Shown here: in pieces, positions 1 through 53,774 of the stretch | Layout: each line of letters starts with the position of its first letter | Numbering within the stretch: position 1 is the first letter of the stretch | Translations under genes and position numbers: made by a program | Notes under the pieces: model-generated | What the model saw: the letters and a program-made list of their open reading frames with translations, nothing else | What the model was told of the DNA's origin: nothing | Databases searched by the model: none | NCBI GenBank assembly: GCA_025056115.1 | Contig: JANWVM010000009.1 | Coordinates: forward strand, 1-53,774 | Direction: 5' to 3' | DNA: 53,774 nucleotides | From: Gloeomargarita sp. SKYG116 | GTDB lineage: Bacteria; Cyanobacteriota; Cyanobacteriia; Gloeomargaritales; Gloeomargaritaceae

Positions 1-188
1 ACAGATTCTCCAGTCAAGGGCGTCGTAAAATCTTGTGTCTCTGGCGGTTGGCCTGGGCGATAGATGGTCACGGTGCGGTTGTGGGGGTCAACGAGCCAGC
101 CGAGGCGTGCGCCGTTGGTCATGTACTCCTCCATCTTGGCTTGCACCAAGGCTTTATCATCCGACGGCGAGAGCAATTCCACCACAAA
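1..188. repeat. Direct repeat, copy A (matches 617-804)
   Basis: Bases 1-188 align with 617-804 at a constant offset of 616, with about five mismatches by eye. The repeat covers the region coding the C-terminal part of the two Uma2 proteins. Beyond it the two genes diverge much more, especially around 310-390 versus 925-1005. This looks like a tandem duplication with recent homogenisation of one end. Confidence 0.85.
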
Positions 189-539
189 GTCAGGGCAAAG
201 GGGCGCAAAACCCCGGCGTTGTTCAGCAGATAAACGTTCCCATTTTTCGTTGGGTATCCATGCGACATCCGGAGAACGAATCGCGCCATTGGGTAGGCGA
301 AATCCAGTGGACGAACTAAACGTTTTTCCTAACCGGTAACGACGGTTCCACAGTTCAATCTCTGTTGCGATACGAATCTCGTAGTTGCCAGTTTCTCCCC
401 CTGTCGGCGGCATAGCCAGCAATTTCCCGTCAGCGGTTAATTCCCAGCGTAAATCGGGGTTGGCTTTGACCCACTCCTCAAACTCCTGCTCTGTCCATTG
501 CAACGTCGGGGGAATCCGCAGGGGCAAGCTGGCTGTCAT
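1..539 (-). CDS. Uma2 family (DUF820) putative endonuclease, copy 1, 3' end outside window
   Basis: The minus-strand frame is open from an ATG at 539 to the left edge, about 179 codons without a stop, so the C-terminus lies outside the window. The protein closely resembles the complete neighbour at 569-1156, sharing the entry stretch KANPDLRWELTADG and the block PDFVVELLSPSDDK followed by AKMEEYMTNGARLGW. In the Uma2 (DUF820) family, which has a PD-(D/E)xK nuclease fold, the SPDVAW aspartate, the VVELLS glutamate and the following lysine form the presumed metal site. All three are visible here. Such genes are commonly multicopy in cyanobacteria and their physiological role is not settled. The family assignment is strong; actual nuclease activity is inferred. 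Confidence 0.85.
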   Translation of the reverse strand, partial: MTASLPLRIPPTLQWTEQEFEEWVKANPDLRWELTADGKLLAMPPTGGETGNYEIRIATEIELWNRRYRLGKTFSSSTGFRLPNGAIRSPDVAWIPNEKWERLSAEQRRGFAPLCPDFVVELLSPSDDKALVQAKMEEYMTNGARLGWLVDPHNRTVTIYRPGQPPETQDFTTPLTGES

Positions 540-568
540 CGGCAACCGGCTAAGTACACACCCCCATT

Positions 569-1156
569 CTAGCCCTGGTCAAAAAGCTGGCGACAGTCCA
601 CTGTCAACCCTGGCAGAACAGATTCTCCAGTCAAGGGCGTTGTAAAATCTTGTGTCTCTGGCGGTTGGCCTGGGCGATAGACGGTCACGGTGCGGTTGTG
701 GGGGTCAATGAGCCAGCCGAGGCGTGCGCCGTTGGTCATGTACTCCTCCATCTTGGCCTGCACCAAGGCTTTATCATCCGACGGCGACAGCAATTCCACT
801 ACAAAATCGGGACATACCGGCGCAAAACCCCGGCGTTCGTCTGGTGATAACTGCTCCCATTTTTCTTTGGCAATCCAGGCGACATCCGGAGAACGAATCG
901 CGCCGTTGGGTAAGCGAAATCCTGTGGACGAATCAAAGGCATAACCCAGGCCATGTTGCCGATTCCAGATGCCCAGCACGACGGCTAGTTCAAAGTTGTA
1001 TCTACCGGTTTCTCCTCCTGTCGGCGGCATGGCCAGCAATTGTCCATCAGCGGTTAATTCCCAGCGTAAATCGGGGTTGGCTTTGACCCACTCACTAAAG
1101 TCTTTTTCTGTACAACGTAAGTGCGGGGGAAAGCGAATCGGAAGTTCAGTCTGCAT
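569..1156 (-). CDS. Uma2 family (DUF820) putative endonuclease, copy 2
   Basis: This is a complete 195-residue protein, normal for Uma2/DUF820 proteins. It starts MQTELPIRFPP and carries SPDVAW near residue 90, then PDFVVELLSPSDD and AKMEEYMTNGARLGWLIDP, which supply the Asp, Glu and Lys of the PD-(D/E)xK site. It lies 29 bases upstream of copy 1 on the same strand, so the two are probably co-transcribed tandem duplicates. The family is abundant in cyanobacteria and is usually annotated as a restriction-like endonuclease, but no methylase partner lies beside it. Catalytic function is inferred from the fold family only. Confidence 0.88.
   Translation of the reverse strand: MQTELPIRFPPHLRCTEKDFSEWVKANPDLRWELTADGQLLAMPPTGGETGRYNFELAVVLGIWNRQHGLGYAFDSSTGFRLPNGAIRSPDVAWIAKEKWEQLSPDERRGFAPVCPDFVVELLSPSDDKALVQAKMEEYMTNGARLGWLIDPHNRTVTVYRPGQPPETQDFTTPLTGESVLPGLTVDCRQLFDQG
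617..804. repeat. Direct repeat, copy B (matches 1-188)
   Basis: Second copy of the near-identical segment within the Uma2 tandem pair. Differences from copy A are scattered single bases. Confidence 0.85.
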
Positions 1157-1268
1157 CGTTACGGGAGATAGCGGCTAAGTCAATTCTAAGACCTCGGCTT
1201 GCCGCTCAGCGGGAAATCCTCTACAGTGGCAAATGAACATGCACGGTGGTTGGTTGAGGAGTAGGGGA

Positions 1269-2291
1269 ATGGCTATTCACTGGTTGCAGGCATTGGAAGT
1301 CGGTAAGTATCTAGTGACGCAACGGATGTTGGGTCGGAAACGGTTCGCCTTGACCTTGATGCTGGAGCCGTTATTCCGCTGCAACTTGGCCTGCGCCGGC
1401 TGTGGTAAGATTCAGCATCCACCAGAAGTTTTGAAACGCCATCTTACTCCTGAAGAGTGTTTCCGGGCGGTCGAAGAGTGCGGGGCGCCAATTGTCGCTA
1501 TTCCTGGCGGTGAGCCATTACTCCATCCCCAGATTGACGAAATCGTAGCTGGCTTGGTGGCCCGGCGCAAGTTTGTGTATTTGTGTACCAATGGCCTTTT
1601 GCTCGAAAAGAACCTGCACAAGTTTAAGCCCTCTCCCTATTTCTCCTTCAGTGTGCACATTGATGGGATGCGGGAGCTACATGACAAGTCAGTGAACCGG
1701 CAAGGGGTATTTGATATTGCGGTTAGTGCGATTAAAGCCGCGAAAAAGGCCGGTTTTCGCGTAACGACGAATACAACGGTTTTTGAAGGGACAAAACCGG
1801 AGGAAATTCAAGAACTGTTTGATTTCTTAACGGAGCTGGGAGTGGATGGGATGATGGTCTCGCCAGGCTACAGTTATGAGTGGGCGCCGGATCAGGAACA
1901 CTTTCTCAAGCGGGAGCAAACGCGGGCTTTGTTCCGGGAAATCATGGCTCCCTACCGCAAGGGCTTAAAGAAATGGAATTTCAACCATAATCCCCTGTTT
2001 TTGGATTTCTTAATTGGCGAAAAAGACTACGAATGCACGCCGTGGGGGATGCCTAGCTACAGCGTTTTGGGGTGGCAGAAACCCTGCTATCTACTCAATG
2101 AGGGCCATTGCCAGAGTTATCAGGAATTACTAGAGACCACCGAGTGGGAAAAGTACGGTCACGCCAGTGGTAACCCCAAGTGCCGGGACTGCATGGTGCA
2201 TTGCGGGTATGAACCGACGGCAGCAATGGATGCGATGGAACCAGCGAATGCGGCCCGTTCTCTGGCGACCGTGTTGGGTCTAGGGCGATAG
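1269..2291 (+). CDS. hpnH: Adenosyl-hopene transferase HpnH (radical SAM)
   Basis: A radical SAM enzyme that joins the 5'-deoxyadenosyl group of SAM to hopene, the first step toward bacteriohopanepolyols. The start at 1269 ([15 protein letters not shown]) is chosen because GAGGAG ends about 7-8 bases upstream and it matches the usual HpnH N-terminus; an in-frame ATG at 1233 would add 12 residues. That gives 340 residues. Near residues 33-45 the block [17 protein letters not shown] holds the CxxxCxxC iron-sulfur motif, typical of this family. The GGEPLLHP segment matches the SAM-binding GGE motif. A C-terminal cysteine set ([12 protein letters not shown]) is also present. No squalene-hopene cyclase or other hpn gene is in the window, so the pathway is inferred from this gene alone. 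Confidence 0.92.
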
Positions 2292-2342
2292 TTTCAGAAC
2301 GCGGTAAGATAAATAACAGTCCAAGCGCCAGGGTGGTCGCCT

Positions 2343-3011
2343 GTGTCTGCTGTGCCAACGGTTGCGGATACCAAACGAGCTTTTTACCAGTACCATCCCC
2401 GCCCGATTCACTCGGTGTATCAACGGGTGGTGGAAGAGCTACTGGTGGAAATGCATTTACTCCATGTCAATGTGGCGTTCCGCTACCATCCGCTGTACGC
2501 GCTGGGGGTGGTGACGGCTTTTGATACGTTGATGCAACATTACACGCCGGTGGCCCAGCGGGATTCGATTTTCCAAGCCCTGTGCCGGTCATTGCAACAG
2601 GACCCGCAGCAGTATCGTCGGGACGCGGAACGGTTACAGTCCCTGGCGCAGGGTGATAGTGGGGCGGCGTTGCGAACTTGGCTGGCGCAACCGGAAACGC
2701 CCTTTTCAGAACATGACCCCCTCCAGCGGGAGTTGCAGAGCTGGTTAACGCCGCCTGTGCCCAAGTACAGTCGGTTGGCCGCGATTGGTCTGTGGACCCT
2801 GGTGCAAATGGTGTTGCCGGGAACGTCCGAGGAGTGGCCTCAAGCCGTGCAGACGCTGGCGCAGGCGCTGGGCTGGAACCCGGAGAAAGTGCAGCGGGAT
2901 TTGGAGCTTTATCGCAGTACACTCGACCGATTGACCCAGGCGCGGGCTGTGTTGACTGATATGCGTAAAGGTAGTTCACCGGCCCCATCAGCGACCGTTA
3001 CGGCTTCGTAA
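2343..3011 (+). CDS. thf1: Thylakoid formation protein Thf1/Psb29
   Basis: A 222-residue protein of the Thf1/Psb29 family, which affects photosystem II assembly and repair and FtsH complex stability in thylakoids. The signature is the N-terminal block [17 protein letters not shown] followed by [16 protein letters not shown] and [10 protein letters not shown], as in other cyanobacterial Psb29 proteins. The C-terminal third is helical, with no membrane segment. Initiation is at GTG 2343, or possibly at the next GTG (2352), since no ATG precedes the conserved block. It lies 51 bases after hpnH and 32 bases before rbfA, so the three may be read together. Confidence 0.93.
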
Positions 3012-3043
3012 AGTTTGGCAGTGCCAGCAAAGGAGGAGAACCA

Positions 3044-3418
3044 ATGGCTACCAGTCGCCGGGTGGAACGGGTTGCTGAACTCATCAAGCGCGAAATCAGC
3101 CAGTTGTTGCTCAACGGGATCAAAGACGACCGGGTGGGGCAAGGACTGGTGAGCGTGACCGATGTGGAGGTGTCGGGAGATTTACAACATGCGCAAGTTT
3201 ACGTGAGTATCTATGGCCCCCCCGAAGTACGGGCGCAAGCAATGGCAGGGCTGCATTCGGCTACCGGCTACGTGCGCTCCATGCTGGGGCAACGCATTCG
3301 CTTGCGACGCACACCAGAGGTGATTTTTCGGGAAGATACATCGCTGGAACGGGGAAGTCGGGTGATTGCTCTGTTGAACCGGCTCCGGCAAGACCAATCT
3401 ACCCCGCCACCGGCGTAA
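3044..3418 (+). CDS. rbfA: Ribosome-binding factor A
   Basis: A 124-residue KH-like protein that binds the 30S subunit during late 16S rRNA maturation and helps cold adaptation. The order of motifs fits Rbf[18 protein letters not shown] at the N-terminus, [21 protein letters not shown] in the middle, and [18 protein letters not shown] near the C-terminus. A strong ribosome binding site (AAAGGAGG) precedes the ATG at 3044. The last 20 bases overlap the 3' end of the convergent transglutaminase-like gene. Confidence 0.95.
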
Positions 3419-4244
3419 TGCGGATGTCATAGCTCAACTCGGCGCTGACACCGGGGGTCAATATCTGACCAGCTAGCGGCGCGGTGTCCTGGGGATGGGG
3501 TCGAGCGGTGAGGGCGATATAGCGGTCGTTGACAGCAAGGCCATGGGTGGGGTCATAGCCACGCCAGCCCGCGCCAGGCAGATAGACTTCCGCCCAAGCG
3601 TGCAGGTGACGGTGCGGCCAGTCGGGTTCGCCTTCGTGATAACCGCTGACAAAGCGGGTTGCCAGTCCGACCGCGCGACAGACCGCCATGAATAGTACGG
3701 TTAAGTCCCGACAAGCGCCTTGCCGTTTTTGCCAGGTGATGCCGGCGGGCCACGCTGCCCCTGTGGGACGAATGATATGGGTGCATTGGTCGTAGATGGT
3801 TTGGTTGAGCAGGGACAGAAACGGGACAACCAGGCCTTCGCTGGATACCCACAATTCCTGTGCCAGAGCGGCAATGGTCGGGTCGGCATCGGCGGTCAAA
3901 TAGGGCTGCAATTCCTGCTGTAACCGGTGGGGGTAGTTGATCGGCAGGCTGACTGCCCACGGCTCTAGCAAAAAATCAAACGGATTTTCCCGATGGGTGC
4001 GCACCACAGTTTCCATGTGAATGTGCAAGGTCGTCACGCCAGCGGGTGGGATCAACCAGGCCTCGGTGCTGCCATCAAGGGCCAAGTTGGTGTACAGGCG
4101 CGAGGGGGGCGGTTTGATCGTTAAATGATAGGTCTCAACCGTTTGGAGAGCATCGGTACGGGGATAAAGGCGCAGCACTTGCGGGGATAACAGCACGGGT
4201 TCAGCGTAGGTATAGGTCAGGTCGTGGCGAATGTGATAGCGCAT
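3399..4244 (-). CDS. Transglutaminase-like cysteine peptidase family protein
   Basis: A 281-residue protein with an N-terminal beta-rich domain ([15 protein letters not shown], the bacterial transglutaminase-like N-terminal region) and a C-terminal transglutaminase-like core. The catalytic triad is visible: Cys in [12 protein letters not shown], His in [12 protein letters not shown] and Asp in WRGYDPTHG. Family members are thought to be proteases or amidases rather than true cross-linkers, and the substrate is unknown. The start is ATG 4244; a TTG at 4250 is possible. There is no signal peptide, so it is probably cytosolic. It is divergent from the VWA lipoprotein gene and overlaps rbfA tail to tail by 20 bases. 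Confidence 0.88.
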
Positions 4245-4303
4245 GACCAATCACAGGCGTTTTGCTACAGTATGCACGGAAACTGGTGAGCGGGGGGTCA
4301 AGC

Positions 4304-5998
4304 ATGCGACAAAGCGGTTGGTGGGTTGGGGGTATGGGATTGGTAGCGCTGGTGGGAGGCTGTCAGGTCATCAACCCGTTACCGCAACCGTCGTTGGAAA
4401 TTCAACTGCTCTTTGGCAGTGCGCTCACGGAGTTTTGCGCCCAAGCGGTTCCCCAATTCAACCAGCGCCATCCCCGTTTGACGGATGGGACCCCCTTTGT
4501 CATCCGCTGCACGACGTTGGGTTCAGGAGATGTGGTGACCCAAGTGGTCAACCTGGCCCAGCAGTGGCAACAGGGACTTATCAAAGAGGACGACCCCCAG
4601 TTTCCCACCCTGATTTCCGTGGACGGCGACATTTACCACAGCCAGCTTGTTTATCGCATCAACCAGCTATTTCCGGGCCGCAAGTACATTCCCGATGTGA
4701 CGGAAGCGCCACTCATTGCCTATAGCCCCATGGTGTTCATGGTGCCGGCGGACGTTGCCAGCAGTTTACAAAATGTGGCTTCGGTGTACCGCCAAATCCT
4801 GCCCGCCACCACCTTTCAAGACATCGACCCCAAGGCGCCCCCGCTAAAAATCTTTTTTGTCCAGACAGCTCCTACCCGCTCTAATTCCGGCTTGCAAAGT
4901 TTGGTTGCCCAATTTGCGGAAGTATCGGGGAAACCCCCAGAGCAATTGACGGTGCAAGATGTGCAAACCTATCTCCCGCAGGTGCAGAAAATCCAAGCTA
5001 AGGTTACCCGCTACGGCATTTCCACGAGTAGCTTGGCGCGGGATATGGTCAAGTACGGGCCATTCTGGGCGTCCATTGGCTCCGTCTATGAATCGGCGGT
5101 CATCGAAGCCAACCAAAAAGCGACGCCTGGTCAAACCCGCTACGTGGCCATTTACCCGAAAGCCACCTTTACGTCCAATATGCGGGCCATTTTGCCGACA
5201 GCGCCCTGGGTGAGTCCGCAGGAGCGGGAAGCAGCCCAGCAGGTGATTGACTTTTTGCGTTCGCAACCGATTCAGGAACTGGCAGCGCGGTTGGGACTGC
5301 GGCCAGGCGTGCCGGGTGTGCCATTGGGTGGTCAGTTCAACCCTGCCAATGGGGTACAACCGCAACCGACGTTTGATTCCCTGCGTCCCCCAGCGCCAGA
5401 CGTTGTCGAGGCGATGCTGCGAGCTTGGGAGAACGTAGCCAAAAAGCCGTCGCGGGTGGTGGTGGTGGTCGATGATTCCGGTTCGATGCGGGGGCGGAAA
5501 TTGGCAGCCATGCAACAGTCCCTTTATACCTACATCAATAACCTGAATCCCCAGGATGAACTGGTGCTGATTCGCTTCAGTTCCCGAGTGGATGAACCAA
5601 TTTTCATTCGGGGCGATGCAGCAGGCAAGCAGAGAGGATTGGCGTTTGTGAACAGCCTGCGGGCCGAGGGGGCAACTGCGCTGTACGATGCCGTGTGGAC
5701 AGCTCTCACTTGGTTACGGCAGAACCTACGTCCGGCGGCGATTAATGCAGTCGTGGTGTTGACCGATGGGGAAGACACCAACTCGCAGATACGCCTGAGC
5801 GAATTAGAACAACAACTGCAACAGAGCAGCTTCAAAAGCGATGAACGCATTGGCTTTTTCACCGTTGGCTACGGCGAAGCCGGCGAGTTTAACCCACGTG
5901 TCTTGCAGCAGATAGCGACCTTGGGCGGCGGGTATTACAAGCACGGGAAACCGGAGACGATTGCGGCAGTCATGGCTGACCTACAACTGGAATTCTAA
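4304..5998 (+). CDS. Lipoprotein with solute-binding-like domain and C-terminal von Willebrand A domain
   Basis: This is 564 residues from ATG 4304, chosen because it places a signal peptide (MRQSGWWVGG onward) right before a lipobox ending GGC; an in-frame ATG at 4262 would add 14 residues. After the lipid-anchored Cys comes a domain of about 330 residues resembling periplasmic solute-binding proteins. A VWA domain follows from about residue 380 to the end, with an intact MIDAS motif (DDSGSM) and the later GATALYDA and VLTDGEDTNS segments. No ABC permease or ATPase is adjacent. The likely location is the periplasmic face of the plasma membrane. Ligand and role are unknown; the pairing suggests metal-dependent adhesion or complex assembly linked to ligand sensing, which is inference. 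Confidence 0.85.
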   Translation: MRQSGWWVGGMGLVALVGGCQVINPLPQPSLEIQLLFGSALTEFCAQAVPQFNQRHPRLTDGTPFVIRCTTLGSGDVVTQVVNLAQQWQQGLIKEDDPQFPTLISVDGDIYHSQLVYRINQLFPGRKYIPDVTEAPLIAYSPMVFMVPADVASSLQNVASVYRQILPATTFQDIDPKAPPLKIFFVQTAPTRSNSGLQSLVAQFAEVSGKPPEQLTVQDVQTYLPQVQKIQAKVTRYGISTSSLARDMVKYGPFWASIGSVYESAVIEANQKATPGQTRYVAIYPKATFTSNMRAILPTAPWVSPQEREAAQQVIDFLRSQPIQELAARLGLRPGVPGVPLGGQFNPANGVQPQPTFDSLRPPAPDVVEAMLRAWENVAKKPSRVVVVVDDSGSMRGRKLAAMQQSLYTYINNLNPQDELVLIRFSSRVDEPIFIRGDAAGKQRGLAFVNSLRAEGATALYDAVWTALTWLRQNLRPAAINAVVVLTDGEDTNSQIRLSELEQQLQQSSFKSDERIGFFTVGYGEAGEFNPRVLQQIATLGGGYYKHGKPETIAAVMADLQLEF

Positions 5999-6026
5999 AA
6001 TAGCTACAGGCGAAGGGGGTGTGGGG

Positions 6027-7148
6027 ATGCACATTGCCTGGTTAGGGAAAAAATCGCCTTTTTGCGGGAATGTTACCTACAGCCGGGAAGTGACCAATGC
6101 CCTGCGTGACCGGGGGTATCAGGTGAGTTTTTTGCACTTTGCACCTCCCCACGAGTGCGAGTCAGACCAGGAATTTTCTTTGCCCTGTTTGTACAAATCC
6201 CAAATTTACACCTTGCCCAGTCCTGGCGCGACGCAAACGCTGCTGCGCACCCTGAAAAAATTACGCCCAGATTTACTACACGCTTCGTTGACCCTGTCGC
6301 CGTTGGACTTCAGCTTGCCGGAGATTTGCGGGGAACTGGGTATTCCCTTAGTCGCCACGTTTCATCCCCCTTTTGCCAGCCGCCGGTTAAATTTAGCTGC
6401 CAGCACCCAGTTTTTGACCTACCAGTTGTATGCGCCTTGCCTGAGCAACTACGACCGGGTGATTGTGTTTTCCCAACTTCAGAAAGATTTACTCGTGCGG
6501 TTGGGGGTGCCGGAGCAACGGTTGCGCGTGATTCCCAATGGCGTTGACCCCGACCGCTATGCCCCCGGTTGGAGCACCCTCAAAAGCGAACTGAATGCCG
6601 ATTGCGTGTTTATCTATCAGGGTCGGATTGCCCTGGAAAAAAACGTGGAAGCGCTCCTGCAAGCCTGGAAGCAAGCGGATTTGGGGCCGCGCGTCAAGCT
6701 CCTAATTGTGGGAAATGGTCCCCTAGCGCCCAGCCTGATGAACCATTACGGTCCCGAGCAAGGGGTGTTGTGGCTGGGGTTTGTCGCCCAGGAGCAGGAG
6801 CGTATCCGGTTGTTGCAGGGGGCTGATGTGTTTGTCCTGCCGTCGCTGGTGGAGGGATTGTCCCTGTCGCTGTTGGAAGCGATGGCCTGTGGGCTGGCGT
6901 GTGTGGCGACGGATGCCGGAGCCGACGGCGAAGTCCTCGAACAAGGGGCTGGGATTGTCATGTCCACCCAGGGTGTCGCGACCCAGTTGCGCACCTTGTT
7001 GCCCATGCTGGTCCACCAACCGGAGTTCCGTCGCATTTTGGGGGTGAAAGCTCGCCAACGGGTGCTGGAACGTTATACCCTGAGTCGCAATCTGGATTTG
7101 CTGGAAGCTCTCTATGCCGAAGTGGTCAGCCCGGTCTATTCCCGCTGA
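6027..7148 (+). CDS. dgdA: Family 4 glycosyltransferase, probable digalactosyldiacylglycerol synthase DgdA
   Basis: A GT-B glycosyltransferase of 373 residues from ATG 6027, preceded by a purine-rich ribosome binding site. The opening MHIAWLGKKSPFCGNVTY and the later LHASLTLSPLDFSLPE are, as I recall them, characteristic of cyanobacterial DgdA (slr1508 type), which adds the second galactose to make DGDG, a thylakoid lipid. The C-terminal donor-binding half has VIPNGVDPDRY, IYQGRIALEKNVEALLQAW, and the E-x7-E region SLVEGLSLSLLEAMACG. No membrane segment is seen, so it is probably membrane-associated. It could be another GT4 enzyme of the same subfamily. Its last 35 bases overlap the start of rsmB. 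Confidence 0.75.
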   Translation: MHIAWLGKKSPFCGNVTYSREVTNALRDRGYQVSFLHFAPPHECESDQEFSLPCLYKSQIYTLPSPGATQTLLRTLKKLRPDLLHASLTLSPLDFSLPEICGELGIPLVATFHPPFASRRLNLAASTQFLTYQLYAPCLSNYDRVIVFSQLQKDLLVRLGVPEQRLRVIPNGVDPDRYAPGWSTLKSELNADCVFIYQGRIALEKNVEALLQAWKQADLGPRVKLLIVGNGPLAPSLMNHYGPEQGVLWLGFVAQEQERIRLLQGADVFVLPSLVEGLSLSLLEAMACGLACVATDAGADGEVLEQGAGIVMSTQGVATQLRTLLPMLVHQPEFRRILGVKARQRVLERYTLSRNLDLLEALYAEVVSPVYSR

Positions 7149-8484
7149 TCCTCGTTATTTGGCGTGGCGAGCTTTGCAAGCGATGCAAGCGGGACAATCT
7201 ACTGATGCTGCCCTCGGTTCCTACCTGCACGACCAGCTCAAGGAACCTGACCGGCGATTGTTGATGGAACTGGTGTGTGGGGTGACGCGCCAGCGGGGAT
7301 TTTTGGATGCCGTGATTGATCACTTAGTGCCTCGTTCGCCCCCGCTGCCAGTACGCCAGTTGTTGCGATTAGGGTTGTACCAGTTGCATTTTTGCCAGCA
7401 GATTCCCGATTTCGCCGCCGTGGATACCACCGTAGCCCTAGCAGAACGGGTGGGTTGTCAGCGCTGGCGCAGTCTGGTCAACGCTGTTTTGCGTAACTAC
7501 TTGCGAATCGTGGGCGACCCACCGCGGCATTTCCCTCTGCAATTACCAGCCGAACCGGCGGCAGCACTGGCCATGCAGTACAGCTATCCAGTAGAGCTTG
7601 TGGCAAACTGGCTGGCGCTACTGGGCACAACCGAGACGGAGCAGTTGTGTCAATGGTTCAATCAACCCCCTACGACCTACCTGCGGGTCAATCGCCTGCG
7701 GGCCAATCGGTCAACCGTTCTGGAGAGGTTGCAACAAGCAGGGATCGCAGCCACAGCCGTTTCCCATTTACCCCAGGCCATCCGGGTTACTGGCGGTGGG
7801 CGCGTGACCGCTTGGCCAGGGTTTGCCGAGGGCGATTGGATGGTGCAGGATGCCGCGGCGCAATGGGTGTCTCTGATCCTGGACCCGCAACCGGGCGAAA
7901 CGGTGATTGATGCCTGCGCCGCGCCGGGCGGTAAAACAACTCACATTGCCGAGTTGATGGGTGATTCGGGTACCGTATGGGCCTGCGATATTCAACCGCA
8001 GCGTTTGGCACAAATACAAGAGAATGTCCAGCGTTTAGGACTCACCTGCATTCGCTATCGCCAGGGGGATGCGCGCACATTTAGGGACTGGCAGGGACTG
8101 GCTGACCGGGTGCTGTTAGATGTGCCCTGTAGCGGCTGGGGAACCTTGCACCGGCATCCCGAGGCCCGCTGGCGCTATCAAGAAAGCGAATTGGCGCGCT
8201 TGGTCCAGTTACAGCAGGCACTCCTGGAAGCTGCCACCAGTTGGGTCAAGCCGGGAGGAATTGTCGTTTATGCCACTTGCACATTGAATCCGGCGGAAAA
8301 TGAGCAGCAAATTCAAACATTTCTCACCCAACACCCCGACTGGCACATCATGCCGCCAGCCCTACCTGCCGAATTAACCAGCGCCCTAGACCCCCGTACG
8401 CAAACCGTTACGTTTTGGCCACATCGCCACCAGATGGATGGTTTTTTTATTGCTAAATTACGCCGGGGTGATAGCGGTGGCTAG
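7114..8484 (+). CDS. rsmB: 16S rRNA (cytosine-967-C5)-methyltransferase RsmB
   Basis: This 456-residue protein has a NusB-like RNA-binding N-terminal domain (about 1-150, with RLGLYQLHFCQQIPDFAAVD) and a C-terminal SAM-dependent m5C methyltransferase domain. SAM-binding motif I is DACAAPGGKTTHIAEL. The catalytic-site cysteines are in DVPCSGWGTLHRHPEARW and in YATCTLNPAENEQQI. The length is normal for RsmB/Sun. The start codon lies inside the 3' end of the dgdA-like gene, so translation is probably coupled. After its stop there is a 253-base gap before corA. Confidence 0.95.
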   Translation: MPKWSARSIPADPRYLAWRALQAMQAGQSTDAALGSYLHDQLKEPDRRLLMELVCGVTRQRGFLDAVIDHLVPRSPPLPVRQLLRLGLYQLHFCQQIPDFAAVDTTVALAERVGCQRWRSLVNAVLRNYLRIVGDPPRHFPLQLPAEPAAALAMQYSYPVELVANWLALLGTTETEQLCQWFNQPPTTYLRVNRLRANRSTVLERLQQAGIAATAVSHLPQAIRVTGGGRVTAWPGFAEGDWMVQDAAAQWVSLILDPQPGETVIDACAAPGGKTTHIAELMGDSGTVWACDIQPQRLAQIQENVQRLGLTCIRYRQGDARTFRDWQGLADRVLLDVPCSGWGTLHRHPEARWRYQESELARLVQLQQALLEAATSWVKPGGIVVYATCTLNPAENEQQIQTFLTQHPDWHIMPPALPAELTSALDPRTQTVTFWPHRHQMDGFFIAKLRRGDSGG

Positions 8485-8737
8485 ACATCGAACAAGGCGC
8501 AGACCCGTCCTTGGTTGTTTCCCAGAGACTTCCCTTGAGGTGATAGTCGTATGAGGTGCGACGAATCGCAAACTTCAGCCTCTGATGGTGTAGCTAGGCT
8601 ATTTATGGTTGCTATCCCCTGGGTCGCAGGGCGCAGCCCCGTCCTTGGTTTTTTGCTCATCCTTCTGACGAACTGCAGCAGCTTAGCTATAGTATGATGG
8701 CTGCCCAGACTATACCGACTACCAGATTCGTGAGTTT
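8485..8737 (+). promoter_or_regulatory. corA upstream region with direct repeat and motif shared with the mgtE leader
   Basis: This 253-base interval between rsmB and corA has no credible ORF. It holds a 25-base direct repeat (see 8496-8654). Bases 8620-8637 read TGGGTCGCAGGGCGCAGC and match bases 38146-38163 in the mgtE leader at 17 of 18 positions. The motif ends 100 bases upstream of the corA start. Since both downstream genes are magnesium transporters, a common regulatory signal is a reasonable hypothesis. No strong -35/-10 pair was identified here. Confidence 0.4.
8496..8654. repeat. Imperfect 25-base direct repeat pair upstream of corA
   Basis: Bases 8496-8520 and 8630-8654 match at 23 of 25 positions (core CCCGTCCTTGGTT preceded by GGCGCAG). 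The offset is 134 bases. It may be a small dispersed repeat or a duplicated regulatory element. The second copy overlaps the motif shared with the mgtE leader. Confidence 0.7.
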
Positions 8738-9919
8738 ATGACGCCTAGCAGGGATCAAGAGTTAGCTGCCGCCGCTACCGCCTGGGATGAGGACTCCTAC
8801 ATTGACTACTACTACGACGACCCGGGCGATACGCCTGGCACGATTCGTATTGACCCAGATGCCCTGCCAACAGAGCTGGTTTTGATTGATTACACACCGG
8901 ATCACGCTAGTTGTCATCAACTCGAACGCCCCCGCGACTGTTTGCCCTATCTGGAACGAGCGTCGGTGTCGTGGTTGGATGTGCGCGGGTTGGGTTCAGC
9001 GGAGATATTACAGGAATTGGGCCAGGTATTTCATTTACACCCGTTGACGTTGGAAGATATTGTGAATGTGCCCCAGCGCCCGAAAGTGGAACCTTATGCT
9101 GACCATCTCGTGCTGGTGACCCGCATGGTCATGCCGCAGGCGGATCACGACGGGTTTTATACAGAACAGGTGAGCTTTGTTCTAGGGCGGTCGGGCTATC
9201 TGGTGACAGTGCAGGAGGAGGGCCAATACGATACATTTGCGCCGGTGCGGGAGCGGATTCGCGCTGATAAAGGAATGATTCGTCGCTATGGCGCTGATTA
9301 CTTGACGTACGCCCTGCTGGATACGATTGTAGACGGATTTTTCCCTGTCCTGGAACTGTACGGTGAACGTTTAGAGGCCCTGGAAAATGCGGTGGTTGGT
9401 CGCCCTAGCCGGGAAACGTTGGTGGAAATCCACCACCTGAGACGGGATTTGCTGAGTTTACGACGGTTAATCTGGCCGTTGCGGGATGCGGTGAATGTGC
9501 TCATCCGGGATGCAGGGGATTTCTTTCAACCTGAGGTGCGGGTCTATCTGCGCGACTGCTACGACCACGCGGTGCAGGTGATGGATATTGTAGAAACCTA
9601 TCGCGAAGTGGCGTCGGGATTGATGGATGTCTATCTGTCAGCCATTGGCAACCGCACGAACGAAATCATGAAGTTCCTCACAGTGATCTCTAGTATTTTT
9701 ATCCCGTTAACGTTTATTGCCGGCATCTATGGCATGAATTTTGACCCCGAAAAATCACCCTGGAATATGCCGGAGTTGCATTGGTACTGGGGGTATCCCC
9801 TGATCCTGGGCGTGATGCTCACGATTGCGATAGCCCTCATTTACTTTTTCAAACGCCGGGGCTGGTTTGATGACCTGACCGTGACTACGGATGCGGAGCC
9901 GGCTCGTAAACTTGGCTAA
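8738..9919 (+). CDS. corA: CorA family magnesium/cobalt transporter
   Basis: A 393-residue pentameric channel subunit of the CorA family for Mg2+ uptake. The large N-terminal cytosolic domain contains HPLTLEDIVNVPQRPK and LVTVQEEG. The long stalk helix follows, then two transmembrane helices at the C-terminus with the diagnostic loop motif YGMNFDP just after the first. The acidic N-terminus (DEDSYIDYYYDDPGD) is unusually rich in Asp and Tyr. The last four bases (CTAA) are shared with the stop of the convergent cyanoP gene. It has its own upstream interval with repeats, which suggests separate regulation from rsmB. Confidence 0.95.
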   Translation: MTPSRDQELAAAATAWDEDSYIDYYYDDPGDTPGTIRIDPDALPTELVLIDYTPDHASCHQLERPRDCLPYLERASVSWLDVRGLGSAEILQELGQVFHLHPLTLEDIVNVPQRPKVEPYADHLVLVTRMVMPQADHDGFYTEQVSFVLGRSGYLVTVQEEGQYDTFAPVRERIRADKGMIRRYGADYLTYALLDTIVDGFFPVLELYGERLEALENAVVGRPSRETLVEIHHLRRDLLSLRRLIWPLRDAVNVLIRDAGDFFQPEVRVYLRDCYDHAVQVMDIVETYREVASGLMDVYLSAIGNRTNEIMKFLTVISSIFIPLTFIAGIYGMNFDPEKSPWNMPELHWYWGYPLILGVMLTIAIALIYFFKRRGWFDDLTVTTDAEPARKLG

Positions 9920-10455
9920 TTGACCTGGAAGGAATTGACCACCTTCTGTAGCAAGTCCATGACTTTCGGCCAGCGACTTTCGGGGACAGAGGCGTTCAGC
10001 GTGTAGAGCTTGCCATGACGAGTGGTGATCGCTGCCAGGTTGTGACGGGTGCCATTGGCTGTGTTCACTACGTACTCCAAGGTGTAGTACAGTTGTTGAT
10101 CATCGGTTTGGTGACTGGCAGCGCTGAGTAGTTGCGGTTTTCTGTCCACTGCCGCTTGCGCCAAGGCCGTTTGCATCAATCGTTCCCCGAGTTCCGCCGG
10201 CGACCCCAACTCCGCCAAGGTTTTTCCCGATTTGACCGGGCTAATGACCAAACTTAGGGTTTCGCTGGGGTCAATCAGGTCATGAAATAAAACGGCGTAT
10301 TTCTGCTGCGGCGCCTGTACCTGTACCCAACCGTTGGGATAGAGAAATTGATACCCTCCTGCCACATCAATGTAGGGATTTAGACCCGCCGTGCCCACAC
10401 TACAACCGGTTAAGCCAACCACCAACCACAACAACCCTAGCCAAACCCAACGCAT
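9916..10455 (-). CDS. Photosystem II reaction centre PsbP family lipoprotein (CyanoP)
   Basis: A 179-residue lipoprotein from ATG 10455, which has AAAGGA five bases upstream; ATGs at 10461 and 10476 are also in frame. The signal peptide ends in the lipobox LTGC, so the protein is anchored on the lumenal membrane face. The mature part shows the PsbP-fold pattern: GYQFLYPNGWVQV, then VLFHDLIDPSETLSLVISP, YYTLEYVV and ITTRHGKLYTLNAS. CyanoP is implicated in early PSII assembly rather than stoichiometric function. The first residues beyond the Cys are short and polar, as usual. It converges with corA with overlapping stop codons. Confidence 0.9.
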   Translation of the reverse strand: MRWVWLGLLWLVVGLTGCSVGTAGLNPYIDVAGGYQFLYPNGWVQVQAPQQKYAVLFHDLIDPSETLSLVISPVKSGKTLAELGSPAELGERLMQTALAQAAVDRKPQLLSAASHQTDDQQLYYTLEYVVNTANGTRHNLAAITTRHGKLYTLNASVPESRWPKVMDLLQKVVNSFQVN

Positions 10456-10519
10456 GACCATCCTTTCGTGACGCAACGCCTATCTCTGATTGTGCCACTC
10501 AACGCCCATCCCCCTGCGC

Positions 10520-10549
10520 TACAATCGGGTTGTTAATTTTCGTTAAGAT
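10520..10549 (+). promoter_or_regulatory. Possible -10 elements for the carotenoid oxygenase gene
   Basis: The divergent interval 10456-10561 contains TACAAT at 10520-10525 and TTAAGAT a few bases further downstream, each resembling a -10 box on the plus strand. No clear -35 sits at the right distance. The gene has no evident Shine-Dalgarno before its ATG at 10562, so a short leader is possible. Confidence 0.3.
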
Positions 10550-10561
10550 TTGTGACTAGCC

Positions 10562-11998
10562 ATGACCACCGTGACGGCGACCTATTACCGGCTGGAGGAT
10601 TGGCAGGGGGGACATCGCACCCAACCTCAGGAATTTGCCTACTGGGTGGAGGAGGTCACTGGGACGATTCCAGCGGGGTTAACCGGCACGCTCTATCGCA
10701 ATGGGCCAGGGCGGTTGGACCGGGGCGGCCAACGGTACCATCACCCGTTTGATGGGGATGGCATGGTGAATCAAGTGTGTTTTCGAGAGGGACGGGCTTT
10801 CTATCGCAATCGTTATGTAAAAACACCAGAATATCTAGCGGAGGAACGGGCCAATCAAATTCTGTACCGGGGTGTGTTCGGCACTCAAAAGCCAGGGGGC
10901 TGGTGGCACAATTTTGGGGACATGCGGTTAAAAAATATCGCCAATACCAATGTGGTTTATTGGGGGAATAAACTGCTGGCCTTGTGGGAAGCGGCCCATC
11001 CCTACCGGCTTGACCCCAGAACTCTGGAGACGCTGGGTTTGGACAATCTGGGAGGCCTGATTCCGGAAGGGCATGGATTTTCCGCTCATCCTCGCCTTGA
11101 TCCCCAGGGGTTACTGGTCAATTTTGGTGTTAAAGCGGGCCTGAACAGCGAAATCCGGCTCTATGAGTTTGATGACCAATGGGGGGTTGTCCGCCAGCAT
11201 CAATACACCATCAATGGTTTTGCCTTTTTGCATGATTTCATCCTGACCGAGAATTACTATGTGTTCTTCCAAAATCCGGTCCAGTTTTTCCCATTGCCCT
11301 ACCTGCTGGGGTGGACGGGAGCAGCGCAATGCCTGCATTTTGACCGGGAACAACCCACGCGCATCTTAGTCATTCCCAGGTCAGGGGGGGCCGTGCGCGT
11401 GTTTTTGACTGAGCCGTGCTTCGTTTTTCACCATGCCAATGGCTATGAGCAGGGGGATGAACTGGTGCTTGACTCCATCTGCTACAGCCATTTCCCCACG
11501 ATTGACCAGCAGACGGATTACCGGTTTGTGGATTTTGCGTCCCTGCCGGCAGGACAACTCAAGCGCTTTCGGGTGAATTTGACGACCCATCGCGTGCGCA
11601 CGGACATGCTCTTGCCCCGTTGCTGTGAATTTCCCCAGGTGCATCCTCAGCGGGTGGGCCGCTCCTACCGGTGGGTTTATCTGGGGGTGGCGGCTGATCC
11701 TGTGGCCAATGCACCCCTGCAAGGCATCATGGCGCTGGATGTGACCACTGGTCGGCAAAGTGTGTGGCTGGCAGGGCCGCGGGGATTTGTGAGTGAACCA
11801 GTGTTTGTCCCCCGCAGCGCCGGAGAAAATGACGGCTGGTTGCTGGCCTTTGTCTATAATGCCGCCCGTCAATGTACAGATATCGTCATCCTGGATGCGA
11901 TGGATGTCTCGGCGGGGCCAGTGGCGACGTTGCACCTGCGGCATCACGTTCCCTACGGACTGCACGGGTCATTCACGCCGGTTGATTGGGGGCCGTGA
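10562..11998 (+). CDS. Apocarotenoid-15,15'-oxygenase-type carotenoid cleavage dioxygenase
   Basis: A 478-residue seven-bladed beta-propeller dioxygenase that cleaves carotenoid or apocarotenoid double bonds using non-heme Fe(II). The four iron-binding histidines are visible in FSAHPRLD, FLHDFIL, VFHHANGY and, near the C-terminus, YGLHGSF. The overall layout (TLYRNGPGRLDRGG, HPFDGDGM, GVFGTQKPGGW, LKNIANTNV) closely follows the Synechocystis ACO/Diox1 enzyme, which makes retinal from apocarotenals. Substrate is inferred from that resemblance. A second, more distant paralogue lies at 50344-51759. No opsin gene is nearby. Confidence 0.92.
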   Translation: MTTVTATYYRLEDWQGGHRTQPQEFAYWVEEVTGTIPAGLTGTLYRNGPGRLDRGGQRYHHPFDGDGMVNQVCFREGRAFYRNRYVKTPEYLAEERANQILYRGVFGTQKPGGWWHNFGDMRLKNIANTNVVYWGNKLLALWEAAHPYRLDPRTLETLGLDNLGGLIPEGHGFSAHPRLDPQGLLVNFGVKAGLNSEIRLYEFDDQWGVVRQHQYTINGFAFLHDFILTENYYVFFQNPVQFFPLPYLLGWTGAAQCLHFDREQPTRILVIPRSGGAVRVFLTEPCFVFHHANGYEQGDELVLDSICYSHFPTIDQQTDYRFVDFASLPAGQLKRFRVNLTTHRVRTDMLLPRCCEFPQVHPQRVGRSYRWVYLGVAADPVANAPLQGIMALDVTTGRQSVWLAGPRGFVSEPVFVPRSAGENDGWLLAFVYNAARQCTDIVILDAMDVSAGPVATLHLRHHVPYGLHGSFTPVDWGP

Positions 11999-12031
11999 TA
12001 GGATGGGTAGCTAGCATTTGGGGCACAGACC

Positions 12032-12328
12032 ATGGCGGCATCACGGCTGAAAATTGCCCTAGGGAGTTTTGGGACGGTACTGCTAGCGGAATTGGGCGAC
12101 AAGACCCAGGTGACGACCTTGTTGATGACTAGTTCCTCCCATCAACCGGGAGTGGTGTTTGTAGGAGCGGCGTTGGCGTTGCTGGCGACCAGTTGCCTGG
12201 GGGTGCTGGTTGGGCACTGGCTCAGTCAATGGCTAGACCCACGTCGCGTTGAGGTCGTTTCCGGAGCCTTTTTCCTAGCGGTGGCCCTGTGGTTGGGGTG
12301 GGATTGGTGGCGCGCCGGTCGGGTATGA
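12032..12328 (+). CDS. Half-size UPF0016/GDT1-family cation transporter, subunit A
   Basis: A 98-residue membrane protein with about three hydrophobic segments and one copy of the family signature E-x-G-D-K-(T/S), here ELGDKTQ near residue 20. Full-length UPF0016 proteins (TMEM165/Gdt1/Mnx) carry two such halves and move Mn2+ or Ca2+. This gene encodes only one half; the next gene encodes the other. Cyanobacterial half-size pairs have been described as hemi manganese exchangers (Hmx1/Hmx2), and I infer that this is such a pair without assigning the numbers. Its stop overlaps the start of the next gene (ATGA). Confidence 0.88.
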   Translation: MAASRLKIALGSFGTVLLAELGDKTQVTTLLMTSSSHQPGVVFVGAALALLATSCLGVLVGHWLSQWLDPRRVEVVSGAFFLAVALWLGWDWWRAGRV

Positions 12329-12612
12329 ATTGGCAGTTGCTGGTGGTGACCTTTGTGACGGTTTTTTTGGCGGAAGTCGGGGACAAGAGTCAATTGGCAA
12401 CCATTGCCCTGAGCAGTGGCTCTGGCGCCCCGCGATGGGTGTTTGTGGGCACGGCAACCGCCTTGGTTACGTCCAGCTTTTTGGGGGTATTCGGGGGCGA
12501 ATGGCTGTGCCGGGTGGTGCCTCTCGATCACCTCCAGCTCCTGGCTGCTGTTGGTTTCTTGCTCTTGGGCGTGCGCAGCCTGTGGCCCAAACAAAAGGAG
12601 CCAGGTAATTAA
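12325..12612 (+). CDS. Half-size UPF0016/GDT1-family cation transporter, subunit B
   Basis: A 95-residue membrane protein whose ATG at 12325 overlaps the previous stop in ATGA, so the two halves are translationally coupled and probably made in equal amounts. It carries the second signature EVGDKSQ near residue 20, with three hydrophobic segments. Together the two proteins supply the two E-x-G-D-K motifs that line the cation path in full-length family members. Manganese is the likely substrate given the neighbouring psbB and the known cyanobacterial homologues. A longer in-frame ORF from 12289 is rejected in favour of the coupled start. Confidence 0.88.
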   Translation: MNWQLLVVTFVTVFLAEVGDKSQLATIALSSGSGAPRWVFVGTATALVTSSFLGVFGGEWLCRVVPLDHLQLLAAVGFLLLGVRSLWPKQKEPGN

Positions 12613-12647
12613 CACCTGACCCCCTCCTGTCGAACATTGGGCCTGGA

Positions 12648-14183
12648 TTAGACGGCGGTTTCTTCGGTGCGACGGGTGGTTTTGTCCCCGACTTTCAGGA
12701 ACACGCCGAATTCGACTTGTTCGCCGATGTTCTCATCAATCCCGGCAAACACATCCCGGAACAGGGTACGCGACCCATGCCAGATATGACCGAAGAAGAA
12801 CAGTAACGCAAACGACGCATGGGCAAAGGTAAACCACCCGCGGGGACTGGTGCGGAACACGCCGTCGGATTTGAAAATCTCCCGGTCGAATTCAAACGGT
12901 TCACCCAACTGGGCCTTGCGGGCGTACTGCTTGACCACCGCCGGGTCGGTGAAGGTCTGACCGTTGAGTTTGCCGCCGTAGAACGTGACCGTCACGCCCG
13001 TTTGTTCAATGCTGAACTTGGAATCGGCGCGCCGGAAGGGAATATCCGCCCGCACAATCCCGTCTTCGTCCACTAGGATAACTGGGAAGGTTTCAAAGAA
13101 ATTGGGCAAGCGCCGCACGGTCAAAATCCGGCCCTCGGCATCTTTGAACTCCGGGTGACCCAACCAGGCCAGCGCTAAACCATCCCCCTTGTTCATCGGA
13201 CCCGCCCGGAACAGACCGCCCTTGGCTGGACTGTTACCCACATAATCATAGAAGGCCAGTTTTTCTGGAATCCGCGACCAGGCTTCTTGCTTGCTCAAAC
13301 CAGCCGCTAAATCCGCCTGCACTCGCCGCTGGATTTCTTTTTGGAAATAGCCCTTATCCCACTGGTAGCGCGTCGGGCCGAACAACTCCACCGGCGTCGT
13401 TGCTGACCCGTACCACATCGTCCCTGCCACCACAAATGCGGCAAAGAAGACGGCGGCAATGCTGCTCGACAACACGCTTTCAATGTTCCCCATGCGCAGG
13501 GCGCGGTAGAGACGTTGGGGCGGTCGCACGGTCAAATGGAACAACCCGGCAATGATGCCCACAATCCCAGCGGCGATGTGGTGCGCCACCACTCCCCCTG
13601 GGTTAAACGGATTGAATCCTTCGGGTCCCCAAGCGGGTGCTACCGGTTGCACATGGCCAGTTAGTCCATAGGGGTCCGAAACCCACATCCCTGGCCCGAA
13701 CAACCCAGTCAGGTGAAACGCGCCAAATCCAAAACACAGCAGGCCGGCTAGGAACAGGTGAATGCCGAACATCTTGGGCAAGTCCAACGCCGGCTCGCCC
13801 GTGCGCGGGTCCCGGAATAACTCCAAATCCCAGTAGACCCAATGCCAAATGGCCGCCAAGAAGAGCAACCCCGACAGGATGATATGGGCGGCTGCCACCC
13901 CTTCAAACGACCACAACCCCGGATCAGTGACCGCTTCCCCGTAGATGTTCCAACCGCCCCAGGAATTGGTCACCCCCAGGCGCACCATGAACGGCAACAC
14001 AAACATCCCCTGCCGCCACATGGGATTCAACACAGGGTCGGTATGGTCAAACACTGCCAACTCGTACAGCGCCATGGAGCCTGCCCAACCGGCCACCAGC
14101 GATGTATGCATCAAATGAACCGAAATCAGCCGCCCTGGGTCGTTAATGACGACTGTGTGAACTCGGTACCAGGGTAGTCCCAT
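12648..14183 (-). CDS. psbB: Photosystem II CP47 chlorophyll apoprotein
   Basis: CP47 is the inner antenna subunit of photosystem II in the thylakoid membrane, binding 16 chlorophylls and passing energy to the D1/D2 core. The 511-residue protein begins [19 protein letters not shown], the canonical start, and has six transmembrane helices with chlorophyll-ligand histidines. The large lumenal loop E between helices V and VI spans roughly residues 255-450. The C-terminal helix region reads [21 protein letters not shown] strong ribosome binding site (AAGGAGG) precedes the ATG. psbT, which often follows psbB in cyanobacteria, is absent: only 35 bases separate psbB from the convergent transporter gene. 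Confidence 0.99.
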
Positions 14184-14372
14184 TGACTACACGCCTCCTT
14201 CGTCTTAAACCGCTTTTGTACCTACAGCTTCGATTGTAAGGGCGAGGTTGACCGGCCTGACCGACCCCCACCCCCCAGACGGACACGAAACTTGAGTTAC
14301 ATTTTACTAAGGAGTCCTTGGCAACCCCCAGACAGTTCGTAACATTGCTTAACATTTGCCTTAAGGTTTCCG
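14184..14372. promoter_or_regulatory. Divergent psbB / radical SAM promoter region
   Basis: This 189-base interval separates psbB (minus) from the radical SAM gene (plus). On the minus strand TACAAT (14238-14233) could be the psbB -10 box, about 50 bases before the start codon; no convincing -35 is seen. The region also has a C-rich tract on the plus strand near 14265-14280. The psbB Shine-Dalgarno is at the left end of the interval. Confidence 0.35.
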
Positions 14373-16034
14373 GTGCGTGGCCTCTGGTCAGAAGAACGTT
14401 TATTATTCACGCCGGCTGTTCCGGAAGCAACGGCCGTACCGCTGGTGTGGGCCTATCCCAATACCTACAGCGTCGGGATTACCAGCTTGGGCTACCAGTT
14501 GATTTGGGGATTGTTGGCGCAACGTCCGGATGTACGGGTGAGTCGTTGGTTTACCGATGAACGGGAGCCATTGGCGACGCAACCGGAGTTGATCGGGTTT
14601 TCGTTAGCCTGGGAGCTGGACTACCCCCATCTGTTGGATTTGCTGGAACAGTTGCAGACCCCCCTGTGGAGCCGGGAACGCCAAGACGGGCATCCCCTGG
14701 TGTTTGGGGGCGGGCCGGTGTTGAGCGCCAATCCGGAGCCGTTTGCCGATTTTTTGGATGTGATTTTACTGGGGGATGCGGAGGAATTAATTCCGCGGTT
14801 TCTGGATGCCTATTTAACCGTGCGCCACCAGGACCGGCAGGAGCAACTGCTGCACTTGGCCCAGGTGCCGGGTGTGTATGTCCCGCAGTTTTATCAACCT
14901 AAGTATGCCGCCCCAACTGGCCACCTGGAAACCGTTTGCCCCCATCCGGAAGCGCCCCCGCAGGTGCAACGCCAGGTGTATCAAGGCAACCGGCTGGCTG
15001 TGTCCACCGTGGTCACCCCGCGCGCCGCCTGGGAAAACATCTACATGGTGGAAGTGGTGCGCAGTTGCCCAGAAATGTGCCGTTTTTGTCTCGCCAGCTA
15101 TCTCACCTTGCCGTTTCGGAAGGCCGATGTGGGCCAAGGATTACTGCCGGCAATCATGCAGGGGCTGACGGTGACGGACCGGATTGGCTTACTGGGGCCG
15201 TCGGTGACCCAACATCCCGAATTTCCGGCGTTGCTCACGGCTTTGAATCAACCCGAATTTGACCAGGTACGGCTCAGCATTGCGTCGGTGCGGGCAGCGA
15301 CCGTGGACGAATTGCTGGTGACCACCCTGGCACGCCATCACACCCAGTCCCTGACCATTGCGGTCGAGAGTGGGTCGGAGCGCCTGCGGCAGGTGATGAA
15401 TAAAAAACTGGACCAGGCGGACATCTACCGGGCGGCGCAGGTGACCCAACAGGGGGGCCTCAAGGGCTTGAAACTGTACACCATGGTGGGCGTGCCGACG
15501 GAAACCGAGGCTGACGTGGCCGCAACGGTGCAGTTGGGTCGAGAGTTGCGCCAACTGGTGCCTCGCTTACGCCTGAGCGTTGGGTGCAGTACGTTCGTTC
15601 CCAAGGCCCAGACCCCCTGGCAGTGGTTAGGCGTCAACCCGCAGGCGGAAAAACGATTGCAGTTTTTAGCAAAACAACTAGGCAAGCTGGGGGTGGACGT
15701 TCGCCCAGAACCCTACAAGGATTCGCTGGTGCAGGCGTTGTTGTCGCGGGGGGACCGGCGGTTGGGGCCATTGCTGCTGTTAACCCGCGAATACGGCGTT
15801 TCCTTAGGCGGTATCCGGCGAGCGTTCAAGGAATTGCGCGGCCAACTCCCCCCCTGGGATTTCTATGTGCACCAGGACTGGCCGGCTGACAGGCCGCTTC
15901 CCTGGCAACACCTGACCGGCACCGTGACCCTGGCGATGCTCCACCAACACCGGCAACGTTCCCTGGAGCGCTATGATGAAAAAAACGGGGGAGCAGCCGA
16001 TGGAACTGGAACAACAATTGCAACAACTGATTGA
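14373..16034 (+). CDS. B12-binding-type radical SAM protein, function unknown
   Basis: A 553-residue protein starting at GTG 14373 with AAGG a few bases upstream. The N-terminal 200 residues resemble the Rossmann-like B12-binding region of this radical SAM class (WAYPNTYSVGITSLGYQ, GGGPVLSANPEPFADFLD). I see no clear DxHxxG cobalamin-ligand motif. The radical SAM core follows, with the CxxxCxxC cluster in CPEMCRFCLASY near residue 235 and SIASVRAATVDELLV and IAVESGSERLRQ further on. Cyanobacteria commonly carry one such protein, but its substrate is unknown to me. The 3' end overlaps the next gene by 35 bases. Confidence 0.85.
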   Translation: MRGLWSEERLLFTPAVPEATAVPLVWAYPNTYSVGITSLGYQLIWGLLAQRPDVRVSRWFTDEREPLATQPELIGFSLAWELDYPHLLDLLEQLQTPLWSRERQDGHPLVFGGGPVLSANPEPFADFLDVILLGDAEELIPRFLDAYLTVRHQDRQEQLLHLAQVPGVYVPQFYQPKYAAPTGHLETVCPHPEAPPQVQRQVYQGNRLAVSTVVTPRAAWENIYMVEVVRSCPEMCRFCLASYLTLPFRKADVGQGLLPAIMQGLTVTDRIGLLGPSVTQHPEFPALLTALNQPEFDQVRLSIASVRAATVDELLVTTLARHHTQSLTIAVESGSERLRQVMNKKLDQADIYRAAQVTQQGGLKGLKLYTMVGVPTETEADVAATVQLGRELRQLVPRLRLSVGCSTFVPKAQTPWQWLGVNPQAEKRLQFLAKQLGKLGVDVRPEPYKDSLVQALLSRGDRRLGPLLLLTREYGVSLGGIRRAFKELRGQLPPWDFYVHQDWPADRPLPWQHLTGTVTLAMLHQHRQRSLERYDEKNGGAADGTGTTIATTD

Positions 16035-16455
16035 CGAGGCCCCCACCACGGACAATACGGCACAACTGGTGCAACTGATTGGCCCACTCCTGCTGGACAT
16101 TGCCAAGAACTTTCGCCACAAGCAGTACTACATTGTCCAAACGCTCGACAAGCGCTGGCAGACGAGCACCTATACGTCCATTGCCGGTGCCGAGCGCACC
16201 CTGCTGTACGCCTATTGCACATTAGAAGATGCCACCAACAGCATTCCCCTGCCCAAGGACCCCTGGTTAATGGCCTTGCCGGTGCCAGTTGTCCATATCA
16301 TTTTTCAACTGCTGGCGCTAGAACCGGTGGAGAGCGTCATTTTTTGGGAAGAGCCGGGGCCGCGATTGGGCGCTGAACTCAAACGCCAGGAACTGCAAGC
16401 CTATATCCAGAACTATCTACTGCAGTTGTCGGGGCCGCCGCCGGATTTGGCTTGA
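16000..16455 (+). CDS. Conserved cyanobacterial protein of unknown function
   Basis: A 151-residue soluble protein. The start at ATG 16000 (MELEQQLQQLIDEAPTTDN) is preferred because GGGGGAG precedes it and it matches, from memory, the usual N-terminus of a cyanobacterial family (EQQLQxLIDEAP ... HxQYYIxQTLD). An ATG at 15973 would add nine residues. The middle segment FRHKQYYIVQTLDKRW and the later PLPKDPWLMALPVPVVHIIFQ are regular features of that family. No membrane segment or catalytic motif is seen. It overlaps the radical SAM gene at the 5' end and the CysQ-like gene at the 3' end (43 bases). I know no function for it. Confidence 0.8.
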   Translation: MELEQQLQQLIDEAPTTDNTAQLVQLIGPLLLDIAKNFRHKQYYIVQTLDKRWQTSTYTSIAGAERTLLYAYCTLEDATNSIPLPKDPWLMALPVPVVHIIFQLLALEPVESVIFWEEPGPRLGAELKRQELQAYIQNYLLQLSGPPPDLA

Positions 16456-17300
16456 GTCTCGGTGACATAAACGGCTTCCTGGATCAATGGCAGTAATTTG
16501 GGCAGAAATTCTGGCCACCCTACCACAATCCGCTGGCAGTGGCAGAGCGTCACAGCATCCACCACTTGGGGATCGAAACGCAGGCGTTGACCATCCAGGT
16601 CACAGCAAGTGAGTCCCGCCGCCTGGGCAATAGCAATCGGGCCGACCGTGTCCCACAGTTTGACGCGCCGGTTGAAGTACATGTAGGCCAAGGCCCGCCC
16701 CCGGATGACTTCCACCACCTTCAACCCAAAGCTGCCCATGGTTTGTAAATCCGCGCCGGGGATGAGCTTTTGTAAGGCCGGGCCGTAACGCTCGCGGTCC
16801 TTATCGCCAATCATCAGCGGGCAGTACCAGACAGACGGCGGCTCCGGGCGTTTTTGGGGCAGGGGCATCACCCGCTGGTCGGGCAACTGCTGGTACACGC
16901 CGTAGCTTGGCCCGCCCCAGTACATCCGTTCCAGCACGGGCGCATAAATCCAGCCCGCCGTCGGTTGATAGTGCTCCAGCAATCCCACCATCAGGGAGTA
17001 GTAGGGCCGTTGATGCACGAAATCATCAGTGCCATCAATGGGGTCAATGCACCAGAGACGCGGGCGACCGGCAGTGTAGTCGTAGCGGGAGTCGGGGTTT
17101 TCTTCGGTAATCAGGCCGTCCTCAGGAAACCATTGGCGAAACTGGTGGGTTAAGCGGGCGTCTAGCGCCTGGTCGACGGTGGTGACATAGTCCGCTGGGC
17201 CTTTCTCCATCACCGTGAAACCCGTTTCACCCATGCGCCGGGCCTGCGCCCCACATGCCCGCAGCAGCTCGCGAATTGCCCCGTCCCACTGCCAATCCAT
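16413..17300 (-). CDS. Inositol monophosphatase family protein, probable 3'(2'),5'-bisphosphate nucleotidase (CysQ-like)
   Basis: A 295-residue Mg2+- and Li+-sensitive phosphatase of the IMPase superfamily. Metal-binding motifs are present: ITEENPDS for the first Glu, DPIDGTDDF near residue 87 for the central DPxDGT block, and WDTVGPIAIAQAAG near the C-terminal quarter for the closing WD motif. Members hydrolyse inositol phosphates, fructose-1,6-bisphosphate or PAP. The WCIDPIDGTDDFVHQ wording is closest to CysQ/PAP phosphatases, but substrate is not proven by sequence. It lies 65 bases downstream of tRNA-Pro on the same strand and overlaps the preceding convergent gene by 43 bases. Confidence 0.82.
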   Translation of the reverse strand: MDWQWDGAIRELLRACGAQARRMGETGFTVMEKGPADYVTTVDQALDARLTHQFRQWFPEDGLITEENPDSRYDYTAGRPRLWCIDPIDGTDDFVHQRPYYSLMVGLLEHYQPTAGWIYAPVLERMYWGGPSYGVYQQLPDQRVMPLPQKRPEPPSVWYCPLMIGDKDRERYGPALQKLIPGADLQTMGSFGLKVVEVIRGRALAYMYFNRRVKLWDTVGPIAIAQAAGLTCCDLDGQRLRFDPQVVDAVTLCHCQRIVVGWPEFLPKLLPLIQEAVYVTETQAKSGGGPDNCSR

Positions 17301-17318
17301 AGCCGGCCCTCGCCCACA

Positions 17319-17334
17319 GTAACAACTCTGTTAC
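17319..17334. promoter_or_regulatory. Inverted repeat GTAACA-N4-TGTTAC upstream of the CysQ-like gene
   Basis: The element has perfect 6-base arms, 19-34 bases upstream of the CysQ-like start codon and between it and tRNA-Pro. It could be an operator or a small RNA hairpin. The same half-sites with a 2-base spacer recur at 18189-18202 on the other side of lipM. Confidence 0.4.
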
Positions 17335-17365
17335 ATTACCAATTGTGGGTCAAGGGCGTCACCTA

Positions 17366-17439
17366 TCGGGATGGCGGGATTCGAACCCACGGCCCCTTCG
17401 TCCCGAACGAAGTGCGCTACCAAGCTGCGCTACATCCCG
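17366..17439 (-). tRNA. tRNA-Pro(CGG)
   Basis: On the minus strand the 74 bases fold as a full cloverleaf. The acceptor arms CGGGATG/CATCCCG pair over 7 bp with discriminator A. The anticodon stem CTTCG/CGAAG encloses the loop TTCGGGA, giving anticodon CGG (proline). The T arm contains GGTTCGAATCC. CCA is not encoded. The 5' end is only two bases from the ATG of the divergent lipM-like gene. Confidence 0.97.
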
Positions 17440-17441
17440 TC

Positions 17442-18122
17442 ATGGCTCGCATCATCCCTAGCTTAGCACCATCTGCCCCCTGGCTAGTTTGGCCGTTGCA
17501 AGTTGCGGATGGCGACACCCAGATGCAAACCGACCTGGCTTTACTAGCAGCCCATCAACGGGGAGAGATTGCCGGCGCAGTGCGATTGTACCAGTGGCAA
17601 CCGGCGGCCATTTCCCTGGGGTATCACCAGCAGCATTGGCCGACGCACTGGGCGTCTATCACCTATCACGGCCAACCACTCCAGCTGATACGTCGCCCGT
17701 CGGGGGGCAGCGCCGTTTTGCATCAAGGTGACTTGTGCTATGCAGTGGTCATTGGCATCCAACCGGGAACCTATCGCCAGCAAGTACAACGCATCCAGAA
17801 CTGGCTGATCCACGGCTGGCGCGAACTAGGTATTTCCCTAGAATTGGGCAGCGACCGCCCCCACCGCAACTTACCCCATTGTTTCGCCCAGGCCGTCACA
17901 ACTGATCTGGTCACCGCCGCTGGTCATAAGTTCATTGGCAGTGCCCAATTGCGCCGGGGACATAGCTTGCTGCAACATGGTTCCATGCAACTGCATCCCG
18001 ACCCCCACCTCTGGCAACAAATCTTTGGCGTTAGCCCACCGCCGTCCGTCTCTACGCCACCCATGCGTGAGGTAGTGGCACATCTCCTAGCCCTTGCCCC
18101 TACTTACTTGAGGGACGCCTGA
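17442..18122 (+). CDS. Lipoate-protein ligase/octanoyltransferase family protein (LipM-like)
   Basis: A 226-residue protein of the biotin/lipoate protein ligase superfamily, which transfers octanoyl or lipoyl groups to lipoyl domains such as those of pyruvate dehydrogenase and GcvH. The family block RRPSGGSAVLHQGDLCYAVV is present. So are the conserved lysine in GHKFIGSAQLRR, a possible catalytic cysteine in LPHCFAQA, and LLQHGSM. The CF plus GSAQ arrangement resembles LipM octanoyltransferase more than LplA, but this is inference. The start at ATG 17442 is forced: any longer frame runs antisense through tRNA-Pro. A minus-strand NtcA-type promoter lies just past its 3' end. Confidence 0.8.
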   Translation: MARIIPSLAPSAPWLVWPLQVADGDTQMQTDLALLAAHQRGEIAGAVRLYQWQPAAISLGYHQQHWPTHWASITYHGQPLQLIRRPSGGSAVLHQGDLCYAVVIGIQPGTYRQQVQRIQNWLIHGWRELGISLELGSDRPHRNLPHCFAQAVTTDLVTAAGHKFIGSAQLRRGHSLLQHGSMQLHPDPHLWQQIFGVSPPPSVSTPPMREVVAHLLALAPTYLRDA

Positions 18123-18160
18123 CCACTTAAAAGTTTTGCTTATCAGTCCCCAGTAGCCCA

Positions 18161-18202
18161 AATGTAAAGTTTTATAAATGAAGCGCTAGTAACAATTGTT
18201 AC
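18161..18202 (-). promoter_or_regulatory. NtcA-type promoter: GTA-N8-TAC site with spaced -10 box
   Basis: Bases 18189-18202 read GTAACAATTGTTAC, a perfect palindrome matching the NtcA consensus GTA-N8-TAC. On the minus strand TACATT (18166-18161) follows after exactly 22 bases, fitting the -10 (TAN3T) spacing of NtcA-activated class II promoters. The predicted transcript would start near 18154 and run antisense through lipM toward tRNA-Pro. No suitable -10 box is found for the plus strand. Function is inferred from the consensus only. Confidence 0.5.
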
Positions 18203-18221
18203 CTAAGATGGAAGTAGGAGG

Positions 18222-18337
18222 ATTTCAGTCGAGTCGCAGAATTTTGCTGAGGCTGGACTGGGATTATCCGTCTCTGAGAAGTCTTGGTCTAGGTATCGTG
18301 TCTCAGCCGGTTGGGGATGCAAGCCGGCTCTTTCTTT
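18222..18337 (+). ncRNA. Candidate small RNA or structured 3' UTR with terminator-like end
   Basis: Three hairpins occur in 116 gene-free bases. The first (18226-18260) pairs 5, 4 and 3 bp with single mismatches and a 7-base loop. The second pairs CTGAGA (18274-18279) with TCTCAG (18301-18306). The third (18305-18329) pairs AGCCGG with CCGGCT, extendable to 8 bp, and is followed by CTTTCTTT. The tail runs into the complement of the kinase stop codon. No promoter was identified, so it may be the lipM 3' UTR rather than a separate RNA. Confidence 0.35.
18305..18337 (+). terminator. Probable intrinsic terminator, plus strand
   Basis: A stem AGCCGG/CCGGCT with a short loop is followed by CTTTCTTT. 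The U-rich tail is on the plus strand only, so it would end lipM transcripts or a small RNA from the interval, before they invade the convergent kinase gene. Confidence 0.5.
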
Positions 18338-19820
18338 AGGGACATTCTCCCCACAGCACGTCTTTACAAGCGAGGATACGGGCTTCCAACCGGCGGATTT
18401 CCTGTTCACATTGTTGTTGCAGTTGGCGGACTTCAGCGGCAGCCGCACCAGGCTTTTCGATTTGTTGCAGGATGGCCAGCGCTTTTTCCCACTGGGCTTT
18501 GGCGGCTTGCAATTGTTCCAGGGTTTTGGCTTGGGTGGTTTGTTGGCTCGCTTGGGTCATCAGGGTTTGAGCTTCGGTCAAGGCGGCGGTTGCAGAATGG
18601 CGCCCCCACTGTTGCCAACCGAACCAGCCGCCGACTGCCAGCACCACGAGGGCTGCTCCGGCACCCCATAGCCAGGGCCAGAGGTTGGGCCTCGCTGGAG
18701 CAACGGCTGTGGGGACTGGCTGGGTGGCATCGGTCGCCGGGAGGACGCGGCGGTTGGCGGCTGGGATGGTCGCATCCGGGTCGGTGGCGACCGTGGGTTC
18801 AATCAGGGGTGGCGTGTGGGTCTGGGACGCAGCGACGGTGGGTTCCACCACTGGTTGAGCTGTGAGGGTGGGTTCAATTTCCAGCGGTTGGGTGGCAGGA
18901 GGGGATTCACCTTCACGGTAGGTCGGTTCGGCCATGCGCAGGGCCAGGTCCACCGGCGGCAACGGCGGCGCAATCTGGGGCAACTGGGCCAACAGGGGTT
19001 GCAAATCCTGGAGGATTTCTTCAGCCCGTTGATAGCGCTGGCTGAAGTGATAACGCACCATTTTGGTCAAAATCTGCGCCAACGTGGGACTAACCTGAGC
19101 GCGGTCTTGCCAAAGGATTTCACCGGTGTCCACATCTTCTGGTAAGTCACGCGGGTGGACACCTGTCAGGGCTTGAATGGCCATCATCCCCAGCGCGTAC
19201 AGGTCGCTGCTGAAGCGCGGTTTGCCGCTGGACTGCTCCGTGGGCATGTATCCCTGGGTGCCAATCCCCACGGTTTGGCTGGCTTCCGCGGGCGCAGCCC
19301 CAGCGATGGGGAGGTGTTTGACGGCGCCGAAATCAATCAACACCAAGTTGCCATCCCCCTGCCGGCGGATCAGGTTGCTGGGTTTGAGGTCGCGATGAAT
19401 CACGCCGCGATTGTGGATAAATTGCAGGATTTGCAACACGTCTGTGAGAAAGGTCAAGACCCAGTTCTCGTCAAAGACGCGCCCCGGCACCAATTCTTGA
19501 GCCAATGTATGTCCAGGGATGAATTCCTCTACCAGGTAAAACTCTTGGTTTTGTTCAAAAAAGGCCAGCAGTTGGGGGATTTGGGGATGGCGCAATTTCT
19601 CCAGGGTTTCGGCCTCTTTGTAAAACAGCCGCCGCGCGACTTCCATGGTTTTGGGGTCATGGCTACCGTGCAGCATTTTCACCACGCACTGGGGTTGTCC
19701 GGGTCGCTTGGTATCCTGGGCCAAAAACGTCTTGCCAAACCCCCCCGCCGCTAAGGTGGCAATGATGCGATACCGCCCGTCCAGTAGTTGATTGATCACG
19801 TGATCACGGCTCCCCTGCAT
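18336..19820 (-). CDS. Serine/threonine protein kinase with transmembrane C-terminal region
   Basis: A Hanks-type kinase of 494 residues from ATG 19820; an alternative GTG lies 7 codons on. The glycine loop LAAGGFGKTF is near residue 25, the ATP-binding lysine in VVKML at about 48, HRDLKPSN at 142-149 and DFG at 163-165. GTQGYMPTEQ forms the activation segment end. A Pro/Thr-rich linker (about 285-375) has repeated EPT motifs that could be phosphorylated. A transmembrane helix follows at about 381-402, then a Gln/Ala-rich coiled-coil-like tail. Topology implies a cytosolic kinase with a periplasmic tail. It overlaps the FIST gene by 17 bases, so the two are likely partners. The targets are unknown. 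Confidence 0.92.
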   Translation of the reverse strand: MQGSRDHVINQLLDGRYRIIATLAAGGFGKTFLAQDTKRPGQPQCVVKMLHGSHDPKTMEVARRLFYKEAETLEKLRHPQIPQLLAFFEQNQEFYLVEEFIPGHTLAQELVPGRVFDENWVLTFLTDVLQILQFIHNRGVIHRDLKPSNLIRRQGDGNLVLIDFGAVKHLPIAGAAPAEASQTVGIGTQGYMPTEQSSGKPRFSSDLYALGMMAIQALTGVHPRDLPEDVDTGEILWQDRAQVSPTLAQILTKMVRYHFSQRYQRAEEILQDLQPLLAQLPQIAPPLPPVDLALRMAEPTYREGESPPATQPLEIEPTLTAQPVVEPTVAASQTHTPPLIEPTVATDPDATIPAANRRVLPATDATQPVPTAVAPARPNLWPWLWGAGAALVVLAVGGWFGWQQWGRHSATAALTEAQTLMTQASQQTTQAKTLEQLQAAKAQWEKALAILQQIEKPGAAAAEVRQLQQQCEQEIRRLEARILACKDVLWGECP

Positions 19821-21006
19821 ACCACAACACAAAAACGGCGGTATAGCCATGCAGGTAGGTCGTTTTGCCCACTGGCCCAATCTCACCGTTGCAAAAACAT
19901 CCCGCCAGCGTCGTATGGGGCAAATAGCGTTGAAATAAATGGGAATCCACATGGGGTCGCCCGTACAGGTGTTGCCCTCGTCCCAGGCAGGCAAACATCA
20001 ACGCGCCCAAGGGGGGTTCCGGATGGTGGCGCACATGGGCCGCTAGCAGTTGCTCTAAATCAGTCATCGAGGTCTGGGCGTCCCGCAGGTGAAATTGCAC
20101 CCGTTGTCCTGGTCGCACCCGGTCGCCAATGGCAATCGCCCCATGCCGCGGGTCAATCCCCAGCAAATTCCGGATGAGAAAGTCGGTGGGGGCTAATTCC
20201 TGCTTGAACTCATCGCTGACGACGCCAATGTGTAACCCGGATTGGGCCAACTCCCGGTCGGCTTCGTCCAAATTTTGGATGAGATTTTGCAGGACCTGCA
20301 GGGGCGGCCGGTCTTCTAGACCCAGGATGATATTGCGCTCGCCACGGGTGACCCGGTAGGGCTGACCGATGGGACGGCAACCTTGGGCGACAATCGTTTC
20401 GGCCCGCAGCCCCGCCAACGCCACCCCCACCACGCCTTGGGTCAGTAGTTCTTGCTGGTAGAACAACCCATCACCAACCAGTCCCCCCACTTTGACGCTG
20501 CGCGGGTAGGCGTAATCCAAACCCTGAAGCACGTCCATGATCCGGCTGGTCGCAGGGTCGGCAAGTAGCACAAAGTGGGGTTCTTGGGCGGGATCGACGC
20601 CCACCAAGTCTACCCAGGCGTGCGGCGGGCTGTCCAAATCGGGCAAATCCTGGGGTTGAATCACAAACGGGTGGACCTGCACACCAGGCAAACGTGCGAC
20701 GCTCAGGGCCAAGGCCGGTTTGCCTTCAATTTCCTGGGCCACGCCGCTCGGTAATGAACCAATCACCCCCCCCGCCCCGCAACCGACTAGGCAGCGAATC
20801 GGTAGATACTCGTGCAACAGAGGCAACAACCGCACATATTCACTGGCAAAACTATCACTGATAAACACCAGCGCTAGGTCAATGGTTCCCACTGCTTGCA
20901 CTTGGGCCGTTACCTCTTGAATGGCTCGCTCCAACGAAACTTGGGTGGAAAGCACATTCAACCAAATAGGTGAAGGTGGTGTCTCAGCGGCGACAAACCG
21001 TTCCAT
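19804..21006 (-). CDS. FIST domain sensory protein
   Basis: A 400-residue soluble protein with FIST_N (about 30-230; LALVFISDSF, CLVGCGAGGVIGS) followed by FIST_C (about 230-390; FLIRNLLGIDPRHGAIAI, ALMFACLGRG, and FCNGEIGPVGKTTYLHGYT near the end). FIST domains are predicted small-ligand sensors associated with bacterial signal transduction. Here the domain pair stands alone without a fused histidine kinase or GGDEF. Its 3' end overlaps the start of the Ser/Thr kinase gene by 17 bases, so the sensor and kinase are probably translated together. The ligand is unknown. Confidence 0.9.
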   Translation of the reverse strand: MERFVAAETPPSPIWLNVLSTQVSLERAIQEVTAQVQAVGTIDLALVFISDSFASEYVRLLPLLHEYLPIRCLVGCGAGGVIGSLPSGVAQEIEGKPALALSVARLPGVQVHPFVIQPQDLPDLDSPPHAWVDLVGVDPAQEPHFVLLADPATSRIMDVLQGLDYAYPRSVKVGGLVGDGLFYQQELLTQGVVGVALAGLRAETIVAQGCRPIGQPYRVTRGERNIILGLEDRPPLQVLQNLIQNLDEADRELAQSGLHIGVVSDEFKQELAPTDFLIRNLLGIDPRHGAIAIGDRVRPGQRVQFHLRDAQTSMTDLEQLLAAHVRHHPEPPLGALMFACLGRGQHLYGRPHVDSHLFQRYLPHTTLAGCFCNGEIGPVGKTTYLHGYTAVFVLWYAGEP

Positions 21007-21088
21007 TGCCGAGTTAAATACCCTAATTTTCCCATATCATCAATACCAGTCAGTGTAGCCGATAGCGTGGCGTTTGTGGGGGCAAGTG

Positions 21089-21997
21089 ATGGCAATGTAC
21101 CAAGTGGCAGTGATTCCGGCAACCGATGGCCCCCAGGTGATCATCCATGGTGGCGCTGGTGCTACCTTGAAGTCGCAGCAGTCGGTCACACCGATTCGCG
21201 AGTCGCTCCATCGCATCGCCCGCACAGTTTACGACCAACTGGCCCAAGGGCAACCAGCGCTAGCGGCAGTGGTGCAGGGGTGTCAAATGCTGGAGGATGA
21301 CCCACTGTTCAACGCTGGGACGGGGGCGGTCTTGCAGTCCGACGGCCAGGTGCGCCTCAGCGCTGCGCTCATGGACGGTCATACCCACACTTTCAGCGGC
21401 GTGATCAATGCCCAGCGAGTGCGCTACCCGATTCAACTAGCCCATTTTCTGCAAACCCAAAGCGACCGGGTGATTGCCGATGTCGGCGCTAGCGAACTGG
21501 CCCGCGAGTTACACCTCCCGCCCTACAACCCGGTTACGCCCCAGCGCTTGCAGGAATGGGTGAATCGCACCAAAGACGGCGCGCTGATGAACCTGGTGGC
21601 GGATACGGGCACGATTGGCGTGGTCGTTCGCGATGGTCAGGGGCGGCTGGCGGTGGGAACGTCCACTGGTGGCAAGGGGGGTGAGCGCATCGGGCGAGTG
21701 AGCGATTCGGCGATGCCGGCAGGCACCTATGCCAACGACCAGGCGGCTGTCAGTTGCACGGGGATTGGCGAGGATATTATTGACGAATGCCTGGCAGCGC
21801 GGATTGTGATCCGGGTGACGGATGGACTCACCTTGGCCGAAGCGTTTGAACGGTCGTTTCGGGAAGCAGCCCAACGTGGACGGGATTTAGGAGCCATTGG
21901 CCTGGATAGGCACGGCAACATCGCCTGGGGGAAAACCACGGAGGTGATCCTGGCTGCCTACGCCCATGCGGCGGGTATTCAGGATACCTTGGGTTGA
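21089..21997 (+). CDS. Isoaspartyl peptidase/L-asparaginase (plant-type Ntn hydrolase)
   Basis: A 302-residue precursor from ATG 21089, which has GGGGG upstream; a TTG at 21074 would add five residues. The N-terminal IIHGGAGA motif and FNAGTGAVL are typical of the family. The autocleavage site is in VADTGTIGVVVRD, where the Thr after Gly-rich DTG becomes the catalytic N-terminal nucleophile. STGGKGGERIGRVSDSA and the later SCTGIGEDII complete the site. The enzyme removes beta-aspartyl dipeptides and may deamidate asparagine, including recycling from cyanophycin breakdown. It overlaps the convergent NADAR gene by 19 bases. Confidence 0.93.
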   Translation: MAMYQVAVIPATDGPQVIIHGGAGATLKSQQSVTPIRESLHRIARTVYDQLAQGQPALAAVVQGCQMLEDDPLFNAGTGAVLQSDGQVRLSAALMDGHTHTFSGVINAQRVRYPIQLAHFLQTQSDRVIADVGASELARELHLPPYNPVTPQRLQEWVNRTKDGALMNLVADTGTIGVVVRDGQGRLAVGTSTGGKGGERIGRVSDSAMPAGTYANDQAAVSCTGIGEDIIDECLAARIVIRVTDGLTLAEAFERSFREAAQRGRDLGAIGLDRHGNIAWGKTTEVILAAYAHAAGIQDTLG

Positions 21998-22443
21998 CCA
22001 GCTTGCCGCAATTCGTCGCGCACTTGCATGAGAATTTGGCCCAGGTGATTACAGCCCCTGCCGTCAGGGCCGCACCCCCAGTAGCTGTCGGTAGGGGAAT
22101 TTTCGATGAGTTCGGCATCGCCGGTGGCGAGTAACTTCTGGGCTAGGTCAGGGTGGCTGTGAAATTTGCAACGCACGGCTTTGAGCATCACCGCCCGCTT
22201 GATCTGGTCCCAGTCTGGCCGGCGTTGATACTGGGGATTTCTACCGGTTTGGGCGGCCTGCAATGGGGTCGGCAGTTGCCGGATTTTGTCCACCAAGTCA
22301 GCGTGGGGCGTCCCTACAAACTTTTGGGCTTGGTAGTAATGTTCCACGGTCGGCCAGCGATGCCCGTCTAATTCAATGGGATGGGGGGAAAAATTGGACA
22401 AGTAGCCGTAGGGTTCTTCGACGCGGTAGAAATAAATCTTCAT
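21979..22443 (-). CDS. NADAR family protein (YbiA-like N-glycosidase)
   Basis: A 154-residue protein from ATG 22443 (MKIYFYRVEEPYGYLSNFSPHP), chosen because this ATG overlaps the upstream stop in ATGA and the N-terminus then matches the family. Motifs are GYLSNFSPHPI, WPTVEHYYQAQKF, RPDWDQIKRAVM and the C-terminal WGCGPDGRGCNHLG. The NADAR/YbiA class hydrolyses reactive riboflavin-pathway intermediates, or ADP-ribose-type bonds in other members. It is probably co-translated with the glycosyltransferase upstream, though the functional link is unclear. It overlaps the peptidase gene by 19 bases. Confidence 0.9.
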   Translation of the reverse strand: MKIYFYRVEEPYGYLSNFSPHPIELDGHRWPTVEHYYQAQKFVGTPHADLVDKIRQLPTPLQAAQTGRNPQYQRRPDWDQIKRAVMLKAVRCKFHSHPDLAQKLLATGDAELIENSPTDSYWGCGPDGRGCNHLGQILMQVRDELRQAGQPKVS

Positions 22444-23372
22444 GGCCGTTGGGACTGGCGCCACTCCCGGTAAGCGGCGTACACCGCCTGCACCTGATAG
22501 CGGTTGAGAAAAATCCGGGCGATTTCCCACGCCCAATCGTTCCGTCCCCGGTCAATCAACCACTGCATCAGGGGCGCGAGGGTATGTTCATTCAGCCATC
22601 CCCCTAGCGAGACTACTTCCCACAATAGCCAGTGCAGCCACGTCATTTGAATCATCAACCGCACCTCCCACGTGGGATGCTTTTGGTAGAAAAGGAGGCC
22701 CATCTTGGCCCGCTGCATCTCTTTATCCAGCAAGCGAGGAATCTGGTCAAGGGTAAACGGGGGATGCCAGTGATATCCCACCGCCAGCGGGCAGGGAATC
22801 AACACCAGTCCTAGTTTTTTCAGCCGCACCCCCAACTCCAAATCCTCCCACCCGTAAAACTGGAAATCCGTATCGAATCCCCCCGCCAATTCCAGCCATT
22901 TCTTGGCGATCGCCACATTGCCCGTCGCAAAAAACGCCCGCGATACGTCCGTTAATTTGAAGGGTTCCTGGGTGGGATGCTCAAAATTCGACGTGTTCAC
23001 GACCCGCCCGTAGGTAAAGCATTTCTGATGACCCAATCGTTGGTAGGCGGCTTGTAGTTGTTCGGCGTGGGCGCGCAGAAATACTGGTGTCACCACCAAA
23101 TCGCTGTCAATAAACACAATCGTATCGCCTTGCGCCTGGGTTATCCCCCAATTCCGAGCGGCTGCGGGTCCCTGGTGCGCCTGGGCATACCAACGTACAT
23201 GGGGCAACTCGGTTTGATGGGTCTGCAACCACGTCAAGGTATCGTCAGTTGACCCGTCATCCACCACGATCACTTCGTACGGCCCCGCCCAATCCTGTTG
23301 CTCCAGGGCGTATAGAGCTTTGGCCAGAATCGGCCGCCGGTTGTAGGTGGGAATGACCACACTCAAAAACAT
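22440..23372 (-). CDS. Family 2 glycosyltransferase
   Basis: A 310-residue GT-A enzyme. The nucleotide-binding start SVVIPTYNRRPILAKAL, the VVDDGSTDDT loop and the DxD-type motif in IVFIDSDLVV are intact. Further on GWEDLELGVRLKKLG resembles the galactosyltransferase-type catalytic acid region. The C-terminal 80 residues are Trp-rich and hydrophobic but not clearly membrane-spanning. A GGGGGAGG ribosome binding site precedes the ATG. It follows raf1 by 35 bases and is coupled to the NADAR gene by an ATGA overlap. Acceptor and sugar are unknown. Confidence 0.9.
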   Translation of the reverse strand: MFLSVVIPTYNRRPILAKALYALEQQDWAGPYEVIVVDDGSTDDTLTWLQTHQTELPHVRWYAQAHQGPAAARNWGITQAQGDTIVFIDSDLVVTPVFLRAHAEQLQAAYQRLGHQKCFTYGRVVNTSNFEHPTQEPFKLTDVSRAFFATGNVAIAKKWLELAGGFDTDFQFYGWEDLELGVRLKKLGLVLIPCPLAVGYHWHPPFTLDQIPRLLDKEMQRAKMGLLFYQKHPTWEVRLMIQMTWLHWLLWEVVSLGGWLNEHTLAPLMQWLIDRGRNDWAWEIARIFLNRYQVQAVYAAYREWRQSQRP

Positions 23373-23407
23373 GGCCTCACCTCCCCCACCAGCTTATCAA
23401 GAACGCT

Positions 23408-24424
23408 TTACTCCTCAAATTGCCAGGGTTCCGTCAGGTATTCGGGGTCAAAAATCTGGGGGGCGCGTAAGGCCAGGATCAATCGCCCCAACAACGGCAC
23501 CCCTGGCGATTCGGAGAACCAGCGCAATTGCACCTGTCCCGCCTCGGCCACCAGAAAATAGGCATCCACTTGCCAAGCCGTTGCTTCCCGGTCCACCACC
23601 AGCAAGACCGGCTCATTCACCCCCATTTCGGGGAGTTTCTGGGCCAGCAAAGCCAGCGGCGCTTGCGCCGAACGCAATACCGGCCATCCTGGCAAGGCCA
23701 CGACCGTAGGGATGCCCGTCACTACGCCAAACGGCGGCTGGGGTTGGGCCACGGGCGTCTCCCACCAAACTGCTTCGCTCAGGGGCAACTGGCCTGCCAG
23801 CGGCAGAATCAGCGGTTGCTCCAGCGCCGATTCCAACCGGTACCAGGGCAAACGGGGCGGCGTCGGCAAGGCCTCAACCTGGTGGAGGTCGAGTAATTGT
23901 TCCAGAGCGACTCGCGCGCTTTCGCTATGGGCAAACCGCAACCCCCGCGCTAGTAACCGTCCCCGGTCGCTGCTGCTCGGTTTTTGGCGCAACAACCGCC
24001 AGCATTGAAACGCAACGGCATCCCCCGGATGGTCACTAAATTCGGGCGGTACCCGGTACTGGCTCAATTCCTTCATCGCTTTCACGACATCGCGCGTGGT
24101 GGCAGCATCGAGACCCTTGTCGCGGATGAAGGCCGCGCAGGTGAGTCGTTGGGACTGGGATAACAGCCGTAATTCGTACAACAAATCGCTGCCCTGGGTG
24201 CGGAAATAGTCCTGAAGTTCGGGTTGGGGTTGCAACGATGCAAACACCTGGCTAGCGACAATCAATTGATTTTGGGTGCTGGGTTCTAGCCCCGTTTCCT
24301 CAAAAATCGCTTCCGCCCCCCACCCCGCTTTTTGCAGTTGCTGGCAGAGCTGTCCCCATTCCACCCACGACCCTTCCCGGCGGCGCAGTTGTTGTAACCA
24401 GGCTTGGTGCTGCGGGTCACTCAT
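23408..24424 (-). CDS. raf1: RuBisCO accumulation factor 1
   Basis: A 338-residue chaperone that binds RbcL antiparallel dimers and helps assemble the RbcL8 core. It has the helical alpha domain typical of Raf1 ([14 protein letters not shown]-like start, then [27 protein letters not shown]), a linker around residue 200, and a beta domain to the end ([35 protein letters not shown]-like C-terminus). Length is typical. Its ATG lies 8 bases inside the 3' end of recA, so translation is probably coupled to RecA. The rbc operon is not in this window. Confidence 0.9.
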
Positions 24425-25496
24425 CGGTGGGTGCGACTTCCGGTTCTAAGTCCTCAGGGGTAGGCGTTGCCGTGGGAATCACCACGGTCCCCATTTCCAG
24501 TTGCTGGCGCACCTGCTGCTCAATGGCTTCCCGCACCGCCGGATGCTCTTCCAGAAATTGCAGCGCATTGTCCCGGCCCTGGGCCATATTTTCTCCCTGG
24601 TAGCTGTACCACGCTCCCTTGCGTTTGACGATTCCCACCTGCTCGGCAATGTCCAACACACAGCCCGCCTGGGAAATGCCCTTGCCAAAAATAATGTCAA
24701 ACTCGGCCAGCCGGAAGGGGGGAGCTACTTTGTTCTTAGCAACCTTGGCCTTGACCCGAATCCCGTACTCCTCCGTGCCCCGTTTCAAGGTCTGCATCCG
24801 TCGCACGTCCAAGCGCACCGAGGCGTAAAACTTCAGCGCGTTACCGCCAGTCGTCGTTTCGGGGTTGCCGTAGGTGACGCCAATTTTCTGCCGCAGTTGG
24901 TTCAAAAAAATCAAAATGCAACCAGTCTTGCTGATGTTGCCCGTGATTTTGCGTAGGGCTTGGCTCATCAACCGCGCCTGCAACCCCATGTAAGCTTCCC
25001 CCATTTCCCCCTCGATTTCTGCCTTGGGCACCAGCGCCGCCACCGAGTCCACCACGACGATATCCACCGCCGCCGACCGCACCAGCGAGTCCACAATTTC
25101 CAGCGCCGCCTCCCCATGGTCCGGCTGGGACACCAGCAGGTTTTGCACATCCACCCCCAAGGCGGCAGCATAGGCCGGGTCAAGCGCGTGTTCTGCGTCC
25201 ACAAACGCCGCAATGCCCCCCCGTTTTTGCACTTCCGCCACGGCATGGAGCGCCACCGTGGTTTTCCCGGAACTTTCTGGGCCATAGATTTCAATCACCC
25301 GTCCTTTGGGTAGCCCGCCCCCGAGCGCCAAATCCAGCGTTAAGGCCCCACTGGGCACCGTTTCGACGCGAATCCGCGCGGCATCCCCCAGGCGCATGAT
25401 CGCCCCTTTACCAAAGGATTTTTCGATCTGCTGCATCGCCAAGCTGAGGGCCTTTTGCTTGTCGGGGTTCATGGGTTCCGGGGCAACAGTAGCCAT
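24417..25496 (-). CDS. recA: Recombinase RecA
   Basis: A 359-residue strand-exchange protein and LexA co-protease. The Walker A motif GPESSGKTT is near residue 70, with [22 protein letters not shown] at the start and [12 protein letters not shown] in the core (Walker B region). [11 protein letters not shown] is the L2-preceding segment. The acidic C-terminal tail ([12 protein letters not shown]) is present. It starts 33 bases after the gshA stop. I see no clear LexA-type palindrome in that gap. It overlaps raf1 by 8 bases. Confidence 0.98.
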
Positions 25497-25529
25497 AGTT
25501 CGCCAAGTTTGTGATGGTGTGGTTCTATT

Positions 25530-26675
25530 TTAAGCCGCCTGGGAAGAACAGATTTGGCTGGCTAATTCCCGCTCGCGCTGGTGCATGGTTTGGATGGCAT
25601 TTTGCAGTACAGCTTGTAGGGGTTGGCCCTGTTGGATGTCAGCAATCCACCGTTGGGCTTCGTTGCCTTCGGCCAAGATGGTGCGCAGCGGCGACAGAAA
25701 ACAAGCAAACCCATGGGCTTTGGCGGTGGGTGTGACCTGTTCCATGAGTTCAGCAATCCAATCCCGCGCTCGCAGCAAACGGCCATCTTGCCAGTGGGTC
25801 ACCAGGCTGTCGAGACTATGGCGAGCGACTTGTTGAGCGTTGGCATCGGCTTGCGCCCGCAGGTCTTCTGCATGGACACGAGGCCAGGGGTGATTGTACA
25901 ACGGGTCGAGGCGCGGGTCGTGCAACAGTTGCAGCAGGCGAGCCTCCAACAGCGCTGTTACAGCTAATAGATGAATTGGGTCGCTGATCAAATCGCAGAT
26001 ACGCAACTCCAAACGGTTCAAATCGTAGGGCCGCCGGTTGCCATTGGGACGCACGCTGCACCACAAATGCCGCACATTTTGCATGGTTCCCGCCTGGAGT
26101 TGGGTTTCCGTCCACTGGATGAAATGACGGTGGTTCAAAAACAAGGGGACATGGGGAGGGGTGTGGGGAAACTGCTGCCAGCGCGTGCTGTGCCAGCCGG
26201 TCAATTGCCCATCCAACCAAGGGGAAGACGCGCTCAAGGCCAAGTACAACGGGGCTTCTAACCGTACCAACCGGCAGGCCCGCAGCAACGTTTCGGGTTC
26301 TGCAATACCGATGTTGATATGCACGCTGGCAGTGACGACCCGGCTGCCATAGGTTTGTTCAATAAAACTGTGGTAGGGGTTGTGGGGGTCAGACCGTTCA
26401 AACACCGTACTATCCCCCAGCGCCAACGTACTGCCGGGAATCAGCGTGTAATCGCCCAGAGTATGTAGGAACTGCCGGAGTCGCTGCCGGGGTTGCACCA
26501 AATCGCACAGGAGCTGTTCATAGCGCTGGCGCGGGGGTGTGGTATATTCCACGTTACGACGGTCGGGTTCCCAGGCAAATCCCGGCAAAGCCCGCACAAT
26601 CTGGTCTGCCAGACCAACCACCTTTCCCTGGGGTGTGCCCGTGTAGAGTTCGATTTCAAAGCCTTTACACAGCAT
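25530..26675 (-). CDS. gshA: Glutamate-cysteine ligase, cyanobacterial type
   Basis: A 381-residue ATP-dependent ligase that makes gamma-glutamylcysteine, the first step of glutathione synthesis. The start is ATG 26675 (MLCKGFEIELYTGTPQGKV); a TTG three bases earlier is less likely. Family-typical segments include RNVEYTTPPRQRYEQLLCD, LIPGSTLALGD, SRVVTASVHINIGI and NRLELRICDLI. It is the first gene of a same-strand series with recA and raf1. gshB is not in the window. The ABC permease gene diverges from it with a gap of about 70 bases. Confidence 0.9.
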   Translation of the reverse strand: MLCKGFEIELYTGTPQGKVVGLADQIVRALPGFAWEPDRRNVEYTTPPRQRYEQLLCDLVQPRQRLRQFLHTLGDYTLIPGSTLALGDSTVFERSDPHNPYHSFIEQTYGSRVVTASVHINIGIAEPETLLRACRLVRLEAPLYLALSASSPWLDGQLTGWHSTRWQQFPHTPPHVPLFLNHRHFIQWTETQLQAGTMQNVRHLWCSVRPNGNRRPYDLNRLELRICDLISDPIHLLAVTALLEARLLQLLHDPRLDPLYNHPWPRVHAEDLRAQADANAQQVARHSLDSLVTHWQDGRLLRARDWIAELMEQVTPTAKAHGFACFLSPLRTILAEGNEAQRWIADIQQGQPLQAVLQNAIQTMHQRERELASQICSSQAA

Positions 26676-26744
26676 CAACGATGAACCCTCTACACTAAGA
26701 GCCAGGGAAACACGTCACTGCCACATTATAGGAGCAAATGGCGA

Positions 26745-27539
26745 ATGAGTTGGCACAAGAGGGTTGGAATTGATATTAGTTTTTGGGGGGTTTATTCAGT
26801 TTGGCGACGCCATCTCAAGGTTTATCAAAACACGTGGCTGGTCAACAGTTTACCTCCCCTGTCAGAACCCATTTTATACTTGATGGCCTTTGGGTTTGGC
26901 CTGACGCCCCTGATCCCCACCCTGAACTATCACGGTCAAGAGGTGACGTACCTGCAATTTATTGGCCCGGGAATGATTGCTGTGGGGGTCTTGTTTCAGA
27001 GTTTCTTTGAAGGGGCTTACGGGAGTTTTATCCGGTTACAAATCCAGAAGACCTGGCATGCCTTGCTCACCGCACCGTTAACGTTTACTGAAGTGTTCTT
27101 GGGAGACTGGCTGTGGGCAACGACGCGGGGGCTACTGGCCGGTCTAACGACGGGGTTGGTGGTGGTTCTAATGGGGTTGTATCCGGCGGTGGGGCTGCTG
27201 TTGTCGCTGCCATGGCTCGTGCTGGGGGCGCTGTTGTTTGGGGGGATTGGATTACTCACGGCAGGCCTGGTGCGCACCGTTGACCAGATCAATGTGCCGA
27301 CCTTTTTGGTGGTGGTGCCGATGTTTGCCCTGTGTGGCACCTATTTCCCCCGCGACAACCTCCCCCCTGTCCTGGCGGTGATGGCCCAACTGTTGCCCCT
27401 GTCGGCAGTAGTGGATTTACTGCGCTGGCCGTTGGCGTGGCCCCCGTTCCCGCCGCTGCTGGTGGCTTGGCTAGTATTCTGGGTCGTCGTGCTGGGCATC
27501 TGGGCGTGGCGGGCTATTTATCCCCTGGTGTATCGGTAA
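26745..27539 (+). CDS. ABC-2 type transporter permease (NodJ-like)
   Basis: A 264-residue integral membrane protein with about six hydrophobic helices. The first segment after the cytosolic N-terminus (SLPPLSEPILYLMAFGFGL) and the central motif region LLTAPLTFTEVFLGDWLWA resemble NodJ-type ABC-2 permeases, which export polysaccharides, drugs or lipids. LVRTVDQINVPTFLVVVPMFALCGTYFP is the typical late segment. An ATPase partner must be encoded elsewhere, because none flanks it. TAGGAG precedes the ATG at a slightly long spacing. It overlaps the WG-repeat gene by 26 bases. The substrate is unknown. Confidence 0.87.
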   Translation: MSWHKRVGIDISFWGVYSVWRRHLKVYQNTWLVNSLPPLSEPILYLMAFGFGLTPLIPTLNYHGQEVTYLQFIGPGMIAVGVLFQSFFEGAYGSFIRLQIQKTWHALLTAPLTFTEVFLGDWLWATTRGLLAGLTTGLVVVLMGLYPAVGLLLSLPWLVLGALLFGGIGLLTAGLVRTVDQINVPTFLVVVPMFALCGTYFPRDNLPPVLAVMAQLLPLSAVVDLLRWPLAWPPFPPLLVAWLVFWVVVLGIWAWRAIYPLVYR

Positions 27540-28605
27540 GCAACTGTTCCATGGCTATGCGCAAAGCAGGCGGAAAAACTGGCTGGCCGCTGCGGTTGAT
27601 ATAACCCCACTCATTTTGGAATTTCACCGGCGCCACTCCCTCGGCAAACGACTCGGCATTGTCAAACTGGCAGGGAATGACCAGCGCGCCGGTACTGTCA
27701 ATGTATCCCCATTTGCCGTTTTGTCGCACCAGTGCCAGCCCTTCCCTAAAATACCAGGCCTCTTCAAAGCTGTAGGGAATCACTAGCTGCCCCTGGCGAT
27801 TGATGTAGCCCCAGCGCGACCGCCACTGCACCGCCGCCAGTCCCTCAGTAAATTTCAGGGCTTGATGGAATTGCGCGCCGATTTCCCACTGGCCCTTGGT
27901 ATTGATGTAGCCCCACAGGCCATCTTGGTTAGCTGCGGCTAAGCCCTCATGAAATGGTTGCGCCCACTGAAAAAACTCACTGATGACCACACGTCCTTTC
28001 TCGTCAATAAAGCTCCAGGAATTCCCCTGCTTCACCCGCGCCAGGCCGTCCGAAAAACTATAGACATTATCAAATTTGCAGGGAATTACCAAGCGACCTG
28101 AGCGATTGATATATCCCCACTTATGACCGCGCTTGACAGCCGCCAACCCCTCTTTGAAATTCAATACATGGTCGTACTGGCAAGGCACAACCACCTGACC
28201 CGATTTATTGATAAATCCCCACTTATGACCATCACTGACAGCCGCCAGCCCCTCGCTAAAATCGAATGCCCGTTCAAACGCGAATGGAATAACGACTTGG
28301 CCTTTTTTATTGATATACCCCCACTTGTCTTGCAATTCCACTGCTGCCAACCCCTCGCTAAACGGTCGGGCATCGGTGTAGCGCAGTGGAATCACCAAGT
28401 TGCCTGAATGGTCAATATAGCCGTGCCATGTGCCCTGTTTGACCACAGCGCGACCGCTGGCAAACGGCTGGGCACCGTCAAAATGCAGGGCAAATGTGGG
28501 GCGAATTCGCTCAACATAGGCCAGCCCTTGAGGTATCAACCACCCTACAAGCAGGGCAGTCAATACAACTCCCATCAAAAACCGGCGGCACCAGCCCGAG
28601 GTCAT
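27514..28605 (-). CDS. WG-repeat (KWG) exported protein
   Basis: A 363-residue protein from ATG 28605 (MTSGWCRRFLMGVVL), which gives a signal peptide or N-terminal anchor ending around residue 30; the upstream open frame has no family sequence and overlaps opcA. Nine consecutive repeats of about 35 residues follow, each with a WGYI or similar core, a VIP segment and FSEGLA. Two cores deviate (WHGYID, WSFID). Such repeats form beta-rich folds in surface or periplasmic proteins, and their functions are mostly unknown. It lies 82 bases downstream of opcA and overlaps the ABC permease 3' end by 26 bases. Confidence 0.88.
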   Translation of the reverse strand: MTSGWCRRFLMGVVLTALLVGWLIPQGLAYVERIRPTFALHFDGAQPFASGRAVVKQGTWHGYIDHSGNLVIPLRYTDARPFSEGLAAVELQDKWGYINKKGQVVIPFAFERAFDFSEGLAAVSDGHKWGFINKSGQVVVPCQYDHVLNFKEGLAAVKRGHKWGYINRSGRLVIPCKFDNVYSFSDGLARVKQGNSWSFIDEKGRVVISEFFQWAQPFHEGLAAANQDGLWGYINTKGQWEIGAQFHQALKFTEGLAAVQWRSRWGYINRQGQLVIPYSFEEAWYFREGLALVRQNGKWGYIDSTGALVIPCQFDNAESFAEGVAPVKFQNEWGYINRSGQPVFPPALRIAMEQLLTDTPGDK

Positions 28606-28687
28606 GGGCGCAGTTCGTAATATTCGGGATTTTTTATCATTGCAGACCGACTTGCCTGCTAGCGCAGATCGTGACGAAACTGTTACA

Positions 28688-29848
28688 TCAAGATGACGCT
28701 GCGTGGAGAATGGCGGCTGTAACGGCCAGGCTTTCTTGGAACAAGCGGCTTTGTTGCCCCCAGCGTTGAATTTGCTGCCCCAAGAGCGTTTCGGCTGGGA
28801 TGTCCCGCAAGGTCGTGACCTGTTCCACCCGGCAAAATTGAGCCTTGCCGCCGCCCTCGAGCCGCATACAACCGGTGGTTTCTGAACAGAGCACCGTACA
28901 GCAATTGGCATCCGGTTGGTCTGAGTCTAAGCGCAGCCCCAGCAAATCCCCGGCTACCGCCCCGATATTCGCCACCGGCAACCCTGCTAGCTCCGCCCTG
29001 ATTTCTTGGCCTGCCGGAGAGTGGCAAACAATGCGGTGAATCTCGTAATCGTTGTACTCAACGGCATAGGACTGGGGCACCCAATTCAGCCGACTGGCCA
29101 ACCATCCAAAAAATAACAGCGCCTGGGCCGGATTCCCCTTCTCGTAGTCAATCACCACCTGATCAATCTTGGGCAAATCAGCGCGCCGGTCAGGGGGGTC
29201 AAATGCCTCTGCCGTCAATTCCTGCCAGGTGCTCAAGCGACCCCAGTTCAAATCGGCCAGCGGCACATTCATCTGCACCAGCCGGTACATCGCCAACAAA
29301 CCCAGCATTGGGTCAGGAAAGGTCGCTGAATCTACCAACAGTCGCATCCCTCCCTGTTCGCGCAGGTGAATCAACCCTTGCAGCAGCACATCGTCAGGGT
29401 TGGGTTGGGCCTGCCACCACAAATACGTGGGCAAATCCCCAATTAACAGGGCATTGATCAATCCCAGCGACCGTTCCAGGGCTGCCCGCGAGCCTGTCAA
29501 GGTGATGTACTCGCAGCAGATTAAATTGCTCTGGTGGCGTTTTTGCATCGGACAGTAAGCGGCCACCTGTGCTGATAAGGGCACATCCTCCAGGCCGTTC
29601 TGAGGACGCAAGTGAATAACGCGACAAGGATTCTGGACTGCCAACCTCTCCACCGAAGGTGCAATCTGGGCAGCTAAATCCGGCGACTCGTAAACCACCA
29701 GGGTAAATGTTGCCGCCCGGACGGCCCGCGGCCCGGTTTCCTCATCCCCATCCACACCTAACCAGATTTGGCTCAACTCCGATTCGATTTGATGGATCGA
29801 AACATCCTTGGGGTCTTGTAGGGCCACAACTGCTTCGGTTGTCACCAT
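28688..29848 (-). CDS. opcA: Glucose-6-phosphate dehydrogenase assembly protein OpcA
   Basis: A 386-residue protein that promotes oligomerisation and redox-dependent activation of cyanobacterial Zwf. It begins with the typical segment DVSIHQIESELSQIW. Other family stretches are CRVIHLRPQNG, LLIGDLPTYLWWQAQPNPDD and the C-terminal VLCSETTGCMRLEGGG. Its usual partner zwf is about 1 kb upstream on the same strand, but a plus-strand methylase gene sits between them. opcA must therefore use its own promoter within 29849-29982, or a long read-through from zwf. Confidence 0.93.
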   Translation of the reverse strand: MVTTEAVVALQDPKDVSIHQIESELSQIWLGVDGDEETGPRAVRAATFTLVVYESPDLAAQIAPSVERLAVQNPCRVIHLRPQNGLEDVPLSAQVAAYCPMQKRHQSNLICCEYITLTGSRAALERSLGLINALLIGDLPTYLWWQAQPNPDDVLLQGLIHLREQGGMRLLVDSATFPDPMLGLLAMYRLVQMNVPLADLNWGRLSTWQELTAEAFDPPDRRADLPKIDQVVIDYEKGNPAQALLFFGWLASRLNWVPQSYAVEYNDYEIHRIVCHSPAGQEIRAELAGLPVANIGAVAGDLLGLRLDSDQPDANCCTVLCSETTGCMRLEGGGKAQFCRVEQVTTLRDIPAETLLGQQIQRWGQQSRLFQESLAVTAAILHAASS

Positions 29849-29947
29849 CTGCTTACCCTCCCACGGCGAAGCACTTCTATCGTAAGAATGGGTGTGCCAC
29901 TACTAGACAGAATTTAAGATCGGCTACAGGTTTAAATCATAGCGTGG

Positions 29948-29953
29948 CATAAT
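29948..29953 (+). promoter_or_regulatory. Possible -10 box for the Dam-type gene
   Basis: CATAAT at 29948-29953 lies 30 bases before the ATG at 29983. No clear -35 is visible. The interval 29849-29982 must also contain the opcA promoter on the minus strand. Confidence 0.25.
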
Positions 29954-29982
29954 AACCTCAACCATTGCTGCGTATCGCCTCC

Positions 29983-30855
29983 ATGCAACTGACTTTAGCC
30001 CCACTCCAGGAATGGTTAGAACCAGCACCGCAACCTTTTCTTAAGTGGGCAGGGGGAAAGTCGCAACTCTTACCACAGATGACCCCATTTCTACCCAAGC
30101 ATTTTCAGAATTATCATGAGCCGTTTTTAGGTGGTGCCGCCTTATTCTGGCATTTGTTTGATTTACGGCGACGCGGGGAAATCACGTTTCAGGATAGTTA
30201 TTTATCTGACGCCAACCCCGAGTTAATCAACTGCTATTTACAAGTGCGTGATGACGTAGCTAACCTGATAACAGAACTGGCTCAGTTAAGAAACAATCAC
30301 TGTCCCGAAACTTATTATCGAGTGCGGGATTTGGAGGTAAAAAGACTAACCCCCTTACAGCGAGCCACTCGATTCATTTACCTCAATAAGACGTGCTATA
30401 ACGGTCTCTACCGCGTCAATCGCGACGGTAAATTTAATGTGCCAATGGGTCGCTACCACAACCCGCGGATTTTTGATGAAGAACAACTGCGCCAGAATAG
30501 CCAGGCTTTGCAAAGCGCGCACATCGAATGCCGGGATTTTCGGACGGTTTTGGAGCGGGCGCAACCGGGAGATTTCGTCTACTTTGACCCACCCTATGCA
30601 CCCCTATCGCCGACGTCGAATTTTACGAGCTATACGGCAGGGGAGTTTGGGGTAGCGGCCCAACGAGAACTGGCGGAGGTTTTCCGGCAACTGGACCGGC
30701 GGGGATGCTATGTGATGCTGAGCAATTCCTGGTGCGATTTCACCCTGGCGCTCTACCGGGACTTTCATTGCGTCGAGTTAAAAGCGACACGGGCGATCAA
30801 CTCCCAGCCGAGCGGGCGTGGCAAGATTAGCGAGCTGTTGGTTTGCAATTACTAG
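29983..30855 (+). CDS. DNA adenine methyltransferase, Dam family, solitary
   Basis: A 290-residue class alpha N6-adenine methyltransferase. The start is ATG 29983 ([11 protein letters not shown]); a TTG at 29965 is less likely. Motif I is [11 protein letters not shown] near residue 20, [11 protein letters not shown] follows, [19 protein letters not shown] lies mid-protein, and catalytic motif IV is FDPPYAP near residue 190. Dam-like enzymes usually methylate GATC; specificity here is inferred. No restriction gene is adjacent. The gene is inserted between opcA and zwf on the opposite strand, and shares a CTAG with the zwf stop. Its 5' half is AT-rich (23/60 and 26/60 G+C in two lines), while a 3' line has 36/60. 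Confidence 0.93.
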
Positions 30856-32384
30856 GGTCGGCGCCAGTGTCGTCCCAAGTCGGTGAGCATTTGTTCCGCT
30901 TCTAGGGGTCCCCAGGTTCCCGCTTCGTACTGGGGAATGGGCGTCCCCAGGGGTGTGCTATCCCACACGTTCAAAGCTGGAGTGATCACCCGCCAGGCTT
31001 CTTCCACTTCATCGGCGCGCGTAAACAGCGTCTGGTCTCCCAATAGACAATCCAGCAGCAGCCGCTCATAAGCTTCGGAACTGGCCATGCCAAAAGTCTT
31101 GCCGTATTGGAAATCCATATTCACTGACCGCGCCCGCAATTCCGGCCCCGGCATCTTGGCTTCAAAACGCAGGGAAATCCCTTCGTCTGGTTGAATCCGT
31201 AACACCAACACGTTGGGATTGGCTTGCTGGGCTACCGATGGGAAGATGGTCAAGGGCGGCTCCCGAAACTGGATGGCGATTTCCGTCACCTTCTTAGGCA
31301 TGCGTTTGCCGGTGCGCAGGAAAAAGGGCACACCCTGCCAGCGCCAGTTATCAATCTGCAGGTGCATCGCCACGTAGGTCGGCGTTACCGATTGGGGGTT
31401 GACCTTGGGTTCTTGGCGATAACCCACCACGGGTTTGCCGCGCATCCACCCAGCACTATACTGCGCTCGTACTGCAGCTTTACTGAGATTGAATCCCTGG
31501 TGCGCCAAGCGAGTCGCCTGCAAGACTTTCACTTTTTCATTGCGGATGCTATCGGCGTTGAGCGAACTAGGCGGCTCCATGGTCGTCAGGCATAGCAACT
31601 GCATGACGTGGTTTTGCACCATATCCCGCAGCGCCCCGGCTGTTTCGTAATAACCGGCCCGGTCTTCCACCCCCACCATTTCGGCCACCGTGATCTGCAC
31701 GTGGTCCACAAATTGGCGGTTCCAGAGCGGTTCAAAGATGGTATTGGCAAAGCGAAACACTAACAAGTTCTGGACGGTTTCTTTACCCAGGTAATGGTCA
31801 ATGCGATACACCTGTTCTTCATGGCAAACTTGTTGCACCACCCGGTTGAGTGCCTGCGCCGTTGCCAGGTTGCGGCCGAAGGGTTTTTCAATAACCAGGC
31901 GATGCTTGCGCGGGTCGCTGAGCAAACCGGCGGCACCCAACTGACGAATGGCCTCGGGGAAAAAGTTCGGCGAGACGGCGAGGTAATAGGCGCGGTTGCC
32001 CAGGGTGCGGCGCTGGGTTTCTAATTCGGCGATCAACGTTCCCAGAGCGGTGTAACTCTCCGGGTTGTCCATGTCGCCCGCGTGGTAAAACAAGCCTTGG
32101 GCAAATTCCTCCCACAGCGCCGGGTTTTCGATGCCGCCGCCAAACTGTTCGACCCCTTCGCGCATCTGCTCCCGGAAATAGTCGTGACTCCAGGGCCGCC
32201 GGGCAAAGCCGATGATAGTAGTTTCTGGCGCTAGACGCCGTTGCAGACGCAGCTTGTACAACGCTGGCACTAGTTTCCGTTGCGTCAAATCCCCAGATGC
32301 CCCAAAAATCACGATGATAAACGGCTCCGGTAAACGCTCCTGCTGTAAACCGACGCGCAGCGGATTTTCCTGCAACGAAATCAT
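30852..32384 (-). CDS. zwf: Glucose-6-phosphate 1-dehydrogenase
   Basis: The first enzyme of the oxidative pentose phosphate pathway, making 6-phosphogluconolactone and NADPH; in cyanobacteria it is active mainly in the dark. The 510-residue protein starts at ATG 32384 ([12 protein letters not shown]), with GGAAAGG upstream, and has the coenzyme motif [14 protein letters not shown] near residue 28. The substrate-site motif [13 protein letters not shown] is near residue 200. The open frame extends 36 residues further 5' but is not conserved sequence. Cysteines that could be redox-regulated are present. It converges with the Dam-type gene, sharing the stop-codon CTAG. Confidence 0.97.
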
Positions 32385-32540
32385 AGACCTTTCCCCATAC
32401 CCTGCTCCCTCTGGCCCTAGCCTAAACCGGTAGAGACGGACTGGCGCCGAGATTACAGAAAATCTCAAGGTACAGGGACGGTCATGCCACAATGGGCGAT
32501 GGGAATACGTCGTTAGTTTTTACCTCTGCCAAGGGTCGTC

Positions 32541-33329
32541 ATGATGTACAAAGAGGGGCTGCCGCCATCGCTGCGTCGTGGGTTGACGGAACCGCTGGTG
32601 TGGTGTTTTGTTGTATCTGGCCTGGCCCACGCCGGTTTGTTGTACCTGTTGCGAAATGTTGAGGTTCTACCGGAACCGGTGACGATGTTGCCGCCGCCGA
32701 TTGAAGTGGCTTTTATTGAATCAACAGCGCCGAAGCCATCGCCCCCACTCCAACCGGTTGTACGCCTCGGCGCTCCCTTACCGCCCCCACCGCCAGTGGT
32801 TGGCCATTTACCTCCTAGCCCCAACCTGCCGCCCTTGCCGCCACCCCCGTCGCCCGTGGTTGCCCCCCGTAAACCGCCGGTCACCGCTGCAACCTCCCGT
32901 CCCCCAGCCAAGCCCACGCCGGCACCAGCAATTCCCTTACCACCGCCTGTGGACACGCCTGCGCCCGCCGCTGAACCCTTTGACCCGACTAACACCAGCA
33001 CCGGCGATGGCTTGAGCAACCTCAGTCGTTGGATTGCCCGCTGGCAACCAGAACTCAGTCGTTCACCCCAGCTCCTGCGATTGACTGAAAAATTCCCCAC
33101 GCAAGGTTGTCCCTGGCGTCAGGCTGGCCCTGCCGTTTTCGGTGTGCTGGTCAATTCGCAGGGGGAGTTCGTAGAACCGCCAGAACTGTTGCGCTCATCT
33201 GGTTATGCCAGCCTCAATCAAAAAGCCCGCAGTTTGGTGACCAGTTATGACTTCAAAAACTACGCTGCCGACACCCCGCAAGCGGTCATGGTGGAAGTAG
33301 CTTGGGAAGATACCTGTGGAGCAGGCTAA
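32541..33329 (+). CDS. TonB-like energy transducer family protein
   Basis: A 262-residue protein with a short cytosolic N-terminus and one transmembrane helix at about 20-37 (WCFVVSGLAHAGLLYLL). A long proline-rich region spans about 50-150 (with PLPPPPP and PPLPPPP runs). A C-terminal domain of about 95 residues includes VFGVLVNSQGEFVEPPELLRSSG. The layout matches TonB and related envelope-spanning proteins that couple the inner membrane to outer-membrane receptors. No ExbB/ExbD or TonB-dependent receptor gene is in the window, so partners are unknown. Its TAA overlaps the murD stop. It is divergent from zwf. Confidence 0.75.
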   Translation: MMYKEGLPPSLRRGLTEPLVWCFVVSGLAHAGLLYLLRNVEVLPEPVTMLPPPIEVAFIESTAPKPSPPLQPVVRLGAPLPPPPPVVGHLPPSPNLPPLPPPPSPVVAPRKPPVTAATSRPPAKPTPAPAIPLPPPVDTPAPAAEPFDPTNTSTGDGLSNLSRWIARWQPELSRSPQLLRLTEKFPTQGCPWRQAGPAVFGVLVNSQGEFVEPPELLRSSGYASLNQKARSLVTSYDFKNYAADTPQAVMVEVAWEDTCGAG

Positions 33330-34705
33330 GGGTCCAAATGACACCCCGGCTCACGCGATTGACGGCGCAAATTTTGAAACAATTCCCGGAAGTGGTCGCC
33401 ACGGGCCTCAAAGTTGGGATATTGATCAAAACTCGCACAGGCTGGTGAGAGTAAAATGACCCGCGCACCTGTGTGTTGAGCCAATGCTTGGGCGGCCACT
33501 ATCGCTTCTGCTAGGTTGTTCACGACGATGAATGAGGTATAGCCGATGTTTTTTAAGCGTTGGGCAAAATCCGTGGCTGCCGCACCAAATAGAACCACAC
33601 CTGCGGCTTTTTCTTGAATGGTTTGTAACCACTGCCGGTCATCCCCAGCTTTGGCTTTGCCCCCGGCCAGCAAAATAGTTGGTTCGGTCATGCTCGCCAA
33701 ACCCACCTGCGCGGCGTCATAATTCGTCGCTTTACTGTCATTGATGTAGGTGATCCCTTGGTGGACGCCCAACACTTCCAACCGGTGGGGAACGCCACGA
33801 AATTCCCGCATGGCTTGGGCCATCACGTCGGGGGATACGCCAATCACCTGGGCGGCAGCAATTGCCAACAAAAGATTTTGTAGATTATGACGCCCTGGCA
33901 TCCGGAAATCTCGCAGCGCCAATAGCACTTGACCCTCCATCATGACCTGTTGGTCTTCGATATAAATCCCTGGTTGGGACGAAGGGGGTAAATGACCACG
34001 GCCCTGGGTACTGGTCCAAATCATGTCCGGCCAGCGCTGGGCAAAATGCGCTCGCAAAAAAGGGTCGTCACCGTTGAAAATCTTGACCTGGGATTGCGCC
34101 AGTAAATGGGTCTTGATGCGGCAATAGTTTTCCAAGGTGTAGTGACGGTCTAGATGATCCGGTGTAAAGGTCGTCCATAGCCCAATTTGCGGGGCAATCT
34201 CCGGCGATGACTCAATCTGAAAACTGCTGATTTCCGCCACCACCCAATCCCACGCCTGGTCAACCAAATCACAGGCGGGCATCCCAATATTGCCGCAAGC
34301 CGGCGCTCGATAACCCGCTGCTGTCAAGATGGCGCTCACCAAACATGTCGTTGTGGTTTTGCCGTTGGTGCCGGTGATGCCCACCCAGGGATACGCCCGC
34401 AAATACCGCCAGGCCAACCCCATTTCCCCCACGACGTCCACCCCTTGCGCTCGCAGTTGCACCAAAAGGGGTTCATCCCACGGCACGCCTGGACTGACCA
34501 CCACTAGATCGGGTAAGGGTGCCGGCGCGACAAAGGGCTGCCCGAGGCGAACCTGAATTCCCAGTCCTGTCAAGGCCGCTTGCTGCTCCACCAGGGCTGC
34601 CGATGTGGAATTGTCCTGTACCTCAACGTGCCACCCCTGCCGTTGCAACAGTCGCGCTGCCGCTGCCCCCGATTTCCCCAGTCCCAAGACCAGCGCCCGA
34701 CCCAT
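33326..34705 (-). CDS. murD: UDP-N-acetylmuramoyl-L-alanine--D-glutamate ligase
   Basis: A cytosolic ATP-dependent ligase adding D-Glu to UDP-MurNAc-L-Ala in peptidoglycan precursor synthesis. The 459-residue protein opens with the nucleotide motif LVLGLGKSGAAAARLL and has the P-loop GITGTNGKTTTTCL near residue 110. Other Mur ligase signatures include NYCRIKTHLL, GVPHRLEVLG and YINDSKATNYDA. The ATG at 34705 overlaps the glyS stop (TGATG); a GTG at 34708 would overlap by GTGA. Both imply coupling to glyS. It overlaps the TonB-like gene stop in CTAA. Confidence 0.97.
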   Translation of the reverse strand: MGRALVLGLGKSGAAAARLLQRQGWHVEVQDNSTSAALVEQQAALTGLGIQVRLGQPFVAPAPLPDLVVVSPGVPWDEPLLVQLRAQGVDVVGEMGLAWRYLRAYPWVGITGTNGKTTTTCLVSAILTAAGYRAPACGNIGMPACDLVDQAWDWVVAEISSFQIESSPEIAPQIGLWTTFTPDHLDRHYTLENYCRIKTHLLAQSQVKIFNGDDPFLRAHFAQRWPDMIWTSTQGRGHLPPSSQPGIYIEDQQVMMEGQVLLALRDFRMPGRHNLQNLLLAIAAAQVIGVSPDVMAQAMREFRGVPHRLEVLGVHQGITYINDSKATNYDAAQVGLASMTEPTILLAGGKAKAGDDRQWLQTIQEKAAGVVLFGAAATDFAQRLKNIGYTSFIVVNNLAEAIVAAQALAQHTGARVILLSPACASFDQYPNFEARGDHFRELFQNLRRQSREPGCHLDP

Positions 34706-36831
34706 CACGTTTTCACAATTTGCGAGAAATCAGCCAGGACGAGTGCGCTGTTGCGAATGAGGCCCAGCAAATTCAACCGGTTGCGCCGAATATCTGGGTT
34801 TTCGTCCATCACCAGCACGCTCTCTGGCCCATCAAAAAATCGCGCGAGTACGGGAGCGATAGCCCGCAATCCCTGCACTAGCTGGTCATAGTCGCCGGTG
34901 ACCTGGGTGTGTTGCGCTTGGGCCAGTAACTGGTTGACGCTCTGGTAGAGTTCCCGCTCGATGGGCTGGTGTAGTAGTGGTTTATCAATAACGGCATCAG
35001 CATCTAAAACATCCGTCGGTAAATCCCCTTGACTGGCTAACCGGCTCGCTCGATTGACGGTGGCGTAAATTTCTTGCAAAATGCCGTTTTGCCGCAACGC
35101 CTTGAGCCAATCAGCCCGCCGGAAAAAGTCAGCAATATTCGTCAAAACGCGCTCCATACCTACCATCTGCTCCAGGTCCAGCAGCGCGTTGATGAGGTCA
35201 TAGTCTAAACCTTTTTCCTGCAAAAGTGTATGGAATCGTTGCCCGAGTAACAGGTGCCATTGTTTTTCCAGTTCCGTGCGGTTAAAGCTGGCGTAATCCG
35301 TGGTCAAGATGTCGGCCATGGTGTGAAACAGGTGTTGCAAGTTGAGCGGATAGGTGGGATAGAGGTCGTTCGCGATTAAGACAATACTGCGCGCTGCCCG
35401 GCGTAGAGCAAAGGGGTCGGATGAACCCGTCGGTACCAACCCGACAGCCAGAATGCCGACGATGGTATCGAGTCGGTCGGCCAGCGCCACCCATTGACCG
35501 GCTAAGGTCTGGGGTCGTTCTTGATAGTGTTCAGCAATCGCCTGGGCAACAACGCTATTTTCGCCGGTCTTTTCAGCGTAATGACCGCCCATCACGCCCT
35601 GTAATTCGCTAAATTCCCCCACCATTTGCGTGACCAGGTCGGCTTTGCACAGATGGGCTGCCCGCAGAATATGGCGCTGGGTTTCGTCCGGGTAATCGGT
35701 CTCAGCCAGCACGGTTTGCAGCAGTTGTTCCATGCGTTGGACTTTGCGCAGGACGGACCCCAATTGCTCCTGAAAGGTGACGCTGGCTAGTTGGGGAACG
35801 TAGGCAGCTAACGGTTGACGCAAATCGGCTTCGTAAAAAAACCGGGCATCAGCCAACCGCGCGCGCAAGACCCGTTCATTCCCCTGGCGAATGGTGTCGG
35901 CCCAAGCGGGATGGCCATTACTCATGGTGACGAAATGGGGCAACAAGTTTCCCTGCGCATCCATCACGGGGAAATACCGCTGGTGGTGGGTCATGACCGT
36001 CGTGATCACCGCAGCCGGAAGTTGGAGATAGGCAGGGTCAAACGACCCCAGGATACCAGTCGGCCATTCGGTGAGATGGGTCACTTCCTCAAGTAGAGCG
36101 GGCGGGATGGCGGCTTGGCTGTGGGGGGGTAAAACACGGTGCAATTCCTGGCGAATCCGTTCGCGGCGGGCGGTAACATCGGCTTCCACACCGGCTTGCC
36201 GCAGGCAGTCCAGGTACCTCTCTGCCCGAGGAATAACGACTGGCTGGGGGTGAAGAACGCGATGACCACGGCTCATGCGGTCTGCATGTAAACACTCGGA
36301 ACCATTGGTTAAGGTCACCGGCAACACCTGGTCATCCCACAGGGCCACCAGCCAGCGAATCGGTCGTGAAAATCTAACGGGGCCATCTCCCCACCGCATG
36401 AAGCGCGGGCCAGTGAGCTTTTGCCACCAGTGGGGAATCAGTTCAACCAGAACTTCAGGAGCTGGACGGCCAGGCAGGGTTTGCAGCAAATACACGAACT
36501 GGCCCTTGGGGGTGTCCCGCACGTGGATATCTGTGAGTTGTGCCTGCCGCGACCGCAAAAAACCCAGCAGCGCCGGGGTGGGTTCCCCGTTTTGATAGGC
36601 CGCTTGAACCGACGGGCCTTTGATTTCGACCTGCTGATCGGGTTGTCGTGCTGGTACGCCCTGTAAATAAACAGCTAGGCGCCGAGGTGTGCCGTAGTAA
36701 TGAATGGCTTGGGGAGCTAAATGGACTGCTTCTAAACTGGCGGGAATCAGGGCTTGCCATTGAGCCAAGGCCTGGTCAATGAAGTCAGCTGGCAACTCTT
36801 CCGTCCCCAGTTCCCAAACGAAATCAGTCAT
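34705..36831 (-). CDS. glyS: Glycine--tRNA ligase beta subunit
   Basis: A 708-residue beta subunit of the bacterial alpha2-beta2 glycyl-tRNA synthetase, needed for tRNA binding and charging. The N-terminus FVWELGTEELPADFIDQAL is diagnostic. Other typical segments are EIKGPSVQAAYQNGEPTPALLGFLR, KMRWG-like RFMRWGDGPVRFSRPIRWLVAL, and TVLADRLDT-like WVALADRLDTIVGI with SSDPFALRRAA. Length is normal. glyQ is not in the window, as is common in cyanobacteria. The stop is fused to the murD start. Confidence 0.97.
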   Translation of the reverse strand: MTDFVWELGTEELPADFIDQALAQWQALIPASLEAVHLAPQAIHYYGTPRRLAVYLQGVPARQPDQQVEIKGPSVQAAYQNGEPTPALLGFLRSRQAQLTDIHVRDTPKGQFVYLLQTLPGRPAPEVLVELIPHWWQKLTGPRFMRWGDGPVRFSRPIRWLVALWDDQVLPVTLTNGSECLHADRMSRGHRVLHPQPVVIPRAERYLDCLRQAGVEADVTARRERIRQELHRVLPPHSQAAIPPALLEEVTHLTEWPTGILGSFDPAYLQLPAAVITTVMTHHQRYFPVMDAQGNLLPHFVTMSNGHPAWADTIRQGNERVLRARLADARFFYEADLRQPLAAYVPQLASVTFQEQLGSVLRKVQRMEQLLQTVLAETDYPDETQRHILRAAHLCKADLVTQMVGEFSELQGVMGGHYAEKTGENSVVAQAIAEHYQERPQTLAGQWVALADRLDTIVGILAVGLVPTGSSDPFALRRAARSIVLIANDLYPTYPLNLQHLFHTMADILTTDYASFNRTELEKQWHLLLGQRFHTLLQEKGLDYDLINALLDLEQMVGMERVLTNIADFFRRADWLKALRQNGILQEIYATVNRASRLASQGDLPTDVLDADAVIDKPLLHQPIERELYQSVNQLLAQAQHTQVTGDYDQLVQGLRAIAPVLARFFDGPESVLVMDENPDIRRNRLNLLGLIRNSALVLADFSQIVKT

Positions 36832-36876
36832 GGGTTCCCCAACGCTGCTGTTTAGTTTAGCGCGGGTGGGGGCCTG

Positions 36877-37434
36877 CTAATCGCCTAGCCAGCGTTCGAG
36901 CCAGTCCAGTACACTGGTGAGTTTACGCACGGCTTTTTGTTTAATCTGCTGCAATCGCTGTTGCCGTTGCCAAGCCTGCCATTCCCGCTCGTAGGTCTCA
37001 CCCGATTGCTGCATCACTTGTTGCCACCGCCACCCAACTGAAATCACCGACGTAATGGTTACCAGCGCCGGTAGGTAATAGGGCCAGGCCAAGCCGCGGG
37101 TCGTCCAGACCACCACCCGGCCATCCCATAGCCAATCCAGCAGGAGAAATGGCAACGTTACCCAAATGATGGTCACGCCGGTTTGTTGTAATTGCGCCCG
37201 CCATTGCTGCCACCGCCATCGTTGAAATTCCTGGCGTTGTCGCTGGAGAGACTGGGCCTGTCGCCATTCCTGCTCAGCGATGGCTAATTCCTCAGGGGAA
37301 ATCCCCAACTCCTGGGCAATCTCTTGCAGTTGCGCTTGGGTCAGCAGATCGGGGGATTCCCCCTTCTGAGCATGGCGGGTGATGGCCCACTGGAGAATGC
37401 CTTGCACCTCCTGGGGACTGTAGGTGGGTTGCAT
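36877..37434 (-). CDS. 2TM-domain membrane protein with N-terminal helical segment
   Basis: A 185-residue protein. The N-terminal 65 residues (YSPQEVQGILQWAI, LLTQAQLQEIAQELGISPEELAIAEQEW) form a small helical domain often found before cyanobacterial 2TM domains. A Gln/Arg/Trp-rich linker (65-85) follows. Two hydrophobic helices lie at about 87-135, and the C-terminal 50 residues are charged and likely coiled-coil. The start is two bases after the stop of the small secreted protein gene. Function is unknown; related domains appear in bacterial sensory proteins. Confidence 0.75.
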   Translation of the reverse strand: MQPTYSPQEVQGILQWAITRHAQKGESPDLLTQAQLQEIAQELGISPEELAIAEQEWRQAQSLQRQRQEFQRWRWQQWRAQLQQTGVTIIWVTLPFLLLDWLWDGRVVVWTTRGLAWPYYLPALVTITSVISVGWRWQQVMQQSGETYEREWQAWQRQQRLQQIKQKAVRKLTSVLDWLERWLGD

Positions 37435-37436
37435 AA

Positions 37437-37757
37437 CTAGGGGGTGGGCTTGGGTTGCACCTCAACCGATGTGCTGGGCGGATTGAGTAACTGGCGTTGT
37501 TTGGCGCGGAACGCCTCCACGGCGCGGGAGAGGTCGCTCTGGGTATCCTCCATAAACTCCGACATGCTGCGAGTACTGGCGCGGAAGGTGGCGTTGTTGA
37601 TGAATTCCATTATGTTTGTGATGGGAGAAGTCGGTTCTGCCGCCGGCCCTTGGTACTCATTCTGGCGTCGGGGAGCCAACAAATTGCTAGCTTGCGCCCA
37701 CGCTGGCGTCGTTAACGTCAAAACCAAACCAAAAGCCAAGAGCATTTGTCTTCCCAT
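37437..37757 (-). CDS. Small exported protein, conserved type unknown
   Basis: A 106-residue protein with a clear cleavable signal peptide (MLLAFGLVLTLTTPAWAQA, cleavage after AWA). The mature 85 residues are polar, with SPITNIMEFINNATFRAS and SMSEFMEDTQSDLSRAVEAF, and end in a Pro/Thr tail. GGGAGG precedes the ATG. It is in tight series with the 2TM gene downstream. Lumenal or periplasmic location is inferred. I do not recognise a named family. Confidence 0.72.
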   Translation of the reverse strand: MGRQMLLAFGLVLTLTTPAWAQASNLLAPRRQNEYQGPAAEPTSPITNIMEFINNATFRASTRSMSEFMEDTQSDLSRAVEAFRAKQRQLLNPPSTSVEVQPKPTP

Positions 37758-37817
37758 GGCGCGTCCTCCCTTGCACTGCGCTACCTAACAGTTTATACGC
37801 ATGGTTGTGGTGGTTGG

Positions 37818-37846
37818 TTGACACCTCCCGAAGGTTGGACTACTTT
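37818..37846 (+). promoter_or_regulatory. Sigma-70-type promoter for mgtE-mgtC
   Basis: TTGACA (37818-37823) is followed after exactly 17 bases by TACTTT (37841-37846), giving a perfect -35 and a fair -10 at ideal spacing. Transcription would begin near 37853, about 390 bases upstream of the mgtE start codon. Confidence 0.6.
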
Positions 37847-37897
37847 GAAAGAGTGGCAGTTCCGGCTGCCGGTACACCTAGTTTTTCAGGAGAACTT

Positions 37898-38023
37898 ATG
37901 GATGGGGCTGACGGCAGTAGTTACCTGGTAGGGCGGTCTTGCTGGGTAAAACTGTGGTGGTCTCTACTCCTGCCGTGTTCAGTTTGTGAATTGATGGATT
38001 TGCCGCTGGGACTAGGTTCTTAG
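37898..38023 (+). CDS. Possible 41-codon leader ORF in the mgtE 5' region
   Basis: An ATG at 37898 follows CAGGAG with a 5-base spacing and opens 41 codons to TAG 38021-38023. The product starts MDGADGSSYLVG and has a Trp/Leu/Cys-rich stretch (WVKLWWSLLLP). It resembles no protein family I know. It begins about 45 bases after the predicted transcript start and stops 18 bases before a strong hairpin. That arrangement is typical of leader peptides, but it could be chance. Confidence 0.25.
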   Translation: MDGADGSSYLVGRSCWVKLWWSLLLPCSVCELMDLPLGLGS

Positions 38024-38041
38024 TGCCCCTAGGTTTATCCG

Positions 38042-38085
38042 CCATCACCGCTGAGCAGGGCAGGCTGGACGCAAGCGGTTGATGG
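38042..38085 (+). promoter_or_regulatory. Strong hairpin in the mgtE leader
   Basis: CCATCACCGCT (38042-38052) pairs with AGCGGTTGATGG (38074-38085), giving 11 bp with one bulged U and a 21-base loop. No U tract follows, so it is not a simple terminator. Confidence 0.5.
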
Positions 38086-38145
38086 AGGTAAGCCATGCCC
38101 AAACTGTAATGGTCGTTCCCTCATTATCAGGCTCACCCGACTGAG

Positions 38146-38208
38146 TGGGTCGCAGGGAGCAGCTTTCTTTTGCAGATGGCTGATGGCGACGGAGCACTTG
38201 TCATCGGC
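38146..38208 (+). promoter_or_regulatory. corA-shared motif and second leader hairpin before mgtE
   Basis: Bases 38146-38163 (TGGGTCGCAGGGAGCAGC) match 17 of 18 bases of the motif at 8620-8637 before corA. GCTGATG (38179-38185) pairs with CATCGGC (38202-38208), 7 bp with one G-U. The hairpin ends 20 bases before the mgtE ribosome binding site. Confidence 0.45.
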
Positions 38209-38242
38209 AGTGTCCCACCTGGCCTGGAAGGAGGTAGTCATC

Positions 38243-39619
38243 ATGGCGCGGTATCCCTTAGATGATTTACTGGCGTATCCCAAAGCCTTTGGCGCGGCGA
38301 AGCGAACAGCCAATCAGTTGGATACGGTGGAACTATTGCGTTTGCTGCGGGAATTGCCACCACGAAAGCAAATATTGGCCTTTCGGATGCTGGAAAAAGA
38401 CCGAGCAATTGCCGTGTTTGAGGCATTGACACCAGAGGAACAGGCGGAATTGGTTCATCGGATGACCGACCCGGAAATTGCAGCATTTCTGGAAGCCCTA
38501 GAACCCGATCAACGGGTGCGGTTATTTGAAGAATTGCCCGCCAAGGTGACGAAGCGATTGCTCCAGCAATTGAGCGAAGAATCGCGCCGGGCCGTGAATT
38601 TGCTCTTGGGTTATCCCGAAAATAGCGTGGGGCGGCGGATGAATCTACGTTATTTGGCCCTACGGGATCATTTCACGGTAGAACAGGCCATTCAGGCGAT
38701 TCGCCATTCCGGTTTACCGGATGAAGAACTCAATATCCTTTTCGTGATTGATGCCGAGCGCTTTTACCAAGGTTTCCTTCGCCCGACGCAGTTGATGAAG
38801 GCCGACCCGCAAACCCTCGTTGGTACCCTTGCCCAGGGGCGGGATATCGCCATCACGGTGACAACGCCGGAGTTGCTCGCAGCGAAACGCCTTAAGGAAC
38901 TTGACTTGCCTGCGATTCCGGTGGTGGATAGCGAGGGCCGCTTGGTAGGGGATTTGAGCTTCGATGATGTGCTGGATTTGATCGAAGCAGAAGCCACTGG
39001 CGCGATGCTGACCAAGGCAGGGGTTGGGAATCTGCTCGAGCGTGACCAGGGCTGGAGTGAACGGCTGGTGCAGGGACCCATACGCTACGCCATTCAATTG
39101 CGCATTGTTTGCCTAGTCATCACCCTGATCGGGGGGATGCTGGTCGGCGCTGTCGTCCAAACCTTTGAGGAGGTCTTGGAGGCGGTTGTAGCTGTGGCGG
39201 TGTTTATCCCAGTGGTCATGGACATGGGGGGCAATGTGGGCACCCAGTCCACCACTATCTTCGCGCGAGGGCTGGCGTGGGGGCACATTGATATTCGTCG
39301 CTACGGGAGTTACCTGCTGCGGGAGTTGCGCATCGGGGCTGCGATGGGCGCAATTCTTGGGGTAGCCGCAGGTTTGATTGCCTGGTTATGGCAAGGGATA
39401 CCCAACGGCGTGCCGCAACTAGGCCTGGCGGTAGGCTTGACCATGTTTATCGTGCTCACGCTGGCAGCAGTGATAGGAGCGTTCTTGCCCTGGTTGTTAT
39501 TGAAGCTTGGCTTTGACCACGGCCCGGCCTCCGACCCCTTCGTCACTACCATCAAGGACTTCACGGGGTTACTGCTCTACTTCTTGCTGGTGAGTTGGCT
39601 GTTGGGTATCCAGGTATGA
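38243..39619 (+). CDS. mgtE: Magnesium transporter MgtE
   Basis: A 458-residue homodimeric Mg2+ channel from ATG 38243, which has AAGGAGG eight bases upstream; a longer frame from 38183 is less likely. It has the N-terminal helical domain (about 20-120; ALTPEEQAELVHRM, LPAKVTKRLLQQLSEE), then two CBS domains (to about 255; LIPAIPVVDSEGRLVGDL-like block), the connecting plug helix, and five transmembrane helices with VVMDMGGNVGTQSTTIFARGL, the pore region. Asp-rich Mg2+ sensor positions are in the N and CBS parts. The stop overlaps mgtC in ATGA. Confidence 0.96.
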   Translation: MARYPLDDLLAYPKAFGAAKRTANQLDTVELLRLLRELPPRKQILAFRMLEKDRAIAVFEALTPEEQAELVHRMTDPEIAAFLEALEPDQRVRLFEELPAKVTKRLLQQLSEESRRAVNLLLGYPENSVGRRMNLRYLALRDHFTVEQAIQAIRHSGLPDEELNILFVIDAERFYQGFLRPTQLMKADPQTLVGTLAQGRDIAITVTTPELLAAKRLKELDLPAIPVVDSEGRLVGDLSFDDVLDLIEAEATGAMLTKAGVGNLLERDQGWSERLVQGPIRYAIQLRIVCLVITLIGGMLVGAVVQTFEEVLEAVVAVAVFIPVVMDMGGNVGTQSTTIFARGLAWGHIDIRRYGSYLLRELRIGAAMGAILGVAAGLIAWLWQGIPNGVPQLGLAVGLTMFIVLTLAAVIGAFLPWLLLKLGFDHGPASDPFVTTIKDFTGLLLYFLLVSWLLGIQV

Positions 39620-40320
39620 CGTTGACCGAGTTCACCATACGCTTGGCGGTCGCCTTTTTGCTGGGGTCGGCTCTAGGGTTGGAGCGACAATGGCGGCAAC
39701 GCATGGCGGGCTTGCGCACCAATACCCTGGTGGCGACAGGAGCGGCCCTGTTTGTGATGCTTTCGGCGTTGATCCCTGGGGATACCAGCCCTACACGGAT
39801 TGCGGCTCAGGTGGTCTCTGGTATTGGGTTCTTGGGCGGGGGCGTGATCCTGCGGGAGGGCTTGAGCGTGCGGGGGTTAAACACGGCAGCCACCCTCTGG
39901 TGCGCCGCAGCGATTGGTTCCCTGGCCGGTGCGGGACTGTTGTCCCAGGCAACAGTTGGGGCCATTGCTGTGCTGATTGCCAATCTCGTCCTGCGACCCC
40001 TGGGCCATCGCATCAACCAACAGCCGCTCAAGGGCACCGAGGTAGAGTTGGTCTATCGCTGCGAAGTGACTTGCCGCGCTGAGAATGAAGCCCATATCCG
40101 CGCGTTGTTGCTCCAGGCAATGGCAGCAGCAAATCAGCTACACCTGCGGTCCCTCTCGAGCGAGGATTTGGCAGATGGGTCTGACCAGGTGCATGTCCAG
40201 GCAGAACTCATGACCCAAGAGCGCAACGATGCGTTCCTCGAACAAATCGTGAGTCGTCTGAGCTTGGAACCAGGCGTCACCTCTGTCCGCTGGCGGATTA
40301 CCGAGCAGGAGTTTGGTTAA
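39616..40320 (+). CDS. MgtC/SapB family protein
   Basis: A 234-residue protein from ATG 39616, overlapping the mgtE stop. Four to five transmembrane helices fill the first 140 residues, with the family signatures GSALGLERQWRQRMAGLRTNTLVATGAALFV-type start (in short pieces LGLERQWR and GLRTNTLVA), SGIGFLGGGVILREG and VRGLNTAATLWCAAAIG. A cytosolic ACT-like C-terminal domain follows. MgtC proteins support growth at low Mg2+ and modulate ATP synthase or membrane potential in other bacteria. Coupling with MgtE suggests a shared Mg2+ homeostasis function. Confidence 0.93.
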   Translation: MTLTEFTIRLAVAFLLGSALGLERQWRQRMAGLRTNTLVATGAALFVMLSALIPGDTSPTRIAAQVVSGIGFLGGGVILREGLSVRGLNTAATLWCAAAIGSLAGAGLLSQATVGAIAVLIANLVLRPLGHRINQQPLKGTEVELVYRCEVTCRAENEAHIRALLLQAMAAANQLHLRSLSSEDLADGSDQVHVQAELMTQERNDAFLEQIVSRLSLEPGVTSVRWRITEQEFG

Positions 40321-40347
40321 GAGCACTGCCTCAATGACAGCAGGGAA

Positions 40348-41685
40348 CTAAGCGACCAATTCTTGCAGGATGCGCTCGAACTCCTGAGCAAATGTCACCT
40401 GCGCTCGGTTGGTTTTTCCACCCAGGTACAGTTGTTGATCCACCCACAGACCCCAAATTTGACTGTAAGACACATAACTCATCAGCACGCCAATCATTAA
40501 ACCGGCAAAGCCTAGATACAAAATTGGCACGCCGGGGTCAGATTTAATTTGCAAACCCGTACTGCCAACGATTTCTGTCAGATGCAGCATGACGTTACCG
40601 ATTTGCACTGGCGTCCCAACCCGTCCCGTCCCTATTAATTGTCCCTGCTGGTCGTAGAGCAAAAATAGTCCCTGCAAGTCGGGAATGACCAGAGAAATCC
40701 CTGCACTTAAATCCGCTTTCAAAGGTAACCAAGTTCCCCATAACTTGCGCCCATTCTCAGCCGTAAAAGGGGCTACGGGAAGTTCTAAAACTGGACTGTT
40801 ATTAAACCGTAAACGGACACTGTGAATCCCCCAACTGGTCTGGTAAAAAGTTAACCCTCGCCAGCGTAGCGGTTGATTGACATGAATGATTCGACGGGCG
40901 ACCTCTTCCCCCTGGTCATTCAACAGGCCTAAATCGGTGTAAAACTGGTCAATTTCCCCCGTCGGTGTGTATTCAATCCAGAACCGATGGACGCGCCCGT
41001 GAACGCTCGGTAAATGTCGCACTAAGGCTCCCGCATTTAACACATTTTGCAGTTGAAAATCCTGGCCGCTGGGTACCATTTCCTGAGCTAAAAATCCAGT
41101 GAGTGAACTGACCAAGCCACCGAGCAGGATGACGACTAAGCTGGCGTGAACGACGATGGGACCCATTTTGCCAATCAATCCTTTGCGGGCGTAGAGTTTT
41201 TCGCCATCGGTCACCACCCAGTAGCCTCGTTTGGCCAGGACTTGTGCAAGCCTTTCGGCAGGCATATTCGGGCAAGTTTGACTGAAACTGAGGCGAGCAA
41301 TCTGTTCCGGCCGTTGGTAATAGGACCACTTTCGTGCCACCCGCAAGGCTGGCCACTGCCGCAGGGAAGTGCAGGCCATCAAACTGGCCCCAAATAGAAT
41401 CAATAAACTCAAGTACCACCAGGTGTGATAGACGTGGTCCAGACCTAAGACCAAAATCACGCGCCAGCTCAAAAAGCCAAACAGCGCTGGGTGTTCAGGG
41501 TAGTGAGCTTGGTAGAAAGCCAGCGACTCGCCCTGTTCAATCACCGTACCGGCGACACTCGCAATTGCGATTCCCAGCAGCAAGCCGATGGCCAGACGTA
41601 AATCAGCTACCACCTGTAGCCAACTGTGCCACCAAACACCCAGGGCACGCTGCCGGTCTTGCCACCACGCGGAAAAAGTCGTCAT
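40348..41685 (-). CDS. ccs1: Cytochrome c biogenesis protein Ccs1/ResB
   Basis: A 445-residue membrane subunit of the system II cytochrome c maturation machinery, acting with CcsA to deliver heme to apocytochromes on the lumenal side. Three N-terminal transmembrane helices (about 25-110, with LRLAIGLLLGIAIASVAGTVIEQGES), a further helix at about 185-205 (GPIVVHASLVVILLGGLVSS, with the heme-associated His), a large lumenal domain, and a C-terminal helix (ILYLGFAGLMIGVLMSYVSYSQIW) match the family. The block LTFYQTSWG is conserved. It is the last gene of the rpsB-led series. Confidence 0.94.
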   Translation of the reverse strand: MTTFSAWWQDRQRALGVWWHSWLQVVADLRLAIGLLLGIAIASVAGTVIEQGESLAFYQAHYPEHPALFGFLSWRVILVLGLDHVYHTWWYLSLLILFGASLMACTSLRQWPALRVARKWSYYQRPEQIARLSFSQTCPNMPAERLAQVLAKRGYWVVTDGEKLYARKGLIGKMGPIVVHASLVVILLGGLVSSLTGFLAQEMVPSGQDFQLQNVLNAGALVRHLPSVHGRVHRFWIEYTPTGEIDQFYTDLGLLNDQGEEVARRIIHVNQPLRWRGLTFYQTSWGIHSVRLRFNNSPVLELPVAPFTAENGRKLWGTWLPLKADLSAGISLVIPDLQGLFLLYDQQGQLIGTGRVGTPVQIGNVMLHLTEIVGSTGLQIKSDPGVPILYLGFAGLMIGVLMSYVSYSQIWGLWVDQQLYLGGKTNRAQVTFAQEFERILQELVA

Positions 41686-41712
41686 CGCTCGTAGCTATCA
41701 CTGATTTCCATG

Positions 41713-42213
41713 CTAGGGCAATTGTCCAGCGGCTTGTCGCGCCTGTAATTGACGTAGCCACTGTTGCGGGTCGGGCCCCTGTGCGGTCAGTTCCACCCGC
41801 CGCCCTGCCGAGCTATCGTTTTGCCAGCGCACATGTATATAACAGGAGGGCCACACCGGTAATCGCTCCGGCCATTCCACTGCAACAATCCCTGGCGGCG
41901 CTTCCTGCCAGTAATACTCCGGCTGCAATTGCTGCACTTCGGCAGTACTGAGGCGATATAAGTCCAGGTGATACAGGGGAATCCGTCCTTCCGGATATTC
42001 ATGCACCAGGGCAAACGTGGGACTGGTCACTGGTTCGCTAATGCCAAGGCCCTGGGCCAAACCCTGCACCAGCGTGGTTTTGCCGCTGCCCAGCTCCCCT
42101 TGCAACAACAACACCGCGCCAGCCGGTAAAACGTCCGCCAACGCCATTCCCAAGCGCACAGTCGCCGTTGCATCTGGTAGCTCTACCACCACGCATGCAC
42201 CCGCTGGTACCAT
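41713..42213 (-). CDS. tsaE: tRNA threonylcarbamoyladenosine biosynthesis ATPase TsaE
   Basis: A 166-residue P-loop protein that drives turnover of the TsaBDE complex making t6A37 on ANN-decoding tRNAs. Walker A is [21 protein letters not shown] near residue 40, shown by [34 protein letters not shown] and VAVEWPER are standard TsaE features. The ATG at 42213 lies 31 bases inside the yvcK 3' end; GTG codons a few residues later are alternative starts. Length is close to typical. Confidence 0.95.
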
Positions 42214-43505
42214 CGCATCAAGACATGGGCCAACCGCTGGGGATGATGTTGGACATACCCTTTTTGGGGGTCTTCTTGAATCACGTCAGCCAGGAGGAGC
42301 CGATAACCCATGCGAATCACCTGCTCGCGGTCCAGCTCGACGAATTCCGACCCGACCTGAGCATACCGTTGTAGCGCCTGGGGTGACGGCGGTTTTTTCT
42401 GCACCAGCACCACGTCAAAAATCCGGCCACCCGTGACCTGCTCAATGGCCCGCAGGTGGTCCGACACCCGATACCCTTGGGTTTCCCCTGGCTCGGTCAT
42501 GGCATTGCAGATGTAAACACGGGGAACGGTGGCGCGGGCAATCGCTTCCGTAATGGCAGGCACCAGGAGGTTGGGAATTACGCTAGTGTACAGGCTTCCC
42601 GGCCCGACCAGGATTAAATCCGCATCTTCAATGGCCTCGATAGCCTTGGGTAAAGCCGGGGGATGGGCGGGTGTACAACCGATGCGCACGATACGTCCCT
42701 TGGCTTTGGGAATTTGGGACTCCCCCTCTACCCGCCGCCCATCTGCCAACTCGGCCCACAAATGCACATCCGCCATGGTCGCTGGCAACACCTGCCCCCG
42801 CACTGCCAACACCCGTGAACTGGCCGCAATCGCCTGCTCTAGACTGCCAGTGATATGAGTCAACGCGGTTAAGTACAAATTGCCAAAACTGTGGCCGCTC
42901 AAGCCCTCACCCGCCTCGAAGCGGTACTGGAACAAGGCGGTCAGCAACTGTTCTTCGCTGGCCAATGCCGCTAAACAGTTGCGAATATCCCCTGGTGGCA
43001 GGACTCCAACCTCTCGCCGTAACCGCCCGGACGACCCCCCATCATCCGCCACCGTCACAATCGCCGTGATATTGCTGCTGTAGTGTTTCAGACCCCGCAG
43101 CAGGCGCGACAATCCCGTTCCTCCTCCCAAGGCCACAATTTTGGGTCCCCGGTTGCGCTGGCGTTGGGCAATGAGCACATCGACAATATCCTGCTCCCCT
43201 TCTGGCCGCAGCGCTTCGGTCAAGGTGCCTACCGAGCGTGTCTGGCTCCAGATAATCAGGCCCAAACCCAGCAGGATCGCCAGCGGCCCAGAAATGTGGC
43301 TGGGAATCACGGTCGCCAAACCGCGCACAACGCTCTCGATAAGTTGCAACAAACTATTGATGGGCGTCAAGCGCAGCGAGATGGACAACCCCAGCACCAC
43401 CAGCACCGTGCCAACAAATGTCAGCAACAGCCAGCGTTTCACGAATAACCCTGGTCTCAGCCACTTGAGCCACTGCCGGAACCGCAAGGAAGCGTGTTTA
43501 CCCAT
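42183..43505 (-). CDS. yvcK: Gluconeogenesis factor YvcK/CofD-like protein
   Basis: A 440-residue protein with two hydrophobic N-terminal helices (about 25-50 and 70-88) and a cytosolic YvcK domain starting near residue 118. This begins [19 protein letters not shown], followed by [39 protein letters not shown] and [20 protein letters not shown]. YvcK binds UDP-GlcNAc and affects carbon flow and cell wall synthesis in firmicutes. Its role in cyanobacteria is inferred. The N-terminal membrane part is longer than in Bacillus, as is usual for cyanobacteria. It overlaps tsaE. Confidence 0.93.
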
Positions 43506-43570
43506 GGGTCACCCTACACGGCGTCGGTTTCGACTGTAGCAAATGGGTACAGCGCTGGAAAAGTCATGGA

Positions 43571-44170
43571 CTAGTATTCAATTCCCGGCTGGGCCTTGAT
43601 GCCCTGAGAACGAAATGGATGCTTCAGCAAGGTCATTTCGGTCACCAAATCTGCATAGTCTATCAACGCCGGCGGCGCCCCTCGCCCAGTCAGGACGACA
43701 TGGGTATGAGCTGGTTTTTGCTGCAACTCCCGCAACACTTGCTCCACCTCCAGATAACCCAATCGCAATGCCACATTGACCTCATCCAAGACCGTGAGAT
43801 AGTAGTTGGGGTTGCGCAGGTACTCACAGGCCACTTGCCAAGCGTTTTGGGCGCACTGCCGGTCTCGTTCCCAGTCCTGAGTCTCCCAGGTAAACCCTTC
43901 CCCCAGGGCGTGCCAACGAATCTGGTCTGACCAGTGCTCTAGTACACGGCGCTCCGCTGGCTCCCAGGCTCCCTTGATAAACTGCACCACGGCCACCCGA
44001 TAACCATGCCCCAGCGACCGCAACACCATGCCCAGCGCTGCCGTTGTCTTTCCCTTCCCATCCCCCGTGTAGATAATGACCAAACCCTTTTGGGTGCAGC
44101 GTTCCAGGTACTGCATCTGTACCCGTTGTCGTTGCTGCATCTTCCGGCGGTATTGTTCTGGGCTAAGCAC
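43571..44170 (-). CDS. cobO: Cob(I)yrinic acid a,c-diamide adenosyltransferase
   Basis: A 199-residue corrinoid adenosyltransferase. The start is set at GTG 44170, one base after the tsf stop, because VLSPEQYRRKMQQRQ matches the usual CobO/BtuR N-terminus; the longer frame from 44284 is tsf read in another frame. The P-loop GDGKGKTTAALGM, VVQFIKGAWEPAERRVLE, LDEVNVALRLGYL and HVVLTGRGAPPALIDYADLVTEM are conserved. It adds the adenosyl group in cobalamin or pseudocobalamin synthesis. No recognisable ribosome binding site exists, so it probably relies on coupling to tsf. Confidence 0.93.
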   Translation of the reverse strand: MLSPEQYRRKMQQRQRVQMQYLERCTQKGLVIIYTGDGKGKTTAALGMVLRSLGHGYRVAVVQFIKGAWEPAERRVLEHWSDQIRWHALGEGFTWETQDWERDRQCAQNAWQVACEYLRNPNYYLTVLDEVNVALRLGYLEVEQVLRELQQKPAHTHVVLTGRGAPPALIDYADLVTEMTLLKHPFRSQGIKAQPGIEY

Positions 44171-44171
44171 G

Positions 44172-44936
44172 CTATTTTTGCTTGCGGGAACTAGATTTTT
44201 TCTTCTCAGATGCCTCTGGTGCAGGCGAAGCTGCCGCTGCCGTTTCAGACGCTGCTGCTGGTTCTGAGGTCGGTTGCGTCTCAACTAGAACTGGTTGTTC
44301 TGCTGGCATTGGGGCCGGTTCGACCGGTTTTGCCAACTCTTCTCCCAGCCGATAGCGGGTAAACCGGCGCACCCGGATGTTCTCGCCCACCAGCGCAATG
44401 GTTTGCTTAATCAGGTCCCCCACCGTAATACTAGGGTCTTTGATGTAGGGCTGGTCCAGTAAACAGCGTTCCTTCAACAACTTTTCCAAGCGTCCCTGGA
44501 CAATCTTTTCCCGTACTGCTTCTGGCTTTTTAGCCAAGTCTTCCCGACCCATCTCAATCGCCCGTTCCCGCTCGATAACTGCCGGCGGCACTTCACTCAT
44601 ATCTACATACTCCACATTCTCACTGGCGGCAATTTGCAGAGCGATGTTGTGAGCCAGGTTCTGAAACACTTCTCCCCGCGCCACGAAGTCTGTTTCGCAA
44701 TTAATTTCCAACAACACCCCCAGCTTGCCGCCGGTGTGAATATAGCTGTAAATCAAGCCTTCTGTAGTGCTGCGACCGGCCTTTTTCTCTGCTGAAGCCA
44801 GACCTTTCTGCCGCAGGTATTCCACTGCCTTTTCCAAGTCACCGTCGCTGTGCTGGAGCGCTTTCTTGCAATCAAGCATTCCGGCGCCGGTGCGTTCCCG
44901 GAGGGTTTTGACTAACTGGGCGGAAACTTCAGCCAT
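44172..44936 (-). CDS. tsf: Translation elongation factor Ts
   Basis: A 254-residue nucleotide exchange factor for EF-Tu. The N-terminal UBA-like module ([19 protein letters not shown]) and the core block [19 protein letters not shown] are diagnostic. The dimerisation region is of the short cyanobacterial type, with [22 protein letters not shown]. After residue 205 there is a low-complexity tail rich in Pro, Ala and Glu, ending in basic [10 protein letters not shown], which is longer than in most bacterial EF-Ts. It follows rpsB by 35 bases in the classical rpsB-tsf order. Confidence 0.98.
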
Positions 44937-44971
44937 AACGACTCCTGTTGACTGGCTCTATTCTAACCGCT

Positions 44972-45775
44972 TCAGACTTCCGATTCGTCAGGGAGGTCCT
45001 CTTCTTCTGCAAAATCAGATTCCTCCTCCATCAACTCCAAGGCGCTCGTCTCAGTTGTTTCTTCCTCAACCTCCTCTAGCGGCTCTACTTCTTTCTGACC
45101 ACTGCGGCCCTCACAAATGGCATCCACCAATTCCCCGAGGATTAACTTGATGGAACGAATCGCATCATCGTTCGCGGGAATCGGCACATCCACCAAGTCT
45201 GGATCGCAATTGGTATCCAGCAGGGACACAATGGGGATGTTTAGTTTCAAGCACTCCTGTACTGCATTGTACTCGCGCTTTTGGTCAACAATGACCACTA
45301 CATCCGGCAGGCGACGCATCATCTTAATCCCCCCTAGGTACTTGCGCAGCCGTTCCAACTCCCGCCGTAGCGTGGCCGCCTCTTTTTTCGGCAATAGGTC
45401 AAAGGCTCCCGTTTCCGCTTGCCGCTCCAATTCCTTCAGCCGCTCCACCCGCGATTTAATCGTCGTCCAGTTGGTGAGCATCCCTCCGAGCCAGCGTTGA
45501 TTCACGTAATACGCTTCACAGCGCAGGGCCTCCTGGGCGACAATCCCGGCTGCCTGCCGCTTGGTGCCAACAAACAAAAACTTCTTATTCGCCGCCGCCG
45601 CGCGCCGCACGTATTCACAGGCTTCCTCCAGCAGTGCCGCAGTTTGTACCAGGTCGATAATGTGTACGCCGTTGCGCTCGGCATAAATATAGGGGGCCAT
45701 TTTGGGGTTCCAACGCCGGGCCTGGTGGCCGAAATGCACCCCCGCTTCCAACATTTGCGCCAGTGTAACAGCCAT
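44972..45775 (-). CDS. rpsB: 30S ribosomal protein S2
   Basis: A 267-residue S2 protein from ATG 45775 ([18 protein letters not shown]), preceded by TAGGAG; a TTG at 45781 is less likely. Signature blocks are [39 protein letters not shown] and [16 protein letters not shown]. The last 35 residues form an acidic Glu/Asp-rich tail ([20 protein letters not shown]), also seen in other cyanobacterial S2 proteins. Its leader can fold over the ribosome binding site. Confidence 0.98.
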
Positions 45776-45781
45776 TGACAA

Positions 45782-45830
45782 CTCCTACGGGTTTAAGCCA
45801 CCTGGTTGGGTTCGTAACGAACACCCGTAG
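45782..45830 (-). promoter_or_regulatory. rpsB leader stem-loop next to the ribosome binding site
   Basis: On the minus strand CTACGGGT (45830-45823) pairs perfectly with ACCCGTAG (45792-45785), 8 bp. The 3' arm shares its last two bases with the Shine-Dalgarno AGGAG (45786-45782). An inner hairpin GTTCG-TTA-CGAAC (45822-45810) stacks just inside the 5' arm. The structure could modulate S2 translation by autoregulation. It has no terminator tail. Confidence 0.5.
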
Positions 45831-45883
45831 CTACCAGATGGGGTATTTACAAAACAAACAATTTTTTACTGTAGCAAAAAAAA

Positions 45884-46423
45884 TCAAACCAGGTCACTGT
45901 CAGGGATGGGGTCCGGTTGGTCAGCCGGTTGCGGGGCTGGCGCCGGTTCCTGATGGACAAAAAACGGCAAGCCTTCACCCTGGAGACCTTGACGAATTCG
46001 CTGGGGGCTACTGGGCCACAGGACAAACAAGGGATAAATTTTTTCGGCCCCTTCGTTATAAACCTGACTGTAGCGGGGGGGCATCACCCATTCGTAAGGC
46101 TGACCCAGGATGATTTGAGTTTGTCGCCACCGTTGCAGCAACTGGGAAAAATCCTCCCCCTGGCGATGGAAAAAGACCAGCACTTCTCGGTTCGTCTTGA
46201 CGCGCCACACCGGATCACAAGGGAGCACAGCCAATTCGCAAGGCAATTGCCACAGCCGGCCTTCCTGGCGCACCAGTGGTAGGGCAATCGGGATCAGGCT
46301 TTCTTCCTGGCGACGCATACTCGGGAGCAATTCCAGATAGGAACGATGCCCCTTCAAGATGGCGAGCGCGCCTTGCACGTGGCTACCCCGAGCCAGCAAT
46401 TCTTCGTACTCCGGTGTGGTCAT
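45884..46423 (-). CDS. Hypothetical protein
   Basis: A 179-residue soluble protein starting MTTPEYEELLARGSHVQ. The body has LALPLVRQEGRLWQLPCEL-like beta strands (IPIALPLVRQEGRLW), VWRVKTNREVLVFFHRQGED and IYPLFVLWPSSPQRIRQG. It ends in a Pro/Asp-rich tail. No membrane segment, signal peptide or catalytic motif is seen, and I do not recognise the family. It is upstream of rpsB by 109 bases on the same strand and divergent from the J-domain gene. Coding is supported by length, good start context and absence of a better frame. Confidence 0.6.
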   Translation of the reverse strand: MTTPEYEELLARGSHVQGALAILKGHRSYLELLPSMRRQEESLIPIALPLVRQEGRLWQLPCELAVLPCDPVWRVKTNREVLVFFHRQGEDFSQLLQRWRQTQIILGQPYEWVMPPRYSQVYNEGAEKIYPLFVLWPSSPQRIRQGLQGEGLPFFVHQEPAPAPQPADQPDPIPDSDLV

Positions 46424-46455
46424 GATGTTCCCCAGGTAGCCAGCTCATCTCTATA

Positions 46456-46484
46456 TTGACCCACGGAACCCCCTGCGATGCAAT
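46456..46484 (+). promoter_or_regulatory. Promoter for the J-domain gene
   Basis: TTGACC (46456-46461), a 17-base spacer and TGCAAT (46479-46484) fit a sigma-70-type promoter. The start codon at 46516 lies about 25 bases beyond the expected transcript start. Confidence 0.45.
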
Positions 46485-46515
46485 AGATTAGTAAACGAAA
46501 GCGTAACCAACCAGG

Positions 46516-46938
46516 ATGCTGGGGATTTCACGACCCACGTACTACGAAATTCTAGGAGTGCCGCCGTTCGCCAGCGGAGAAACCATTCGCCGTGCCTATC
46601 GTGAACTGAGCAAACGGTATCATCCCGACACCACCACCCTACCGCTAGCGATTGCTCAAGAAAAATTCCATGAAATCAACCGGGCCTACACCGTTTTAAT
46701 CTGTCCTGAACAACGAGCCGCCTACGACCAGCTATTGCGACAACATGCCCTATCCCTTGTCGAACCATCCCATTCACGCCGTTGGTCTTATTCCTATTCC
46801 TCCTACCTAGACCCGACTGACCGGCCCTTATCCGCTGGCGAATTATTTGCCCTGTGTTTACTAGGACTAACCTTTGTCGGTTGTTTATTCCTGGTTGTGA
46901 TCCTGGGATTGGTTCGTTCCGGTACAGTCAGCGCTTAA
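46516..46938 (+). CDS. Membrane-anchored J-domain protein
   Basis: A 140-residue type III J-protein. The N-terminal J domain spans about residues 7-72: TYYEILGVPPFASGETIRRAYRELSKRYHPDT, seen in pieces as YYEILGV and RYHPDT, with the HPD tripeptide that stimulates DnaK ATPase. A Ser/Tyr-rich linker follows. One transmembrane helix lies at about 112-133 (FALCLLGLTFVGCLFLVVIL). It likely recruits DnaK to a membrane. The substrate is unknown. The 3' end overlaps the convergent glycosyltransferase remnant by 54 bases. Confidence 0.9.
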   Translation: MLGISRPTYYEILGVPPFASGETIRRAYRELSKRYHPDTTTLPLAIAQEKFHEINRAYTVLICPEQRAAYDQLLRQHALSLVEPSHSRRWSYSYSSYLDPTDRPLSAGELFALCLLGLTFVGCLFLVVILGLVRSGTVSA

Positions 46939-48026
46939 TCCCTGATAAATTGCCAGCAATTGAGTCCCTAGCTGTTCCAGGTCAAGATACGTTTCCGCAA
47001 AGCGGCGGCCATTTCTACCCATTTCTTGCCGTTGTTGCTCATCCATGTAGAAAAGCTCAAGAATTTTTTGGACGAGAGTTTCCGGCTGGTTAGGGTCAAA
47101 AATCAAACCACACTTTGCCCGCTCGATGATCAGTGGTTGGTCGCTCACCGCCGAAGCGATAATTGGTCGTCCCGCCGCCAGGTAATAGGACAATTTATAG
47201 GGATATTGACTCTCCGAAACTTGACCGCCAATGCGGCTAGAAACCAAGACATGACATTGACTGAGAAAAGCGCTTTCTTGACCGCGAGGTATGACAGGGA
47301 TAACGGTTAAGTTATCCGGGAGTGGTTGGGGTAAGTGAATGCGGTATAAATCGGGCTGAATACCCCCTAGTAAAAAATGGATATGCGGATAGTCTGTGAG
47401 TTTTTCCACTGCATATAAAATTAAACCAATACCCTGCCAGAAACTGCCATTACCGAGATACCCAACCGTAAATTTATCCCCCCTTGCCAAGTTTTCGCAA
47501 CGTATTGACTGCACATCCACTGGCCCCCAGATAACGGATATTTTCTGTGCCAAATCCAGCCCAAATTCCTGAACAATGAGATGCTTCTGGCTATAACTCA
47601 TCGCTACGACATGGTCAGCGAATTTTAGGCTCAGCCACTCTAACCCTTGAAATGCCAATCGCGACCAAGGACGTGCCTGCGTCATTTCGTAGCGGGTCAG
47701 CCCGTGAATTTCTGTAATGATCTTGACCTGGGGATAGCCTGTTTTGTAGGCCAATGCAGCTAGAATACCAGCAGGATTGACGAGATGAACCACATCTCTG
47801 GTCGAAATTGGTACAACGCTCGCACCACTTCCCTGGTAAAACGGTCCAGACGGAAACGCTTGACCCAAGTGTTGGGAATGACCTGGACAAAAGGATCAGA
47901 CCCGCCCGTGGCATAGACCTGTAGCTGGCACAGTTGATGGAGAACTTTAGCTGTTAGGCGAGAACGCACTGGTGTACCCGAAAGCCGGTCCAAATCAAAA
48001 GGACAAACGAGAGCAACTTTGAGCAT
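46885..48026 (-). pseudogene. Frameshifted family 4 glycosyltransferase
   Basis: Two overlapping minus-strand frames together encode one GT4 enzyme. The first starts at ATG 48026 (MLKVALVCPFDLDRLSGTPVR) and runs to FRPEMWFISS before a stop near 47760. The second carries VVHLVNPAGILAALAYKTGYP onward through the donor-binding half (VGYLGNGSFWQG, SESQYPYKLSYYLAAGRPIIAS) to 46885. The shift is at about 47794-47799, where CCAGAGATG would read RPDVVHLVNP if one GA were removed. A 2-base duplication is the simplest explanation, either a real inactivating mutation or a sequencing error. The start is 6 bases after the preceding GT stop. Confidence 0.8.
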
Positions 48027-48032
48027 GGATAT

Positions 48033-49109
48033 TCACTTTCTAGCCTTTAAGTCTTGAAAGAGATGCACTAGCTTATCAACCAAACGGTCCAGACTATGCA
48101 GGTGAATGACCTGTTGGCGTAGGTACATCCCTATAGCCTGGCGTTCTGCCGCAGACAAGGAGAGAACCTTTCTTAATTTCTGTGCTAAATCGTGAGGATT
48201 GGCATGGGCAAAAAGCAATTGGTCAGCGTGGATACCCAACGTCTCCCGAAAACCCTGATTGGCCGCCAAACAAACCTTACCACAAGCCATTGCTTCTAGG
48301 GCAACCTTATCCCCAAAGCCGGTTGGCGTCAGATTGACATAAACCGTACATTGACGATAAATATCAGGTAGCTCATACAGGGAAACCGCAGGTCGAAAGT
48401 GAACAATATGTTCTAGATTGAGTTGGCGTACTTTTTCACGTAATGCAACCGCGTATTTTTCATCTTGACTATTGGTGGGATTGCCAACAATTAGTACAGA
48501 TAGTTGCTGGTTATATTCCTCTACCAGTTGCGCAACTGCTGCAATTAATGTTTCATAACTTTTTACTGGCGAAAGACGGCCAACCGCGAGAATCATTGGT
48601 TTTGGGGGTAAGCTTTCTACTAGCCGCGGGCTGAACAGTTCCGTGTCAATGCCTTGACCGACGACCACTAACTTGTCGTGACGATAAGGGTAGGCAGTTG
48701 GGATGCTGGTAACCATCCGATCTGACCAAAAATGTGCCAGTTTTAACTGGCGGGTCAGGCTAGGATGAGCGTACCAGGTGACGATGGGAATTTTTCGCAC
48801 CTTCAGAATAGGAGCAGCCAGGTTTGTAAACAGAGGAGTCATGTGGGAAAAACATAGGTCAATCGGATGGTGACGTAGGACTTGGTAGAAAAAGTAATAG
48901 AATCGTATGGCTCGGTGAGGTTCACTATAGCCCAACTCTTTACCGAGGGAGTGAACGTGGATATTCTCTCGTAATTTGAGGACACCTGAACGCATAGTAA
49001 TCACATGAATGGTGTCAACTTTGTGGGCTAATTTATTCAGCCAGAGGGTGGTAAATCCCAAGATGGGGTGATGGGCATCCGTTGCCAGGTTAAATACGAG
49101 AAGATTCAT
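48033..49109 (-). CDS. Family 4 glycosyltransferase
   Basis: A 358-residue GT-B enzyme from ATG 49109 (MNLLVFNLATDAHHPILGFTT); a GTG at 49124 would add five residues. The N-terminal acceptor half includes DLCFSHMTPLFTNLAAP and IPIVTWYAHPS. The donor half has VVGQGIDTELFSP, LAVGRLSPVKSYETLIAAV, LIVGNPTNSQDEKY and the glutamate-containing TPTGFGDKVALEAMACGK. It overlaps the upstream GT by 20 bases. The AT-rich composition suggests acquisition. It probably acts in surface polysaccharide synthesis. Sugar specificity is unknown. Confidence 0.9.
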   Translation of the reverse strand: MNLLVFNLATDAHHPILGFTTLWLNKLAHKVDTIHVITMRSGVLKLRENIHVHSLGKELGYSEPHRAIRFYYFFYQVLRHHPIDLCFSHMTPLFTNLAAPILKVRKIPIVTWYAHPSLTRQLKLAHFWSDRMVTSIPTAYPYRHDKLVVVGQGIDTELFSPRLVESLPPKPMILAVGRLSPVKSYETLIAAVAQLVEEYNQQLSVLIVGNPTNSQDEKYAVALREKVRQLNLEHIVHFRPAVSLYELPDIYRQCTVYVNLTPTGFGDKVALEAMACGKVCLAANQGFRETLGIHADQLLFAHANPHDLAQKLRKVLSLSAAERQAIGMYLRQQVIHLHSLDRLVDKLVHLFQDLKARK

Positions 49110-50283
49110 GTCGAATTTGCTCACAAAGCTGACAAATTTTAGCGTAACCTTGGTAGTAAAGCTGGGGACTGAAGAGCTGATTGGCTAATTTTCTCCCCCT
49201 TTGTCCCATAGTTCTTGCAGCTTCAGGGTGCCGGAGCAGATAAATCATACGTCTAGCCAAGGCGTCTTCATCTCCAGGCGCTACTAAAAAACCATTGATA
49301 CCATCCCGAACCACATCGGGGATACCGCCTACGTCACTCGCAATGACTGGCGTACCTGCAGCCATGGCCTCTACCACAACCCGTGGCAGCGCTTCTGAGA
49401 GAGAGGGCAAAACAAGGACGGTTGCTTTTGCTACCTCATAACTGAGTTGTTGTTGGGACATCTCAGGTAGAAAGAGAGCATGAGATTGTAAGCCTAACCG
49501 AGCGACTTGTTGCCGGAGTTCACGAGCGTAGTCAGGATTCTCAGGACGGCCAATGATTTTGAGTTGACTCAATGGCACCTGCTGGATAACTTGGGCAAAA
49601 GCAGCAATCAAGTGATGCACTCCTTTACGTGGAATGAGGACACCAGCGTATACCACCGTTAATTCTTTTTCCCTTTCACTGATAGCGCAACCTGCTGCTT
49701 GAAAGCTCTCCAAGTCGGTCCAAGCCACAAAGCTGACAATCGGTTGGCCTTTACTGTAATTTTGCAGTTGGTCGTGAGTCGTACGGGAAACAGCCCGTAA
49801 AACATTTGCTTGGCGGATAGTTAAACTGGCTACAGAACGCATGATTTTTTTGTAGAGGGAAGGCCACCAAACCTTTCGTTGCAGAAATAAATAACTTTCA
49901 AAGTCATTGTGACTTTCAATGACTAAACAAAGGCGATATTTCCATAGTTGGGACAGTTTTTTTACGAGTAATCCCGCCAGGGCCTCATAAGGGCTTTGGG
50001 CAATAATGATGCAGATACGCCGCCGCCAAATTAACCACAGTAAAATCAAAGGCGTTACCGCGAAAAAAAGAATATAGCGAAGTGGGGCCACAGGTAAAGC
50101 GGGTAATAGATAGAAACAGGCTTCTTGCTGAAAAAAACGAGGTTGCCGATTCCGAGAAAATCCGATTATATACACTGCGCCTAAATGCCGGAGTAAAGCA
50201 AATTTCTTACGATGAGTTTCACTCAAGGGATAGCTGTAACGACTGCCCCCTAGAAAGCAAATGCGATAGCTGTTTGGAGTCAT
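49090..50283 (-). CDS. Family 4 glycosyltransferase
   Basis: A 397-residue GT-B enzyme. A hydrophobic segment at about 66-85 (PLRYILFFAVTPLILLWLIW) could associate with the membrane. Donor-domain motifs are intact: LTVVYAGVLIPRKGVHHLIAAF, LKIIGRPENPDY and SLSEALPRVVVEAMAAGTPVIAS with the E-x7-E pattern. It leads a three-gene glycosyltransferase string on the minus strand and diverges from the second carotenoid oxygenase. One sampled 60-base line has 21/60 G+C, far below the rest of the window. Confidence 0.91.
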   Translation of the reverse strand: MTPNSYRICFLGGSRYSYPLSETHRKKFALLRHLGAVYIIGFSRNRQPRFFQQEACFYLLPALPVAPLRYILFFAVTPLILLWLIWRRRICIIIAQSPYEALAGLLVKKLSQLWKYRLCLVIESHNDFESYLFLQRKVWWPSLYKKIMRSVASLTIRQANVLRAVSRTTHDQLQNYSKGQPIVSFVAWTDLESFQAAGCAISEREKELTVVYAGVLIPRKGVHHLIAAFAQVIQQVPLSQLKIIGRPENPDYARELRQQVARLGLQSHALFLPEMSQQQLSYEVAKATVLVLPSLSEALPRVVVEAMAAGTPVIASDVGGIPDVVRDGINGFLVAPGDEDALARRMIYLLRHPEAARTMGQRGRKLANQLFSPQLYYQGYAKICQLCEQIRHESSRI

Positions 50284-50343
50284 TGCGGTCAGAGCTGACA
50301 GACTCTTCTGTTAAGCTGGAGAAGTTGCATTAATCATACACCG

Positions 50344-51759
50344 ATGGTGCGCGCACCTACCTACCCTTGGCAACCGGGCATCCTGACGCCTGCAACCGAA
50401 TTTGGTCCTGAACCCTTGTCCGTTTTGGAGGGAAGGATTCCAGCGCCTTTGCAAGGGACGTTCTACCGCAATGGGCCAGGACGATTGACGCGAGGCCATC
50501 AGCGGGTGGGCCACTGGTTTGACGGAGATGGTGCGATTCTGGCGGTGCATTTTCGGGAGGGCGTTGCTACTGGCTTACTGCGCTATGTCCAGACAGCGGG
50601 CTACCAGGCGGAAGAACAAGCTGGACGATATTTATTTGCGAATTATGGAATGACAGCGCCGGGGTCGCTATGGGAACGCATATTTGGTAAGAATGTCAAA
50701 AATTGCGCCAATACATCTATCTTGCCCCTGGCGGACCGCCTGCTGGCCCTGTGGGAGGGAGGAGCGCCCCACCAGTTAGACCGGCAATCCCTGCAGACAT
50801 GGGGGTTAGACCTGCTGGGTAGTTTGACGCCCACAACACCCTACTCAGCTCATCCCAAACGTGACCCTGTCACAGGCGAAATCTACAATTTTGGGGTGAG
50901 TTTGGGGTGGAATGGAACGTTACACCTCTACCGGAGCGCTGCTGATGGACGAATCCAAAAACGGTCGGGAGTATCCCTACAAGGATTTCCCTTAATTCAC
51001 GATTTTGTATTAGCTGGGCCTTACTTGGTCTTCTTTATCCCGCCAGTGCGTCTGAATATGTTGCCCTTGGTTCTCAATCAAAAAAGTTATAGTGAAGCGT
51101 TGGAGTGGCGGCCAGATTTGGGTACGCAAATACTGATTATTGACCGCGAAAATTTCCAGGTTGTTCGTCGTGCCGAAGCCCCGGCCTGGTTTCAGTGGCA
51201 TTTTGCCAATGGTTGTGTGGCAGATGAGCGCTGTATACGTGTGCAGTTTGTGCGTTATAGTGATTTTGCAACGAATGAATATCTACGGGAAATCAGCACT
51301 GGCAACCCTATCACCAAAGCGCCAAGTCATCTATGGGAAGTTGAACTAGATGTAGCAACGGGTCAATTGCGCCAAGAAAGGCCCTTAACTAACCGTAATT
51401 GTGAATTTCCGGTGGTTCCTGATGCAGTAGCGGGTCGCCCTTGGCGCTACACTTATTGCTCGATGAAACGATCCGGCGCTGACATCGTTACGGAGATAGA
51501 TAGTGTGATTGGTTGTTACGACCAGCAAACTGAAACATGGCAGGAATTCGACTGTGGTGTAGGTTATTACTGCATGGAACCGGTTTACGCACCCACAGAG
51601 GTCGAAGATTACCTAATCAATTTGATTTTTAACAGTCATGAGCAACAAAGTGAATTGTGGATTTTTCCGGCAGCGCACTTTACTGATGGTCCCTGTTGTC
51701 GTTTGAAATTACCGTATATTGTGCCGTTTGGGTTTCACGGCAAATGGGCTAGGGCCTGA
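50344..51759 (+). CDS. Carotenoid cleavage dioxygenase, second paralogue
   Basis: A 471-residue Fe(II) dioxygenase of the RPE65/CCD family. The four iron-binding histidines are in YSAHPKRD, LIHDFVLAG, QWHFANG and, at the C-terminus, FGFHGKW. TFYRNGPGRLTRGHQRVGHWFDGDGA marks the N-terminal blade (seen as YRNGPGRL and HWFDGDG). It differs from the paralogue at 10562 by lacking the GVFGTQKPGGW type segment and having NYGMTAPGSLW instead, so substrate probably differs. It is in the AT-richer part of the window and has pxcA 34 bases downstream. Confidence 0.92.
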   Translation: MVRAPTYPWQPGILTPATEFGPEPLSVLEGRIPAPLQGTFYRNGPGRLTRGHQRVGHWFDGDGAILAVHFREGVATGLLRYVQTAGYQAEEQAGRYLFANYGMTAPGSLWERIFGKNVKNCANTSILPLADRLLALWEGGAPHQLDRQSLQTWGLDLLGSLTPTTPYSAHPKRDPVTGEIYNFGVSLGWNGTLHLYRSAADGRIQKRSGVSLQGFPLIHDFVLAGPYLVFFIPPVRLNMLPLVLNQKSYSEALEWRPDLGTQILIIDRENFQVVRRAEAPAWFQWHFANGCVADERCIRVQFVRYSDFATNEYLREISTGNPITKAPSHLWEVELDVATGQLRQERPLTNRNCEFPVVPDAVAGRPWRYTYCSMKRSGADIVTEIDSVIGCYDQQTETWQEFDCGVGYYCMEPVYAPTEVEDYLINLIFNSHEQQSELWIFPAAHFTDGPCCRLKLPYIVPFGFHGKWARA

Positions 51760-51793
51760 TCTAAAATAGCGACGGAGCAGCTTTCCTCGGTGA

Positions 51794-52996
51794 ATGACGA
51801 CGGATTGGCTTCCGATGGCTAACGGCTGGAACGGTTGGCTACTCAAGCAAGCCTATCGCACATTAGAGCGGGCACATCGAGCGGCGCAACGGATCAAGGC
51901 ACTGGAAGAACGCTACGGGCGTGCATTGACCCAAACAACATTGCCCGACCCAGCCCAGTCACGCTATATACAGGGGATTTTAGACCGGCAGTTGCTCACA
52001 ATCCGGATCAATTTGGCGCAGTTTCGAATGTTTAGTTTCCTGGTCAATCATGATGAGCTACCCCTAGAAGTGGAACAGGGATTTTTACGGAAACTCAGCT
52101 TTATCGAAAGTGCTATCGCTCCCTATCGCCAGCAAGCGACAGCAAAATCAGCATCGTCCAAGTCATCTACTACTACTGAAAACGAATCTCCCCTAGAGCG
52201 CCGCAAGAAGAAAGAAAGTGGTTCTTTTCTGACAACCCTCCAGGAATTTACTCAGGAGTTGCAACCGGGCTATGAAAAACAAGTTGTAGAGGAAATTCGC
52301 GCCTTTCGCCGCCAGGGGCAAACTGCGATCCGGTTTCTTTGCTTGCTCTTGCTGTTACCCTTACTCACCCAAGTTTTGACAAAGAATTTGATCTACACCC
52401 CCCTCTTAGACCATTTCATTACGGTTCATCCCACCAGTGTTCGGCCCTTTTTCCGCGAAGAAATTCGTGAGGAAACAATAGCGGAATTTGTCCGGTATAA
52501 AGAGATGATGGAGTTTACCCATCTGCTGGGTCTCAATCCTGATTTTTCGACTCGCCGTGAAGAAGCGCTGCAGGAAAAAGCCCTAGAAATTTTCCGCAAG
52601 AATGCCTACCGGGCGGTGGACGGACTGGCGAATCTGTTAGCTGATTTGAGCGGCATCATTGTTTTTCTCATCGTAGCGCGACTGGGACGAGACCAGTTCC
52701 CGGTGCTTTGGGGCTTCATTGACCGCTTTTTCCGTAACCTGAACGACCCAACGAAGGTGTTTATTTTTATTCTGGTGACGGACTTGTTTGTGGGGTTCCA
52801 CTCGGTCGAGGGATGGGAAGTCCTGCTGGAAACCCTATCTGAACACTTTGGCCTGACGCCTAACCGCCGCTTGATTTACACCTTTATTGCGACAGTGCCA
52901 GTGGTGTTAGATGCCATGATTAAATTCTGGATTTTCAACTACCTCAACCGTTCTTCTCCATCGGCAGTAGCAGTCTTGGAGAAGATGAACCAGTGA
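51794..52996 (+). CDS. pxcA: Proton extrusion protein PxcA (CemA-like)
   Basis: A 400-residue plasma-membrane protein needed for light-induced Na+-dependent proton extrusion. The soluble N-terminal half begins LLKQAYRTLERAHRAAQRIK and has a Ser/Lys-rich hinge around 120-145. The C-terminal half is the CemA domain: FLCLLLLLPLLTQVLTKNL, LADLSGIIVFLIVA, VFIFILVTDLFVGFHSVEGWE and FIATVPVVLDAMIKFWIFNYLNR, four hydrophobic segments as in the family. ATGs at 51794 and 51815 are possible starts. The stop overlaps the next gene in GTGA. Confidence 0.95.
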   Translation: MTTDWLPMANGWNGWLLKQAYRTLERAHRAAQRIKALEERYGRALTQTTLPDPAQSRYIQGILDRQLLTIRINLAQFRMFSFLVNHDELPLEVEQGFLRKLSFIESAIAPYRQQATAKSASSKSSTTTENESPLERRKKKESGSFLTTLQEFTQELQPGYEKQVVEEIRAFRRQGQTAIRFLCLLLLLPLLTQVLTKNLIYTPLLDHFITVHPTSVRPFFREEIREETIAEFVRYKEMMEFTHLLGLNPDFSTRREEALQEKALEIFRKNAYRAVDGLANLLADLSGIIVFLIVARLGRDQFPVLWGFIDRFFRNLNDPTKVFIFILVTDLFVGFHSVEGWEVLLETLSEHFGLTPNRRLIYTFIATVPVVLDAMIKFWIFNYLNRSSPSAVAVLEKMNQ

Positions 52997-53700
52997 ACCA
53001 ACCTTACCAATTCTCTCTTCACTCGACGTTTGACAGGGTGGAATTACCGGTCAAAGAAATTGATGTTTATTGGGTGGATGCCCTGGATTGGCCGACGGAA
53101 CGGCTAGAGGAATTGATGGGCATTCTTACGCTGGCAGACCAAGCAGAAATGGCAGGATTCACCTGTGCCAAAAAACGCCAAAACTTTTGTCTCAGTCGTG
53201 GGTTACTCCGGGTTTTGTTGGGCACTTATTTGGGAGTAGCTCCCGCCGATATTGGTTTCGAGCGGAATCGTTGGGGGAAGTTACAGTTACCTGGACAGTC
53301 TCTCCATTTCAATCTCAGTCATAGCGGGACGCGCATCGTGTTTGCCCTCAGCCGGCTATACGAGGTAGGGGTGGATATTGAGCAGATACGTCCATTGCGC
53401 TGCTTGGACCGGTTGGTACGACGCTACTGCACGCCTGCAGAACAAGTGATTTGCCAAGGCTTATCTTTACCAGAAAAAACACGATTTTTTCTCCAATCTT
53501 GGGTTGCCAAGGAAGCCTATGCCAAGGCTTGGGGCACCGGTCTGGCGGGACTTATCAAACATTTTTCTGGCTTGGAAACGATAAGGGGTGCGCATTTAGG
53601 AATCAGGGGGGGATGGTGGGCGCAATGGCAGCCGCTGGCGCTAGGGCCACAATATGTCGGGGCGGTGTGCTGGGGAATTACTCGGGACGCAACCGCATGA
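52993..53700 (+). CDS. 4'-phosphopantetheinyl transferase (Sfp/HetI type)
   Basis: A 235-residue enzyme that transfers phosphopantetheine from CoA to acyl or peptidyl carrier proteins. The N-terminal half has RQNFCLSRGLLRVLL and NLSHSG. The catalytic metal motif is YEVGVDIEQIRP near residue 120, and the second motif is SWVAKEAYAKAWG near residue 175. It starts at GTG 52993, overlapping the pxcA stop by GTGA. It is likely the ACP-activating enzyme, consistent with accB next to it on the other strand, though secondary metabolism is possible. It overlaps accB by 23 bases. Confidence 0.93.
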   Translation: MNQPYQFSLHSTFDRVELPVKEIDVYWVDALDWPTERLEELMGILTLADQAEMAGFTCAKKRQNFCLSRGLLRVLLGTYLGVAPADIGFERNRWGKLQLPGQSLHFNLSHSGTRIVFALSRLYEVGVDIEQIRPLRCLDRLVRRYCTPAEQVICQGLSLPEKTRFFLQSWVAKEAYAKAWGTGLAGLIKHFSGLETIRGAHLGIRGGWWAQWQPLALGPQYVGAVCWGITRDATA

Positions 53701-53774
53701 GCACTTGCCCGAACTCAATGGGTTGACCGTTTTCGACCAGGATTTCGATGACTTCTCCGTTAACGGGCGCTTCC
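53678..53774 (-). CDS. accB: Biotin carboxyl carrier protein of acetyl-CoA carboxylase, C-terminal fragment
   Basis: The last 31 codons of a minus-strand gene entering from the right edge. The readable residues EAPVNGEVIEILVENGQPIE and the following FGQVLMRL are the end of a biotinyl domain; the biotinylated lysine (MKLM motif) would be just outside the window. The stop is TAA at 53680-53678. It overlaps the phosphopantetheinyl transferase gene tail to tail by 23 bases. Another biotinyl-domain carboxylase is possible, but the short PEXG-like end fits AccB best. Confidence 0.82.
   Translation of the reverse strand, partial: EAPVNGEVIEILVENGQPIEFGQVLMRLRPE

Follow-up and report, generated by a model that had tools for sequence, protein, structure and literature searches.

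A conserved NtcA-type site beside a predicted small RNA gene in Gloeomargarita and its relatives

Introduction

Among living cyanobacteria, Gloeomargaritales are usually regarded as the closest to plastids. In Gloeomargarita sp. SKYG116, a short gap between two convergent genes, a LipM/LplA-like gene (hereafter, lipM) on the plus strand and a Ser/Thr kinase gene on the minus strand, holds a palindrome of the NtcA type, and the locus raises the question of which strand, and which product, this site would serve. The window, that is, the whole stretch of DNA that was analysed, comprises 53,774 nucleotides of contig JANWVM010000009.1, and the positions given below refer to it. A reading made from the letters of the DNA (hereafter, the sequence-only reading) had interpreted the site as an NtcA-activated promoter directed antisense to lipM, which would link lipoylation to nitrogen status. 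According to the rule given in the part of PMC6166021 available to us, NtcA sites centred at −41.5 activate, while sites that overlap the −35 box, the −10 box or the start repress. The features of the locus are collected in Table 1.

Table 1. Features in and around the convergent gap, with their positions in the window.
Feature	Position	Strand	Basis or remark
CysQ-like gene	16413–17300	−	
tRNA-Pro	17366–17439	−	
LipM/LplA-like gene	17442–18122	+	Pfam LplA-B_cat 2.3e-20; outside the conserved unit
Conserved AT-rich block (AAAGTTTTGCTTATCAGTC region)	18131–18149	.	Found in every genus genome, left of the promoter
Putative minus-strand −10 box TACATT (TAN3T)	18161–18166	−	22 bases from the NtcA site
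HLR1-like (RpaB-type) direct repeat TTTATAAAACTTTACATT	18161–18178	−	1 mismatch to KTTACAWW-N2-KTTACAWW
NtcA-type palindrome GTAACAATTGTTAC (GTA-N8-TAC)	18189–18202	.	Pattern match
Putative plus-strand −10 box TAAGAT	18204–18209	+	Follows the NtcA site after one base
Predicted small RNA gene, ~121 nt	18216–18336	+	Limits placed by the −10 box (start) and the T-run (end)
5′ hairpin of the predicted RNA	18217–18269	+	Begins at ~+2; 20 pairs
Near-invariant linker CTGAGAAGTCTTGGT	18274–18288	+	Alignment; candidate target-binding segment
Terminator hairpin and T-run AGCCGGTT...AAGCCGGCT CTTTCTTT	18305–18338	+	Folds
Ser/Thr kinase gene	18336–19994	−	Pfam Pkinase 1.9e-34; 3′ end abuts the small RNA terminator

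Results

The NtcA-type site is part of a promoter block conserved in the family

We found that the exact GTA-N8-TAC palindrome named in the sequence-only reading is present, and that on the minus strand a 22-base spacer and a TAN3T box, TACATT, follow it as that reading had stated. The position of this box predicts a minus-strand start at approximately 18154, relative to which the palindrome is centred at approximately −41.5. Taken alone, the combination of palindrome, spacer and box is at chance level. The window contains 4 GTAN8TAC sites where 3.8 are expected, and a whole-genome count of GTAN8TAC-N22-TAN3T gave 3, as compared with 5 for a reversed control pattern. The exact palindrome GTAACNNNNGTTAC gave a whole-genome count of 1, as compared with 4 for the control, each palindromic match in this count being scored on both strands. 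The genome of the window carries an ntcA gene interrupted by contig ends. In this assembly (G000), the gene is divided between the ends of contigs C111 and C233, and therefore neither piece attains the curated cut-off.

The site is lifted above chance because the promoter block that contains it is conserved in the family. Our family set consisted of eight genomes, namely the window and G001–G006, which represent one genus (seven genomes), and G007, which represents another genus of the same family. The class set consisted of 388 genomes, eight of them of the family (Gloeomargaritales relatives) and 380 others. When the block was written as the pattern TGTAAANTTTTATNNAT-N9-GTN7GTTACNTAAKATG, with up to three mismatches allowed, each of the eight family genomes gave a single match with zero mismatches, and none of the 380 non-family genomes of the class gave any. 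BLAST with positions 18100–18345 as the query recovered the whole block in all six other genomes of the genus, and the promoter part alone (query 61–111) in G007. In a named genome collection, from which records near the genome of the window were possibly excluded, the exact promoter pattern was found in three stretches, belonging to Gloeomargaritaceae C42_A2020_066, Gloeomargaritales VI4D9 and one uncultured cyanobacterium.

The geometry of an NtcA-activated promoter claimed for the minus strand was borne out, as it matches the class II spacing and is kept across the family. The spacer between the NtcA site and the TAN3T box is 22 bases in all eight genomes, and GTAN8TAC is kept in seven, the exception being G005 with GTCGCAATTGTTAC; the looser core GTN10AC is present in all eight. 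TACATT is likewise found in seven genomes, G001 having TACACA, which lacks the final T of TAN3T. Site and spacing, for which the sequence-only reading had proposed a comparison with relatives, are thus retained there. The spacer segment of the minus-strand promoter (18160–18179) showed an identity of 0.89–0.97 in the genus and of 0.81–0.94 in comparison with G007, and is conserved beyond the needs of an NtcA promoter. Farther to the left, the AT-rich block showed a mean pairwise identity of 0.79–0.82 among the seven genus genomes, as compared with 0.25–0.41 just left of it. This block may represent the 5′ part of a hypothetical minus-strand transcript or an upstream control element.

A conserved unit on the plus strand has the features of a small RNA gene

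All eight family genomes have TAAGAT or TAATAT, a good candidate for a plus-strand −10 box, separated from the NtcA site by a single base. No −35 box was recognisable for this plus-strand promoter. Relative to the plus-strand start at approximately 18216, the NtcA site covers −27 to −14, and in all eight genomes it ends one base before the −10 hexamer, lying between −35 and −10 without overlap. The predicted RNA starts approximately 6 bases after the −10 box, at the expected start. It is conserved in all seven genus genomes, where the unit has a length of 110–121 nt, and the same architecture, with a length of 152 nt, is found in G007. The 5′ hairpin opens at +2 or +3 in the genus, and within 3 bases of the predicted start in all eight genomes. 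The linker that follows has a core, CTGAGAANNCTTGGT, present in seven of seven genus genomes, and its five predicted pairs never vary among the aligned sequences. The unit closes with a GC hairpin and then GGCTCTTT[C/T]TT in all eight family genomes, the T-run of the genus being CTTTCTTT or CTTTTTTT. A scan for consensus terminators, which has a loop limit of 8 bases, reported none, because the loop of this terminator exceeds that limit. In G007, the sequence of the RNA is turned over, and 5′ hairpin, linker, GC hairpin and T-run still follow one another in this order. The G007 unit (L009, 1545–1760) is followed at a short distance, in the same orientation, by a small gene and a homoserine dehydrogenase-like gene, and therefore it could there be a leader or attenuator, not a small RNA.

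RNAalifold predicted 31 pairs in this unit, 3 of them with changes on both sides. In the whole structure, 96.8% of cells were paired, a value that was as high in 10 of 500 column shuffles, and the covariation score was equalled in 5 of 500. When the structure was slid, pairing fell to 25–52%. The 5′ helix showed 95.0% of cells paired, with 3 of its 20 pairs compensated. Since the covariation statistics are based on 6 distinct sequences, their support for the structure is suggestive rather than proof. With regard to folding energy, the plus-strand RNA of each of the eight genomes gave a value below the shuffle mean (z −1.35 to −3.52), the values being modest in several single genomes, such as the window (z −1.79, with 14 of 200 shuffles folding as well) and G007 (z −1.35, 22 of 200). 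A hypothetical minus transcript of equal length gave z of −1.51 to +1.29. When the RNA region was folded as its reverse complement, z was −2.62 to +0.03, and the low values in G002, G004 and G005 (−2.1 to −2.6) indicate that the energy-based strand preference is weak or absent in these three genomes.

We also compared the predicted RNA with known families and searched for wider homologues. At the gathering threshold, Rfam returned no family but tRNA, leaving the predicted RNA unmatched. RcsR1 appeared in a relaxed Rfam search with 17.6 bits, as compared with a gathering score of 60, and was set aside as chance, and 6S RNA (RF00013) was rejected since it has no Rfam match here and the 6S RNA of the genome lies on another contig. 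A small protein encoded on the plus strand was rejected as well, the 43-codon open reading frame from 18208 being open in the window and frame-shifted or stopped in relatives. Short BLAST matches in other genera, seven of which were inspected, look like chance, several of them falling within coding sequence. A covariance model of the predicted RNA matched 7 of the 388 class genomes, all of the genus, with no relative outside it, and a search for the complement of the linker gave exact matches only at the seven genus loci themselves and at one place in G003. Taken together, we think it rather probable that the site controls a lineage-specific small RNA gene on the plus strand, which NtcA would repress, the same palindrome being placed to activate the minus strand.

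The minus-strand promoter as a possible main function

The geometry described above also admits the opposite weighting, namely that the NtcA-activated minus-strand promoter is the main function, giving a transcript of nitrogen starvation, and that the plus-strand unit is secondary. Such a transcript would be antisense to lipM in the window and would form the leader of murJ in G007, where murJ begins approximately 100 bases downstream on the minus strand. The exact class II geometry, with the invariant spacer and a TACATT box in seven of the eight genomes, is consistent with this reading, and Nostoc PCC 7120 has antisense RNAs driven by NtcA, as described in the portion of PMC10287535 at hand. 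It is kept alive mainly because the first bases of the minus transcript (18131–18149) are conserved in the genus; they are superfluous to the plus-strand model, and a minus-strand transcript explains them better than a plus-strand one. However, the genes downstream of the minus start differ between genomes, and no common fold or terminator was seen there by the consensus terminator scan and the folds, G001 is without the T of TAN3T, and the conserved hairpin and terminator lie on the opposite strand. We therefore accord this reading a minor, though real, chance, and prefer the plus-strand small RNA as the main product.

An HLR1-like repeat lies beside the NtcA-type site

A direct repeat resembling HLR1, the RpaB-type motif, spans the −10 box of the minus start and covers approximately −55 to −38 relative to the plus start. 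The HLR1 consensus and position rules were taken from the available part of PMC13421787. In its 16-base form, the repeat has one mismatch in six of the eight family genomes, two in G006 and three in G007. Genome-wide, HLR1-type matches numbered 18, the repeat being one of them, as compared with 4 for a reversed control. The positions reported for HLR1 in that part of PMC13421787 are approximately −66 to −45 when activating and −38 to +23 when repressing. By these figures, the repeat would lie near the activating zone for the plus start and in the repressing zone for the minus start. A conserved RpaB-like match beside an NtcA site suggests, at the level of motifs, a switch between nitrogen and light. 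Of the genome's six perfect HLR1 matches, inspected by eye, none is upstream of evident photosystem genes, which weakens the case for RpaB.

In the fullest form of this idea, some 60 bases would act as a switch with two inputs and two outputs, in which NtcA turns the plus-strand RNA off and the minus strand on, and RpaB at the HLR1-like repeat does the reverse. If true, nitrogen and light signals would together decide between two opposite RNAs. We consider a switch of this kind doubtful. A different possibility is that NtcA is not the regulator, and that another protein of the CRP family on the palindrome, or RpaB at the repeat, makes the small RNA answer light or redox, not nitrogen. The genome contains CRP-family matches besides ntcA, the repeat lies near the activating range reported in the available part of PMC13421787, and HLR1-type matches are enriched over the reversed control. 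However, the GTA-N8-TAC core is retained in seven of the eight genomes, the HLR1 match decays in G006 and G007, and the perfect matches do not stand before evident photosystem genes. Control by another regulator appears to us quite improbable.

The gene left of the promoter varies between genomes

The surroundings of lipM agree with the sequence-only reading, the tRNA-Pro and CysQ-like genes near lipM both being located as it had described. We found that lipM adjoins the promoter in three of the eight genomes (window, G001 and G003). A protein search placed it away from the promoter in G002, G004, G005 and G007, all four of which keep the promoter, and did not find it in G006, a genome that is 83% complete. 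In its place, G005 has an SbtA/SbtB-like pair (L008, 2–1395), G002 a transposase-like fragment, G004 a distant flotillin-like gene and G007 murJ, these names having been assigned by eye. Since the left neighbour varies in this manner, the unit is regarded as autonomous. On its other side, the kinase gene adjoins the predicted RNA in seven of seven genus genomes.

The proposed link between lipM, lipoylation and nitrogen status was not supported by this distribution. Although lipM is the adjacent convergent gene in three genomes and its end in the window lies approximately 30 bases from the predicted minus-strand start, a promoter that serves to lower lipoylation under nitrogen stress through an antisense transcript is very improbable, being retained in four genomes with lipM elsewhere.

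Two further observations concern the genes around the gap. A second palindrome, GTAACAACTCTGTTAC, lies at 17319–17334, between the start of the CysQ-like gene and tRNA-Pro, and is 2 bases too long for GTA-N8-TAC. On the minus strand, the kinase open reading frame and that of a FIST-domain protein (19804–21006) overlap by approximately 190 bases as mechanically called, and the true start of the kinase is probably downstream of the start of its open reading frame, near 19800.

Discussion

In the mechanism that we favour, RNA polymerase, directed by the TAAGAT box, would produce an RNA of approximately 120 nt from approximately 18216, consisting of a long 5′ hairpin, the near-invariant linker (CUGAGAANNCUUGGU) and the terminator hairpin. 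NtcA bound to the palindrome would press directly against the plus-strand −10 box and block it, so that the RNA would be made with plentiful nitrogen and would fall when nitrogen is short. Approached from the opposite side, the same palindrome would be placed to activate the minus-strand start at approximately 18154, and the promoter is probably bidirectional with opposite signs. Where lipM happens to adjoin, an antisense overlap with lipM would result. The RNA itself would act by base-pairing with target mRNAs.

In a crude test of the 5′ region of nblA as a pairing target, duplex z ranged from −1.57 to +1.84 in the eight genomes, near shuffled controls. In the genome of the window, GTAACTGGGGATAC lies 36 bases upstream of nblA, within the 5′ region of this gene; in the other seven genomes, no GTAN8TAC was found within 400 bases upstream of nblA.

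In literature listings on Gloeomargarita with NtcA or small RNA, we found no description of this element. On the best reading, the predicted small RNA gene is undescribed and lineage-specific, and represents a further case of an established type of control. If confirmed, it would add an undescribed NtcA-controlled small RNA family in Gloeomargaritales, and would point to NtcA-repressed small RNAs well beyond the heterocyst formers. It would also be a compact case in which to ask if one NtcA site can repress one strand and activate the other. The locus further carries a warning that a promoter should not be tied to a neighbouring gene that is absent beside it in relatives.

Comparison with known systems

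In its working, NsrR1 of Nostoc PCC 7120 appears to be the closest known case. NsrR1 is described, in the accessible part of PMC6166021, as an intergenic small RNA of approximately 110 nt that has a Rho-independent terminator and is repressed on nitrogen removal. The present unit, as a prediction, resembles it in being a stand-alone unit of 110–121 nt in the genus, with a terminator hairpin and T-run in all eight genomes, and in having an NtcA site at the −10 box, a feature conserved among the NsrR1 homologues treated in the same part of that paper (PMC6166021). The two differ in that the NtcA motif of NsrR1 partly overlaps the −10 box, whereas the present site stops one base short, and in that NsrR1 is reported there only from heterocystous strains and two close unicellular ones (PMC6166021, in part). 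The portion of PMC6166021 available says nothing of an activated promoter in mirror image. NsrR1 is likened here by description, not by sequence, and nblA as a target is unsupported in the present case. The covariance model of the predicted RNA gave no match in the other 381 of the 388 class genomes, which may or may not include carriers of nsrR1.

For the minus strand, NsiR4 offers a likeness as an NtcA-activated small RNA that, in the available part of its description, lies tail to tail with its neighbour in Nostoc, as the minus start would here. In contrast to NsiR4, no conserved structure or terminator was seen on the minus strand, and this likeness, too, is one of description, not of sequence. 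The antisense RNAs of Nostoc PCC 7120 share with the present locus an activating NtcA site upstream of the antisense start, as far as the available part of PMC10287535 describes them, whereas here the sense gene is not kept beside the promoter in the family. As for the combination of motifs, the scpB and scpE promoters of Synechocystis PCC 6803 are protein-coding, work in one direction and have another spacing. They nevertheless resemble the present locus in having NtcA and HLR1 motifs adjacent or interleaved, and the consulted part of PMC6331805 reports binding of NtcA to them by EMSA.

Follow-up and report, generated by a model that had tools for sequence, protein, structure and literature searches.

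The stretch of DNA analysed here (the window, 53,774 nucleotides) belongs to the 2.37-Mb draft genome of Gloeomargarita sp. SKYG116, and six other species of the genus are among the genomes compared with it. It carries an operon of two overlapping genes, mgtE and mgtC, behind a long leader (Table 1), and its MgtE is 84% identical to that of congener G003. The predicted promoter consists of a -35 hexamer TTGACA (37818-37823), a 17-nt spacer and a -10 hexamer TACTTT (37841-37846), with a transcript start predicted near 37853, and the promoter at the matching site in G003 reads TTGACA-N17-TAGATT. Given this promoter of the same layout at the same site and its distance to mgtE (38243), the 5' UTR of about 390 nt proposed in a preliminary description of the locus agrees with our reading. 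The promoter had also been called near-perfect, which holds for the -35 hexamer but not for the -10 hexamer, where only three of six positions match, so that a consensus promoter scan reported no site. As a whole, the leader is less structured than had been claimed, its total folding energy lying within the range of shuffled sequences (z -1.45, with equally low energy in 10 of 100 shuffles). The earlier list of features lacked an upstream open reading frame (uORF1), three RNA arms (A, B and C) and a second, tiny ORF (uORF2), all of which are located in the leader; leader peptides had been placed in other bacteria, whereas a conserved peptide ORF is present here. The Shine-Dalgarno (SD) sequence of mgtE itself, AGGAGG at about 38229-38234, lies outside arm C.

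Table 1. Features of the mgtE-mgtC leader and operon, in positions of the window.
Feature	Positions	Strand	Basis and remarks
Promoter TTGACA-N17-TACTTT (predicted)	37818..37846	+	Read from the sequence; layout kept in G003
SD AGGAGA of uORF1	37888..37893	+	Read from the sequence; SD before uORF1 in nearly all relatives
uORF1, peptide MDGADGSSYLVGRSCWVKLWWSLLLPCSVCELMDLPLGLGS, then stop	37898..38023	+	Codon alignment with G003; family pattern; 3'-end LM[N/D]LP codons in common
Long helix, 5' strand CTGCCGTGTTCAG	37970..37982	+	3' strand at 38051-38063; CTGCCGTGGTCAG in the aligned mgtA leaders
Arm A (GATGGATTTGCC...CTAGG), inside the 3' end of uORF1	37993..38016	+	11/12 identical to GATGAATTTGCC of relatives
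Arm B (GGTTTATCCGCCATCACCGC), 3' of the uORF1 stop	38032..38051	+	Aligns with family arm B GGTTCATC...
Arm C (GCGGTTGATGGAGGTAAGCC), pairs with B	38075..38094	+	Contains SD GGAGGT 38084-38089
uORF2, MPKL and stop (ATGCCCAAACTGTAA), directly 3' of arm C	38095..38109	+	G003 has its mgtE start codon at the counterpart position
Spacer between uORF2 and mgtE, with repeat core 38146-38163	38110..38242	+	Outside the conserved leader; alignment z -0.7 (38111-38242)
mgtE, Mg2+ transporter	38243..39619	+	Pfam MgtE_N/CBS/MgtE; TIGR00400
mgtC	39616..40320	+	Pfam MgtC; overlaps mgtE; same gene 3' of mgtA in congener G004

The uORF1 peptides of the family follow the consensus M[DE]xSGSSxxxxxQExxxxSDEDP, often with MNLPxxxL at the 3' end. 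The N-terminus in the window, MDGADGSSYL, aligns codon by codon with MEADSSSCL of G003 with one in-frame codon indel, and the acidic residues fall at D2/D5 in the window and at E2/D4 in G003. The window peptide keeps MDxxDGSS and LMDLP and is without DEDP, as is that of G003, and the uORF1 of sister genome G001 has a premature stop at codon 20. Among some 3,018 ORFs of the window itself uORF1 is the only one that fits the family pattern; a full-length peptide HMM ranks it 277th of about 3,020, i.e. does not recover it. The pattern M[DE]xx[GS]SS stands upstream of mgtE even in distantly related cyanobacteria: within the close MgtE subfamily 15 of 30 loci have it, and in other subfamilies 0 of 22 (reverse strand 0, shuffles 0.1), five of these 15 having been viewed before the pattern was written and therefore not being independent. 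A profile built from residues 1-23 gave strong matches among 390 cyanobacterial genomes, including mgtA leaders (e.g., those of congeners G002 and G004) and one Nramp leader. Codon-position entropy over the first 8 codons was uninformative. Substitutions, on the other hand, favor similar residues in the frame of uORF1 only, and most of all at the acidic block (excess of 2.07 vs -0.66 and -1.12), and this frame-specific pattern makes it very likely that uORF1 is translated and that its acidic residues are under selection.

Across the family, arm A is made up of the MNLP codons, arm B (GGGTTCATCTCTGGTCGCC) comes after the uORF1 stop, and arm C (GGCGACTGTACCGATAAGGAGATGAACC) lies just 5' of an ATG and holds an SD sequence, with the pairings A:B and B:C being mutually exclusive. 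For B:C, 93% of cells are paired, 7 of 18 pairs show two-sided changes and covariation exceeds that of all 500 shuffles; for A:B the paired cells again reach 93%, compared to 14-50% in slid controls, and covariation is modest. In each of two separate genomes (L216 and L225), a single C to U change in arm B goes together with G to A changes in arms A and C alike, which is what one would expect if both helices are important. Folding with arm A masked increases the average pairing of the SD from 0.59 to 0.86; the increase for the window is from 0.50 to 0.80, and its B:C hairpin is then long (-30.6 kcal/mol) and covers the SD. Arm A pairs with arm B in the minimum-energy fold of the window, but this pairing by itself is not beyond shuffles (31 of 300), and a strong A:B is lacking in G003. 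In a swap test of A:B among leaders, own pairs scored better than swapped ones (-26.6 vs -22.4 on average), not decisively for single leaders, and the test was negative for G003. Mutually exclusive stems are predicted, in other words, which covary in part in the family and are weaker in the window. The long helix, counted by hand, has 13 of 13 pairs in G003 (UUGCUCUGUUCAG/CUGAACGGGGCAG) and 12 of 13 in the window. A lack of covariation and of leader conservation had been named in the preliminary description as what would speak against its reading; B:C does covary and the leaders are conserved.

Downstream of arm C, uORF2 is missing from several relatives, and tiny ORFs stand at the same place in mgtA leaders. 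An insertion of 38095-38242 in the window was considered and ruled out, as relatives also have a tiny ORF there and a long spacer, and G003 is, given these long spacers, best read as having lost its spacer by deletion. The spacer of the window holds the 18-nt motif TGGGTCGCAGGGnGCAGC (38146-38163) that had been described as shared with corA. It is indeed present at both sites (8620-8637 at corA), but the meaning given to it was wrong: with 59 copies in the host genome and 35-61 in four congeners (about 0 for the reversed pattern, and zero copies in G003 and G006) it is a dispersed repeat, which carries no information on Mg2+, and the 59 genomic copies rule it out as a Mg2+ signal. At corA the motif is the core of a dispersed element of about 105 nt with TATAGCTAAG-like ends, while the mgtE spacer contains the core alone, beyond the conserved portion of the leader. 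This element, seen at 8583-8699 and 8493-8521 with near-inverted ends TATAGCTAAG...CTTAGCTATA and the core TGGGTCGCAGGGCGCAGC, looks like a MITE-like repeat.

The relationship of the window copy to the family is most evident from direct alignment. Positions 37901-38110 reach a summed local alignment score of 332 to 14 family leaders; none of 200 shuffles exceeded 211 (z 13.8) and none of 132 other window pieces exceeded 210.5, and the G003 leader reaches z 16.1. Taken singly, the nearest relative of the window leader is the leader of mgtA in congener G002, and the last part of uORF1 (CTGCCGTGTTCAGT...GATGGATTTGCC), arm B and arm C follow one another in the alignment as they do in the family. 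A covariance model built without G003 detects that leader with 26.6 bits, the match stopping at the start codon of mgtE; for the window copy, covariance-model search by itself gives 11.8 bits (E 0.38 over 53.8 kb, E 0.025 over 701 nt), and a model of all three arms (R2), run with default filters, gave no match in the whole window. By sequence, the window leader is clearly homologous but a divergent member of the family. A comparison of the host genome (G000, window 37758-39619) with G001 (L003) showed 98% identity in the leader and 99% in MgtE as against 79% in the adjoining 185-aa gene, so that operon and leader appear to have been exchanged recently, as one, between the two lineages.

Divergence of this kind could also mean that the family is real but the leader is decaying in the lineage of the window, with mgtE expression perhaps largely constitutive. 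The DEDP block missing from both the window and G003, the truncated uORF1 of G001, the weak covariance-model score and an mgtE SD just 5' of 38243, beyond the reach of arm C, are all in line with such a decay. However, the promoter, the start and N-terminus of uORF1 and all three arms are still alignable, the B:C hairpin of the window is long, and the N-terminal acidic pair is retained in the window and in G003, as in MgtQ of Salmonella. We regard decay as rather unlikely, albeit worth keeping in mind.

Searching the 390 cyanobacterial genomes with the B:C covariance model at E<=3e-6 yielded 25 loci, each of them (25/25) with a uORF1 132-183 nt upstream; one further match, in a duplicate copy at the end of a contig of G149, is not among them. 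The next gene is mgtE at 14 loci (one degenerate), the P-type ATPase gene mgtA at eight and an Nramp gene at one, with two loci lacking an assignment. Given that 16 of the sequences at these loci had gone into the model or its peptide counterpart, it is the association with transporters, not the match scores, that counts as independent evidence. Two weaker matches (L229 and L234), with neither a uORF1 nor a transporter, are false positives. Within the genus itself the transporter has been swapped: congeners G002 and G004 have the leader before mgtA and are without a window-type mgtE, and leader-mgtA-mgtC in G004, whose mgtA matches TIGR01524 (magnesium-translocating P-type ATPase) in full, stands against leader-mgtE-mgtC in the window. 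Homologous leaders that precede mgtE, mgtA and one Nramp gene across cyanobacteria bear out the core of the preliminary description, a Mg2+-related cyanobacterial leader unrelated to the M-box, as far as the link to Mg2+ transporters is concerned.

Several further observations were made at these loci. At L241 (G004) and L239 (G121), the leader and mgtC that enclose mgtE at window positions 37818-40320 flank mgtA instead. An Nramp-family gene lies under the Mg2+-transporter leader at L240 (G096:C113) and may be a Mg2+-transporting Nramp relative. Small ORFs between leader and transporter (L157-L163 for mgtE; L182, L184, L189 and L205 for mgtA), among them MFEICLSCAVAEALVGITL..., MFVLFEFVLDHIDDVLAIVCG... 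and a DUF7219 protein, possibly encode small proteins of Mg2+ transport. In G149 (C1:1783048-1783108, L236) a leader with uORF1 MEDSGSSSSFITATQETIALLDEDPEPG... is followed by a degenerate mgtE. Outside cyanobacteria, the mgtE loci L037 (2706-2822) and L038 (2675-2782) of Chloroflexi have Ser-rich and acidic uORFs (MEDVSSPSSSSEDASS... and MDAESSSPSSDTTDN..., respectively) followed by hairpin-forming sequence, and maybe represent the same system in another phylum.

A covarying hairpin and two exclusive folds upstream of Mg2+ transporters would also be found in a direct Mg2+ riboswitch, in which the ion itself shifts the balance of A:B and B:C and uORF1 is incidental. This is improbable in our view, as uORF1 accompanies every strong locus and is selected at the amino acid level with its center on acidic residues, and its simple hairpins lack an ion-binding core as large and conserved as that of an M-box. 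An action of the uORF1 product in trans on the transporter, as a small protein like MgtR or MgtS, would agree with a conserved and probably translated peptide next to transporter genes; it is very improbable nonetheless, since most of the peptides are Ser-rich and acidic rather than membrane-like, the 3' codons of uORF1 form an RNA arm and one and the same peptide is found before transporters of three unrelated kinds. The Ser-rich start of uORF1 might finally recall an attenuator for Ser or Cys starvation that sits before transporters by chance, but with only three to four Ser codons, the strongest selection on Asp/Glu and a Mg2+ or metal transporter as every identified target, this can hardly be entertained.

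No known RNA family accounts for the element. The Rfam scan of the window leader and of the leaders of its relatives had no match at the gathering threshold and only chance matches at permissive thresholds, in agreement with the preliminary statement that an M-box consensus is absent, and the M-box covariance model matched neither the window leader nor those of its relatives. The likeness to the M-box (ykoK leader) is that both are leaders of Mg2+ transporters. Neither Rfam nor the open literature searched (subscription papers lay outside the search) yielded a description of the element, and a Mg2+-responsive cyanobacterial leader of this kind was likewise not found in that literature; the leader is apparently an undescribed cyanobacterial control element.

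Attenuators of the MgtL/MgtQ type rely on a Mg2+-dependent abort of translation that depends on ribosomal protein bL31. The Salmonella peptide MgtQ impedes its own synthesis through Asp2 and Glu5, and by way of alternative stem-loops this increases translation of mgtB (PMC8092293), and MgtL and CorL work comparably, with a uORF and alternative leader structures (PMC11552253). MgtL, in the enterobacterial mgtA leader, resembles the cyanobacterial element in having a short ORF with early acidic residues, a Mg2+ transporter and two exclusive folds (PMC11552253), but it is unrelated in sequence, Pro-rich and Rho-acting, whereas the cyanobacterial leader is predicted to act by SD sequestration without Rho and also precedes mgtE and an Nramp gene. 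MgtQ, encoded between mgtC and mgtB in Salmonella, has its Asp2/Glu5 where the window has D2/D5 and alternative stems that release the ribosome-binding site of the transporter (PMC8092293); it differs in belonging to another phylum and in its unrelated sequence, and the cyanobacterial family adds DEDP in most relatives and sits before a whole operon. The 5' region of corA with CorL is similar in that a Mg2+ channel gene is preceded by a uORF and by alternative structures (PMC11552253), and at the corA of the window no CorL-like element was found, only the dispersed repeat. What the cyanobacterial leader has in common with the MgtL/MgtQ type is a short, probably translated ORF before a Mg2+ transporter, early acidic residues (acidic residue 2 plus DEDP in the family, D2 and D5 only in the window) and exclusive stems. 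The Rho RNA-binding domain is absent in 7 genomes of the genus, with control genomes positive, so that the Rho-dependent termination that defines MgtL in the strict sense does not apply and SD sequestration is more plausible than a Rho route. With the defining features of strict MgtL and of the M-box both lacking, we assign the element to neither; it would function like known nascent-peptide control, with an unrelated peptide and RNA, in another phylum and without Rho.

We consider it probable that the window leader belongs, as a diverged copy, to a conserved family of cyanobacterial nascent-peptide attenuators for Mg2+-transport operons. As far as sequence comparison can tell, its family is conserved, selected in frame, equipped with competing helices and associated with transporters, and the position of arm A within uORF1, far downstream of the acidic block, suggests that the choice between the stems is coupled to uORF1 translation. 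When Mg2+ is ample, the ribosome would complete uORF1 and cover arm A, B would pair with C, and with the SD hidden expression would be low. When Mg2+ is scarce, the acidic nascent chain, with its N-terminal Asp/Glu and, in most relatives, the DEDP block about 20 codons in, would cause the ribosome to drop off ahead of arm A; that arm, left free, would pair with B, arm C would open and the downstream gene would be expressed. The site freed in G003 would be the mgtE start itself, and in the window the four-codon uORF2, with a stop 133 nt before mgtE, from which expression might be coupled onward to mgtE.

To our knowledge, Mg2+ sensing in cyanobacteria is poorly understood, even though Mg2+ is the ion at the center of chlorophyll. 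The occurrence of the same element before three unrelated kinds of Mg2+ (or metal) transporters suggests that cyanobacteria measure Mg2+ by whether ribosomes can complete a tiny peptide. For the wider proposition, a Rho-free nascent-peptide Mg2+ sensor that evolved separately from MgtL/MgtQ and is portable before MgtE, MgtA and Nramp across cyanobacteria, and perhaps Chloroflexota, we see the case as evenly balanced. The element allows a direct reporter test in a laboratory cyanobacterium, and it would mark genes as candidates for Mg2+ responsiveness, including an Nramp gene of uncertain metal preference. A peptide-plus-RNA element common to unrelated Mg2+ transporters would point to convergent nascent-peptide sensing of Mg2+ and, if true, acid-triggered ribosome drop-off would be a widespread bacterial way to measure this ion.
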